A stretch of 46,897 nucleotides of DNA from an uncultured Lachnospiraceae bacterium (GTDB lineage Bacteria > Bacillota > Clostridia > Lachnospirales > Lachnospiraceae), in the NCBI GenBank assembly GCA_947626395.1, contig CANQRU010000029.1, positions 1 through 46,897 on the forward strand, written 5' to 3'. The notes under the pieces are model-generated. The model was not told the origin of the DNA and did not search any database. It saw only the letters and a program-made list of their open reading frames with translations. The translations under genes were made by a program, and so were the position numbers. Below are positions 1 to 46,897 of the stretch, in pieces. How positions within the stretch are numbered: position 1 is the stretch's first letter; each line of letters begins with the position of its first letter.

Positions 1-458
1 CGAAAATGATAACTGAGCCCGTTTTTATTTTCACCAATGATTTTCAGGCCAAGATGCTCTAATATGCCATGCGCCTTGCGATTCTGTTTATCTGAGTATG
101 CTTCAACCCAAAGCGTATCCGGCGGAATGATCTCAAATAAATAAGAATACAACTGACGGAACAGACCTTTGCCCTGATAGCTTTTTTGAAATTGGATCTC
201 ACACATCATAAAGGTTGATGAATACAAAGAATACTCAAAATACCCGACGATTTCGGCAGCATGATAGATTAACACAATTCTGTATGTTTCATCTTGAATC
301 GACGGCGTAACTGCGTTAAGCCAACAGTGAAGATCATATTGATAATCATTTCCGGTTGGCGCAATCAAGCTCATATTGGAATGCAGTATCTGAAAAAGGA
401 TCGGTAGAACATTGTCTGCTTCATTTTTTTCAAGAATACGAAACGATATCATATCCAT
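1..458 (-). CDS. GNAT-family N-acetyltransferase, 3' end outside window
   Basis: An open frame runs from ATG at 456-458 to the left edge without a stop, giving 152 codons. It starts MDMISFRILEKNEADN. About residues 102-112 read YQGKGLFRQLY, a version of the Q/R-x-x-G-x-G/A acetyl-CoA loop. Near the end AYSDKQNRKAHGILEHLGL matches the typical GNAT motif B (N-x-x-A-x-x-x-Y/L-x-x-x-G). The start lies 3 nt after the methyltransferase stop, and a GGGAGGG ribosome site sits inside the end of that gene, so translation is probably coupled. The acceptor substrate is unknown. Base composition is AT-richer than the genes beyond 3 kb. The gene is incomplete only because the window ends. Confidence 0.8.
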   Translation of the reverse strand, partial: MDMISFRILEKNEADNVLPILFQILHSNMSLIAPTGNDYQYDLHCWLNAVTPSIQDETYRIVLIYHAAEIVGYFEYSLYSSTFMMCEIQFQKSYQGKGLFRQLYSYLFEIIPPDTLWVEAYSDKQNRKAHGILEHLGLKIIGENKNGLSYHF

Positions 459-461
459 TGA

Positions 462-1274
462 TCATCTACCCTCCCTTTCCATCTTTTTCCTGACAATAAA
501 CGCCGTATATTTCAACCCGACGTCGACTCCATATCTGGAAGCGGCTTCTCCCAATTCGTTGTCGTCAGCCTGTAAGCTGCGATATTCAAAAACCTTTTCG
601 TAAACGATCTCAAAGCCGTTATTGAGGAATCTGTCCTTCCAGGGCGTCTGATTTTCGAGAAAAATACTCCACGGCTTACGGCCCCATTTTTCAAACAGAT
701 CCAAAATCGCTCCGATATCTGCCCACTCGTTTTCCACAGTGTAAAATACGCCGTCCGCAGCAAGCGTTCTCCGTATTTCTGCGAGCGCCGAAGCATAACC
801 GCTTTCGCCGCTGCGCGAGCTTGAAATGCCGATGAAGCTGCTGTATGCCTTAACGCTGTCCGTCTTAAATGGAATATCAAATATCGAAAACTGCGCGAAG
901 TTCAGCTTATCGCATTCTTCGCCCGCGTCAAGATACTTCTTCCACTCGCTTAAAACAAAGGGATTCGCGTCGGTCGCAAGGCAGGGAAATGCCGGGCTGA
1001 GCTGCCTGATCGACGGAATAAATCCCATTCCGGGACCGCAGGCCAGATCGATCACATATTCCCTGCTGCTTAGCATATCATCAAGCATATGCCGGGAAGC
1101 GCTGTTTTCCAAGAGCCTTTTGCTTTTCCATGAACGGGCAAATTCGCCGCTTCTCCATTTATCAAAATCACTTTTGTCAAAGCAGTCTCCGTCGTTCTCA
1201 TTTCCGAAATAATAAATGCCGTTTTCTTCTTTAGGAGGTTTGTAAAATAAAATCTGCGTAAAAATACTTTCCAT
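462..1274 (-). CDS. class I SAM-dependent methyltransferase
   Basis: 270 aa. Residues about 73-81 (VIDLACGPG) form the glycine-rich SAM-binding motif I, followed by an acidic strand end (ATDANP). Later segments (SSFIGISSSRSG, then AEIRRTLAADGVFYTVENEW) fit motifs II-III of a Rossmann methyltransferase. No signal peptide or membrane segment is seen, so it should be cytoplasmic. The substrate cannot be read from the sequence. It starts 11 nt after the upstream lipoprotein stop and is followed within 3 nt by the GNAT gene, suggesting one transcript of a lipoprotein and two small-molecule-modifying enzymes. The ribosome site (AGAAG) is weak. Confidence 0.8.
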   Translation of the reverse strand: MESIFTQILFYKPPKEENGIYYFGNENDGDCFDKSDFDKWRSGEFARSWKSKRLLENSASRHMLDDMLSSREYVIDLACGPGMGFIPSIRQLSPAFPCLATDANPFVLSEWKKYLDAGEECDKLNFAQFSIFDIPFKTDSVKAYSSFIGISSSRSGESGYASALAEIRRTLAADGVFYTVENEWADIGAILDLFEKWGRKPWSIFLENQTPWKDRFLNNGFEIVYEKVFEYRSLQADDNELGEAASRYGVDVGLKYTAFIVRKKMEREGR

Positions 1275-1285
1275 CGGCCGATCTT

Positions 1286-1837
1286 CTATCCTTCCGTTTT
1301 AATCTGAATCGTATCATCCAGAAATACCAGTTTCCCTGATTCAACCATCTCATCCTGCATAGAAACCCGCTTTTCGACAACAAGGGAGTCTTCTTGCATA
1401 TTGAAAACATAATCAAAATTACCACGATCCGAAAGTTCGTAACTCGCGCCGTCGGCATAATCGTAAATAAGGATCCGGTTATCGATTATTCCTGAACCAA
1501 AGCTTATCGTTGAACATATCTCCGGATTTCCGTCGCCGGTCAAGTCATAGAAATAAATGCTCCATATTGGCATTCCGGTATAAAGTATAGCTGTTTCTTC
1601 CTCAGTCACAGCTTCCAGATATTCGTAATGACAACGGAAGGTAACTCCAGGAAATGCGTCCAGATGATACTCTCTGACGTCGTCCGTAACAGTTTCATCT
1701 CCGTGAAGACAGTCAAACCACTTGATTACACCGTCAGAATCTGAGGGTTCAGCGCTCTCAGATACAGGCGCTTTCTTACAGCCTGCCAATGACATTGAAA
1801 GTGCGAAACAAATTATGACGGCGATGATCTTTCTCAC
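1286..1837 (-). CDS. small predicted lipoprotein, GTG start
   Basis: 183 aa from a GTG at 1835-1837 preceded by AAAGGAGATGCC, a better-placed ribosome site than the TTG codon further upstream at 1861. The first 20 residues form a lipoprotein signal with lipobox LAGC, so the mature protein should be lipid-anchored outside the membrane. The segment YFYDLTGDGNPEICST resembles a single FG-GAP/VCBS-like calcium-type repeat (D-x-T-x-D-G-x-x-E). The C-terminal half is acidic. No enzyme motif is visible. It lies 20 nt after the LprI-type lipoprotein gene and 11 nt before the methyltransferase, so it is probably cotranscribed with both. Function unknown. Confidence 0.72.
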   Translation of the reverse strand: MRKIIAVIICFALSMSLAGCKKAPVSESAEPSDSDGVIKWFDCLHGDETVTDDVREYHLDAFPGVTFRCHYEYLEAVTEEETAILYTGMPIWSIYFYDLTGDGNPEICSTISFGSGIIDNRILIYDYADGASYELSDRGNFDYVFNMQEDSLVVEKRVSMQDEMVESGKLVFLDDTIQIKTEG

Positions 1838-1857
1838 GGCATCTCCTTTCAGTTCTT

Positions 1858-3045
1858 TCAATCAAACTTCGCATATTCCGCCAGCTCATACGCCCGTTCG
1901 CGGGTCAGCTCCGCCGCCTTGCTGTTCATCACCAGGCTCTGCATGGAACCGCCTTCGTATTCGGCGCCGGCTTCCTTAATCGCCGCTTCCTTCCCGGTGA
2001 TCCAGGCCCGTTCTTCCACTGTCAGCTGATCCATAAGCTCCGGATTCAGATTCGCTTTCATGATCCCCCAGATCACATTCAGTGTATCATCCCAGACCTG
2101 ATAGATCTGCCCGGATATCTCGTTCATATCCGCCTGCGACGCCGCTTTCTGAAGTTCTGCTTCCAGATCAGCCGCCTGCTCCTCGGTCGCGGCGATCTCC
2201 GCGGCGATCCGGTCATATACCGACGCATACTCCTGATACAGATAGCTGGAGAATCCATCGCCCTCAGCCTCATTATAAAGGCCGTAGAACCCCAGGGTAT
2301 CGCCCTGTATATCCCAGTGAACCCAGTTTACGTAATCTTCGGGCAGATCGGCCACCCGCGATTCCGGCAGATACAGATAAAGATCCTTTGCGCCGTCCAG
2401 GCCATAAGCCTCCGTATAGATGTAGTGGATCTGTTCCTCGGTGTTGATCTCCTCTCCGATTCCGTAAGGGTACTCGATCGACTCGATCTGAAATACATAC
2501 GTGGTCTCATTCACCATCTCCGGCTCCGTAAATTTCCCGGAAAAATCGCAGTAATACAGGGTTCCATTGGAATAACCCTCCCCCGTATCTCCCATATCCG
2601 CGTCCTGATAATGACCGTCAAAGGTTCCGTCCGCGTGGATATCCATCGCCGTGTACCAGGCTCCCGCGCCGCTGCTGAAATAGAACTCCCATCCCGCCAC
2701 GTCCGCGAACGGGAATGAGCCTGCATCCTCCGCGGTCATCTTTCCGTCCGTTACATCAGCGGCATCGCCGTCAGCCGCCGGCTGTCCCGCCGCATCCCCG
2801 GCAGACGGCTGACTATCAGACTGTCCGCCTTCCTGCGGCACAGTACTGTCGGCCGGAATATCACCGGCAGGTGTCTGAACGCCGTCCTCCTCCTCCGCAG
2901 ACTGCTTTTCGGCTGCTTCAGTCTGCGCCTGCGTCTCCGCTCCTGTCAGTTCGGAAGATACCTCGATCCGTTCATAAGTATTTCCGCATCCGGCAAGACT
3001 TCCCAGAAGCAAAGTTCCCGCGATAACCGACAATATTTTTCTCAT
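1858..3045 (-). CDS. lipoprotein with C-terminal LprI/DUF1311-like domain
   Basis: 395 aa from the ATG at 3043-3045, which has GGAG six bases upstream. An in-frame ATG 12 nt earlier would add a few residues ahead of the signal. The signal peptide ends in lipobox LAGC. Residues about 20-100 are low-complexity Ala/Asp/Gln/Glu, typical of a surface linker. A middle domain (about 110-280) is Gly/Tyr/Asp-rich and of unknown type. The C-terminal 80 residues carry the LprI pattern: WDDTLNVIWGIM, then LTVEERAWITGKEAAI, a GGS, and TRERAYELAEY. LprI of Mycobacterium is a lysozyme inhibitor; many homologues are uncharacterised, so that role is only possible here. Confidence 0.72.
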   Translation of the reverse strand: MRKILSVIAGTLLLGSLAGCGNTYERIEVSSELTGAETQAQTEAAEKQSAEEEDGVQTPAGDIPADSTVPQEGGQSDSQPSAGDAAGQPAADGDAADVTDGKMTAEDAGSFPFADVAGWEFYFSSGAGAWYTAMDIHADGTFDGHYQDADMGDTGEGYSNGTLYYCDFSGKFTEPEMVNETTYVFQIESIEYPYGIGEEINTEEQIHYIYTEAYGLDGAKDLYLYLPESRVADLPEDYVNWVHWDIQGDTLGFYGLYNEAEGDGFSSYLYQEYASVYDRIAAEIAATEEQAADLEAELQKAASQADMNEISGQIYQVWDDTLNVIWGIMKANLNPELMDQLTVEERAWITGKEAAIKEAGAEYEGGSMQSLVMNSKAAELTRERAYELAEYAKFD

Positions 3046-3199
3046 AATTTTCTCCATTCCGTCCAAGCATCTCCAATTCTGCCCGGACATTCTCCGCCAA
3101 CGCCAGACAGACCGCTACTCTCTGGAACTATCATAGCATATTACCGGCAGAAATTTTTTTCTTTTTCCTTAAATTTTATCAAAACCTTCTGTCAAAAAA

Positions 3200-3242
3200 C
3201 CGCGCTTATCGGGAACCGTAATATCAGTGCCGATAAGCGCGG
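3200..3242 (-). terminator. intrinsic terminator of the ABC exporter operon
   Basis: A perfect 13-bp inverted repeat (CCGCGCTTATCGG at 3200-3212 and its complement at 3230-3242) with a 17-nt loop. Read on the minus strand it is followed at once by TTTTTTG. It lies about 60 nt after the stop of the downstream ABC half-transporter gene. Confidence 0.85.
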
Positions 3243-3302
3243 AAATTTGCCTGCGGTGCGTTTATGTCTGTACCCTTTGCCGTACGAAAAGCACCCGGCG
3301 GC

Positions 3303-5180
3303 TTAAGTCGCCGCGAACTGGCTGTTATAAAGCCGGGCGTAGAACCCGCCGCGCGCCAGCAGTTCCTCGTGCTTCCCCTGCTCGACGATGCGGCCGTCCC
3401 GCATGACCAGGATCACATCCGCCTCGCGGATCGTGGACAGTCGGTGGGCGACGATGAAGCTGGTACGCCCCTCCATCATCTTGGCAAATGCTTTCTGGAT
3501 CCGGATCTCGGTCCGCGTATCGATGGAGGACGTGGCCTCGTCCAGGATCAGCATCGGCGGCAGGCACAGCATCACGCGAGCGATACACAGCAGCTGCTTC
3601 TGCCCCTGGGACAGATTGCCGCCGTCCTCGGAGATCACCGTGTCATAGCCCTGCGGCATACGCCGGATAAAGGAATGGGCGTGGGCTTCTTTCGCCGCCC
3701 GGATCACCTCTTCCTCCGTGGCGTCCGGCTTGCCGTAAGCGATATTCTCCCGGATCGTGCCGGATTTGAGCCAGGTCTCCTGCAGAACCATGCCGTAATT
3801 GGCCCGCAGACTTCTTCTGGTCATCCTGCGAATATCGTGTCCGTCCACCCGTACCGCGCCGGAGTCTGCATCGTAGAAACGCATCAGCAGGTTGATGACC
3901 GTGCTCTTGCCGCAGCCGGTGGGACCGACGATGGCGATCCGCTGGCCCGGCTTCACGTCCAGGTTGAAATTCTCGATCAGCTTCACATCGCTCCGATAGG
4001 AGAAATACACATGATCCATTGCCACGCTTCCGTCCGCCTGCTGAAGCTCCACTGCGTCCGCGGGCTCCGGCGAAAGCGGCTCCTCGTCGATCAGTTCAAA
4101 GACCCGCGCGGCGGAAGCAAGCGCGTTCTGCAGCTCCGTCACCACGCCGGAGATCTCATTGAACGGCTTCGTGTACTGATTGGCGTAGCTTAAGAAAATG
4201 GACAGCTGTCCCACGGACAAAAGGCCCCGCACCGCCGCCAGCGCGCCCACGACGCCGACGCTGGCGTAGACCACGCTGTTGACGAACCGGGTGCACGGAT
4301 TGGTGATCGAAGAGAAAAAGGTGGCGCGAAGGCTGTAGCCCCGAAGCCTCTCATTGATCTCCTCGAACTGCTCCTGGGCCTCGTCCTCATGGCCGAAGGC
4401 CTGGACGATCTTCTGATTGCCCAGCATCTCGTCCACCAGCGACGTCAGCTCTCCTCTGGTCTCCGACTGTTTCCGGAACATGACGTAAGTCCTCTTCGCG
4501 ATGTAACTGGCCACCACAAGGGAAACCGGCGTCACGAAGACAACGACGATCGCGATGCGGTAATTGATGACGAACATGAACCCCAGCGTCCCCAGGATCG
4601 TGATCACGCCGGTGAACAGCTGCGTAAAGCCCATCAGAAGTCCTTCGGAGAACTGGTCGATGTCCGCGATGATGCGGCTGATCACATCTCCCGACGGATG
4701 GGAATCGATATAGCGCAGAGGCAGCACCTCCAGATGGCCGAATGCCCTCGTGCGGATATCCTTGACCACCTGATAGGTGATCCGGTTATTGATATGGTTC
4801 ATCAGCCACTGGGCGGCGCCGGTTACGGCTACTACCACCGCCATCCGGTACAGGATAGTCCTGATACCGGCGAAATCCACATTGCCCGGCGCGATGATCA
4901 GGTCCACGGCGTCGCCCACCAGGATCGGCGCGTAGAGCGTGGCGGCCACGGTGACGCCCGCCAACAGAAGCGACACCAGCACCCACCATTTATAATTGCC
5001 GATATAGGCAAGAACGCGTTTGATCGTGGAACGATGCTGAAGCAGCTGCGCGGACGCCCTGCTTTTGGCTGGCTTCTGCGCCTTTTCCGCGTCTGTTTCT
5101 TTCTTAGACAACTTTTGCGTCTTGACCGCATCTGTTTCTTTCACAGTCGGCTTCTGTAATTGGTCGTTCTTCTCAGCCAT
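3303..5180 (-). CDS. ABC exporter half-transporter (TMD-NBD), canonical Walker B
   Basis: 625 aa, the usual size for an ABC half-exporter with a six-helix membrane domain (about 50-340) and a nucleotide-binding domain (about 375-620). An unusual Lys-rich N-terminal tail of about 45 residues repeats the pattern KETDA twice. The NBD shows Walker A GPTGCGKST, a variant signature LSQGQ, Walker B MLILDEATSSID with the catalytic Glu, and the switch His in VAHRLST. The start overlaps the preceding half-transporter by 8 bp, which indicates a translationally coupled heterodimer. Family knowledge points to ATP-driven export of drugs, lipids or peptides; the substrate is not indicated. Confidence 0.93.
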   Translation of the reverse strand: MAEKNDQLQKPTVKETDAVKTQKLSKKETDAEKAQKPAKSRASAQLLQHRSTIKRVLAYIGNYKWWVLVSLLLAGVTVAATLYAPILVGDAVDLIIAPGNVDFAGIRTILYRMAVVVAVTGAAQWLMNHINNRITYQVVKDIRTRAFGHLEVLPLRYIDSHPSGDVISRIIADIDQFSEGLLMGFTQLFTGVITILGTLGFMFVINYRIAIVVVFVTPVSLVVASYIAKRTYVMFRKQSETRGELTSLVDEMLGNQKIVQAFGHEDEAQEQFEEINERLRGYSLRATFFSSITNPCTRFVNSVVYASVGVVGALAAVRGLLSVGQLSIFLSYANQYTKPFNEISGVVTELQNALASAARVFELIDEEPLSPEPADAVELQQADGSVAMDHVYFSYRSDVKLIENFNLDVKPGQRIAIVGPTGCGKSTVINLLMRFYDADSGAVRVDGHDIRRMTRRSLRANYGMVLQETWLKSGTIRENIAYGKPDATEEEVIRAAKEAHAHSFIRRMPQGYDTVISEDGGNLSQGQKQLLCIARVMLCLPPMLILDEATSSIDTRTEIRIQKAFAKMMEGRTSFIVAHRLSTIREADVILVMRDGRIVEQGKHEELLARGGFYARLYNSQFAAT

Positions 5181-7008
5181 GCGCCCTCACCTCCTTCTCC
5201 GACAGCTGGGACAGGCAGATCTCCCGGTAGACCTCGCAGGTATCGAAGAGTTCCTCGTGGGTTCCCTGCCCTACTAACTGCCCGTCGTCCAATACCAATA
5301 TCTTATCCGCGTTCCGGATCGTGGTCGCCCGCTGCGATACCAGGAACACAGTCATATTCTTCGTATTCTCCCGGATCGCCTTCCGAAGCGCCGCGTCTGT
5401 CGCGAAATCCAGAGCCGACGCGCTGTCGTCCAGGATCAGGATCTCCGGCCGGCGCACCAGGGCGCGGGCAATGGTCAGGCGCTGGCGCTGGCCGCCGGAC
5501 AGATTCCGGCCGCCCTGTTCTACAGGCAGATCCAGTCCCTGTTCTTTGGAATCCACGAACTCCCTGGCCTGAGCAATGTCAAGCGCCCGGTAGATCTCCT
5601 CGTCCGTGGCGTCCGCCTTGCCCCAGAGCATATTTTCACGGAGCGTCCCTTTGAAAAGCACGGCCTTCTGCGGCACCACGCCGATCCTGTCCCGCAGCTG
5701 CCCGACCGGATAATCGCGCACATCCGTGCCGTCGATCCGGACAGATCCATTTGTCACATCATAGAAACGCGGGATCAGGTTCACCAGCGTCGATTTGCCG
5801 GAACCGGTACCGCCGATAACGCCGATGGTCTGGCCGCTCATGGCGGTGAAGCTGATATCGGACAGGGACGCCTCCTGCGCGCCTGCGTAGCAGAAATCCA
5901 TGTTGGTAAATTCTACTTTCGGAACCGCGGCCGGTACTCCAGCGGCCTTCCCGGACTCTGCCGAAGTCCTATCTCGTCCTTCAGCATCTGCAGCGGAAAT
6001 ATCCGCACTTACGCGGGCCTTCTCCGCTTCCGTCACGATCTTTCCATGGTTCTGCTCCTTAATACTCCCCTCCACGTCAAACACCGCGCTGATGCGGTTG
6101 GCGCAGGCCAGAGACTTGGAGATCGTAATGATCAGGTTCGCCAGTTTGACCAGTTCCACCAGGATCTGCGACATATAATTGACAAGAGCCACCACCTCGC
6201 CCTGGGTGATGATTCCCTCGTCCACCTCCCACGCGCCGGTCCAGACCAGCACGATGGTCGCAGCGTTCACAATAATATAAGTCGCCGGATTCATAAGCGC
6301 CGATACCTTTCCCACAAAGACCTGGGAACGGACCAGCAGATCATTTTCCTCGTCAAATTTCTTAATCTCGTCCGGCTGCCGGTTAAAGGCGCGCACGACT
6401 CGCGCGCCCAGAAGGTTTTCTCGGGTCGTCAAAAGCACCCGGTCCAGCTGCCGCTGCACCTTCTTATAGAGCGGCATACTCACGAGCAGCACGCCGAAGA
6501 CTACCACCGACAGAAGCGGAATCGCCACGACGAAGATCATCGCCGCCCGCACATTGACCGTGAACGCCATGACCATGGCGCCGAACACGATAAACGGCGA
6601 ACGCAGGAAAAGCCGCAGGACCAGATTCACGCCGGACTGCACCTGATTGATATCGCTGGTGATCCGGGTGATCAGCGTCGAAGTTCCGATGGTATCGATC
6701 TCCCGATAGGACAGGCTGTTGATATGCTTAAACAGTTCGTTGCGCACCGCCGTCCCGAAGCCCGCCGCCGCCTTTGCGGAGAAATACTGGGCTGTCAGCG
6801 AGAAGGCCAGGCCGATCAGTCCCAGCAGGACCAGCACGCCTCCCATTTTCAGGATCTGGCCGGTATCCCGGTTATGGATGCCCACATCGATGATCTGCGC
6901 CATGACAAGAGGCACCAGCAAGTCGAACATGGCCTCCGTCATTTTCAGAAGCGGAGCCAGGATACTCTCCAGTTTATACTTTTTCAGGTACTTCAGCAGT
7001 TTCCACAT
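5173..7008 (-). CDS. ABC exporter half-transporter (TMD-NBD), degenerate Walker B
   Basis: 611 aa from ATG 7006-7008 with GGAGG upstream (GCGGAGGTTTTTATG). Membrane domain about 15-310; linker about 325-375 is Ala/Glu-rich; NBD about 380-605. Walker A is GGTGSGKST, the signature LSGGQRQRL is canonical, but Walker B reads ILILDDSASALD, with Asp where the catalytic Glu normally stands, and the switch position reads VSQRATT, with Gln for His. This one is therefore the degenerate partner, while the second subunit carries the Glu and a weakened LSQGQ signature. That is the pattern of heterodimeric exporters such as TM287/288 and BmrCD. The promoter region holds an inverted repeat touching the ribosome site. 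Confidence 0.93.
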   Translation of the reverse strand: MWKLLKYLKKYKLESILAPLLKMTEAMFDLLVPLVMAQIIDVGIHNRDTGQILKMGGVLVLLGLIGLAFSLTAQYFSAKAAAGFGTAVRNELFKHINSLSYREIDTIGTSTLITRITSDINQVQSGVNLVLRLFLRSPFIVFGAMVMAFTVNVRAAMIFVVAIPLLSVVVFGVLLVSMPLYKKVQRQLDRVLLTTRENLLGARVVRAFNRQPDEIKKFDEENDLLVRSQVFVGKVSALMNPATYIIVNAATIVLVWTGAWEVDEGIITQGEVVALVNYMSQILVELVKLANLIITISKSLACANRISAVFDVEGSIKEQNHGKIVTEAEKARVSADISAADAEGRDRTSAESGKAAGVPAAVPKVEFTNMDFCYAGAQEASLSDISFTAMSGQTIGVIGGTGSGKSTLVNLIPRFYDVTNGSVRIDGTDVRDYPVGQLRDRIGVVPQKAVLFKGTLRENMLWGKADATDEEIYRALDIAQAREFVDSKEQGLDLPVEQGGRNLSGGQRQRLTIARALVRRPEILILDDSASALDFATDAALRKAIRENTKNMTVFLVSQRATTIRNADKILVLDDGQLVGQGTHEELFDTCEVYREICLSQLSEKEVRAHG

Positions 7009-7014
7009 AAAAAC

Positions 7015-7078
7015 CTCCGCAGGGGTATTTTCACAAATTCCTCTGCGGAGATTATACCAAATATTCCGGATATTACAA
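7015..7078 (-). promoter_or_regulatory. ABC exporter promoter with inverted repeat over +1 and RBS
   Basis: Minus-strand -10 TATAAT (7051-7056) extended by TG, and -35 TTGTAA (7073-7078) at 16 bp. CTGCGGAG at 7043-7050 and CTCCGCAG at 7015-7022 form an 8-bp inverted repeat with a 20-nt gap. One arm lies at the expected start of transcription and the other contains the GGAGG ribosome site. It could be a repressor operator or, if the start is slightly upstream, an RNA hairpin that hides the ribosome site. Confidence 0.6.
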
Positions 7079-7173
7079 GGCAAAACTGCCTTTTCACGTC
7101 AGGTTTCGCGTTATTTCATTCTTAGTTCTTTCAAATTCACTTTCGAAACGTCAGCACATCCTATAGCCTTCGC

Positions 7174-8481
7174 TTAATCTTCTACATCAAAATTCTCCAG
7201 CAGCGTCTTCTTCCTCTCCGGCCGGTTGTCGCCGTGGCGAACCATGGACATGGTCACCATCGCCATCACCGTGAAGACGCAGGCATAGGGGAACAGCGTC
7301 CGGTACGAAACGTACTGCAGAAACGCCCCCGACAAAATCGGCGTGAAGATCTGGGCCGACATGGAAAATGTATAGTAAAGGCCGGTGTATTTGCCCACAT
7401 CGCCCGCCTTGCACATCTCCACAACCATCGGCAGCGAGTTGACGCTGACCGCCGCCCAGCCCATGCCGATCAGCACGAAACCGACATTGATCGCCGGATG
7501 GAACTCCTGAAAGAAGATCGCCGCGAAGAAGCTGATGAACATCAGCGCAAGCCCGCCCAGGATACACACCTTCCTGCCGAATTTCGCGGAAATGATCCCG
7601 ATCGGGATGTAGCCGATGATCGCGGAAACCGTCGCCACCATCAGGCAGTTGGCGAAGCCTCCGCCCGCCATTCCCCACACCACACGGGCGTAGCGGGAAA
7701 ATGCAGTCGTGACCGCGTTGTACGCCATAAACCATAGAAAGATCGACAGAAGGATCATCACCAGACTGCGGCGCACATCCGGAGCGAGGCGGGTGCGGCC
7801 CGCGGCAGCGTCTGATGTACGGGCCTCTGCCGGAGAAATTACATCCTCCGGCTCCGCATCCCCGTCCTCGATCAGAACTTCCGCCGCCAGTTTCTTCTCC
7901 CGGATCGTACAGACCAGCACGACTACCGCCAGCACCATGATAAACGCCACGCCCAGGAATACCGGCGTATAATCCGATTTTCCATCGTCCTTCAGCAGCA
8001 CGCTGATCAGGATCAGCGTATAGACGCCGCCGATGGCTCCCATCAGATTAATGATGGCGTTGGCCTGGCTTCGCAGCGGCTTCGGCGTCAGGTCCGGCAT
8101 CAGCGCCACCGCCGGCGACCGATAGAGTCCCATGGCGATCAGCAGGAACAGAAGACTTCCGACAAAAAGTCCAAGATTCCCCAGATTATCCGCCAGAGGC
8201 AGAAGCATCATAAACGCCACGGCCAGCGCCGTGCCGACCACGATAAACGGCGTCCGCCTGCCGAACCGCGTGTCCGCCTTATCCGAAAGCGAACCGAGAA
8301 GCGGCAGCAGGAACACGGCCAGCACGTTGTCGGCGGCCATGATCATGCCGGTGATCGTCTCGTTCAGATGAAACGTCCCCTGCAGGATCAGCGGAACGAT
8401 ATTGTCGTACATCTGCCAGAAAGCCGAGATCGACAGAAACGCCAGTCCGATAAAAAATGTTCTTTTGTAATTCAGTTTCAT
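7174..8481 (-). CDS. MFS transporter, SLC45/sugar-cation symporter-like
   Basis: 435 aa. The ATG at 8479-8481 is preferred over a GTG six bases upstream because AGGAGAGG is then correctly spaced. Twelve membrane segments are predicted from the hydrophobic pattern, with a long polar loop (about 205-240) between halves. Residues about 65-78 (GSLSDKADTRFGRRTPF) match the loop 2-3 MFS motif in its SLC45/SUT-like form, where D-x-x-x-x-R-x-G-R-R-P/T is conserved. Proteins of this type carry disaccharides or related solutes with a cation, but the substrate is not indicated. It follows the XRE-type regulator by 103 nt on the same strand and may be under its control. Confidence 0.85.
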   Translation of the reverse strand: MKLNYKRTFFIGLAFLSISAFWQMYDNIVPLILQGTFHLNETITGMIMAADNVLAVFLLPLLGSLSDKADTRFGRRTPFIVVGTALAVAFMMLLPLADNLGNLGLFVGSLLFLLIAMGLYRSPAVALMPDLTPKPLRSQANAIINLMGAIGGVYTLILISVLLKDDGKSDYTPVFLGVAFIMVLAVVVLVCTIREKKLAAEVLIEDGDAEPEDVISPAEARTSDAAAGRTRLAPDVRRSLVMILLSIFLWFMAYNAVTTAFSRYARVVWGMAGGGFANCLMVATVSAIIGYIPIGIISAKFGRKVCILGGLALMFISFFAAIFFQEFHPAINVGFVLIGMGWAAVSVNSLPMVVEMCKAGDVGKYTGLYYTFSMSAQIFTPILSGAFLQYVSYRTLFPYACVFTVMAMVTMSMVRHGDNRPERKKTLLENFDVED

Positions 8482-8584
8482 TTGCACCCTCTCCTAAATA
8501 TACCCGTACCAAGTTGCTTTGCTGCATTTTCCCGGCCATTCCCCTGCCGGTTTTTTCCTTCTGCCCGGTCATTCCCCCTTTGTT

Positions 8585-9373
8585 CTACTCATATTTCTTC
8601 GCCATCCACACGATCGGCACAAAGATAAATAGACATGCCGCCAGCACCACGATCATCTGTACTGCGATAGCCACCGGCGACGCCCCTTCGCTCATCCACG
8701 GTCCCGCGAATCGGTAGATCAGCCAGAACACCGGCGGATAGCCGACCGCCACGCTCAGGATCTCCGCCCGCAGCGCGTCCACGATATGGGGCCAATTCCG
8801 GTTATTGAAATAGATACCCGGTACGGATATCTTAAACGCGCCCTGCTGGACAAAACTAATCTTGTTCTCATCGTAATAAGCCGGAAGCCGCGGCTCCATC
8901 CGGAAACAGGCCCAGGCTCCGAAAAGCAGCATCAGCCCGCAGACGAGGAACACGCTGCTGGACATCTCCGTAATCGGCACGCCGATTCCAATTAGTACCG
9001 CGATCTCTCCAAGCACCGCTCCGAAGCAGCACCAGTAACGGTGTTTCCAGACGCCCTTCTTATTCTCCCACGCTTTCTGCTGTTCCGCGCTCATACCGAC
9101 GGAATAGGTCACCAGTTCTTCCACCTCATGAATGCCCATCTGCCGGTCCGCCGCCAGCCGCTCGCCCTTTAAGAGTTCTGTGACCGTCACTCCCAGCGTC
9201 TCCGCCAGCGGGAGTAAGAGCGACACGTTGGGCATGCTCAAGCCCCGCTCCCATTTGCTCACCGCCTTGTCCGACACGTACAGCCGGTCCGCCAACTCCT
9301 TCTGAGTCATGTCCTTCTCTTTCCGCAGCTGCGTGATAAACGCGCCGAACCGTTCATTTTCATTCTGATACAT
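8585..9373 (-). CDS. XRE-family regulator fused to membrane segments
   Basis: 262 aa from ATG 9371-9373, with a near-perfect AAAGGAGGTGGCC ribosome site. The N-terminal 60 residues are a Cro/CI-type helix-turn-helix (RKEKDMTQKELADRLYVSD, then AVSKWERG). After a linker the C-terminal half holds about four hydrophobic segments (about 125-145, 150-168, 205-225, 236-256), so the DNA-binding domain is tethered to the membrane. This architecture is common in Firmicutes; the signal sensed is mostly unknown. It lies directly upstream of the MFS gene. A palindrome next to its promoter may be its own operator. Confidence 0.82.
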   Translation of the reverse strand: MYQNENERFGAFITQLRKEKDMTQKELADRLYVSDKAVSKWERGLSMPNVSLLLPLAETLGVTVTELLKGERLAADRQMGIHEVEELVTYSVGMSAEQQKAWENKKGVWKHRYWCCFGAVLGEIAVLIGIGVPITEMSSSVFLVCGLMLLFGAWACFRMEPRLPAYYDENKISFVQQGAFKISVPGIYFNNRNWPHIVDALRAEILSVAVGYPPVFWLIYRFAGPWMSEGASPVAIAVQMIVVLAACLFIFVPIVWMAKKYE

Positions 9374-9403
9374 ATTGGCCACCTCCTTTAATTTTATGGC
9401 CTC

Positions 9404-9444
9404 AATGTAGCAATTCCGGGCCGGAGACGCAACCGACTGTCGGT
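9404..9444 (-). promoter_or_regulatory. promoter and palindromic operator candidate of XRE gene
   Basis: Minus-strand -35 TTGCGT (9427-9432) and -10 TACATT (9404-9409) with a 17-bp spacer, 30 bp before the XRE-type gene start. ACCGAC-T-GTCGGT (9432-9444) is a perfect 6-1-6 palindrome abutting the -35. Such short palindromes are typical operators of XRE repressors; autoregulation is inferred. Confidence 0.45.
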
Positions 9445-9496
9445 AGAACCCGACCAAAAACACTTAGATAGCGGGAAATTCAGCCCCTAATTAACA

Positions 9497-10072
9497 TCAT
9501 GGGTTTCTCCGCCTCTCCCTCTCGATCTTCTCCTCCGAGTCTTCCTTCGCAAGCTGGCGCACCTTCCGGAAGAACTCTGAAAACTGAGTCTCTTTCTGCC
9601 CGTAATCCAGGTTCAGCTGATATTCTAACGGGATCCATGTGGAAATGTCAGCCTCATTGTGCTGGATCACCGCCTCCAGCTTGTCAAGCGCCTTATAGAT
9701 CTTTGCCTCCATGCTCTCCATGGCGTTCATTTCCGCAAAAAGCGCCCCTACCTGTTCCCGGTAGCCTTCCGGCAGCGACCGGATCCACGCATCCACCTGA
9801 CGCGCCTCTTCGCTCTCGTCCGCGTTCGTCTTCTCAAACGCCGGGATATCGCCGGTAAACGCCTCACCCATATCGTGGAACAGGCACATTTCCATGACCC
9901 GCACCATATCCGCCTCCGGGAACTCGTCCCGGCAGAAATACGCCATCATCAGCAGATGATAGGTATGCTCGGCCACGCTCTCATGCCGCCCGCCGGCGGT
10001 CCAGGAATGCCTGGTCATATCCTTTAAGCGGCCTGTCGTCCGCATGATGTCGATAAATGTACGCGCGTCCAT
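9497..10072 (-). CDS. HD-domain phosphohydrolase, YfbR/HDDC2-like
   Basis: 191 aa from ATG 10070-10072, chosen because GGGAG lies nine bases upstream; in-frame ATGs 24 and 48 nt earlier lack a ribosome site. The HD metal-binding motifs are clear: HESVAEHTYH (about residues 29-38, first His and the paired His), CLFHDMGEAFTGD (about 66-78, the HD doublet), and a later Asp in ALDKLEAVIQH. The short length and the pattern fit 5'-deoxynucleotidase YfbR / HDDC2-type proteins that dephosphorylate deoxynucleoside monophosphates. The substrate is assigned from family resemblance only. No membrane segments. Confidence 0.8.
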   Translation of the reverse strand: MDARTFIDIMRTTGRLKDMTRHSWTAGGRHESVAEHTYHLLMMAYFCRDEFPEADMVRVMEMCLFHDMGEAFTGDIPAFEKTNADESEEARQVDAWIRSLPEGYREQVGALFAEMNAMESMEAKIYKALDKLEAVIQHNEADISTWIPLEYQLNLDYGQKETQFSEFFRKVRQLAKEDSEEKIERERRRNP

Positions 10073-10138
10073 TTGAAAGCTCTCCCTGTCCGTCATAATC
10101 TGTTCTGTCCGGCGATCCATGCTTCACGAGTCGCATAT

Positions 10139-11383
10139 TCAGGCTTTCTCCGCCGCCTTCGCCGCCATCCCAAAGATCACAAATCCCACCGCGAACAGTA
10201 TCGCCAGCATCCCCACGCCGCTGGACGGATTCTGCGTCAACTGGGTCATAGCGCCCACCAGCGCCGTGCCGATAAACGCCGCGCCCTTGCCGCAGATATC
10301 AAAGATCCCGAAGAACTCCCCCGACTTCTCCGGCGGGATGATCTTCGCGAAATAGGACCGCGACAGCGCCTGGATGCCGCCCTGGAACATTCCGACGCAC
10401 ACTGCCAGGAACCAGAACTCCCACTGCCTGTCCAGCTGGATCGCAAACAGCGCGATCAGGAAATAGCAGAAGATACAAAGCTTGATCAGATTCGTATTCT
10501 TATATCTCTTCGCCGCCCAGCCGAACAGGATCGCGAACGGGAACGCCACGATCTGCGTCACCAACAATGCCAGCAGAAGCCCCGTCGTATCCAGCCCGAT
10601 GGCGCTGCCATAAGCCGTCGCCATGTCGATGATCGTATAGACGCCGTCGATATAGAAGAAGAACGCCAGAAGGAACAGCCAGATCGGCTTATGTCCTTTC
10701 AGATCCTTAAAGACTCTTCCCAGCCGGGCAAAACTCTCCCGCACCGGATGGGACTGTTTCTTCACGCCGTGCCTCTGCTTGAAATTCCGAAGGAGCGGAA
10801 CCGTCACCCCCAGCCACCAGAATGCGTTGATAAAGAACGCGATCGCCATGGCTGTTCCCATACTGATGCCCAGGGTTTCATTTCCCAGTACGAACAGAAG
10901 GCTTATGATAAATGGAATACAGCTTCCGATATAGCCCCACGCGTATCCGGACGACGACACCTGATCCATCCGGTCCGGCTCCGTCACGTCCGAAAGCATG
11001 GAATCATAAAACACGAGGCTCGCCGCATAGCCCACCCTGGCGATGACAAAGATCGCCAGGAACACGATCCACGGTACCGGCAGCGACATGGCCGCGCAGC
11101 CGATGACGCCGACCATCATGCAGATCGTGAAGATCGGCTTCTTATACCCGTCCGTATCTGCGATCGTTCCGAATACCGGGCCGATCACCGCCACCAGAAG
11201 CGTCGACACCGACATGGCGTAACCCCAGTAAGCCATGGCGTCCACCTCTGACACGCCTCCCTGCCCCGCCAGATAGTTAAAATAGATCGGCAGGATCGTG
11301 GCCACCAGAAGCGTGAAGGCGGAATTGCCTACATCATAAAGGATCCAGTACTTTTCCAGTTTCGAAAATTTCATCTTACCCAT
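10139..11383 (-). CDS. MFS transporter, UMF1 (Atg22-like) family
   Basis: 414 aa, starting at ATG 11381-11383 with GAGGGG five bases upstream. The N terminus (KLEKYWILYDVGNSAFTLLVATILPIYF) and the loop GTIADTDGYKKP are characteristic of the UMF1/Atg22-like branch of the major facilitator superfamily. Twelve hydrophobic segments are expected. Homologues in fungi export amino acids from the vacuole; bacterial members have no settled substrate. The stop lies 66 nt before the HD gene start, so the two may share a transcript. Confidence 0.85.
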   Translation of the reverse strand: MGKMKFSKLEKYWILYDVGNSAFTLLVATILPIYFNYLAGQGGVSEVDAMAYWGYAMSVSTLLVAVIGPVFGTIADTDGYKKPIFTICMMVGVIGCAAMSLPVPWIVFLAIFVIARVGYAASLVFYDSMLSDVTEPDRMDQVSSSGYAWGYIGSCIPFIISLLFVLGNETLGISMGTAMAIAFFINAFWWLGVTVPLLRNFKQRHGVKKQSHPVRESFARLGRVFKDLKGHKPIWLFLLAFFFYIDGVYTIIDMATAYGSAIGLDTTGLLLALLVTQIVAFPFAILFGWAAKRYKNTNLIKLCIFCYFLIALFAIQLDRQWEFWFLAVCVGMFQGGIQALSRSYFAKIIPPEKSGEFFGIFDICGKGAAFIGTALVGAMTQLTQNPSSGVGMLAILFAVGFVIFGMAAKAAEKA

Positions 11384-11412
11384 AGTAACCCCTCATCGCA
11401 AATTGGCATAAA

Positions 11413-11441
11413 ATAATATGCACTGTATCCGATAGCTACAA
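11413..11441 (-). promoter_or_regulatory. promoter of UMF1 MFS gene
   Basis: Minus-strand -35 TTGTAG (11436-11441), 17-bp spacer and -10 TATTAT (11413-11418), 30 bp before the start codon. Confidence 0.5.
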
Positions 11442-11511
11442 TTATTATCTTAACATATTATTACTGAAAAGAACAGTAAAATCTTCAAAATGTCGCACAA
11501 ATGAAAAAGTC

Positions 11512-11540
11512 TTTTCAAATCTCTGAATTCCAGTTATAAT
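11512..11540 (+). promoter_or_regulatory. promoter of YihY/BrkB gene
   Basis: -35 TTTTCA (11512-11517), 17-bp spacer, -10 TATAAT (11535-11540), about 68 bp before the YihY start. It forms a divergent promoter pair with the MFS promoter 70 bp to the left. Confidence 0.55.
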
Positions 11541-11608
11541 AGAGCCGAAAACCTGCGGCGCGGCGGCTGCCGTGTCTGTCCGACAAGCGAAAACCGGGAG
11601 GAAGAAGA

Positions 11609-12454
11609 ATGATCGCACTGATCGTCCACGCCAAAGAGATCTTCGACAAATACAAAAAAGACGAAGTGACCGTATACGCCGCCCAGTCGTCCTTTTTCAT
11701 TATCATCGCGTTCTTCCCGTTCATCATGCTCTTGCTGACTCTGATCCAGCTGATCCCTGCGATCCAGAAGTCGGATGTGATGGAACTCATGGTCACGATC
11801 ATGCCGGACATGCTGGACGCGCTGGTCGTAGGCATCATCGACGATCTCTATACCAAGTCCCCTGCCACGATCATTTCCCTTTCCGCTATCGCGGCCCTCT
11901 GGTCCGCCTCCCGCGGGACGCTTGGCATCGAGCGCGGCTTAAACCGGGTCTACGAAAGCCCCATGAAGAGGGGTTATCTTGTCCGCCGCCTGATCAGTTC
12001 CGGCTATACGCTGCTGTTTATCGCAGCCTGTATCGGAAGTCTGTTCCTGCTGGTTCTTGGCAGTTCCATTTACTCCTTTGTCATTAAATGGTTCCCGATG
12101 CTGGCAGATTTCGCGGAACTGATCTACTCCCTGCGCTCCTTCGCCGTCCTGTTCATTCTGATCATCGTCTTCAGCGGCCTGTATAAATGGCTGCCCCAGA
12201 AGCATCATACGCTGAAAAGCCAGATGCCGGGGGCGCTGTTCGCGACGCTCGGATGGATCGTGTTCTCCGCTTTGTTTTCCATTTACTTCAACAATTTCAG
12301 CAACTATTCCTATATGTACGGAAGTCTGACGGCCGTGGTCGTGCTGATGCTGTGGCTTTATATCTGCATCTGTATCCTCTTTATCGGGGCGGAGATTAAT
12401 TATTTTCTCGATAAATATTTCGGCGGCGGCCGTGATAGCGCGAAATCATCCTAG
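11609..12454 (+). CDS. YihY/BrkB-family inner membrane protein
   Basis: 281 aa, ATG preceded by GGGAGGAAGAAG. The order of hydrophobic segments (about 28-50, 85-105, 130-155, 180-200, 210-235, 245-268) gives the six-helix YihY layout. The conserved N-terminal AAQSSFFIIIAFFPFIMLLL and the segment ASRGTLGIERGLNRVY match the family signature (A-x-x-F-x-x-x-x-S-x-x-P, then R-x-x-x-A/G-x-x-x-x-x-N). Some family members were once called ribonuclease BN, which is wrong for YihY; a transport or lipid-related role has been proposed for homologues. Function here unknown. It is monocistronic between divergent and co-directional genes with their own promoters. Confidence 0.88.
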   Translation: MIALIVHAKEIFDKYKKDEVTVYAAQSSFFIIIAFFPFIMLLLTLIQLIPAIQKSDVMELMVTIMPDMLDALVVGIIDDLYTKSPATIISLSAIAALWSASRGTLGIERGLNRVYESPMKRGYLVRRLISSGYTLLFIAACIGSLFLLVLGSSIYSFVIKWFPMLADFAELIYSLRSFAVLFILIIVFSGLYKWLPQKHHTLKSQMPGALFATLGWIVFSALFSIYFNNFSNYSYMYGSLTAVVVLMLWLYICICILFIGAEINYFLDKYFGGGRDSAKSS

Positions 12455-12545
12455 ACATTTATGGCAGTATTACAGAAAAAGTGCCGCGCGGCCATTATTT
12501 CTTTTCACATTTTTAAATTATGTACTGGTTTTTCGTTATTGATTG

Positions 12546-12554
12546 TGGTATAAT
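12546..12554 (+). promoter_or_regulatory. extended -10 promoter of phosphofructokinase gene
   Basis: TGGTATAAT (12546-12554) is a perfect extended -10. No good -35 is seen at 16-18 bp, as is usual for this promoter class. It gives a leader of about 55 nt before the start codon. Confidence 0.5.
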
Positions 12555-12616
12555 CTGCAACGATTGTATCAATTAGCAATACGAAAAAAATAATTTTTAC
12601 GGAGGTTAACAAGATT

Positions 12617-13858
12617 ATGCATGGTAATGTCATCGTAGGCCAGTCCGGCGGCCCCACGGCCGTCATCAACTCCAGCCTCGCAGGCGTATTCCGCACCGCC
12701 ATCGACCGCGGCGCCAAGAAAGTTTACGGCATGCGCAACGGTATCCAGGGACTTCTGGACGAGAAGTATGTGGATCTGTCCAACTACATCAAGAACGAGC
12801 TGGACATCGAGATCTTAAAGCGCACCCCGTCCGCTTTCCTGGGCACCTGCCGCTACAAGCTGCCGGCGATCCATGAGGATCAGGAAATCTACAAGAGGAT
12901 CTTCGAGATCCTGGACAAGCTGAAAATCGAGTGTTTCATTTACATCGGCGGCAACGATTCCATGGACACGATCAAGAAGCTGTCCGATTACGCGATGCTG
13001 ACCGGCGCAAGCCAGAAATTCGTCGGCGTTCCGAAGACCATTGACAACGACCTGGCCCTGACCGACCACACTCCCGGCTACGGCAGCGCCGCCAAATACA
13101 TCGCTACCTCCACCAAGGAGATCATCCGCGACGGCAACGGCTTCTCCTACAAGAAGGAGCAGGTCACCATCATCGAGATCATGGGACGCAACGCGGGCTG
13201 GCTTACCGGCGCGGCCGCCCTGGCCAAAGGCGAGGACTGCGAGGGCGTAGACCTGATCTACCTGCCGGAGGTTCCGTTCGATATCGATAAGTTCCTGGAG
13301 AAGGTGAAATCCCTCCTGGCGAAGAAGTCGACCGTATTCGTCGCCATTTCCGAAGGTATTAAGCTGAAGGACGGCACCTATGTCAGCGAAGCCGGCGGCG
13401 GTTCCGATTATGTGGACGCTTTCGGCCATAAGCAGCTGACCGGCTCCGCCACCTATCTGGCCAACCTTGTGGCCCACACCATCGGCTGCAAGACCCGTGC
13501 CGTAGAGTTCTCGACCCTGCAGAGAAGCGCTTCCCATCTGGCGTCCCGTACCGACATCAACGAGGCGTTCATGGTCGGCGGCGCCGCTGTAAAGGCAGCC
13601 GACGAGGGCGATTCCGGCATGATGGTCGTTATCGACCGCGTGTCCAACGACCCGTACCAGACCGCTGCCGGCGTGTACGACGTCCACAGGATCGCCAACG
13701 ACGAGAAGCTGGTGCCGCGTGAGTGGATCAACAAGGAAGGAACCTATGTGACCGAGGACTTCATCGACTATGTAAGTCCGTTGATCCAGGGCGATTATCC
13801 GTGCGTGATGGTAAACGGTCTTCCGAGACATCTGTATCTGAAGCAGGAGGACAAATAA
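12617..13858 (+). CDS. pfp: pyrophosphate-type 6-phosphofructokinase
   Basis: 413 aa, ATG preceded by GGAGG at 12601. It phosphorylates fructose 6-phosphate in glycolysis, and PPi-type enzymes work reversibly. The N-terminal GQSGGPTAVINSS is the phosphate-binding loop. GGNDS (about 111-115) has Asp where ATP-dependent enzymes have Gly (GGDGS), and PKTIDND (about 138-144) has Lys where ATP enzymes have Gly; both are hallmarks of PPi dependence. MGRNAGW (about 190-196) binds the sugar phosphate. The first Asp of the usual GGDD is Asn here, a mild deviation. A terminator follows, so it is a single-gene unit. Confidence 0.92.
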   Translation: MHGNVIVGQSGGPTAVINSSLAGVFRTAIDRGAKKVYGMRNGIQGLLDEKYVDLSNYIKNELDIEILKRTPSAFLGTCRYKLPAIHEDQEIYKRIFEILDKLKIECFIYIGGNDSMDTIKKLSDYAMLTGASQKFVGVPKTIDNDLALTDHTPGYGSAAKYIATSTKEIIRDGNGFSYKKEQVTIIEIMGRNAGWLTGAAALAKGEDCEGVDLIYLPEVPFDIDKFLEKVKSLLAKKSTVFVAISEGIKLKDGTYVSEAGGGSDYVDAFGHKQLTGSATYLANLVAHTIGCKTRAVEFSTLQRSASHLASRTDINEAFMVGGAAVKAADEGDSGMMVVIDRVSNDPYQTAAGVYDVHRIANDEKLVPREWINKEGTYVTEDFIDYVSPLIQGDYPCVMVNGLPRHLYLKQEDK

Positions 13859-13872
13859 TCAGTACAAAATCA

Positions 13873-13899
13873 GGGGCTGCGGTTTCGCAGCCCCCTTTC
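13873..13899 (+). terminator. intrinsic terminator of phosphofructokinase gene
   Basis: GGGGCTGCG (13873-13881), GTTT loop, CGCAGCCCC (13886-13894), then CTTTC. A 9-bp perfect GC-rich stem 15 nt after the stop codon. The T-run is short. Confidence 0.8.
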
Positions 13900-13941
13900 A
13901 TTTCCATGCAAGCAAGGCGCCAGTGACGCCTTGCTTGTATT
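13899..13941. repeat. 43-bp interspersed palindromic repeat, copy A
   Basis: It matches 44512-44554 at 41 of 43 positions. The core is an 11-bp perfect stem (CAAGCAAGGCG at 13909-13919 and CGCCTTGCTTG at 13927-13937) around CCAGTGA. This copy fills the spacer between the phosphofructokinase terminator and the convergent HAD gene, and its last base touches the HAD stop codon. It could act as a terminator for the minus strand as well. Confidence 0.85.
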
Positions 13942-14645
13942 CATCCGCACTCTTCCAGATACGAAAGAAGATCATCAAAACTCCCCTGAGGGTACCGGGA
14001 AATATCCATTCCCCGGTCGATCAGCCCGGCTGTTAGGAGAAAAACCTTCATACCGAGTTTTTCCGCGACCATATCCTCTCCCGCGTCATTTCCCGCCATC
14101 AGGCACTCTTCCGCCGTCAGACCGCGAAGCTTAAGGATCTCACGGTAATAATCCAGATTCGGTTTGCTGTAGCTGACATTCTCATACGTCGTCCGGAACT
14201 CGAAGTCATCCGGTTCAAGTCCGGCCCAGCGGATACGGCTCTCTGTGGCGGCCGCCGGAAAGATCGGATTCGTCGCCAGGATCAGACGATATCCCCGAGC
14301 CTTCAGCGTGCGGATCAGTTCCGCAGCTTTCGGATCATAGCCGCAGCTTTTCTGCACCTTCTGAAATTCCGTCCGATAGAATTCTTCGATCACAGGCCGG
14401 TCCTTCAGGCATTTCTCACCGAAGACCGCCGCAAATGTCTGCCAGAACCTGGCTTCATTCCTGCAGGAGCCATCGTTCATGACCATGGCGCCAACGCCTT
14501 TCCATACGGCGTCCGTCAGCTTCCGCGGATCATAGCCGTAAGGCGCCAGATACGACGCCAGTCGCCCCATATAGTCCTTTACGAAAACCTCCTGATCCAT
14601 CGGAAGCAATGTTCCGTCCAGATCGAATAAAACTGCCTTTATCAT
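13941..14645 (-). CDS. HAD-superfamily hydrolase
   Basis: 234 aa from ATG 14643-14645; GAAAGG lies ten bases upstream, whereas an ATG nine bases earlier sits too close to it. HAD motif I FDLDGTLL (about 7-14) holds the nucleophile Asp and acid Asp; motif II ATNP (about 119-122); motif III Lys in YSKPNLDYY (about 158-166); motif IV GNDAGEDM (about 182-189). An alpha-helical C1 cap lies between motifs I and II, the size of phosphoglycolate phosphatase/YjjG-type enzymes. It acts on a small phosphorylated metabolite, not identifiable. Convergent with the phosphofructokinase gene. Confidence 0.85.
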   Translation of the reverse strand: MIKAVLFDLDGTLLPMDQEVFVKDYMGRLASYLAPYGYDPRKLTDAVWKGVGAMVMNDGSCRNEARFWQTFAAVFGEKCLKDRPVIEEFYRTEFQKVQKSCGYDPKAAELIRTLKARGYRLILATNPIFPAAATESRIRWAGLEPDDFEFRTTYENVSYSKPNLDYYREILKLRGLTAEECLMAGNDAGEDMVAEKLGMKVFLLTAGLIDRGMDISRYPQGSFDDLLSYLEECG

Positions 14646-14704
14646 TCCAACCATGCCTTTCTATGCCGCACGCTGCTGCCTTCAGCCGTCGTCCATGGTC
14701 ATCA

Positions 14705-15682
14705 TCATACCATATCTCCCGGCATTTTGCAACGCGTCGCCGAGATCGCGTCGCCCGGATCCGGGTTAAAAACCGCATTCCTGACGATCTCAACAAAATC
14801 CCGGGTATAACGGGAGACATAACTCCCTTTGCGGAACGCGGCCACGAAATCCGACGTGACCCTCGGCTCGCCAAAACTGTAGCAGTCGATCGGCTGATTC
14901 TTGACCCGGTGCCGCAAATGCGTCTCGAAGATAAAGGCAATTCCATAACCGGAGGAAACCAGTTCCATAATGGCCGGAAGACTTCCTGTATACAGGACAT
15001 TATCCAGCTGGATCCCATGCTCCTTCAGATATCCGTCCATGATCTGACGCGTCCGGTGTTCCGGCTTCATCATCAGGATCCGCTCATTCTTCAGCATCTC
15101 TACGTCCAGCTTCGGATACCGGCTGAACGGATTCGGAACCGCGAAACGGCCGACCGGATGATTCCGACAGGTACAGATCAGAAGCTCCTCGTCCTTCATC
15201 AGCGTCTCATACTCGATCTGAGGATTCAGCGTGCTGGGCTTGCTGTAGAACGCCGCGTCGACCTGACCGTCGATCAGCCGGCGGTCGTTCTCATCGGAGG
15301 AGCCCTCGTAAATATTCACCTTCACGTTCGGATGCTGTTCCTGAAACTTGGGCAGCGTACAGGGAAGCATATAGGTTCCGCGCATATTGGCGAAAGCCAC
15401 ATTCAGGACTCCGACATCCCGCTTAATGATATCCGCCAGTTCCGCGTCCAGATCGCTCTTGATCTGCAGGATCTGGTTGGCGCGCTCCACATAGCGCTCC
15501 CCTGCGTAGGTCGGCACATATCTGTGACCGGTTTTGCGGAACAGTTTCAGCCCCAGTTCGTCCTCCAGCATGATCAGAAACTTACTGAGCGTAGGCTGTC
15601 CTACATAGAGCGATTCAGCCGCTTTAGTAATATTCTGATACTTAGCGATTGCCAGAACGTAATTCAGTTCCCGAAAATCCAT
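14705..15682 (-). CDS. LysR-family regulator divergent from prpF-like gene
   Basis: 325 aa from ATG 15680-15682 with AGGAGGGAACC upstream. The N-terminal winged helix (about 1-60) holds ITKAAESLYVGQPTLSKFLIMLE, the usual LysR helix-turn-helix. The remaining 260 residues are the periplasmic-binding-like effector domain. It is transcribed away from the PrpF-like isomerase and permease genes, the classical arrangement for a LysR activator of a small catabolic operon. Its own promoter overlaps one of two LysR-type boxes in the shared region, which suggests autorepression. The effector is probably the substrate of the adjacent isomerase or permease (inference). Confidence 0.9.
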   Translation of the reverse strand: MDFRELNYVLAIAKYQNITKAAESLYVGQPTLSKFLIMLEDELGLKLFRKTGHRYVPTYAGERYVERANQILQIKSDLDAELADIIKRDVGVLNVAFANMRGTYMLPCTLPKFQEQHPNVKVNIYEGSSDENDRRLIDGQVDAAFYSKPSTLNPQIEYETLMKDEELLICTCRNHPVGRFAVPNPFSRYPKLDVEMLKNERILMMKPEHRTRQIMDGYLKEHGIQLDNVLYTGSLPAIMELVSSGYGIAFIFETHLRHRVKNQPIDCYSFGEPRVTSDFVAAFRKGSYVSRYTRDFVEIVRNAVFNPDPGDAISATRCKMPGDMV

Positions 15683-15825
15683 GGTTCCCTCCTGTCCGGG
15701 GTATCCCCGCATATGCTTACCTGCCGTATCTTCTGTATGTTCTCATTTCCACGCTGTCCCGCCCTGCCGCCGGCATTTATCTCGTTATTCTGAATCTATC
15801 ATAACATATTTTCATGCTCCGTGAT

Positions 15826-15862
15826 ATTCAAAAAAGGAATACATTTTATTCAAAACAAGAAT
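15826..15862. promoter_or_regulatory. paired LysR-type boxes
   Basis: Two ATTC-N7-GAAT palindromes (15826-15840 and 15848-15862), both containing the T-N11-A core of LysR sites. Their centres are 22 bp apart, two helical turns, so a LysR tetramer could bind both from one face. The region lies between the divergent LysR and prpF-like genes. Confidence 0.7.
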
Positions 15863-15871
15863 AATTGTCAA
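15843..15871 (-). promoter_or_regulatory. promoter of the divergent LysR gene
   Basis: Minus-strand -35 TTGACA (15866-15871, consensus), 17-bp spacer and -10 TAAAAT (15843-15848). It gives a leader of about 150 nt. The spacer is almost wholly occupied by the second LysR box. No equally good promoter was found facing the prpF-like gene, consistent with an activator-dependent promoter there. Confidence 0.75.
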
Positions 15872-16070
15872 ATCTGTCCTACGATTCGATCTTGGTTTTG
15901 TGCGATTTTCACATGACCATTCCTTCTTCGCATGGTTTTCATCGGGCGCATGAATTTCACTTTTTCCGGATCCCATGTTACCATGAAACCACGAAAAAAT
16001 ACCGGACATGGCGGCGCGGCCGGCCCCATGTACGGACGGCTCAGGAAAACAAATACAGGAGGTTTTCATT

Positions 16071-17219
16071 ATGCAGACAAACCAAAGCATTCGTCTCCCG
16101 GTCACGATCATGCGCGGCGGCACCAGCAAAGGCGTGTATATCCTGGAATCGGAACTGCCCGCTGACCATAGCGCATGGGAGCCCCTTCTTCTGCGTCTTA
16201 TGGGAAGCCCTGACAAGAAGCAGATCGACGGTCTCGGCGGATCCCAGTCCGTCACCAGCAAGGTAGCCATCGTGAAGAAGTCTGACCGTCCTGACGCGGA
16301 CGTGGACTATACCTTCGCTCAGGTCTCCGTCGACAAGCCGCTGGTCAGCTACAAAGGCAACTGCGGCAACATTTCTTCCGGCGTAGGCCCGTTCGCTATT
16401 GAAAAGGGTCTCGTGGAAGCAAAGGATGGCGTAACGCCGGTCCGGATCTACAACACGAACACCAACAAGATCATCATCGCCGATGTACATACCGCGGACG
16501 GTACGGTAGAATATGAAGGAGATTTCGCCATCGCCGGCGTCCCCGGAACGGCTTCCCCGATCAAACTGAAGTTCGTTGAGCCGTCCGGTACCCTCGGAAA
16601 CGGCCTTCTGCCCACAGGGAACGCCGTCGACACGCTGGATGTTCCGGGCTTCGGACCGGTTCAGGTCTCCATCGTGGACGCAGCCAATCCGCTGGTCTTC
16701 GTGAAAGCGGCGGATCTGGGTCTGACAGGCAGGGAACTTCCCGACGAGCTGAACGCGGACGCGGAGAAACTGGATCTTCTGGAAAAGGTCCGCGGCCTGG
16801 CGGCCGTAAAGCTTGGTCTGATCACCGACTATACCCGCTCCGCCTGGGATACGCCCGGAATTCCGAAAATGACCTTCGTCGCGGAAGCCGCCGATTATGT
16901 GACGGCTGACGGCAAAGAAATTAAGAAAGAGGACATCGATCTGCTCTCCCGCATGATGTCCATGCAGAAGACCCATCCCAGCTACGCGATGACCGGCGCC
17001 ATGTGTACGGCAGCGGCCGCTGTGGTTCCGGGAAGCGTCGTGAACCAGGTCCTCTCTCCTTCTGTCGACACACAGTTCATCCGTATCGGCCATCCGGGCG
17101 GCATTCTGGAATGCGGCGTGGACTACCGTGAGAACGGCGCAGTCCCGGAAATCGACGACACCTTTGGTTTCCGCACGGCGAACTTCCTGATGGAAGGAAC
17201 GGCGCGGATCCGGCTGTAA
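16071..17219 (+). CDS. PrpF-family isomerase (aconitate/methylaconitate isomerase-like)
   Basis: 382 aa from ATG 16071, with AGGAGG ten bases upstream; a longer frame exists but lacks a ribosome site. Hallmarks of the PrpF / 4-oxalomesaconate tautomerase family (diaminopimelate epimerase-like fold): MRGGTSKGVYI (about 14-24), GNCGNISSGVGPFAI (about 91-105) with the catalytic-site Cys, and GHPGG-ILECGV near the C terminus. PrpF of Shewanella is known to bind and isomerise trans-aconitate, while relatives isomerise 2-methylaconitate or 4-oxalomesaconate. No prpB/prpC/prpD gene is nearby, whereas an organic-acid permease follows at 115 nt. With citrate lyase genes in the same window, an aconitate isomerase role is the best guess. 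Confidence 0.85.
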   Translation: MQTNQSIRLPVTIMRGGTSKGVYILESELPADHSAWEPLLLRLMGSPDKKQIDGLGGSQSVTSKVAIVKKSDRPDADVDYTFAQVSVDKPLVSYKGNCGNISSGVGPFAIEKGLVEAKDGVTPVRIYNTNTNKIIIADVHTADGTVEYEGDFAIAGVPGTASPIKLKFVEPSGTLGNGLLPTGNAVDTLDVPGFGPVQVSIVDAANPLVFVKAADLGLTGRELPDELNADAEKLDLLEKVRGLAAVKLGLITDYTRSAWDTPGIPKMTFVAEAADYVTADGKEIKKEDIDLLSRMMSMQKTHPSYAMTGAMCTAAAAVVPGSVVNQVLSPSVDTQFIRIGHPGGILECGVDYRENGAVPEIDDTFGFRTANFLMEGTARIRL

Positions 17220-17334
17220 TCCCGGTCTGCGTATGGATCTGCACATGTATTTCGTATCGATTTGCAGGATTAACAGATTTCAGAAGTTTGAATGAAACAC
17301 ATACCATGTACTTTTTAGTTGGAGGTTTTCTCTT

Positions 17335-18630
17335 ATGACAGCATTTTTAGCTCCCTACATGCCGGTCATCTCCCTGATCGTTCTGGCGGTCGTTGTGGCG
17401 ATCGGCTTTATCAAGAAAGTAAACTTAGGATTTTTATCTCTGGGCGTCGCGTTTATCCTGGCGATGCTGGGCGGCCTGAAGGCATCCGCCGTCACCGGCG
17501 GCTTCTCCAGCTCCATGTTCGTCACTCTGGTCGGCGTCACGTTCCTGTTCGGTATGGCGTCCCAGAACGGCACGCTGGATCTGTTCTCCAAGAAGGTGGT
17601 CGCTCTGGTCGGCAAGAACACCGTGCTGATCCCGATCCTGATGTTCGTCCTCTCGGCGTTCATCTCCGCCATCGGCCCCGGCCACATCGCGGCCGGCATC
17701 CTGATGACCACATTCGCCATGTATCTGGCGTTTGAAATGAAGATCAATCCCTGGGTCACCGCGCTCTTTGCCAAGCTGGGCGCCAACGCGGGCTGCGCTT
17801 CGCCGCTGTCCCTGACCGGCATCCTGGCTAAAGAATTGACCACCAAGGAGCCTATTTCCATGCAGTTCACAGGAGCCAACGCAGCTCACCTGTTCCTCTC
17901 CACGCTGCTGTCGGGCTTCGTCTTCACGCTGATCGTCTACATCGGCTCCAAGAGCTATAAGGTGAAGGCGGATAACCCCCTGAAATGGTCCGAGATCCCC
18001 AAGTTCAACCGCAACCAGAAACTGACCATGGCAGCCATCGTCATCATGGTGATCTGCTGCATCGGCTTTAAGCTGGATACCGGACTCTTCGCCTTCATCA
18101 TGGCCGCGGTCCTGATCCTTCTGGGCGCGGCGGATGAAAAGGCGGCCATCAAGGGTATTCCGTGGGGCACGCTGGTATTTATCTGCGGCGTCGGCGCCCT
18201 GGTCAGCGTCATCGACAAGCTGGGCGGCATCACCCTGGTGTCCGACTTCCTCAACAGCTTCTTAAGCGAGAAGACCTCGGTGCCGATCATGGCGGCAACC
18301 TCCGGCATCCTTTCCTGGGTCAGCTCCACTACCGGCGTCGTCATGCCTGCCCTGTATCCGATCGCGGACCAGGTGGCGCAGCAGTTTACCGGCGTCAACT
18401 ATATGGAGCTCATCTCAGCGATCACCGCGACCTCCTTCGCGGCGGCGATCAGCCCCCTGTCCACCGGCGGCGCGATCATCATGTCCTCCTACTCGGCCTC
18501 CAAGGAGACCACCAACGAGGAAATGAACAAGCTGTTCAAGAATCTGTTCCTGCTCTCCGTCGCGAACGTCGGCGTCAACGTACTGATGTCCGCGCTGGGT
18601 GTGTTCAGCCTGGGCGGTCTGTTCTACTAA
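17335..18630 (+). CDS. organic-acid permease, MatC/SLC13-like (ion transporter superfamily)
   Basis: 431 aa with GGAGG nine bases before ATG. About 11-12 hydrophobic helices. Segments such as SAFISAIGPGHIAAG (about 102-116), GANAGCASPLSLTGILAKE (about 146-164) and SSTTGVVMPALYPIADQ (about 325-341) have the small-residue/Pro patterns of DASS/CitMHS-type re-entrant hairpins, and the N-terminal half resembles the MatC dicarboxylate carrier domain. It should import a di- or tricarboxylate with a cation. The gene lies 115 nt after the PrpF-like gene and is followed by a strong terminator, so the two probably form one operon under the divergent LysR. Confidence 0.8.
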   Translation: MTAFLAPYMPVISLIVLAVVVAIGFIKKVNLGFLSLGVAFILAMLGGLKASAVTGGFSSSMFVTLVGVTFLFGMASQNGTLDLFSKKVVALVGKNTVLIPILMFVLSAFISAIGPGHIAAGILMTTFAMYLAFEMKINPWVTALFAKLGANAGCASPLSLTGILAKELTTKEPISMQFTGANAAHLFLSTLLSGFVFTLIVYIGSKSYKVKADNPLKWSEIPKFNRNQKLTMAAIVIMVICCIGFKLDTGLFAFIMAAVLILLGAADEKAAIKGIPWGTLVFICGVGALVSVIDKLGGITLVSDFLNSFLSEKTSVPIMAATSGILSWVSSTTGVVMPALYPIADQVAQQFTGVNYMELISAITATSFAAAISPLSTGGAIIMSSYSASKETTNEEMNKLFKNLFLLSVANVGVNVLMSALGVFSLGGLFY

Positions 18631-18685
18631 GACCGCGTATCAATGACCGATAACTTTTCTTACTGCTGTATACCTATCTCCATGC

Positions 18686-18712
18686 GGAAAAGGCGCCGTC
18701 GGCGCCTTTTCC
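18686..18712. terminator. bidirectional terminator between permease and ilvC
   Basis: GGAAAAGGCGCC (18686-18697), GTC loop, GGCGCCTTTTCC (18701-18712): a 12-bp perfect stem whose A and T runs serve both convergent genes. Confidence 0.88.
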
Positions 18713-18731
18713 TGCGTAATCAATATATACG

Positions 18732-19862
<1,131 letters not shown>

Positions 19863-19933
19863 TCACTTCAAATGCCTCCGCCGCGGGCGCAGCAGGAATC
19901 GCCGCGGATAAACTCCGGGGAATATTCTCTCTC

Positions 19934-20434
19934 CTACGGCAGATAGCGCACATCCTCCGCACCGCGGGAAAGTCCCGTAAGCCCGGTTCTGGCCAGCTCC
20001 AGGATCTCATAGTCGCCCAGCAGGTTGATCAGCGCGTCCAGCTTCGACTGGTCGCCGGTCAGCATGACCGTCAGGGATTCCTTCCCTACGTCCACGATGG
20101 TGGCGCGGAAGATATCCGAGATGGCGCTGATTGCCTGACGCTCCGACGCGTTGGCACGGACTTTCACCATGATCAGTTCCCGGTACACCGAATGTCCCGG
20201 CTTCAGTTCCTTAATGTCGCGCACATCCTCCAGCTTGCGGAGCTGCTTCTCGATCTGCTCCAGGATCTCCTGGTCGCCGGTGGAGACCACGGTCATGCGG
20301 GAATAACGCGGGTCGGCAGTCTCGCCGACCGTCAGGCTTTCAATATTATATCCGCGGCGGCTGAAAAGCCCGGCCACACGGCTCAGCACGCCGGAAGTGT
20401 TGTCAACCAGCAGCGATAATACGATTCTATCCAT
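19934..20434 (-). CDS. ilvN: acetolactate synthase small (regulatory) subunit
   Basis: 166 aa from ATG 20432-20434. An N-terminal ACT domain (MDRIVLSLLVDNTSGVLSRV, then LFSRRGYNIESLTVG) is followed by the IlvH/IlvN C-terminal domain. It confers valine feedback on the catalytic subunit IlvB. The gene is first in its unit with a consensus promoter 50 bp upstream; downstream comes ilvC. No ilvB or ilvD is present in the window, so the large subunit must be encoded elsewhere. Confidence 0.95.
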   Translation of the reverse strand: MDRIVLSLLVDNTSGVLSRVAGLFSRRGYNIESLTVGETADPRYSRMTVVSTGDQEILEQIEKQLRKLEDVRDIKELKPGHSVYRELIMVKVRANASERQAISAISDIFRATIVDVGKESLTVMLTGDQSKLDALINLLGDYEILELARTGLTGLSRGAEDVRYLP

Positions 20435-20484
20435 ATAACTCCTACTTTCTGCGAATGTAATTAACCCGGTCACGATTATCCTTT

Positions 20485-20513
20485 ATCTTATCAATCACGG
20501 CGCGGTTTGTCAA
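20485..20513 (-). promoter_or_regulatory. promoter of ilvN-ilvC
   Basis: Minus-strand -35 TTGACA (20508-20513), exactly 17-bp spacer, -10 TAAGAT (20485-20490). The leader would be about 45 nt, too short for a T-box or leader-peptide attenuator. Confidence 0.85.
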
Positions 20514-20573
20514 CTAGATATAAGTCATAAATACTATAAACCAGGGTTATAGTACGCATCGATTCCGCCGCTA

Positions 20574-22910
20574 TTATTTTATATCGTCATCCTCTCCATC
20601 TTCAAAGGACGCTCCGTCGTCGGACCTCTCCGATATGACCGCAAACGTGATTATGGCCGCCGCGATCCCCACGAATACGAACAGCCAGAACCACCACGGA
20701 ATTCTTTCGAAAAAGAGCTGTCCGGCCGGACCGGCCGTCTCTCCGTCTTCCGCTCCCGCCGATCCGCTCACGGTCTCTTCCGGCAGTTTCCCGGAAGCGT
20801 ATTCCTCAGAGGATTCTTCCTCTGCCGGAAATGTCACAATGACCGGGACATCCGAAGTCTCCTGCTGATCGTCCGTCCCGGAGGGCGTTTGCTCTTCTTC
20901 CGAACCAGCCCCTGTGCTGCTGCCGGACTGCGGCTTCGACGCGGCTGCGGTTCCGCTCCCGGCGCCGCCCCAGAACTGGCTTCCGGATGTACTTCCGGAA
21001 CCGGTGCCCTTCTGTGGCTGCGTGCCGGCAGGAACTCCCGTACCTGCGCCGGCCCCGGCGTTTCCGCTGTTTTGCGCCGCGGTCATTCTTTCTGCGGATC
21101 CTGTCTGCGCGCTGCCTCCGGGCTGCTCTCCCGGCACGACGGCAGGCGTGGCTGCTGCGCCCGTATTCGCGCCCGGCTGAGTCACCGCGCCGCCTCCGGG
21201 AGCGGATCCCGCGGCACTACCTCCGCCCGATCCTGCCGCCCCGGCTCCACCGGAAGTCACACTTCCATAAGCAGCGGATATAACCTGATAGCCGCACGTT
21301 TCACACTGCTCATACCGCCAGCCGTCGGCAGAGATCCAGCTGACATAAGCGTGAGAACCATACCACCCTTTTGTGCCGCAGTCATAGCATTCTCTCCAGT
21401 GACCGGAGCGGTCATACTTCCAGTCGCCATAGCTGTGCGCATGCCCCGAGTAAGATGTCTGTCTGCGTTCATACTGCGCTTCCACACGCACGGGAGAAGC
21501 CGGCATTCGAAACTGATTGCCTGAAATCTTCAGATTCGCAGGAGTACATTTCCATCCGGCAAAAACCTGACCGGAGGATGCAGGCTTTTCAGATACAAGC
21601 CTGATCTGCGCGCCTTCTCGGACATATCCGTCGTCAATCTCCCCGGACGCTTCCCCATTCTTCACGGTAAGCCGGTAGCGGATATCCGTTCCTGATATCT
21701 GCCCTGTACCGGCGAGCGTACCGTCCACGCGCAGCTTTCCTTTGACAGAAAGAACCGCGCCCGCTTCCACTGTAAGAACGGAACTTTCCGGGACTGTCAG
21801 CACCGTGCCCTGCGGAATTTCTGCACTATACGGCAGCTTGACCGCGCTGCCCCAGACGCGGCCTTCCTTCCCGAGCAGGATCACGCCCGACCAGGACGAC
21901 TGGCCGGCCGTATCCGCCAGAGAACCGGCCGCAATGTATGCGTTCCCGGGTTTTCCGGAAGCATCCGCCGTCGAAAGCCGCCCTCCGATACCGTAAGCGG
22001 AATTCTGACCGCTCCCCGCGGCTGACATACTGCCTCCTGCGGCTGTCACCCTCCCGCCGCTGACGGTAATAATATGCGAGCAGGCAGAATCGCCGATTCC
22101 GACGCCCATTACCCCTCCGGACGCTTCCACGATCCCGCCGCGTATCACGATATTCTCTGCGCTTCCCATACTTCCCGCGCCGATACCTGCTCCGTGGGTT
22201 ATACTGGATGCGCGGATATTCCCTCCGCTGATCGTAATATTCTTCGTCTCATGCGCCTTCGAGTCCTCCGAGGCGCTGCTTCCGATCCCCGCGCCCCAGT
22301 ATCCTGTCGCGGTAAGCGAACCGCAGCCGGCCGCGCAGACATGTCCCGCGGTTCCGGCTTTCTGACAGCGGAGCGTAAGAGTTCCCACGGTTCCGCTTCC
22401 GTCTTTCTGCAGACCGGCGCGCCACATTCCGCTTTTTAACACATTCGCGCTTCCGTCCGCCAGCGTAACCGTTACATTCCCGGCGCTGCCCGCCGCGACC
22501 TCAAACGCGGGCACATGGCTGCCGTCCGGAATCTGAATACTGACTCCTTTAAGCGTAATATCCGCGTTCACACCTTTCTCCACCAAAATACGGTCGACCG
22601 TTGTCGTACCGGATATCGTAAGCGGCGTACCGGTCAGAATATGCAGCACATGATCTGCATACCGGTAATCCGTACCGATCGTTCCTCCCGTGACGGTAAA
22701 ATCTCCTGTCTCCCGACCGGCTTCCCCGGGAGTGGCCGGATCGATCTCCGCTGCAGCGCGGTTCAACGTCATATTCTGCGCGGCAATATTTCGGATCTCC
22801 GCTCCGGCAAAAACGTCTTTGCACGCTTCCCCTGCAAATACCGTACACGGCCAGGATAATACCGCAAGGCAGCCGGCCAGCATAACGCATATGATTTTCC
22901 TGCTCAACAT
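20574..22910 (-). CDS. large membrane-anchored surface protein with beta-helix-like repeats
   Basis: 778 aa from ATG 22908-22910 (AAAGGGAGGACCG upstream), which begins directly at a signal peptide (MLSRKIICVMLAGCLAVLSW, cleavage near VFAG). Residues about 80-340 are Gly/Thr-rich with repeated G-G-x-I/V units, suggestive of a right-handed beta-helix. About 415-500 resembles a bacterial InlB B-type repeat (GEIDDGYVREG, then FAGWKCTP). About 500-560 carries two H-x-W-x-x-C-x-x-C-G type motifs (GHWRECYDCG and WRYEQCETCG), possibly metal-binding. A Gly/Ser/Ala/Thr-rich stalk of about 150 residues leads to one transmembrane helix (IPWWFWLFVFVGIAAAIITF) and an acidic tail. No LPxTG motif. Role in adhesion or carbohydrate binding is conjecture. 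Confidence 0.75.
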   Translation of the reverse strand: MLSRKIICVMLAGCLAVLSWPCTVFAGEACKDVFAGAEIRNIAAQNMTLNRAAAEIDPATPGEAGRETGDFTVTGGTIGTDYRYADHVLHILTGTPLTISGTTTVDRILVEKGVNADITLKGVSIQIPDGSHVPAFEVAAGSAGNVTVTLADGSANVLKSGMWRAGLQKDGSGTVGTLTLRCQKAGTAGHVCAAGCGSLTATGYWGAGIGSSASEDSKAHETKNITISGGNIRASSITHGAGIGAGSMGSAENIVIRGGIVEASGGVMGVGIGDSACSHIITVSGGRVTAAGGSMSAAGSGQNSAYGIGGRLSTADASGKPGNAYIAAGSLADTAGQSSWSGVILLGKEGRVWGSAVKLPYSAEIPQGTVLTVPESSVLTVEAGAVLSVKGKLRVDGTLAGTGQISGTDIRYRLTVKNGEASGEIDDGYVREGAQIRLVSEKPASSGQVFAGWKCTPANLKISGNQFRMPASPVRVEAQYERRQTSYSGHAHSYGDWKYDRSGHWRECYDCGTKGWYGSHAYVSWISADGWRYEQCETCGYQVISAAYGSVTSGGAGAAGSGGGSAAGSAPGGGAVTQPGANTGAAATPAVVPGEQPGGSAQTGSAERMTAAQNSGNAGAGAGTGVPAGTQPQKGTGSGSTSGSQFWGGAGSGTAAASKPQSGSSTGAGSEEEQTPSGTDDQQETSDVPVIVTFPAEEESSEEYASGKLPEETVSGSAGAEDGETAGPAGQLFFERIPWWFWLFVFVGIAAAIITFAVISERSDDGASFEDGEDDDIK

Positions 22911-23054
22911 AACGGTCCTCCCTTTCGATGCGGCAGCCCGCACGATTTCATTTCCAGTCATTTCCTTCTGCCTTATCTTATCATATTTGTGAAATGAAAT
23001 CTCTATCCATACTATTATGATTCGCTTACGATTTTCTATCATATCCGTTTCTTA

Positions 23055-23083
23055 TTGCCGGATCATTTGGGAAATGGTATAAT
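23055..23083 (+). promoter_or_regulatory. promoter of citC
   Basis: -35 TTGCCG (23055-23060), 17-bp spacer, -10 TATAAT (23078-23083) with TG extension. The gene-free stretch 22911-23231 otherwise holds the leader described separately and an AT-rich part (22970-23050) that must carry the surface protein promoter, for which no clear -35/-10 pair was found. Confidence 0.75.
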
Positions 23084-23110
23084 CACAACAGAGTTATTGA
23101 TACCTGTGCC

Positions 23111-23175
23111 GGTTCCGCGCCTTAACAAAGCAGGGACGGAACCCCGAACTAACCGTGCGCATTCTCCGGAGCGCA
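23111..23175 (+). other. structured 5' leader of citC
   Basis: The citC leader is about 140 nt. It contains a hairpin GGTTCCG (23111-23117) with CGGAACC (23137-23143), then TGCGC (23156-23160) with GCGCA (23171-23175). No T-run follows, so it is not a plain terminator. It does not match a riboswitch class I can recognise. Confidence 0.4.
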
Positions 23176-23231
23176 TATTCAGAGAACGAGTCTGATCTTA
23201 ACAGAGTTTTCATTTTTATAAGGAGAACGTT

Positions 23232-24347
23232 ATGTCTGATTACGTCATATCCCGCATTTCGCCCGCCGACCGGCGCGGTCAGCGTCAGCTCGCTGAACTT
23301 CTCACAGCGGAAGGTATCCGCAAAGACGGCAACCTGGATTACACCTGCGGCATGTTTGACGACGATTACAATCTGATCGCCACCGGCAGCTGTTTCGGCA
23401 ACACGCTGCGCTGTATGGCCGTCAGCAGTTCCCACCAGGGCGAGGGCCTGATGAACGAGATCGTCAGCCATCTGATGGAAGTCCAGTACGCCCGCGGCAA
23501 TATGCATCTGTTCCTGTATACCAAATGCAGTTCCGCCAAATTCTTCGGCGATCTGGGATTCTACGAGATCGCGCGGATCCCGGATCAGATCGTATTCATG
23601 GAGAACCGGCGGAGCGGATTTGCGGATTATCTGAAGAATCTGGAAAAGGATCCTATCCCCGCCGGCGGCCGTCACGGTACGGAGACATATTCTGACAATG
23701 ACCTTTCTAAGCCCTGCGGTTCAATTTCTTCTCCCCGCACCGCCGCCCTGGTCATGAACGCCAATCCGTTTACGCTGGGCCACCAGTATCTTGTGGAGCG
23801 CGCCGCTGCGGAAAACGATATCCTGCACCTTTTTATCGTCAGCGAGGACGCCAGTCTGGTTCCCTTCGCCGTTCGCAAACGGCTGGTCATGGAAGGAACC
23901 GCGCATCTGCACAATATCATTTACCATGAAAGCGGCCCTTACATCATCAGCAGCGCTACCTTCCCAAGCTATTTCCAGAAAGACGAGGCGGCTGTCAACG
24001 AGAGCCACGCCATGCTGGATCTGACCGTCTTTACGCGGATCGCGCAGGCGCTTGGCATCAGCCGCCGCTATGTGGGCGAAGAGCCGAACAGTCAGGTCAC
24101 AGGCATCTATAACCGGATCATGATCGAAAAGCTTCCGGAAAACAGCATTGAATGCGTCGTCGTTCCCCGCAGGGAAAGCGGCGGGCGGGCCATCAGCGCT
24201 TCTACCGTACGCCAGGCGGTGAAGGACGGGGACTGGGAACTGATGGCCACGTTGGTTCCGGAGACGACGCTTCGGTACTTTCGAAGTCCGGAAGCGGAGC
24301 CGGTGATTGAGAGGATACGCGCGGCGGGGGATGTGATACATTATTAA
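23232..24347 (+). CDS. citC: [citrate (pro-3S)-lyase] ligase
   Basis: 371 aa, ATG with AAGGAG upstream. It acetylates the phosphoribosyl-dephospho-CoA thiol of citrate lyase ACP with ATP and acetate, activating the enzyme. The N-terminal third is GNAT-like (HQGEGLMNEIVSHLM). From about residue 170 a nucleotidylyltransferase domain begins with MNANPFTLGHQYLVERA, which holds the T-x-G-H form of the HxGH motif. Near the C terminus ISASTVRQAV is the second ATP-binding motif (I-S-x-S-x-x-R). The gene stands alone, 9 kb from citDEF and 16 kb from citX, instead of heading a citCDEFXG cluster. Confidence 0.95.
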   Translation: MSDYVISRISPADRRGQRQLAELLTAEGIRKDGNLDYTCGMFDDDYNLIATGSCFGNTLRCMAVSSSHQGEGLMNEIVSHLMEVQYARGNMHLFLYTKCSSAKFFGDLGFYEIARIPDQIVFMENRRSGFADYLKNLEKDPIPAGGRHGTETYSDNDLSKPCGSISSPRTAALVMNANPFTLGHQYLVERAAAENDILHLFIVSEDASLVPFAVRKRLVMEGTAHLHNIIYHESGPYIISSATFPSYFQKDEAAVNESHAMLDLTVFTRIAQALGISRRYVGEEPNSQVTGIYNRIMIEKLPENSIECVVVPRRESGGRAISASTVRQAVKDGDWELMATLVPETTLRYFRSPEAEPVIERIRAAGDVIHY

Positions 24348-24423
24348 AGGGGATGTCGTTTGGCTTCTGGGTGTTGCAGGAAAGGAGTTCAAAAGACGAA
24401 TTGCACATAGTCGCATAAGATAC

Positions 24424-24644
24424 GCGCAGGAAGCCTGCTCCTCCTGAGGTTCAGGTTTGCTCGCGGGAAAAGTCTAAGTTCACAGCGATTTGCTAAAGGC
24501 GGCACGAAAAATGGGACCAGCGTGTGTGCATCCGTAAGATGAGTTCCCTGGTCCTCCCATTTTTCGTACCAACGCAAATCTCTGTTCACTAAGCCTTTTC
24601 AGCCGCTCACAAAATTCACCTCAGGAGGAGCAGGCTTCCTGCGC
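24424..24644. repeat. long nested inverted-repeat element 1 (221 bp)
   Basis: The ends are a perfect 27-bp inverted repeat (24424-24450 with 24618-24644). Inside, the two halves continue to pair imperfectly: GAAAAG (24467-24472) against the CTTTTC side near 24600, GATTTGC against GCAAATC, and a perfect 12-bp inner stem (24505-24516 with 24555-24566) extended by CCAG/CTGG. No open frame or transposase is present. It lies between convergent genes citC and the YetA-like gene. It could be a miniature inverted-repeat element or encode a long hairpin RNA. Confidence 0.85.
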
Positions 24645-24758
24645 TGGTTCTTCCGGGAGCAAGGGAACGCCAGCACATACTGTATAGCGCTGCATAACTG
24701 TCTATCGCGCTGCATAAAGTGCAGAAACTTCTCTCTGCCTCACATATGCGTCAACACA

Positions 24759-25013
24759 GCGGGACAGGCGGGGCCGTGGCACATCCTGGACGCGATTTAC
24801 GGAGAAGGGTTAGTCTTTCTTAATGAAAAAACGTCAGTTTGAGGGCCGACGCCCATGACCTCAAGTCATGGGCGGAGCGGCAACCTGAGCGAGAATTTCT
24901 TCAGAAATTCTCGCGAATTTGCCGTTGCCCTCAAACTGGCGTTTTTGAATTTAGAAAGACTTCCCTTCGGAGTCATGAGCGTACAGGATGTGCCACGGCC
25001 CCGCCTGTCCCGC
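24759..25013. repeat. long nested inverted-repeat element 2 (255 bp)
   Basis: The ends are a perfect 30-bp inverted repeat (24759-24788 with 24984-25013). A middle stem pairs 24835-24846 with 24927-24938 (12 bp perfect) and, imperfectly, the flanking 20 nt on each side. The centre holds two separate hairpins: 24851-24859 with 24865-24873 (9 bp), and 24889-24899 with 24904-24914 (11 bp, 4-nt loop). The fold is a long stem with a forked head. There is no open frame of note. It is 114 nt from element 1 and just before the end of the YetA-like gene. Confidence 0.88.
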
Positions 25014-25094
25014 GTACCTCCCGCAACCATGTGCGCAAAACCTCTCAAATCAAACAACTCTTTCGCAAAACGACAGACACTCGCACACCATCAC

Positions 25095-27488
25095 TTACAG
25101 CACCCCGCAGTCCACCGCCGCCTTATAAAACAGAGAAAGCGGCAAAAAACTCTGCGCAAATGTCTTAGTGCCGTCACCCGCGTTGATCAGCGCATCGTCT
25201 ACCACAGATTTCGATCCGCCTGCGCTGCGCTTCCTCCCCTCTATGGCGCTCCGGAAGGTAGGCAGCCCGTAACGCAGATACCGGCTGTCTCCCGTCAGCT
25301 CCCAGGCGTAAGTAAGCGCCTCCAAGATCAGCGTGTTATTGCCCAGCCGGTTTAAGCTGGGAAGTTCTTTGTAGTAGAACAGACCGTTGTCCATCAGGCA
25401 GTTCTCCACCAGATCATCCACCGCATCCAGAATCATGGTACGGATCTCCTCCCTTGGGGACACACGGTAGTAGCGCATGAGACTTCCGATCGCCACCGCG
25501 ATCATGAATCCCGTGCGGATCATCGTATTGTCCGTGTAGGCCGCCAGCCATCCGCCGTAGGTCTCCTTCCACTGGCGGAACTGCTCCACGATCCGGTCGC
25601 ATTTGGGAAGCCACCGATCCTCTCCCGTCTCCATATAGAGGGCCGTCAGCGTCCGCAGCGCCCAGCCGGTTTCCCTGGCGCCGACCTCACCATTTCTCTG
25701 ATACATCGGCGTATCCAGCAGACGGAGCACATTCTCCCCGATACCGACCGCCGTTTCCAGCGCGCGTTCGTCCCCGGAGAAATGATAATGATCCAGCAGC
25801 CCCTCCACCCACTCATGGGAACAGACGATAGCGCTGTCCAGCACATGGCTGCGGCAGTGCTCCCACTGACCGCCAATCAGAAGCGGATCTTCGCTGTAAT
25901 GACATACATCCACATCCATCCAGTGGGACGCCGCCGTAAGCATATAATCCAGGAAACGTCGCTCCCCCGTGCGGGCGTAGAAAAGCGCACAGGCGTGCGG
26001 ATAATCGTATTCATTATTGGTCCACACCAGCTTTCCGCCGCCTCGTCCCTGGGCGGTATAGCCCGGATCCGGCGCGTCGCCCCAGTTGAGCATACCGTAG
26101 CAGCGGGCGTGGCTGTCGCATCTGCCGATCAGCGCGATCTCCACATCATCCTTCCGCTTCTCCCTGTCTACGAAAATATCCGGCATGACGCCCGCGTCCC
26201 GGAATACTTCCGGCGGAATGGACGGCCTGTCCGGCATCTGGTAGATCAGGCTCCGGTCGTCCAGTTCCCTAAGCCCGCATTCCGGCCTATGGAAATGCAA
26301 TAAAAACCGCTGTTCCCGGGACATGCCGGACTGCATGATCACCTGCATGCCGCCTTTTGGCACCAGGAAAATGTGGACGCCCGCCCCATCGGCCCGGACC
26401 GCCTTGGGATAATTCTGCTGAGCCTGGAAAATCGTGGCGCACACGCCGCCGTTTTCCCCGGTACGATCCGCGAAGAAGGTGCCGTATAATACCTCCGCCA
26501 TATGCTCGTTATTTTCTTTCAGTAAATACTCTGCGTCGACGATCTTTTCCACCGGCGCCGCGTTGCTGCCGATCAGAAAATCTGTCTTATAGTTGGAATT
26601 GGCGGCGCAGGTCCGCACGCCTTTTATGTGGCTTTCGATTTCGGAGAGTTCCAGCGTTCCCCTTGTGCGGAAGGTCTCGCCGGCCGTATCGGCATCGCCT
26701 TTCGCAAATTCAGAAGCAGCCTGTCCATCCGAGCCACGTGAATCCCCTTTTACAGCGGTTTTCTCATCCGGCAAATCACATCCGCACCCGCCGCCGCTAT
26801 GCGCCAGCACCGAGAATTTCAGTTCGGAAAGCGCTAGCGGCTGATCCGTGGAATTGATGATCCGGTAAGCGATCTCCACCCAGGGCTTCTCCGCGTAAGC
26901 CGTCAGTTTCACTTCAAAAGTCACATGCCTTGGGCCGACGCACTCGCCCATACAGCGCAGCATCGCCACCAGCGGCCCTTCCTCCGTGGCGCGCCATTTG
27001 CCGAGGCGCAGCGTGTAGCGGCCGCCTTCCCCGTCCTCCAGGAACGGCCCGGCAAACTGATCCGCTTCATATCTTGCATTGCCGTCCTCCAGCCAGTCGA
27101 ACAACGAAGCGGCTCCGTCGGATACGCCGAAGCGCAGGCCGCCATTTACCGCAAATCCATGCTCCTTCCGCTCTATCCTCAGTCCCTCATAAGAAATGCG
27201 CTCTGCCGTCCGCTCAGCAGGATCCATGTCTTCCTCCGCTCCTGTCTCCAGTCTCAGCACCGTCTTCTGATTTCCCGGCAGATCCGCAAGAAAACGGATG
27301 AACAGATAACGGATGCTCCCGTCCTGATAGCGGGCCGTGACCTTTGTCTGAACCGGCATCTGCTTTTCACCCTGGAAAACCTTCACGCTGTCCGCGCTTC
27401 GCAGCTTTCCGGCGGCAAAAGGCACCGCGACACAGCAATGCTCCCGCGGCCTGTCATAACGGTACAGCTTCGGAAAATACAGTTCCAT
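25095..27488 (-). CDS. YetA/PL26-like (exo-rhamnogalacturonan lyase-type) protein
   Basis: 797 aa with AAAGGGG before the ATG and no signal peptide, so cytoplasmic. The N-terminal region (about 1-90) has the RIFT-barrel pattern seen in YetA/PcRGLX proteins: an opening YDRPREHCCVAVPFAAGKL, then VTARYQDGSIRYLFIRFLADLPG. A central beta-sandwich-like part (about 95-400) is followed by an alpha/alpha-toroid-like C-terminal half, with WTNNEYDYPHACALFYARTG, QWEHCRSHVLDSAIVCSHEW and HYHFSGDERALETA, typical of six-hairpin carbohydrate-active enzymes. The family includes fungal exo-rhamnogalacturonan lyase (PL26). Pectin-fragment breakdown in the cytoplasm is the likely role, but catalytic residues were not mapped. 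Confidence 0.65.
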   Translation of the reverse strand: MELYFPKLYRYDRPREHCCVAVPFAAGKLRSADSVKVFQGEKQMPVQTKVTARYQDGSIRYLFIRFLADLPGNQKTVLRLETGAEEDMDPAERTAERISYEGLRIERKEHGFAVNGGLRFGVSDGAASLFDWLEDGNARYEADQFAGPFLEDGEGGRYTLRLGKWRATEEGPLVAMLRCMGECVGPRHVTFEVKLTAYAEKPWVEIAYRIINSTDQPLALSELKFSVLAHSGGGCGCDLPDEKTAVKGDSRGSDGQAASEFAKGDADTAGETFRTRGTLELSEIESHIKGVRTCAANSNYKTDFLIGSNAAPVEKIVDAEYLLKENNEHMAEVLYGTFFADRTGENGGVCATIFQAQQNYPKAVRADGAGVHIFLVPKGGMQVIMQSGMSREQRFLLHFHRPECGLRELDDRSLIYQMPDRPSIPPEVFRDAGVMPDIFVDREKRKDDVEIALIGRCDSHARCYGMLNWGDAPDPGYTAQGRGGGKLVWTNNEYDYPHACALFYARTGERRFLDYMLTAASHWMDVDVCHYSEDPLLIGGQWEHCRSHVLDSAIVCSHEWVEGLLDHYHFSGDERALETAVGIGENVLRLLDTPMYQRNGEVGARETGWALRTLTALYMETGEDRWLPKCDRIVEQFRQWKETYGGWLAAYTDNTMIRTGFMIAVAIGSLMRYYRVSPREEIRTMILDAVDDLVENCLMDNGLFYYKELPSLNRLGNNTLILEALTYAWELTGDSRYLRYGLPTFRSAIEGRKRSAGGSKSVVDDALINAGDGTKTFAQSFLPLSLFYKAAVDCGVL

Positions 27489-27559
27489 GAAAATGCACCC
27501 CTTTCTTTACTCACCTCGGAAAACTTTAATATACTGCCGCGAACGACGCCGGTATTTGC

Positions 27560-28417
27560 TTAATCCAATATCCGGCCGTCGATCGATACGGTCACGATCT
27601 GCCATGGAATAAACTTCCCGCTGGCCTGAAGCGCCCTCTTCGCGGCCATCTCTAGCCCGCCGCAGCAGGGCACCTCCATGCGGAGGATCGTCACGCTCCT
27701 GATATCGTTCTGCCTGATGATCTCCGTCAGTTTCTCACTGTAGTCCACGGCATCCAGCTTCGGACATCCGATCAGCGTCACTTTGCCGCGCATGAACTCC
27801 TGATGGAAGGCGGCATAGGAATAGGCGGTGCAGTCGGCCGCGATCAGCAGTTTCGCGCCGTCAAAATACGGCGCCTTGAGCGGTGCCAGCCTGATCTGCG
27901 GCGGCCAGTTGCGAAGTTCCGAAGTTGGCGGCACAGGCGGAACCGGATGCACGGGATGCTGCCCCGATCCATCCGCCTGATGTCTCTGCTTTCCCGGCAT
28001 CAGAGGCGCCCAGGCTGTCGGTCCATCCTGGCCCGCGGGTTTCAGGTCTCTCACGCGTGCCCCGGGACATCCTCCGCCATGAACGTGATCATGGCCAATG
28101 CCCGGTTCCGCAGCATTCGTACTGGCTGCAACCTGTTTACTCTCCGCTGACATGGCTTGCACCTTCTCCTCTTCCACGGTCTGCGCCTTCTTCTCTGCCA
28201 CCGCTTTCTCATCATAGGCGGCCGCTTCCCTCTCCTCGAAAGTGATCGCTCCCATAGGACATTCCGGCAGGCAGTCGCCCATACCGTCACAGTAATCATC
28301 CCGGATCAGCTTTGCCTTGCCGTCGACGATCGCGATCGCACCTTCATGACAGGCCGCTGCGCAGGCGCCGCAGCCGTTGCATTTCTTCTCATCAATATGA
28401 ATAATCTGACGAACCAT
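27560..28417 (-). CDS. ferredoxin-domain (2x[4Fe-4S]) protein of anaerobes
   Basis: 285 aa. Two [4Fe-4S] motifs lie at residues 13-23 (C-x2-C-x2-C-x3-C) and about 43-53 (C-x5-C-x3-C-P; the spacing of the second is longer than usual). A charged linker (about 65-105) follows, then a His/Gly/Pro-rich stretch with HDHVHGGGCPG and a long Pro-rich insert (about 150-170). The C-terminal domain contains LLIAADCTAY, TLIGCPKLDAVDY and MEVPCCGGLEMA, conserved Cys-containing segments of a family common in strict anaerobes, often near redox or nitrosative-stress genes. Its reaction is not established. It sits upstream of the YetA-like gene by 71 nt and may be transcribed with it. Confidence 0.78.
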   Translation of the reverse strand: MVRQIIHIDEKKCNGCGACAAACHEGAIAIVDGKAKLIRDDYCDGMGDCLPECPMGAITFEEREAAAYDEKAVAEKKAQTVEEEKVQAMSAESKQVAASTNAAEPGIGHDHVHGGGCPGARVRDLKPAGQDGPTAWAPLMPGKQRHQADGSGQHPVHPVPPVPPTSELRNWPPQIRLAPLKAPYFDGAKLLIAADCTAYSYAAFHQEFMRGKVTLIGCPKLDAVDYSEKLTEIIRQNDIRSVTILRMEVPCCGGLEMAAKRALQASGKFIPWQIVTVSIDGRILD

Positions 28418-28584
28418 TTTCTCTCCCCTTCACCCTTTCTACCGACTTATAACGCTTCTCACGTCACACGACCGCATAGATACGATTCGTTTGCAATATA
28501 CGAGGCTCACCCCCAACGTATAAGTTTCGTTTTCAAAAAAAGCAATCGGATAGTTACACTTTTTCAAGCGCCTGTTTCCTCATC

Positions 28585-29400
28585 TCACTGCGCCCACGCC
28601 GCAGCCAGCCGCTTCGCCTCCGCGCCCGCGTACAGACCGTCGCCGCTTGCTTCGGCTTCCTTCAGTAGCTGCCGGGCCGCGTCTTCCTGTCCCTGGGCAT
28701 GGCGCATCCGGGCCAGCAGAAGCTGCATCTCGCTTTTGTGGATCCGATTGCCCGCGTACTGGATCTCTTCCTCGATATACGCGGTATCGTAAGTTTCATT
28801 CTTTAGGAAATTCAGCCAGTTTTCAGCCAGCCTGACGCATTCCTTCAGGTTATTCGCCAACGTGTTGGCGCGGCCCTCGGCTTCTTCCTTCAGCTCTTTC
28901 AGCCTCGCAAGCTGCGTCTCCGCCTTACCGATATCTTCGGAAAGCAGATAGAAGCGCATCCGCTGATTCTCGGTCAGGGACGTGCCCGCCAGGGAATGGA
29001 GCTTCAGTTCTTCCGGCTTCAGCGCGTCCACCACCGCCAGGCCTTTCTCAAATTCGCCAAGCGCCTCATAGGCGTAGGCGACTTTGTTCTTCGCGTCCAC
29101 ATATTCCACCACGTTATCCGGGACCTTGTCGGACAGCGGTTCGAATTTCTCAAGGAATTCCGCGGGCTTCCCCTGCTGGTACAGAAGCGCCGTCATGGAC
29201 TTCACGCGGCGGTTAGCGAAAAATGAAGACGCCACGCGTCCGACGATCACGCCGACAAACACATACATTGCGATAAAAAATACGGTCGCATAGGTTCCGC
29301 GCGCACTGAGGTCCTCGTAATTCAGCAGAGCAAGCAGAAAGCCAAGTACTCCTCCGCCTGCCATAAACAGATTGTTCTGAAGCTTAAAATAAGCAACCAT
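28585..29400 (-). CDS. membrane protein with cytoplasmic helical (TPR-like) domain
   Basis: 271 aa from ATG 29398-29400 (GGAGC upstream); a longer frame upstream lacks a ribosome site. Two hydrophobic segments (about 10-28 and 38-58) are followed by about 210 residues that are almost wholly alpha-helical, with repeated A/L patterns (KVAYAYEALGEFEKGLAVVDAL; LLLARMRHAQGQEDAARQLL) like tetratricopeptide repeats. This suggests a scaffold at the inner face of the membrane. No catalytic motif. It lies 350 nt after the CCS transporter gene and 167 nt before the ferredoxin-domain gene on the same strand. Function unknown. Confidence 0.72.
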   Translation of the reverse strand: MVAYFKLQNNLFMAGGGVLGFLLALLNYEDLSARGTYATVFFIAMYVFVGVIVGRVASSFFANRRVKSMTALLYQQGKPAEFLEKFEPLSDKVPDNVVEYVDAKNKVAYAYEALGEFEKGLAVVDALKPEELKLHSLAGTSLTENQRMRFYLLSEDIGKAETQLARLKELKEEAEGRANTLANNLKECVRLAENWLNFLKNETYDTAYIEEEIQYAGNRIHKSEMQLLLARMRHAQGQEDAARQLLKEAEASGDGLYAGAEAKRLAAAWAQ

Positions 29401-29608
29401 ATGGAAGCTCCTTTCCTTGTGTTTCGTGTATTCTCCGGCTATTCTGCAGCGCCTGTTCCGGAATTCAAAAGACTCCGGTCTATATTTGACACTGCCCATT
29501 CCTCTAAGAACCATCTTACCACAGTTTATATCTTCTGTCACCGAAAATCTTATTAACAGAAATGCAGGAAAGAGCGTCGCTGGCGTTCCGCTCGTACGTA
29601 AATAATAT

Positions 29609-29640
29609 GGGCACAGTTCCATAAGTCCGAAACTGTGCCC
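29609..29640 (-). terminator. hairpin downstream of the cit operon
   Basis: GGGCACAGTT (29609-29618) pairs with AACTGTGCCC (29631-29640), a 10-bp perfect stem with a 12-nt loop, 110 nt after the transporter stop. The minus-strand 3' flank is ATATTATTT, only moderately T-rich, so termination strength is uncertain. Confidence 0.55.
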
Positions 29641-29749
29641 AACTATTCAAACATTTACCATTCTCCCCGCCGCCATACCCTCATTGGCTACAGCAGCATT
29701 TCATTACGCTATTGCATCACCGCAGCATACTCTCCTTCTCTCACGCCAT

Positions 29750-31066
29750 TTACAGCATGAACGAGAATACGAAGGAAGCGATGACCAGCACGATGCCGCC
29801 GCCCAGACGGGAGGACAGCTGCGCGTAAGCGATCAGATCCATACGGTCTGCAGCGCCCAGGCAGGCCAGGTCGCCGTTGCCGCCACGGTTCGCCATGCAG
29901 AGGCCGGCGGTCAGAGCAGCGTCAACCGGATAGAAGCCTACCAGATAGCCGACAGCGCCGGCGCCGAGGATAGCGCCGATAACGATCATCAGGGCCATCA
30001 GGACGTTTCCGGGAGTCAGAGCGGTGAACAGCTCAGCGATATCGAAGTCGCAGCCCATGCCGACCATGATGATGATGCCCATGTAGCCGGACATGAAGGA
30101 CTGGATCTTCTTCGCGCCTGCACGCAGATTATCCGGGATCACGCCAAGGGCGGCCAGAAGAACTACGAACAGGATCATGTAAGCGTAAGGATGGATCTCA
30201 GCGCCCGCGATCTTCGGCAGGATCACCTTGTTCATCAGACGGCCTACGCAGAAGCAGGCAAGACCGATGAACATCGCGCCGAAGATATCATCCGTGGAGA
30301 CCTTGACCTTCTTGTCGTCTCTCGCGATGTTGGAGCCCTTGCGGAGCAGGGTCTTCTTATCGCCGGTCAGCTTCGGCCAGATGGTGCCTGCGGTGTTCAG
30401 CAGTGCGGAACCGATGATGGCGAAGATGTTGGCGATGGTCAGGATGATGATCGCGAAGCCATAGTAGTTGGCCGCCGCGTCGCCCGTTACGTTCTCATAG
30501 ATATTGCTCAGCGGAACCGCGCCTGCGCCGTTGCCGCCGCCCATGATCGGGAGTACATACTTGATCAGGGAGTCAGCCGGAGCAACTCCGAAGATCAGAC
30601 CGGTTACGATGCCCAGGATCGCCGCGCACACAAGGCCGCCCAGGATAGCCGGAAGATATCCCGCGAAGGAGCGAAGCAGGATGTCGCGGTCCAGAGCCAG
30701 CACGGAGCCTACGATCAGGCAAACGATGAAGAACTCCAGGAAGTTGGCGTCGTCATTGATGAAGCTGTTGACGCTGGCTACCGTATCAGCCGGAAGCACG
30801 TTAAAATACTTCAGAAGCGCTACACCGAAGAATACCAGCAGAAGTCCGCCGCCGATGTAGGTGTTCCAGATCGGGATCCTCTCGCCGATCTCATTCAGCA
30901 CTACCGCGAGTGCGAAGCAGGACGCCAGTGTACCCGTCATGCTGCTGGACTGCACGCCCAGGAACATGGTCACGCCGCAGATCAGGATCGCCGCGATTGC
31001 CAGATGCACGGGAAGTCCGCCGAGCTTAAGTTCACTAAGCCCTTTTGTTTCTTTGCTTTCTGCCAT
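29750..31066 (-). CDS. 2-hydroxycarboxylate transporter (CCS family; citrate/malate type)
   Basis: 438 aa, ATG preceded by GGAGGTATAG. About 11 membrane helices. The two family hallmark re-entrant loops are visible: IMGGGNGAGAVPLS (about 176-189) and CMANRGGNGDLAC (about 402-414), the G-G-x-G/N-G motifs of CitS/CimH/MaeN carriers. Such proteins import citrate, malate or related 2-hydroxycarboxylates with Na+ or H+, or exchange them with fermentation products. It is the last gene of citD-citE-citF-transporter, 169 nt after citF with a hairpin between. That context favours citrate. Missing here are Na+-pump oxaloacetate decarboxylase genes that often accompany CitS. Confidence 0.92.
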   Translation of the reverse strand: MAESKETKGLSELKLGGLPVHLAIAAILICGVTMFLGVQSSSMTGTLASCFALAVVLNEIGERIPIWNTYIGGGLLLVFFGVALLKYFNVLPADTVASVNSFINDDANFLEFFIVCLIVGSVLALDRDILLRSFAGYLPAILGGLVCAAILGIVTGLIFGVAPADSLIKYVLPIMGGGNGAGAVPLSNIYENVTGDAAANYYGFAIIILTIANIFAIIGSALLNTAGTIWPKLTGDKKTLLRKGSNIARDDKKVKVSTDDIFGAMFIGLACFCVGRLMNKVILPKIAGAEIHPYAYMILFVVLLAALGVIPDNLRAGAKKIQSFMSGYMGIIIMVGMGCDFDIAELFTALTPGNVLMALMIVIGAILGAGAVGYLVGFYPVDAALTAGLCMANRGGNGDLACLGAADRMDLIAYAQLSSRLGGGIVLVIASFVFSFML

Positions 31067-31107
31067 ACCTATACCTCCATAGTATATAATGATGAATATT
31101 TATATCC

Positions 31108-31137
31108 ACCGGGACGGGCAGCATCCCCCGCCCCGGT
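31108..31137 (-). other. intercistronic hairpin between citF and transporter
   Basis: ACCGGG-A-CGGG (31108-31118) pairs with CCCG-C-CCCGGT (31127-31137), loop of 8 nt. No T-run follows on the minus strand. It may be an mRNA processing or stability element that sets transporter level relative to lyase subunits. Confidence 0.5.
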
Positions 31138-31235
31138 CAGATACTTTGATAACCGCCGGCTGTGCTCATGCGGCCGGTCTTTCCGCCTGTGCCGACGTAC
31201 GTCCGCCGGACAGCCGGGCAAGTCGAATCAGAAAC

Positions 31236-32798
31236 TCAGTCCTTGAACTCGTAATCCTTGATCTCTCTTACCACGTCGATGATGGTGCCGTCGCGGGCCT
31301 CGATGATGCCGACGACCCGGTCGCCGAACTGTACCGGATCCGGCTCGCCGACCATGGCGTAGGCCATGTCGCGCAGCTCCTCGATGGTCTTGAACGGCAG
31401 CTTCACGTCCTTCATGCACTCGATCAGATCCTGACGCTTCGGGTTGATCGCGATGCCGTAGTCGGTGATGACCACGTCAACGGTCTCGCCGGGGGTGGTC
31501 ACGGTGGTCACATTGGTGCAGATCGCCGGGATACGTCCCTGCAGAAGCGGCGCGATCACGATCGTGCACTTTGCTCCCGCCGCCGTGTCCGGATGTCCGC
31601 CCTGCGCGCCGGTGATCATGCCGTCGGAGCCGACGACCACGTTGCAGTTGAAGTTCACATCCACTTCCAGGGAAGCCAGGATGACGAAATCCAGCTTATT
31701 GACATACGCGCCCTTGTTGAACGGGTTGGCGTACTCGGAAGCGGTGATCTCGATATGATTCGGGTTCTTCTTGATGGACTCGATCGCGCCCATGTCGAAA
31801 TCCTGGGTATCCACCAGGGTCTTTACCAGGCCCTTCTCCAGCAGGTTGCACATCGGGGTCGTGATGCCGCCAAGGCCCAGACCCATATGGATGCCTCTCT
31901 CCTCCATGATCTTTCCCAGGGAGATCGTGGACGCGATGGATGCGCCGCCGACGCCTGTCTGGTAGGAGAAGCCTTCCTTGAAATACGGGGTATTGATCAC
32001 GAACTGGGTGCAGTAATCCGCCATCATGATCTTACGGACGTCGGTGGTCGGTTTCGCGGCGCCGGTAGCGATCTTCGCCGGGTTGCCGATGGCGTCGACC
32101 ACGCACACGTAATCCACATGGACCATGGAAATGCTGGCCGGCACGTTCGGGAACGGCACCAGGCAGTCGGTGATGGCGACTACCTTATCCGCGTACTCCG
32201 CGTCCACGACCGCGTAGGACAGAACGCCGCAGTCGCTCTTGCCGCCGTTGGCCTTCATGTTGCCGTACTCGTCGCAGGTAGGCGCGCCGATGAAGGCGAT
32301 GTCGATATGGACCTCGCCGGACTCGATCGCGCGGACGCGGCCGCCGTGGGAGCGCATGATCGCCAGATCACGGAGCTTTCCGGTGGAAATGGCCTCGCCG
32401 ATCTTGCCGCGGACGCCGGAGGACTGAATGCCTACGATGGTTCCGTCCTCGATCATGGGAACGATGGGATCATGGGCCTTGCCCAGGGAGGACGCGCAGA
32501 TGGTGATCCCCTTGATACCCATGTTGTGGATCTCTTCCATGACCATATTGACGATGTAGTCGCCCTCGCGGAAATGATGATGGAAGGAAATGGTCATGCC
32601 GTCCTTGATTCCGCACTTTACCAGAGCCTCGTGGATGTTCTCCACCATCTTGCTCCTCTTCGGATCGCATACCGCGTGTACGGTGGGAGCGGCCTTGGTA
32701 TACTCATAATTATCATAGGCGTAAGCGCCTTCAAATACCTTCTTGCCGGTAGCCTTTAAGACTTCTTCCGGTATCTCTCTGCCAACTGCATTAATCAT
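31236..32798 (-). CDS. citF: citrate lyase alpha subunit (citrate:acetyl-ACP transferase)
   Basis: 520 aa from ATG 32796-32798, one base after the citE stop codon; a start six codons upstream would overlap citE. It exchanges acetyl on the ACP for citrate, forming citryl-ACP. The opening MINAVGREIPEEV and segments such as HHHFREGDYIVNMVMEEI (about 85-102), GVGGASIASTISLGKIMEERG and TYR-type ITDYGIAINPKRQDL match CitF, a CoA-transferase-like fold. Length is normal (about 510 aa). Cytoplasmic complex with CitD and CitE. Confidence 0.96.
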   Translation of the reverse strand: MINAVGREIPEEVLKATGKKVFEGAYAYDNYEYTKAAPTVHAVCDPKRSKMVENIHEALVKCGIKDGMTISFHHHFREGDYIVNMVMEEIHNMGIKGITICASSLGKAHDPIVPMIEDGTIVGIQSSGVRGKIGEAISTGKLRDLAIMRSHGGRVRAIESGEVHIDIAFIGAPTCDEYGNMKANGGKSDCGVLSYAVVDAEYADKVVAITDCLVPFPNVPASISMVHVDYVCVVDAIGNPAKIATGAAKPTTDVRKIMMADYCTQFVINTPYFKEGFSYQTGVGGASIASTISLGKIMEERGIHMGLGLGGITTPMCNLLEKGLVKTLVDTQDFDMGAIESIKKNPNHIEITASEYANPFNKGAYVNKLDFVILASLEVDVNFNCNVVVGSDGMITGAQGGHPDTAAGAKCTIVIAPLLQGRIPAICTNVTTVTTPGETVDVVITDYGIAINPKRQDLIECMKDVKLPFKTIEELRDMAYAMVGEPDPVQFGDRVVGIIEARDGTIIDVVREIKDYEFKD

Positions 32799-32799
32799 A

Positions 32800-33702
32800 T
32801 TACAGATCCCCCTCATATACGCCTGATGCTTTCGCCAGGTCTATGGTTCTCTTGGCTCCGTCGTAGAACGCGATGTCGATCATCTTGCCGTCCACGGTGA
32901 ATACGCCGATGCCGAGAGCTTTCTTCTCATCGATCTCCTTCACGACCTTCTCGGCGAAAATGATCTCCTTCTGGGTCGGGGTAAAGATCTTATGAACAAT
33001 GGCAATCTGTCTGGGGTTGACCAGGGACTTGCCGTCGAAGCCCATCATCTTGATCATCTTCACTTCTTCCTCAAACACGTCCATAGCGTCCAGGTTTGTG
33101 AAAACGGTATCCCAGCACTGCACGCCGGCTGCGCGGGCCGCGATGATCATCTGCTGTCTCGCTCCCTGAAGCTCCACGCCGGTGCCGGTGATCGTGGTCT
33201 GAAGATCCTTCGTGTAGTCGCCGCCGGAAAGGGCGATACCGATCAGACGGTCGGAGGACTTACAGATCTCAAGGGCGTTCAGAACGCCTTTGCAGGACTC
33301 AAGCGCGGACATCAAAAGCGTAGAGCCTTCCGGACGGCCGAATTCTCTCTCGGCTGCCAGCACATGCTCTTCCACCACATGAACGTCCTGGGCGCTCTCG
33401 GTCTTGGCGATACGGATCGTATCGGCGCCGCCGGCCACGCAGACGCGGATATCTTCTTTCCAGTGAGGCGTGTCAAGGCCATTGATACGGACGACGCGCT
33501 CTACGCCGCGGTAATCGATCTCCTGCAGCGCATGATACAGGGAATAACGCGCCGCGTCCTTCTGGTTCTCCGCCACGGCGTCTTCCAGATCAAGCATGAT
33601 GGAATCCGGTTTGTAAATATAGGGATCCTTGATGAGGCCGGGCTTCTGGCAGTTCAGAAACATCATGGAACGTCTGAGTCTTTTCTTATAAGGATGGCTC
33701 AT
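32800..33702 (-). CDS. citE: citrate lyase beta subunit (citryl-ACP lyase)
   Basis: 300 aa from ATG 33700-33702; start and citD stop overlap by 4 bp, showing translational coupling. It cleaves citryl-ACP to oxaloacetate and acetyl-ACP. A (beta/alpha)8 HpcH/HpaI-type barrel is indicated by DSIMLDLEDAVAENQKDAAR (about 37-56, Mg2+-site acidic residues), RINGLDTPHW, LMSALESCKGVLNA (conserved Glu) and IALSGGDYTKDL. GFDGKSLVNPRQI near the C terminus is a family signature. Length is as expected. Confidence 0.97.
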   Translation of the reverse strand: MSHPYKKRLRRSMMFLNCQKPGLIKDPYIYKPDSIMLDLEDAVAENQKDAARYSLYHALQEIDYRGVERVVRINGLDTPHWKEDIRVCVAGGADTIRIAKTESAQDVHVVEEHVLAAEREFGRPEGSTLLMSALESCKGVLNALEICKSSDRLIGIALSGGDYTKDLQTTITGTGVELQGARQQMIIAARAAGVQCWDTVFTNLDAMDVFEEEVKMIKMMGFDGKSLVNPRQIAIVHKIFTPTQKEIIFAEKVVKEIDEKKALGIGVFTVDGKMIDIAFYDGAKRTIDLAKASGVYEGDL

Positions 33703-33998
33703 TTGATCACACCTCCCCACGGAAGATTCTCCGTAATGTCGTTGGAGCGGTACACCGCGCACTCTACGCGCGCCTTCAGCGTGCAGTCAAGCGCGCCTTT
33801 GTCCACCACTGTCACCTTGGCGTCTGTCACGTCCAGACGGTTCAGGGTCTCAAGGATGGTGGCTTTGATCTGCTTTCCGAACTGATGGATCACACTGCTC
33901 TCGATGGAAAGCTCGATCTTACCGTTGCCTGGCTCCACGGTAACCTGGGCGTCGCTGGACTCCAAGGTACCGGCCATGGCGGCCTTCTTAACTTCCAT
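33699..33998 (-). CDS. citD: citrate lyase acyl carrier protein (gamma subunit)
   Basis: 99 aa from ATG 33996-33998 with GGAGGACGCAGT upstream; an upstream extension of 24 codons has no support. It carries the 2'-(5''-phosphoribosyl)-3'-dephospho-CoA group on Ser14 in the motif AGTLESSDAQV, exactly the position known in Klebsiella CitD. The central region shows the typical IESSVIHQFGKQI and the C terminus ends with the conserved R-S-x-D/N pattern. First gene of the cit operon. Confidence 0.96.
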   Translation of the reverse strand: MEVKKAAMAGTLESSDAQVTVEPGNGKIELSIESSVIHQFGKQIKATILETLNRLDVTDAKVTVVDKGALDCTLKARVECAVYRSNDITENLPWGGVIK

Positions 33999-34083
33999 AC
34001 TGCGTCCTCCTTCTTCTTTTCTGGGCATATCGCTACAAAATACGCACCAGAAATAATTAAAAATTATCATTTTTAATACATTA

Positions 34084-34112
34084 AATCTATCATTTTCTTA
34101 ATGATTATTCAA
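34084..34112 (-). promoter_or_regulatory. candidate promoter and operator of citDEF
   Basis: Minus-strand -35 TTGAAT (34107-34112), 17-bp spacer, -10 TAGATT (34084-34089). The palindrome ATCATT-N5-AATGAT (34089-34105) fills the spacer. A further perfect TATAAT lies upstream (34147-34152) without a clear -35. Either may drive the operon; the leader is AT-rich and otherwise featureless. Confidence 0.4.
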
Positions 34113-34200
34113 ATACATAAATACTTATAACATCTATAAGGCAGATATTATAGCATTTTTCACGAAGCATAATTTAAAGATTATTGGCGCGCCCAAATAC

Positions 34201-34233
34201 GCGGAAAGGGCCGCCTTCCGGCAGCCCTTCCGC
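34201..34233 (-). terminator. hairpin after the hydratase gene
   Basis: GCGGAAAGGGC-C-GCC and GGC-A-GCCCTTCCGC pair around TTCC, a GC-rich stem with small mismatches, 30 nt after the hydratase stop. The flanking T-run is poor, so some read-through into citDEF is possible. Confidence 0.55.
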
Positions 34234-34264
34234 TTACTATATTTAGAGGCAGTTCATGGATTGA

Positions 34265-36571
34265 TCACTTATTCTTCCGGTTCCTGTTGAAATTGATCAG
34301 GCAGCCGGCCTTGACGATGTCCCGCTCGTTCTCAGTCATTTCCTTGCAGTACAGGCTGATCGGAACGGCCTTGCCGCCCTTGATCACGTAGGCCGTGATG
34401 TCGTCGAGACGGTCGTCGGTCAGTGCCTGGCGGATGCCCGGTACGTAGATGTAGTCGTCCACCTCGAACATTGTGGGCTCGCCCTTCAGATGGAAAGGAA
34501 GCATGCCCCAGTTCATCACGTTGGAGCGGTACCGCTTGGTGGCGTAGTCCTGGGTGATATTGGCCAGGGCGCCGATGACTCTCTGGCAGGAAGCGGCCTG
34601 CTCGCGGGCGGAACCGTCGCCGGGCTTGTTGGCGTAGATCGTGGAACCGATCTCCGTCTCTTCCATTTTCACGTTCTCCTGACCGGGGATCGTGTTGATC
34701 ACGCGGAAGACTTCCGTAAGCTCCGGCGCCATGGCGGCGATATTCTCTCCTTTCTCCCTTGCGACCTCCAGGGCGTCCACGGCCTTCGTCTTACCCACAT
34801 AGGCCGGATCGCGGCGGGACAGGGTGAACTCGGCCAGTCCCAGCGGATTGGAGCGGTAAGAGGAGGTCTCGCCGGACGGGATCAGCTCGTCGGTGGTGGT
34901 CACCTCGTCCAGGATCTTGGAGCAGACCTTCAGCAGGATATTCTCGCCCAGAGGCGCTCTCTCCGGCCAGTCCTTGATATTCGGACCGTAGAACAGCGGC
35001 TCATCCGGATTCGCCTTGCCAAAGCCCTGGTAGACTCTCGCGTCGTAGGACTCGCGGCTGAAATGGTACTCAGGCACATTGCCGAAGGCCTCGGCGTACT
35101 GCTCCGCGGAGGTCAGAACGCCGCCGTTTGCCGCCGTCGCGGCGATGGAACGGGCGTCCATTAAGGCGACTGCGGCCATCTGGCCGTTGCCGGGCTTGGA
35201 GCCCTCGCGGTTCGGGAAGTTGCGGGTCGTGTGGCGGATGGACAGGCCGTTGTGGTTGGGCGTGTCGCCTGCGCCGAAGCACGGTCCGCAGAACGCGGTC
35301 TTCACGACCGCACCGGCGTTCATCAGGTCGCCGATGATCCCCTTGTTCGCCAGATCCACATAGACCGGCATGGAGGACGGATAGACCGAAAGTGTGAACT
35401 CGCCTGCGCCGATCATTCTGCCCTTCAGCAGATTATTGGCTTCCACCACGTTAGTGTAGTTGCCGCCCGCGCAGCCGGCGATGATTCCCTGCTGCACATG
35501 GAGCTTTCCGTCCTTCACCTTATCAAGCAGGGTGTAAGGAGCACGGCCCTGGGCCACTTTCTCGGCCGCCTTCTCCGTCTCGCGGAGAATGTCTTCCAGG
35601 TTCTCATAAAGGGCGTCGATCTCGTAGGCGTTGGACGGATGGAACGGAAGGGCGATCATGGGCTTTACGGTGGACAGGTCGATGCAGACGCAGCCGTCAT
35701 AGTAAGCCACATCCGCCGGATTCAGTTCCCTGTAAGCTTCGCTTCTGCCGTGCTCGGTCAAAAACGCCTTCGTGTCCTCGTCGGTTCTCCAGATGGAGGA
35801 CAGGCAGGTGGTCTCGGTGGTCATGACGTCCACGCCGTTGCGGTAATCGGTGGTCATGGAGGAAACGCCGGGGCCGACGAACTCCATTACTTTATTCTTC
35901 ACATAGCCGTTCTTGTAGACAGCGCCGCAGATGGCCAGGGCGATGTCGTGGGGGCCGACCCAAGGATTGGGCTTTCCGGTCAGATAGATTGCGATCACGC
36001 CCGGATAGCTGCTGTCCCAGGTGTCGCCCAGGATCTGCTTATCCAGCTCGCCGCCGCCTTCGCCGACCGCCATGGTGCCCAGGGCGCCGTAGCGGGTGTG
36101 GGAATCGGAACCCAGGATCATCCTGCCGCAGCCCGCGTACATTTCACGCATGAACTGATGGATGACCGCCACATGCGGGGGAACGAAAATACCGCCATAC
36201 TTCTTCGCGGAAGTCAGACCGAACATGTGGTCATCCTCGTTGATGGTTCCGCCTACCGCGTTTAAGGAGTTGTGGCAGCAGGTCAGCACGTAGGGCATCG
36301 GGAATTTATCCATGCCGGACGCTCTTGCCGTCTGGATGATGCCTACATATGTAATGTCGTGGGATGTCAGGGCGTCGAACTTGATCTGGAGATTCTCCAT
36401 ATCTCCGCTCTGATTGTGATCCTTCAGGATCCCGTAGGCGATGGTGCCCTTCTTCGCTTCCTCTTTGCTCACGCTTTTGCCGGTCAGCGCGGTCACCTTC
36501 GCGGCCTCGCTCTCCGGGACTACCTCTGTCCCGTTCACCAGATAGACGCCGCCGTCGTACAACTTAACCAT
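34265..36571 (-). CDS. aconitase-superfamily hydratase (YbhJ-like)
   Basis: 768 aa, ATG with GCAGGAGGTATTTTC upstream. Aconitase-fold features: [12 protein letters not shown] (about 97-108), [21 protein letters not shown] (about 155-175), [10 protein letters not shown] (about 370-379) and [18 protein letters not shown] (about 430-447), supplying the three Cys ligands of a [4Fe-4S] cluster and a conserved C-G-P-C. The C-terminal swivel domain is present. The size and pattern fit the YbhJ branch, whose substrate is not settled; it is expected to hydrate/dehydrate a tri- or dicarboxylate such as cis-aconitate/citrate. It is transcribed just ahead of citDEF, a strong contextual hint for an aconitate-citrate step. 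Confidence 0.85.
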
Positions 36572-36621
36572 GAAAATACCTCCTGCTTTGTTTTTTCGAG
36601 TAACTTTGCGTTATCTCTTTG

Positions 36622-36658
36622 TTGCATTTATCATAACACAATGCTATAATATTGTAAA
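36622..36658. promoter_or_regulatory. face-to-face overlapping promoters, hydratase and LysR
   Basis: Plus strand, toward LysR: TTGCAT (36622-36627), 17 bp, TATAAT (36645-36650). Minus strand, toward the hydratase: TTTACA (36653-36658), 17 bp, TATGAT (36630-36635). The two share about 29 bp, so polymerase can occupy only one at a time. ACAAT-N8-ATTGT (36638-36655) lies in the overlap and may be a regulator site. The rest of this 319-bp spacer is AT-rich up to 36700, then holds the leader described next. Confidence 0.7.
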
Positions 36659-36751
36659 ATACTATTATTATAATATATTTCATAGTTTTTTCCTATATTA
36701 TGAATTGCCGACACACGCAGCGCTGTCACCGACTTTGCAAAGCAAAGAAAA

Positions 36752-36838
36752 GTTCACAGCAGCTGAAAAAGAATCAGCTAAAAACCGAGGATTCGGAATT
36801 TATCATGCAGATACTGCGCTTCTGCTATAGCTGTGAAC
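36752..36838 (+). ncRNA. branched leader structure upstream of LysR gene
   Basis: GTTCACAGC (36752-36760) pairs with GCTGTGAAC (36830-36838). Between them lie three small hairpins: AGCTG/CAGCT (36761-36779), CCGA/TCGG (36785-36796) and GCAG/CTGC (36808-36817). Together they would form a cloverleaf-like four-way junction in the roughly 240-nt LysR leader. It is not a tRNA (no T or anticodon loop of proper size). Transcription and function are unproven. Confidence 0.4.
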
Positions 36839-36890
36839 CAGAACAATAAAACAGAGGATTCATAAATATTTTCAGAAGAAAGGTGATTTC

Positions 36891-37820
36891 ATGACAAGCA
36901 GAGAACTTCTTTACGTCAAGACCATAGCCGACGAGAAAAGCATCACCGGCGCGGCCCGGAAGCTCTATATGGCCCAGCCGTCTTTAAGCCAGGCTCTCCA
37001 GAAGCTGGAGGAACAGATCGGCACGCCGCTATTCAAGCGCACCACCGGCGGGCTCACGCTCACCTACGCGGGCGAGCGTTACTACTATATGGCCTGCCAG
37101 ATCCTCAAGATGTACGAGAATTTTGAGATCGAGGTCAGCGACATCAACAACTTAAAGACCGGCCGCATCCATTTCGGCATCACCAACCATCTGGGAATGC
37201 TTCTCCTGCCCCAGACCATGAAGCGGTTCCAGGAGATCTGTCCGTTCGTCGAGGTGCAGGTGGCCGAAGACACCACCGCGATCCTGGAGAAACGCCTGCT
37301 GTCCGGCGAACTGGATTTTCTCGTAATGCACGCCCCCGCCCAGACCCAGGAGACCCGCATCCAGTACGAGATCCTTCAGCGGGATCCCTTTGTCGTGGTC
37401 CTGTCGCCGGATCATGCGCTGGTGGAAAAGGCGGTCCCGCGCGAAGGCTCGCCCTATCCGGTTCTGGATATCCGTCTTCTGGCCGGCGAACCCATGATCC
37501 GTTTAAATCCCGAGCAGCGCATCCGTCAGGTGACCGACACGGTCTTAAGGCGCGCCGGTATCCGCGACATCCGGACCGTCATGACGCTTAGGAACCATAT
37601 CACAGCCCAGCTTCTGGCGTCCGAGGGCGTGGGCATTACCATGGTGCCGCTCCAGTATTCCAGGCTTACCATCGAGCACCGCCGCCCGCCGGTCCTTCTG
37701 TCCATCGAGGATCGTTACAGGGCGTGGTGGGACCTGTGTATCGCCACGACCCAGGACAGCTTTCTCTCCAAAGCGGATCAATTGTTTCTGCGCTGCATGA
37801 AGGAAGTCGCTATTGATTGA
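36891..37820 (+). CDS. LysR-family regulator divergent from hydratase gene
   Basis: 309 aa with AAAGGTG before ATG. N-terminal helix-turn-helix ITGAARKLYMAQPSLSQALQKLE (about residues 18-40), then the type 2 periplasmic-binding-like effector domain (about 90-300). Divergence from the hydratase gene with overlapping promoters suggests that it controls the hydratase, perhaps citDEF as well; the ligand is probably a tricarboxylate (inference). It is paralogous to the next gene, sharing a similar recognition helix and the TLTYAG motif. Confidence 0.9.
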   Translation: MTSRELLYVKTIADEKSITGAARKLYMAQPSLSQALQKLEEQIGTPLFKRTTGGLTLTYAGERYYYMACQILKMYENFEIEVSDINNLKTGRIHFGITNHLGMLLLPQTMKRFQEICPFVEVQVAEDTTAILEKRLLSGELDFLVMHAPAQTQETRIQYEILQRDPFVVVLSPDHALVEKAVPREGSPYPVLDIRLLAGEPMIRLNPEQRIRQVTDTVLRRAGIRDIRTVMTLRNHITAQLLASEGVGITMVPLQYSRLTIEHRRPPVLLSIEDRYRAWWDLCIATTQDSFLSKADQLFLRCMKEVAID

Positions 37821-38007
37821 AACCGTTTCCTATGGTATACTTTCTATAATCGTCTGAAACAGGATACGCGCGGTCTGACGCGTCCGGACGCATCGTTTTC
37901 TGCGTTTTCCGTTCCGCCAGCCACGCAGACCATCTGCGGTGTGAAACATCCGGCCGCCTCCCCGCGCCGCCGGACCACACTGCCTTACTAAGGAGCCAGC
38001 CAGTAAA

Positions 38008-38922
38008 ATGAATGTCAAACACGCCCAGTACATGCTTACGATCCTTCAGGAAGGCAGCATTACCGCCGCCGCCCGTAAGCTCTATGTCTCCCAGCCCTCT
38101 CTGAGCCAGATGGTGAAGCTTGTAGAGAATAATCTGGGAATGCCCATCTTCGACCGCAGCACCGATCCCATCACCCTGACCTACGCCGGCCAGAAATATA
38201 TGGAAGCCGCCCGCCAGATCCTGACCATCAATCAGAACCTGGCCAAAGAGATCCGGGAGATCAACCAGGAAGACCATGGCACCATTGAGCTGGGCATTCC
38301 GGTCCAGCGGGCCATGCAGGTAATGCCCTATGTGATGCCCAGATTCACACAGATGTATCCCCATGTGGAGATCAATACCCACGAATTCGGCTCCGCCACC
38401 TTAGAGTCCATGGTGCTGGAAGGCCATGTGGATTTCGCGTGCCTGACCACATTTCCGCGCCATGAAGAACTGGAATATATTCTGGTCGAGACTGAAGAAC
38501 TGGTTCTGTTGACCGGCACCGGCTCCGCCATCGCAAAGCGCATCCCGGCAGGAACGCCTATCGATATCACTGAGGCCAGGGACGAGATGTTCGTCAACAT
38601 CAAATCCGGCCACAGCGTCCGCACGACTCAGGACATGCTCTTCATCCGTAAAAATATGCGCCCGAAGATCCTTCTGGAGACTATCAGCATCGAGGTGGCC
38701 AAGCGCACCGCCGTCGCCTGCAACGCGGTCATGATCTGCCCGCAGAATTATATCGAGATGACGCCCGAGCTGCTGCCGGACTGCGTCATGTACCCGCTCC
38801 TTGACATCGACAGCCGCAGAAGCTTCTACATCTGCCACCGCAAGGACCGGTATCTTCCCAAATACATCCGGGATTTCATCCGGATCCTGACGGAGAAGGA
38901 GCATCCGTTTATTGTGGAATAG
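38008..38922 (+). CDS. LysR-family regulator, second of tandem pair
   Basis: 304 aa; AAGGAG lies 11 bases before ATG. Helix-turn-helix ITAAARKLYVSQPSLSQMVK (about 17-36), then the effector-binding domain. It follows the preceding LysR gene by 187 nt, where a TATAAT at about 37846 could serve a separate promoter. It converges on the CHR transporter pair, ending 8 nt from it. Which genes it controls is not obvious: citX and the hydratase are the nearest candidates. Confidence 0.88.
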   Translation: MNVKHAQYMLTILQEGSITAAARKLYVSQPSLSQMVKLVENNLGMPIFDRSTDPITLTYAGQKYMEAARQILTINQNLAKEIREINQEDHGTIELGIPVQRAMQVMPYVMPRFTQMYPHVEINTHEFGSATLESMVLEGHVDFACLTTFPRHEELEYILVETEELVLLTGTGSAIAKRIPAGTPIDITEARDEMFVNIKSGHSVRTTQDMLFIRKNMRPKILLETISIEVAKRTAVACNAVMICPQNYIEMTPELLPDCVMYPLLDIDSRRSFYICHRKDRYLPKYIRDFIRILTEKEHPFIVE

Positions 38923-38930
38923 GCGTCTGC

Positions 38931-39500
38931 TCACCCGATCAAAAGTCCCAGCACCGCCGCGATCAAAATCGTCTTCGGAATCGACAGCTTGAACTTCAGA
39001 AGGATCACACCGGTGATGACCGCGATCAGCACCAGGTTCCAGGAGATCCCGCTAAGGAACGCCGAAAGCGAGAATCCGCTCAAATCGATCACGCCGCCCG
39101 CCACGAAGGTGGACACGCTCAGCGTCACCGCCGCGGCCGCCAGCATCCCCAGGCTCGCCGGACGCACGCCGCGCATGGCGCTCTCCAGATATTTATTACC
39201 CTTCATATGCAGGATGAAATGGGCCGCCAGCATCGACAGCGTCAGCGACGGCATCATGACGCCGAGGCTGGCGAAAAGCGCCCCCGGAATACCCGCCGTT
39301 CTGAGGCCCACGAAGGTCGCGCAGTTGATTCCCAGCGACCCCGGCGTCATTTCAGCCACGGCCACGATGTCCATGACTTCCGCCGCCGTCATCCATCCGT
39401 AGCGCAGCACCTCGTCGTTGATGACCGGGATCATGGTCATACCGCCGAAGCTGCAGAATCCGATCTTCATAAAGGAGATAAATAATTTAAGATAGATCAT
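38931..39500 (-). CDS. short CHR-domain (chromate transporter family) protein, second half
   Basis: 189 aa. The CHR signature appears near the N terminus (FMKIGFCSFGGMTMIPVINDEV, then YGWMTAAEVMDIVAVAEMTPG). Five to six hydrophobic segments follow. It overlaps the first half by 14 bp, so the two short proteins probably form a heterodimer, equivalent to one long ChrA. Members of this family export chromate in some bacteria; most pairs in anaerobes have no tested substrate, and the location among citrate genes makes another anion possible. Confidence 0.85.
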   Translation of the reverse strand: MIYLKLFISFMKIGFCSFGGMTMIPVINDEVLRYGWMTAAEVMDIVAVAEMTPGSLGINCATFVGLRTAGIPGALFASLGVMMPSLTLSMLAAHFILHMKGNKYLESAMRGVRPASLGMLAAAAVTLSVSTFVAGGVIDLSGFSLSAFLSGISWNLVLIAVITGVILLKFKLSIPKTILIAAVLGLLIG

Positions 39501-40044
39501 CGCTTATCCTCCCTCTCCAGATCAGAAGTCCCAACGCCAGCGCGATCAGGATCAGCAGAAGCTTACTGAAGCCGGTCAGCGCGCACACCACAAAGCTGAC
39601 GGCAAGGATCACCCAGGCCGATTTCCCGCGGATCGCGGTCCCCCGCATCCGCACACAGGCGCTGATGATGATCGGAATAACCACGCTGCGGACGCCGTTT
39701 AAGATCTTCGCCACATAGATATTGTCCCGCAGGGACTCATAGAAATATGTCACCACCGCGATGGCCACAAGCGCCGGCAACGACAGCCCGAAGGCCGCGG
39801 CCACAGCTCCCGCCGCGCCGGCCATGGTATAACCGCAGAAGACCGACATATTGATGATCATGATCCCCGGAAATGATTTGGCCAGGGACATATAGTCCAC
39901 GATCTGTTCCTCTGTCATCCAGCCCTTTTTGTCCACAAATTCATTCTGGATCTGGGCGATGATGCTCCACCCGCCGCCGAAAGTAAACAGGCCGATCTTC
40001 GCCATAATGAAGAAAATGGCCGGCAGCCGTTTGGTCTTTTCCAT
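39487..40044 (-). CDS. short CHR-domain (chromate transporter family) protein, first half
   Basis: 185 aa from ATG 40042-40044, with AAAGGATGACGGGAAG upstream; two upstream in-frame ATGs would add charged residues not found in the family. The CHR motif reads IGLFTFGGGWSIIAQIQNEF, then KKGWMTEEQIVDYMSLAKSFPG. The remaining part is hydrophobic with about five helices. The gene is translationally coupled to the second half. Its N terminus faces the citX promoter region, so the two are divergent. Confidence 0.85.
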   Translation of the reverse strand: MEKTKRLPAIFFIMAKIGLFTFGGGWSIIAQIQNEFVDKKGWMTEEQIVDYMSLAKSFPGIMIINMSVFCGYTMAGAAGAVAAAFGLSLPALVAIAVVTYFYESLRDNIYVAKILNGVRSVVIPIIISACVRMRGTAIRGKSAWVILAVSFVVCALTGFSKLLLILIALALGLLIWRGRISDDLS

Positions 40045-40177
40045 CTTCCCGTCATCCTTTCTCCTTAATCGTTCCATACCGCGCTCACCGGGATCGCGCT
40101 TTCTGAACACTTCTTTCCGCGCATTCCGGCAGAACCCCGTATTGTCCTATCATACCGCCCTTTTTTCTCTCCGTCAA

Positions 40178-40214
40178 ATAGGTTTTCTTCATAGCTGCCA
40201 TAGCCAAAACCTAT
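40178..40214. promoter_or_regulatory. inverted-repeat operator candidate upstream of citX
   Basis: ATAGGTTTT (40178-40186) and AAAACCTAT (40206-40214) with a 19-bp gap. The gap contains CATAGC twice, 10 bp apart, and a related CATAGAC recurs at 40259. It lies between the divergent CHR and citX genes. The rest of this 410-bp spacer shows only the citX promoter. Confidence 0.45.
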
Positions 40215-40276
40215 ATAACTACTGCGATATTACATGGATAACCCTGCATTTATGCGTGCCATAGACCATTATGTAT

Positions 40277-40305
40277 TTGCCAACCTATTGATTCTCAGTT
40301 ATAAT
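40277..40305 (+). promoter_or_regulatory. promoter of citX
   Basis: -35 TTGCCA (40277-40282), exactly 17 bp, -10 TATAAT (40300-40305). It gives a leader of about 140 nt before citX. Confidence 0.8.
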
Positions 40306-40454
40306 GATAAACTGACAAGCGTTAACCTGCATTCGGATCACTCTGCGTCCCGTACCGTCGGGAACGGCTTTGCAAGCGATCGTTTCACTCCAATTTCTGC
40401 CAGGAAAACAGTGGATTTCCCGTCGAAAGCGGGCGACAAACGGAGGACACATTC

Positions 40455-40958
40455 ATGGAAGACGTCAGTTTAATGGATATGCTAAATGCGAGGGAGGCGC
40501 GTTGCCGGCTCCAGCAGAGACTTCTAAACGCCCATCAAAAGCCTCTGATCTGCCTGACCTTAAATATCCCGGGTCCGGTGAAGATACTGCCCGGCATACC
40601 GGAAGCCTTTGAGACCGGACGCGGAAGGATCGAATCGGTTCTCAGTAAGAATCAGATCCCCACGCTCCGCTCAGAGGCGGTACGGGAGAAGACCGGATAT
40701 GAAGCTTTCTACTGCGTGGACGCTTCGCCGGAAACGGCCAAGAAGCTGATGATCGCCTTAGAGGATCAGGACCGTCTCGGACGGCTCTTCGACATCGACG
40801 TGCTGCGCACGGACGGCACAAAGGTATCCCGCGAGGAACTGGGCTTCGCCCCGCGCCGCTGCCTTCTGTGCGGCCGGCCGGCCCATGTGTGCAGCCGCAG
40901 CCGCGCACACAGTGTGGCGGAACTGACAGAAGAAATTACTCGAATTTTAGAAGCATAA
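40455..40958 (+). CDS. citX: apo-citrate lyase phosphoribosyl-dephospho-CoA transferase
   Basis: 167 aa, ATG with CGGAGGACACATTC upstream. It transfers the prosthetic-group precursor onto apo-CitD, releasing pyrophosphate. Hallmarks: an N-terminal REARCRLQQRLL, LTLNIPGPVK in the first third, RLFDIDVL (about 113-120), a following Arg/Gly pair, and the Cys-rich RRCLLCGRPAHVCSRSRAH (about 136-154). Length is typical for stand-alone CitX, not the CitXG fusion. CitG, which makes the precursor, is not found in the window. The gene is monocistronic with its own promoter and terminator. Confidence 0.93.
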   Translation: MEDVSLMDMLNAREARCRLQQRLLNAHQKPLICLTLNIPGPVKILPGIPEAFETGRGRIESVLSKNQIPTLRSEAVREKTGYEAFYCVDASPETAKKLMIALEDQDRLGRLFDIDVLRTDGTKVSREELGFAPRRCLLCGRPAHVCSRSRAHSVAELTEEITRILEA

Positions 40959-40963
40959 ATATT

Positions 40964-40995
40964 GACGCAATCTGCTTTCATTAACAGATTGCGTC
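40964..40995 (+). terminator. terminator between citX and RhuM-Fic gene
   Basis: GACGCAATCTG (40964-40974) and CAGATTGCGTC (40985-40995), an 11-bp perfect stem with a 10-nt loop directly after the citX stop. T-runs are weak on both sides; it may serve both convergent genes. Confidence 0.65.
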
Positions 40996-41012
40996 TGTCA
41001 TATATTCACTCG

Positions 41013-41960
41013 TCAGTTCTTCATACAATTCATAATAACCGTTATCATCATTTCCATCTCTTCCGGTCTGGATTCGGCGATCATAATCGTCAGTGCCACG
41101 AGAGTATGGTCGTCGATCATTTTCTCTCCATCCGCAAACAATGCATGATTCTTATCAAGAAAATACAGAAACATGGTCGCGGCAATCCGTTTGTTGCCGT
41201 CATAAAAGCTGTGATTCTTCGTCACAAAATAAAGCAGGTGCGCCGCCTTTTCCTCCAGCGTGGCATACACTTCCCTCCCGCCGAAAGATTGATAGATATT
41301 GCCGATACTTCCCCGAAATGAATCATCCTTTTCCTTTCCGAAAAGCTCTGATTCATCGCCGAAACGCATACTGTCGATCACTCGCCGGCACTCTTCATAA
41401 GTGAGAACATACGCGGCCTCCCTGCCCTTCGGGCGCTCCATATTCTGATGATCATAGGAATCCAGCAGGCTTAGCGCCTCATTATACTTTTCGATTACTG
41501 AAAGCACCTGCCCGCTGTCCAGGGCGTTTCCTGTACGCTTCATGACCCGTATCACCTCGCCAAGCTGATTGATACGATTATTGTTCAGCGCATATCCTTT
41601 CATTATGTATTCTTTCAGGATGGAATTCGCCCACTTGCGAAATACAACGCCTCGCTGGGATTTTACCCGATATCCGACAGAAATAATGACATCGAGGTTG
41701 TAGTACTCCGTCATATGCGTCTGCATTTTCCCTTCCATGGCACCATGCCGAGTGGTAGTCGCAAATTTTGCGACCACCTCCTGCCCTGCTAATTCATCGC
41801 GCAACGCATTCGCGATGTGCTTTCCTATCGTTTTAATATCACGCCCAAATAATTCCGACATTTGCGCACGGTTAAGCCACACCATTTCCTGTTCCGGCGT
41901 TACGGGCACTTCAAGCCTGATGTCATTATACTCGAATAATACAATTTCCCTTTTCTCCAT
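41013..41960 (-). CDS. RhuM-like DNA-binding domain fused to Fic/Doc domain
   Basis: 315 aa; GGGAGGTGCTGTAA before ATG. Residues about 1-130 are RhuM-like: VWLNRAQMSELFGRDIKTIGKHI is a putative helix-turn-helix, followed by MTEYYNLDVIISVGYRVKSQRGVVFRKWA. The C-terminal half is Fic/Doc-type: HSFYDGNKRIAATMFLYFLD (about 252-271) matches H-x-F-x-D-G-N-K-R, with Lys instead of Gly, as in Doc, a kinase of EF-Tu. No separate antitoxin gene is adjacent, so the N-terminal domain may give control. Base composition is lower in GC than its neighbours, hinting at transfer. Follows xpt by 25 nt. Confidence 0.85.
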   Translation of the reverse strand: MEKREIVLFEYNDIRLEVPVTPEQEMVWLNRAQMSELFGRDIKTIGKHIANALRDELAGQEVVAKFATTTRHGAMEGKMQTHMTEYYNLDVIISVGYRVKSQRGVVFRKWANSILKEYIMKGYALNNNRINQLGEVIRVMKRTGNALDSGQVLSVIEKYNEALSLLDSYDHQNMERPKGREAAYVLTYEECRRVIDSMRFGDESELFGKEKDDSFRGSIGNIYQSFGGREVYATLEEKAAHLLYFVTKNHSFYDGNKRIAATMFLYFLDKNHALFADGEKMIDDHTLVALTIMIAESRPEEMEMMITVIMNCMKN

Positions 41961-41985
41961 TTACAGCACCTCCCAATACAAAATA

Positions 41986-42576
41986 TCAGGCGTTCTGCTG
42001 CTCCCTGAACACGATCTCCCCCGTCGCCGGATCCATGCTCTCGACAATGGCCAGGGACTCCAGGTGGATACCCATATCCCGGATCATCTTTCCACCCGGC
42101 TGGAACCCCTTTTCGATGCAGATGCCGATGCCTTCCACGGTCGCGCCTGCGCTCTGCACCAGTTCGATCAGCCCCTTCAGCGCGCAGCCGTTGGCCAGGA
42201 AATCGTCGATGATCAGCACATGATCCTCCGGCCCGATGAAGCGCTTGGAAACCATCACGTCGTACACTCTCCCGTGAGTGTAGCTCTGCACCTTCGTCGT
42301 ATAGACGTCTCCCGACAGGTTCAGGCTCTGGGCCTTCTTCGCGAACAGCACCGGCACATGGAAGCATTCCGCCACCACGCAGGCGATGCCGATCCCGCTG
42401 GCCTCAATGGTCAGGATCTTGTTGATGGGCTTATCGGCAAAAAGCCGCTTAAACTCCATGCCCATCTCGTGAAACAGGTCCACATCCATCAGATGATTCA
42501 GAAAACAGTCTACCTTCAGTACATCGCCCTCCGCCAGGATACCGTCCCTGCGGATTCTCTCTTCCAGTGCTTTCAT
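41986..42576 (-). CDS. xpt: xanthine phosphoribosyltransferase
   Basis: 196 aa from ATG 42574-42576 (AGGAG ten bases upstream; an earlier ATG lacks a ribosome site). It makes XMP from xanthine and PRPP in purine salvage. It begins [31 protein letters not shown] style sequence (N-terminal substrate hood). The PRPP loop is [17 protein letters not shown] (about 124-140), with two acidic residues. Length fits Bacillus Xpt (194 aa). No pbuX permease follows; instead the RhuM-Fic gene is next on the same strand. Confidence 0.94.
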
Positions 42577-42616
42577 GCTGCCCGTCTCTCCTTTATGTAA
42601 AAATTGTATTAAATGC

Positions 42617-42645
42617 ATTCTAACAGAATAACGCCTGTTTGGAAA
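42617..42645 (-). promoter_or_regulatory. candidate promoter of xpt
   Basis: Minus-strand -35 TTTCCA (42640-42645), 17 bp, -10 TAGAAT (42617-42622). The leader would be only about 34 nt, leaving no room for the purine riboswitch that often precedes xpt. Confidence 0.45.
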
Positions 42646-42710
42646 GCATTATTTTGCATGTTTTCCCTTTCCTTTGCACAGGATACTTCCGCCACTTATT
42701 GTTCTTGGAT

Positions 42711-42843
42711 ACTGTCGTCTATTTCCAATGCTTTTCCTGGGAAAAAAACTCCCAGAAGCTGCGTCCACTTTCAATGCGTCTTCTGCAAGAAACTACTCAC
42801 AGAAACTGCCGTCTATTTCCAGTGTCTCTCCCGCAGGAAGATG
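42711..42843. repeat. degenerate tandem triplication of the GH95 3' end, period 47 bp
   Basis: Three related units begin at 42711, 42758 and 42805, each exactly 47 bp apart. The third is the real 3' end of the GH95 gene and codes on the minus strand for AGETLEIDGSFCE. The other two, beyond the stop codon, translate in shifted frames to EDALKVDAASG and GKALEIDDSIQE, which still resemble it. Similarity between units is roughly 60-75 percent. Confidence 0.65.
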
Positions 42844-45270
42844 GATCTCGCGATATTTCCCCTCATACAGAATCTTGGTATGGATCCCGGAATACGCGGT
42901 GAGCCGGAATCGTTTAAGCTCGTGGTCTTCCCACATAATATCCACCTCACAGTTGCCGCGAACACGCAGCCCCCGGACGCTTCCGCCCGTCCATTCGGAA
43001 GGCAGGGCCGGCAGCAGAACGATCCGCTCGGCGGAGCTTTGAACAAGCATCTGGGCAATGGCTGCCGCCGCGCCGAAATTGCCGTCGATCTGGAACGGCG
43101 GATGGCGGTCGAACAGGTTCGGGTAGACGGAAGAGGCCAGCAGCTGCTTCAGGTTATGAAGCGCCTCATCCCCATCCCACAGCTTCGCGTAATGATTGAT
43201 GATCCAGGCCCGGCTCCAGCCGGTATGGCCGCCGCCGTTGGCGAGACGGTGCTTCAGCGTGGCGCGGGCGGCCGCCGCGAGCTCCGGCGTGCCGTCAACT
43301 GTGATCTGCTGGGACGGATGCAGACCATACAGGTGGGAAATGTGCCGGTGTCCCGGTTCGCATTCCTCGTAATCTTCGATCCATTCCAGGATCCTTCCTG
43401 ACCGGCCGATCCTGGTGGGAACCAGCCTGCCTAAGGTCTCTCTGACCTGCGCAAGAAATGCGTCTTCGTCCGGAATTCCGGTCTCGGCCAGACGGAGTTT
43501 CCGCTGGTATACACGATTCTCTTCATAACCACGTTCTTCCGGATCAGCCGATGACTTTGTTGTATCCTCCACCCGTATATTCTGAATCCGCTGCACATTC
43601 TGACTGTTCTCCGCTTTATGACCGTCAGGCGGCATATTCCGGTCTCCCCGCACCTCCCGTGCCGCCATCAGACACTCACTGAACAGATCCCTCAGAATCT
43701 GGTTATCCATCGTGGCCCCATAAGTCACCGCCCCGCTCTCTCCGTTCGGAAGCCGGTATCTGTTCTCCGGTGAAGAAGAAGGACACGTCACCAGCCAGCC
43801 GTCCTTCTCCACCAGGAAATCCAGAAAGAACAGCGCCGCCTCGCACATCACCGGATAATACTCCTCCAGGAAATCCAGATCCTTCGTGTATTCGTAATGA
43901 TTCCAGATATGCGTGCAGAGCCACGCCGCCCCCATCACCCAGTAGGTGCTGGGGATCCATGTGTCCTGGGGCGCGCAGTCTCCGTGGATGTCCGTATTAT
44001 GGTGCGCCGCAAATCCGCGGCAGCCGTACATTTCCCGCGCCGTCCTGCGCCCGCTCTTACGCATATTCCTGATCAGCCCGAAAAGCGGCATGTGGCACTC
44101 GGAAAGATTGCAGCATTCCGCCGGCCAGTAATTCATCTCCATATTGATATTGATCGTATACTTGGAGTCCCACGGCGGCTGCATACTCTCGTTCCAGAGC
44201 CCCTGCAGCGTGGCGGGAAGGCCGCCTTCCCGGCTGCACGCGATCAACAGGTACCGCCCGTAATCAAACAGCAGACCGTAAAGCCCCGGATCCGCGCTGC
44301 CCTCCGCAGCATTCTTAATCCGCTCGTCCGTCGGCGCGAGATCACTGGTTCCGGTCCCGGCAAGTTCAAACTTCACCCTGCCGTACAGGCTCCGGTAATC
44401 CTCCCGGTGGCGCTGATACAGCTGCTCATAAGGCTCCCGCGTCGCCCTGTCCATCACAGAACAGAGCTGCTCCCGCAGCATCTCTACCGCTTTCTCATAG
44501 GAAACGTCATCCATTTCCATGCAAGCAGGGCTCCAGTGACGCCTTGCTTGTATTTCTCCTTTGTGCTGATACGACGTATCGGCGCAGTAAATGAGAAGCG
44601 CCTCATCCGCGGCGTCGACACATAAGGTCTGACCGACGACGCTGACCCTCCCCTTCGACGCCCATGCGCTGATGCCGGAGACATAACGGCTGCCGCCCTC
44701 TCCCAGGTTCCCGTACAGGAAGATTCCGTTGTCCGAAAGCCGTCCGATCCCGTCGATGGTCTTTCCCCGTTCGATCCGGATCCGCAGGGAAATGCTCCCG
44801 GGCCTGTCCGCGGTAAACCTTACGATCAGGCAATCCGCCGGATGCGACGCGAAATACTCCCGCTTATAGGATACGCCTCCGCTGACAAACGCAACCCTGC
44901 ATACAGCGTCCTCAAGATCCAGCTCCCGCATGTAATCCTCATATTGATCCGCATTTTCCTGCCGGATCCGGATATCGCCCATCGTTTGGTAAGGATGCAT
45001 GCCGTCCGGGCATCCCGCGAAAGCCAGGTTCAGAAGTTCCTGCGCCCTTCCGATCTCCTGCCGGAAAATAGCTTCCCGGACCTCGCCAAGATAACGGCGC
45101 GCGTCCGGGTTGATCCGGTTCACCTCTCCCCCGTACCAGACGCTCTCCTCGTTCACCTGGATCCGCTCCTGACAAACGCTGCCGAATACCATGGCGCCGA
45201 TCCTGCCGTTTCCCAGCGGCAGCGCTTCCTCCCACACTTCCGCCGGCTGTCGGTACCATAATCTGCTCAT
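42793..45270 (-). CDS. GH95 alpha-L-fucosidase (or alpha-L-galactosidase), cytoplasmic
   Basis: 825 aa with AAAGGAT before ATG; no signal peptide. It starts LWYRQPAEVWEEALPLGNGRIGAMVFG, the GH95 N-terminal domain opening. In the catalytic (alpha/alpha)6 domain: NINMEMNYWPAECCNLSE (about 369-386) with the paired Asn, CPSSSPENRYR (about 470-480) with the likely general acid Glu, HRHISHLYGLHP (about 637-648), GHTGWSRAW (about 672-680) with base-site residues, and RHPPFQIDGNFGAAAA. Family members release alpha-1,2-linked fucose (or L-galactose) by inversion. Lacking export, it should act on imported oligosaccharides. A 43-bp interspersed repeat is embedded in frame at residues about 239-253. Confidence 0.93.
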   Translation of the reverse strand: MSRLWYRQPAEVWEEALPLGNGRIGAMVFGSVCQERIQVNEESVWYGGEVNRINPDARRYLGEVREAIFRQEIGRAQELLNLAFAGCPDGMHPYQTMGDIRIRQENADQYEDYMRELDLEDAVCRVAFVSGGVSYKREYFASHPADCLIVRFTADRPGSISLRIRIERGKTIDGIGRLSDNGIFLYGNLGEGGSRYVSGISAWASKGRVSVVGQTLCVDAADEALLIYCADTSYQHKGEIQARRHWSPACMEMDDVSYEKAVEMLREQLCSVMDRATREPYEQLYQRHREDYRSLYGRVKFELAGTGTSDLAPTDERIKNAAEGSADPGLYGLLFDYGRYLLIACSREGGLPATLQGLWNESMQPPWDSKYTININMEMNYWPAECCNLSECHMPLFGLIRNMRKSGRRTAREMYGCRGFAAHHNTDIHGDCAPQDTWIPSTYWVMGAAWLCTHIWNHYEYTKDLDFLEEYYPVMCEAALFFLDFLVEKDGWLVTCPSSSPENRYRLPNGESGAVTYGATMDNQILRDLFSECLMAAREVRGDRNMPPDGHKAENSQNVQRIQNIRVEDTTKSSADPEERGYEENRVYQRKLRLAETGIPDEDAFLAQVRETLGRLVPTRIGRSGRILEWIEDYEECEPGHRHISHLYGLHPSQQITVDGTPELAAAARATLKHRLANGGGHTGWSRAWIINHYAKLWDGDEALHNLKQLLASSVYPNLFDRHPPFQIDGNFGAAAAIAQMLVQSSAERIVLLPALPSEWTGGSVRGLRVRGNCEVDIMWEDHELKRFRLTAYSGIHTKILYEGKYREIHLPAGETLEIDGSFCE
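44512..44554. repeat. 43-bp interspersed palindromic repeat, copy B, inside GH95
   Basis: It matches 13899-13941 at 41 of 43 positions. Here it is read on the minus strand as part of the GH95 protein (IQARRHWSPACMEM). It lies in a variable loop just before the segment YEKAVEMLREQL that leads into the catalytic domain. The frame is preserved on both sides. Confidence 0.85.
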
Positions 45271-45432
45271 AATCCTTTATCCCTTTCATTATGAATCTTC
45301 TCAAATCATTCATGTGAAACCCAGATGAATCGTTTTCTTTGCATCTTTCTTTCGGTACTCGACCGATCACACAGTGATGCTCGTTTTCACTCACACCCGG
45401 AACCACACAATCGATTCATACATTTGTTTATA

Positions 45433-45461
45433 AGTATAAATCAATGCCCTTTCCCACGCAA
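45433..45461 (-). promoter_or_regulatory. candidate promoter of GH95 gene
   Basis: Minus-strand -35 TTGCGT (45456-45461), 17 bp, -10 TATACT (45433-45438). The long leader (about 160 nt) includes ATGAATCG near 45330 and its complement CGATTCAT near 45411, a spaced inverted repeat that may bind a regulator. Confidence 0.4.
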
Positions 45462-45541
45462 TCCTTTCTTTTACTATAAATACAGTTCATATCTCCCATA
45501 ATCGGGACCCGAAGAAATTTACCATTTTCACCTCTGCATAC

Positions 45542-45570
45542 TTGAAATATCCGGATGAATATCATAAAAT
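45542..45570 (+). promoter_or_regulatory. promoter of ilvE
   Basis: -35 TTGAAA (45542-45547), 17 bp, -10 TAAAAT (45565-45570). The leader is about 55 nt with a GC-rich patch (45580-45603) and no T-box. The 360-bp spacer 45271-45630 contains only this and the GH95 promoter. Confidence 0.75.
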
Positions 45571-45630
45571 AGGTTAAGTTGCGGGTGCCGGCTGCGCCTG
45601 CGGACAATCTATGCTAAGGAGTGCGAAATC

Positions 45631-46656
45631 ATGGAAAAGAAAGACTTAAACTGGAGTGAGATCGGATTTGCCTATCATGTAACAAATATGCGTTATGTTT
45701 CCAACTATAAAAACGGTGCCTGGGACGAAGGCGGGCTGACCGCCGACGCCAACATTGTGCTCAATGAGTGCGCCGGAATCCTGCAGTACTGCCAGGAGGT
45801 CTTCGAGGGCCTGAAGGCATACACTACGGTTAACGGCGATATCGTCACTTTCCGCCCCGACCTGAATGCGGAGCGCATGATGGATTCCGCCAAGCGGATG
45901 GAGATGCCGCCCTTCCCGAAGGAGCGTTTCCTGGACGCCGTCGAGCAGGTCGTGAAGGCCAACGCGGACTGGGTGCCGCCCTACGGCAGCGGCGCTTCCC
46001 TTTATATCCGTCCCTACATGTTCGCATCCTCTCCTGTCATCGGCGTGAAGCCGGCTGAGGAATATCAGTTCCGCACCTTCTGCACCCCGGTCGGACCGTA
46101 TTTCAAAGGCGGCGCCAAGCCCTTGACCTTGTGCGTCAGCGATTTCGACCGCGCGGCACCTCACGGCACCGGCCATATCAAAGCGGGTCTGAACTACGCC
46201 ATGAGCCTGCACGCCCATGTAGAGGCCCACAAGAGAGGTTTCGACGAGAATATGTTCCTGGATCCGGGCACCAGAACCTACGTAGAGGAGACCGGCGGCG
46301 CCAACTTCCTCTTCGTCACGAAGGACAATGAGATCGTGACGCCCAAGTCCGACTCGATCCTGCCCTCCATCACGAGACGTTCCATGCTTCATGTAGCCGA
46401 ACACTATCTGGGCATGAAAGTGACCCAGCGCCAGGTCCGCTTAGACGAGATCGGCGACTTCGCGGAGTGCGGCCTCTGCGGCACCGCGGCCGTCATTTCC
46501 CCGGTAGGAAAAGTCGTAGACCACGGACGTGAGATCTGTTTCCCCAGCGGTATGGACCACATGGGGCCGGTAATCCAGAAACTCTACGACACACTGACCG
46601 GCATCCAGCTCGGCACCGTGGACGCGCCGGAGGGATGGATTCATAAGATCTGCTGA
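45631..46656 (+). CDS. ilvE: branched-chain amino acid aminotransferase
   Basis: 341 aa, ATG with AAGGAG upstream. PLP enzyme moving amino groups between glutamate and the keto acids of Leu, Ile and Val, last step of their synthesis. It belongs to the longer (about 340 aa) class IV branch resembling eukaryotic BCATs: QEVFEGLKAY (about 54-63), SLYIRPYMFAS, GTGHIKAGLNYAMSL (about 187-201) with the PLP-binding Lys, EETGGANFLFV, and GLCGTAAVISPV (phosphate cup). It has its own promoter and is far from ilvN-ilvC. Confidence 0.95.
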   Translation: MEKKDLNWSEIGFAYHVTNMRYVSNYKNGAWDEGGLTADANIVLNECAGILQYCQEVFEGLKAYTTVNGDIVTFRPDLNAERMMDSAKRMEMPPFPKERFLDAVEQVVKANADWVPPYGSGASLYIRPYMFASSPVIGVKPAEEYQFRTFCTPVGPYFKGGAKPLTLCVSDFDRAAPHGTGHIKAGLNYAMSLHAHVEAHKRGFDENMFLDPGTRTYVEETGGANFLFVTKDNEIVTPKSDSILPSITRRSMLHVAEHYLGMKVTQRQVRLDEIGDFAECGLCGTAAVISPVGKVVDHGREICFPSGMDHMGPVIQKLYDTLTGIQLGTVDAPEGWIHKIC

Positions 46657-46702
46657 GAATAAGGCAAATAAATACTGTTATTCGAAAAATGACAAAAAAC
46701 TC

Positions 46703-46731
46703 TTGAACTGTATTCTGAGATATGTTATATT
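46703..46731 (+). promoter_or_regulatory. promoter of right-edge small RNA candidate
   Basis: -35 TTGAAC (46703-46708), 17 bp, -10 TATATT (46726-46731), about 45 nt after the ilvE stop. Confidence 0.6.
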
Positions 46732-46738
46732 TGATATG

Positions 46739-46897
46739 AAAAGGGAAAGCCAGAGACACACGGCCTACCCCCAAGAAATAACTAGCTAAACCCTTAACGG
46801 GCAGCCGTCACTATTGGTAGTGGATCTTACGCAAAGTAAGTGATTATGTGACGGCTAATAAAAAAGGAACATTCTTAAGTGATGTTCTTTTTTTATT
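46739..46897 (+). ncRNA. candidate structured small RNA with intrinsic terminator
   Basis: After the promoter, about 150 nt without a convincing gene (longest ATG frame 17 codons, MKRESQRHTAYPQEITS). AGCCGTCAC (46803-46811) pairs with GTGACGGCT (46848-46856), enclosing hairpins CACTA-TTGG-TAGTG (46809-46822, competing) and CTTAC-GCAAA-GTAAG (46826-46840). It ends with AAAAAGGAACAT, a 9-nt loop, ATGTTCTTTTTTT (46861-46893), a typical terminator. It could be a regulatory small RNA or one partner of a type I toxin-antitoxin pair, the other lying outside the window. Unrecognised family. Confidence 0.5.

What the first reader, a model, noticed from the sequence alone, without database searches (positions are those of the whole stretch)
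24424..25013. Two neighbouring giant nested inverted-repeat elements
Between convergent genes lie a 221-bp element with a perfect 27-bp terminal inverted repeat and, 114 nt on, a 255-bp element with a perfect 30-bp terminal inverted repeat. Both pair along most of their length, and the second ends in a forked head of two perfect hairpins. The perfect ends with looser interiors suggest selection on or recent mobility of the ends. They carry no transposase. They could be non-autonomous mobile elements, or templates for long folded RNAs.
Basis: seen in the sequence. Interest (0 to 1): 0.72.

Follow-up and report, generated by a model that had tools for sequence, protein, structure and literature searches.

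The report
Paired giant DNA-hairpin mobile elements
The two huge hairpins are the two ends of one small mobile DNA element with many copies in related gut bacteria; its arms appear to stay matched as DNA rather than as a folded RNA, and what moves it is unknown.

Summary
In detail: 24424-24644 and 24759-25013 are giant quasi-palindromes with perfect 27- and 30-bp ends, absent from shuffles. They form one unit, 24403-25034: outer flank, hairpin L, interior, hairpin R, inverted outer flank. The module core occurs in 9 of 26 genomes of the genus and, in a family-wide sample, in 12 other genera, where 52 of 56 stem pairs show changes on both sides while several loops are kept. Neighbouring core-type modules face each other in 20 of 20 cases. 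In one genome a 682-bp unit occurs twice at 99% identity with unrelated flanks, so the unit moves. No transposase is carried; Y1/RAYT genes do not track it. Across genera stem mismatches are nearly strand-symmetric (G-U 47, A-C 39 cells), unlike RNase P of the same genus (205, 1), which favours DNA hairpins over a folded RNA; a genus-level alignment is less clear (61, 25). Best reading: a non-autonomous element with branched DNA-hairpin ends, moved in trans by an unidentified enzyme, arms kept matched by fold-back copying or selection on DNA folding. It works like a giant REPIN but fails REPIN-specific tests. No Rfam match; eight paper searches listed no description.

The parts
24403..24423 (+). 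left outer flank (TIR-like; consensus GCACATrGTCGCGGrAGrTAC)
   Evidence: consensus of 73 hairpins; the last bases next to the hairpin are strong (T 64, A 69, C 71 of 73), the outermost six weaker (34-50 of 73); pattern with up to 3 mismatches found 57 times in 5 genomes, reversed control 0, though not every match lies at a hairpin
24424..24644 (+). module L, A-type giant hairpin, read outer to inner on +; perfect 27-bp terminal stem
   Evidence: identical copy at G000:C38:20434-20654
24645..24659 (+). inner flank of module L (family consensus TGTGTTTTCGCGGG, here TGGTTCTTCCGGGAG)
24645..24758 (.). interior between the modules; no fold (z +0.56), no ORF of 80 aa or more listed inside
24745..24758 (-). 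inner flank of module R, ending ..AACACA against the hairpin
24759..25013 (-). module R, B-type giant hairpin, read outer to inner on -; perfect 30-bp terminal stem, forked head
   Evidence: R1 match G000:C29:24812-24962 minus strand, 170.9 bits
24789..24811 (.). 5' side of the conserved internal-loop region of module R (CGCGATTT..GGAGAAGGGTT)
   Evidence: mostly invariant in 43 aligned copies
24962..24983 (.). 3' side of the same region (CCCTTCGGAGTCATGAGCG)
   Evidence: mostly invariant in 43 aligned copies
24850..24874 (.). head hairpin 1 (CCCATGAC..GTCATGGG), stem covaries
24889..24914 (.). head hairpin 2 (GCGAGAATTTCT/AGAAATTCTCGC), stem covaries, flanked by the conserved CTCAG / CAAATTCG junction
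25014..25034 (-). right outer flank (inverted, GTACCTCCCGCAACCATGTGC)

Best explanation
24403-25034 is one copy of a family of small non-autonomous mobile DNA elements of Lachnospiraceae. The element has two ends. Each end is a ~200-300-bp branched quasi-palindrome (module) with an asymmetric outer flank (..rTAC|) and inner flank (|TGTGTTTT..). The two modules face each other across a usually short interior. Shown here: dispersal, unit structure, movement of a whole unit in one genome, extreme pairwise covariation with conserved loops, and near strand symmetry of the pairing across genera. Inferred: an enzyme supplied in trans recognises the modules as DNA hairpins (single-stranded or cruciform) and copies the unit to new intergenic sites. 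Also inferred: the two arms of each hairpin stay complementary because one arm is recopied from the other by fold-back (template-switch or hairpin-primed) synthesis, and/or because only well-folded DNA hairpins are mobile. The conserved loops would be the protein's recognition points.
For: 16 sense core matches in the own genome and 86 in 9 of 26 genomes of the genus (at least 90 bits). R1 core in 14 of 299 family genomes from 13 of 298 genera, 12 of the genomes outside the genus. 20 of 20 neighbouring core-type pairs face each other; some are orthologous, so not all independent. G021:C8 and C7 share a 682-bp unit at 99% identity with unrelated flanks. The gidB-parA junction is free of the element (107, 94, 105 nt) in G025, G008 and G023, and carries it or remnants in G000, G004, G002, G012, G021, G009 and G018. 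52 of 56 pairs have changes on both sides across genera, 603 such cells against 167.6 in shuffles and at most 138 when slid. G-T/A-C cells: 34/35 (B), 10/15 (A), 8/24 (B') and 47/39 across genera, against 205/1 for RNase P. At the window's locus module R is 97-98% identical to the G004 and G012 orthologues (module L 90-95%), while third codon positions are 79-82% and outside intergenic DNA 58-85% identical.
Against: No mobilising enzyme was found, and no direct repeats flank the units: longest shared word 5.25 against 4.94 +/- 0.42 permuted, 16 composites. Many copies are orthologous and old, so recent activity rests mainly on G021. At the C38 locus the modules (94-99%) are hardly more conserved than the neighbouring DNA (87-96% in most stretches), so the contrast at the window's locus is not general. 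In the genus-level core alignment G-U exceeds A-C (61 against 25); the antisense strand refolded gives 42 against 22; on the 43-copy R alignment all pairs give 140 against 72, or 90 against 70 where the window has a Watson-Crick pair. The inner-to-outer strand folds better in 71 of 73 and 22 of 28 modules. So an RNA role is not excluded. At matched low divergence the two-sided/one-sided ratio is not clearly different from RNase P (0.84/0.80/0.91 against 0.31/0.48/1.08; at 0.2-0.4 it is 3.62 against 0.65, but with only 4 RNase P pairs). The duplicated unit in G021 shares only about 12 nt outside the left and 2 nt outside the right hairpin, so the outer flank may not be fully part of the moving unit.
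Confidence: 0.6

Rival explanations
1. A large structured non-coding RNA (or pair of RNAs), dispersed by duplication and conserved because the RNA works.
For: Many compensatory changes and invariant loops. Module R is more conserved than third codon positions at the window's locus. A consistent strand is more stable (71 of 73 and 22 of 28). G-U exceeds A-C in the genus core alignment (61 against 25).
Against: Cross-genus G-U 2.8% against A-C 2.4%, where RNase P of the same genus shows 11.9% against 0.1%. Groups A, B and B' show G-T no higher than A-C in the outer-to-inner reading. The same core lies in both orientations within one unit (20 of 20), so one transcript cannot carry both in sense. 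No Rfam match.
Confidence: 0.17
2. Exapted bidirectional transcription terminators or mRNA 3'-end protectors: each module ends the gene that reads into it.
For: Of 37 R modules examined, 22 have the nearest called ORF pointing at them, 14 of these with the outer flank at most 12 nt from the stop codon. The inner flank TGTGTTTT follows the hairpin like a weak U-tract in this genus. In the window both flanking genes read into a module.
Against: The U-rich inner flank is not kept in several other genera. Of 50 loci with an ORF called on both sides, 30 are tandem, 13 convergent and 7 divergent. For L modules 18 nearest ORFs point at the module and 18 away. Termination does not need 250 bp with invariant loops. 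ORFs were called mechanically, orthologous loci count more than once, and 10 of the 15 'away' calls for R are ORFs that run into the module.
Confidence: 0.12
3. Ordinary MITE or REPIN-like element mobilised by a known transposase (IS200/RAYT Y1 or a DDE enzyme), with the palindromes a by-product of replication template switching.
For: Non-autonomous, extragenic, inverted doublets of palindromes with compensatory changes, as reported for REPINs (PMC3116915, passages). Template switching can create and perfect stems (PMC8794818, abstract and start of the introduction).
Against: Y1_Tnp is in 3 of 9 element-bearing genomes (one of them only a fragment) and 7 of 17 others, and 0 of 6 inspected Y1 loci (of 28 places) have giant hairpins. 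No target duplication. Conserved internal loops would erode if the palindromes were only a by-product. DDE transposases were not searched for.
Confidence: 0.2

Closest known systems
REPIN / REP doublets with RAYT (IS200/IS605-like Y1 transposases)
   Same: Two palindromic units in inverted orientation around a spacer; extragenic, non-autonomous, compensatory changes common (PMC3116915, passages).
   Different: Units of 200-300 bp with branched heads instead of short REPs; no RAYT correlation; flank word rTAC instead of the GTAG/GGAG word (recalled); stems diverge almost completely between genera.
MITEs and stem-loop families (ERIC, NEMIS, Pae-1, Efa-1)
   Same: Small, dispersed, non-coding; ERIC is predicted to fold into one long stem-loop, and Pae-1 and Efa-1 into a pair of adjacent stem-loops (PMC2267715, passages).
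   Different: No parent transposon or target duplication found; two separate nested palindromes; found across a bacterial family with mainly loops conserved.
Adeno-associated virus inverted terminal repeats (recalled, not tested)
   Same: T/Y-shaped hairpin with two small cross-arms at each end of a unit, ends inverted to each other; hairpin-primed copying would keep arms complementary.
   Different: Chromosomal and bacterial; no Rep gene known; no flip/flop seen; no linear intermediate shown.
Integron attC sites (recalled)
   Same: Folded single-stranded DNA recognised through unpaired bases rather than sequence.
   Different: Not seen in cassette arrays; no integrase searched for; modules come in facing pairs.
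Rfam structured RNAs
   Same: Strong covariation.
   Different: No match at gathering score; best sub-threshold matches are miRNA precursor families from E 0.17; stems nearly strand-symmetric across genera.

Membership tests
REPIN/RAYT | two palindromic units in inverted orientation | tested here: met
   20 of 20 neighbouring core-type module pairs convergent
REPIN/RAYT | a RAYT / Y1 transposase in the genomes that carry the repeats | tested here: not met
   PF01797 in 3 of 9 carriers and 7 of 17 non-carriers; no giant hairpins in 6 inspected Y1 loci of 28 places
REPIN/RAYT | short REP unit with GTAG/GGAG-type 5' word (recalled) | tested here: not met
   modules 202-299 bp, flank word rTAC in this genus
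MITE | small non-coding unit with terminal inverted repeats, many copies | tested here: met
MITE | target-site duplication | tested here: not met
   no excess of flanking direct repeats in 16 composites
MITE | related autonomous transposon | tested here: inconclusive
structured non-coding RNA | G-U tolerated far more than A-C on the transcribed strand | tested here: not met
   47 against 39 across genera, 52 against 74 in groups A+B+B'; control RNase P 205 against 1; genus core alone 61 against 25, antisense refold 42 against 22
structured non-coding RNA | known Rfam family | tested here: not met
structured non-coding RNA | transcript | not testable with these tools
   no RNA-seq
parvovirus-like hairpin ends | branched terminal hairpins at both ends, inverted | tested here: met
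   the A-type module L is less clearly branched
parvovirus-like hairpin ends | HUH Rep and nicking site | tested here: inconclusive
   only Rep_1 (PF01446) was searched; 0 of 26, but no control genome rang either
parvovirus-like hairpin ends | flip/flop inversion of the hairpin | tested here: not met
   no inverted core relative to the flanks among the 65 grouped hairpins of this genus

The most novel reading that the evidence does not exclude
A new class of bacterial mobile element whose two ends are branched DNA hairpins that are regenerated at each cycle by fold-back copying. This would be a chromosomal counterpart of parvovirus inverted terminal repeats, recognised by shape and loop bases rather than by stem sequence. 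Stems would then be free to drift completely between genera while arms stay matched, and the unit could occasionally carry genes (G000:C8).
Probability: 0.25. Interest if true: 0.85.

Novelty: new variant of a known kind. Interest (0 to 1): 0.66.

Why it matters
A family of this size and structure in Lachnospiraceae, a major group of gut bacteria, has no Rfam match and turned up in none of my paper listings. It suggests that extreme covariation, usually taken as proof of a functional RNA, can be nearly strand-symmetric and so arise at the DNA level; the G-U against A-C count with an RNase P control is a simple, general test. If the ends are mobile DNA hairpins recognised by shape, an unknown enzyme remains to be found.

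Tried and rejected
Two independent neighbouring elements: rejected, because copies occur and in G021 move as a pair with common outer flanks. G002 shows the window's locus with module L and most of the interior deleted, one way in which single hairpins arise.

Chance inverted repeats: rejected. Y1/RAYT: rejected as a correlated gene. Rep_1: 0 of 26, uninformative because no control genome rang. Phages, plasmids, viral contigs: no match to the unit or to two exact patterns. Rfam: nothing at threshold.

A precise empty site below citC: not obtained. In G001, G023, G019, G008 and G025 other sequence follows citC; G021's contig ends soon after it. gidB-parA gave presence/absence, but the intergenic DNA is too diverged to read the junction base by base. 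G021:C8 against G018, compared by eye, shows the right outer flank absent from the G018 gene end. Target duplications: none.

Two-sided/one-sided change ratio as an RNA test: weaker than it looked, since at matched low divergence it is not clearly different from RNase P; the G-U/A-C counts carry the argument. Gene-neighbour statistics use mechanical ORFs and count orthologous loci more than once. The 73 hairpins were required to begin with GCG, and their orientation was set by the flanks themselves, so neither point is an independent finding. Conservation above the neighbourhood is clear at the window's locus but not at C38.

Papers: eight searches, of which only the top rows were listed (for instance 12 of 111, 12 of 24, 10 of 45). 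Seen: PMC8794818 outline with abstract and start of introduction; passages of PMC3116915 and PMC2267715; the rest as listings only. None of the listed papers described such elements in Lachnospiraceae, as far as title and abstract start show.

Full report
WHAT IS THERE. The two hairpins are real and exactly placed. The module at 24424-24644 has a perfect 27-bp terminal stem; the one at 24759-25013 has a perfect 30-bp terminal stem and a forked head. Nothing else like them occurs in the 46.9-kb window, apart from a call nested in the second, and nothing in 20 mononucleotide shuffles. The DNA between them does not fold. They lie between the convergent genes for citrate lyase ligase and a GH127-like protein.

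THEY ARE ONE ELEMENT. The own genome holds many copies of each. At G000:C38 both occur again in the same order 112 nt apart, the first 100% and the second 96% identical. Outside each hairpin lies a ~21-bp flank, consensus GCACATrGTCGCGGrAGrTAC, strongest next to the hairpin; inside lies TGTGTTTTCGCGGG (73 unique hairpins; they were selected to begin with GCG and oriented by these flanks). The outer flank pattern with up to 3 mismatches was found 57 times in 5 genomes (G000 17, G004 15, G012 15, G001 3, G002 7) and its reversed control never; not every match lies at a hairpin. So the unit is: outer flank, module L, interior, module R, inverted outer flank. Module L is either A-type, as here, or B'-type, which shares the R core but has other end stems. 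From I transcribed 86 sense-strand matches of at least 90 bits to the R-type core. Among them 20 neighbouring pairs lie within 3 kb, and 20 of 20 face each other; some pairs are orthologous, so they are not all independent. Interiors of the 16 composites with two intact modules measure 50-312 nt, with one of 2355 nt.

IT MOVES. Nine of 26 genomes of the genus carry the core. In G021 a 682-bp unit covering both modules and the interior occurs at C8 and C7 with 99% identity and unrelated surroundings, with further copies at 93% and 90%. The gidB query matched in 19 of 26 genomes. At the gidB-parA junction the element is absent from G025, G008 and G023 (107, 94 and 105 nt between the genes) and not detectable in G013 (250 nt). 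It is present in G000, G004 (whose contig ends before parA), G002, G012 and G021, partial in G009 and decayed in G018. The other eight were not assessed: in seven no parA was found in the fetched stretch, and the 1.26-kb gap of G003 was not examined. For G021:C8 the G018 gene end lacks the outer flank, by eye. At the citC site G004 and G012 carry the whole unit, and G002 has lost module L and most of the interior. I found no target duplication in 16 composites. No match in phages, plasmids or viral contigs.

IT IS OLD AND FAMILY-WIDE. A covariance model of the core matched 14 of 299 family genomes, 12 of them in other genera, with up to nine matches in one genome outside the genus (stricter filters and few candidates scored per genome, so these are lower bounds, and E-values are rough). 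A second model built mainly on those matched 5 of 392 genomes of the order: four in the same family, among them one further genus, and one outside it at only 30 bits and E 3.2e-4, which I treat as chance. In the other genera 52 of 56 stem pairs show changes on both sides in some copy. What tends to stay is CTAA opposite TAAG, ATTC..CTCAG around head hairpin 2, and the CTGATG/CTGAAG loop (34 of 42 rows shown; 8 antisense rows dropped). Facing pairs recur there: of 24 fetched loci, L240, L245, L249 and L259 have two core matches, 4 of 4 facing, and L247 and L253 have a second hairpin of another type.

DNA OR RNA. Across genera there are 603 cells with changes on both sides against 167.6 in shuffles and at most 138 when the partner is slid (that alignment was fitted to the model). 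Usually this is read as a functional RNA. But an RNA tolerates G-U on its own strand and hardly tolerates A-C. RNase P of the same genus, treated in the same way, has 205 G-U and 1 A-C cells (16 of 21 matched places; 5 partial ones dropped). The modules have 47 and 39 across genera, and 34/35, 10/15 and 8/24 in groups B, A and B' (65 of 73 hairpins, 8 left out as unassigned). Predicted folds hold on average only 1.9-3.9 G-U among 95-111 pairs on either strand. Against this reading: the genus-level core alignment has 61 G-U and 25 A-C cells, and the antisense strand refolded has 42 and 22. The 43-copy R alignment, read inner to outer, has 140 G-T and 72 A-C over all pairs, or 90 and 70 where the window has a Watson-Crick pair. 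The inner-to-outer strand folds better in 71 of 73 and 22 of 28 modules. None of these approaches the RNase P ratio. I conclude that pairing is kept mainly at the DNA level, with an RNA role not excluded. Because the same core sits in both orientations within a unit, one transcript could not present both in sense.

HOW IT PROBABLY WORKS. Template switching in DNA replication can create and maintain perfect stems (PMC8794818, abstract and start of introduction). This, or hairpin-primed copying during transposition, would give strand-symmetric covariation. Loops that do not pair and hardly change are best explained as binding points of a protein acting in trans. At the window's locus module R is 97-98% and module L 90-95% identical to the orthologues in G004 and G012, with third codon positions at 79-82% and outside intergenic DNA at 58-85%. 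At the C38 locus the modules (94-99%) differ little from most neighbouring DNA (87-96%; one stretch 76%), so the excess conservation is not shown everywhere. No enzyme is identified: Y1 transposases occur in 3 of 9 carriers and 7 of 17 non-carriers.

COMPARISON. It works like a REPIN (inverted doublet of palindromes, non-autonomous, extragenic; PMC3116915 passages) but lacks the RAYT correlation, the short unit and the flank word, so I do not file it there. The branched ends recall AAV terminal repeats and attC sites (both recalled); no Rep, integrase or flip/flop was shown.

VERDICT. A real family of paired giant DNA-hairpin elements in Lachnospiraceae, without a match in Rfam or in my paper listings. 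Unit structure is shown, mobility is shown in one genome and supported by presence/absence elsewhere, DNA-level pairing is supported with the reservations above, and the mobilising enzyme and cycle are unknown.

Noticed in passing
L131:2147-5041 (G000:C8): A copy with a 2355-nt interior holding three ORFs (tRNA_bind domain, EamA-like transporter, one without Pfam match) between gidB and parA; an EamA-like ORF is also seen, by eye, next to the R module in G004 (L147), and G009 has other DNA there that may code for an acetyltransferase (my reading, not searched).
   Followed up: partly
L065, L030, L060, L062 (G021), outer side of module R: Tandem repeats of 11 or 13 bp directly at the hairpin base, e.g. 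GTAACTGTCTCGC repeated in L065, which include the last bases of the hairpin; possibly traces of end processing or slippage.
   Followed up: partly
L016 and L022, inside the head of module R: A ~45-nt insertion with a small inverted repeat of its own, by eye; a similar insertion interrupts the G009 copy at gidB-parA (L150).
   Followed up: no
L152, L154, L155, L160 (gidB-parA junction): The junctions without a detected element hold a parS-like TGTTTCACGTGAAACA; decayed A-like repeats in G021 (L151) hold GTTTCACGTG variants.
   Followed up: no
L111 interior (G012:C72): The interior of the orthologous element has about five tandem copies of a ~20-bp CTGCATAACTGTATATCG unit, by eye, against about two in the window.
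   Followed up: no
window 20574-23042 (-): An 822-aa Gly/Ser-rich ORF, perhaps surface-exposed, without any Pfam match at E 0.001.
   Followed up: no
G000:C29 and G000:C38: Module A is 100% identical at two loci of G000, although the C29 orthologues in G004 and G012 are 89-95% identical to it; suggests gene conversion between copies.
   Followed up: no
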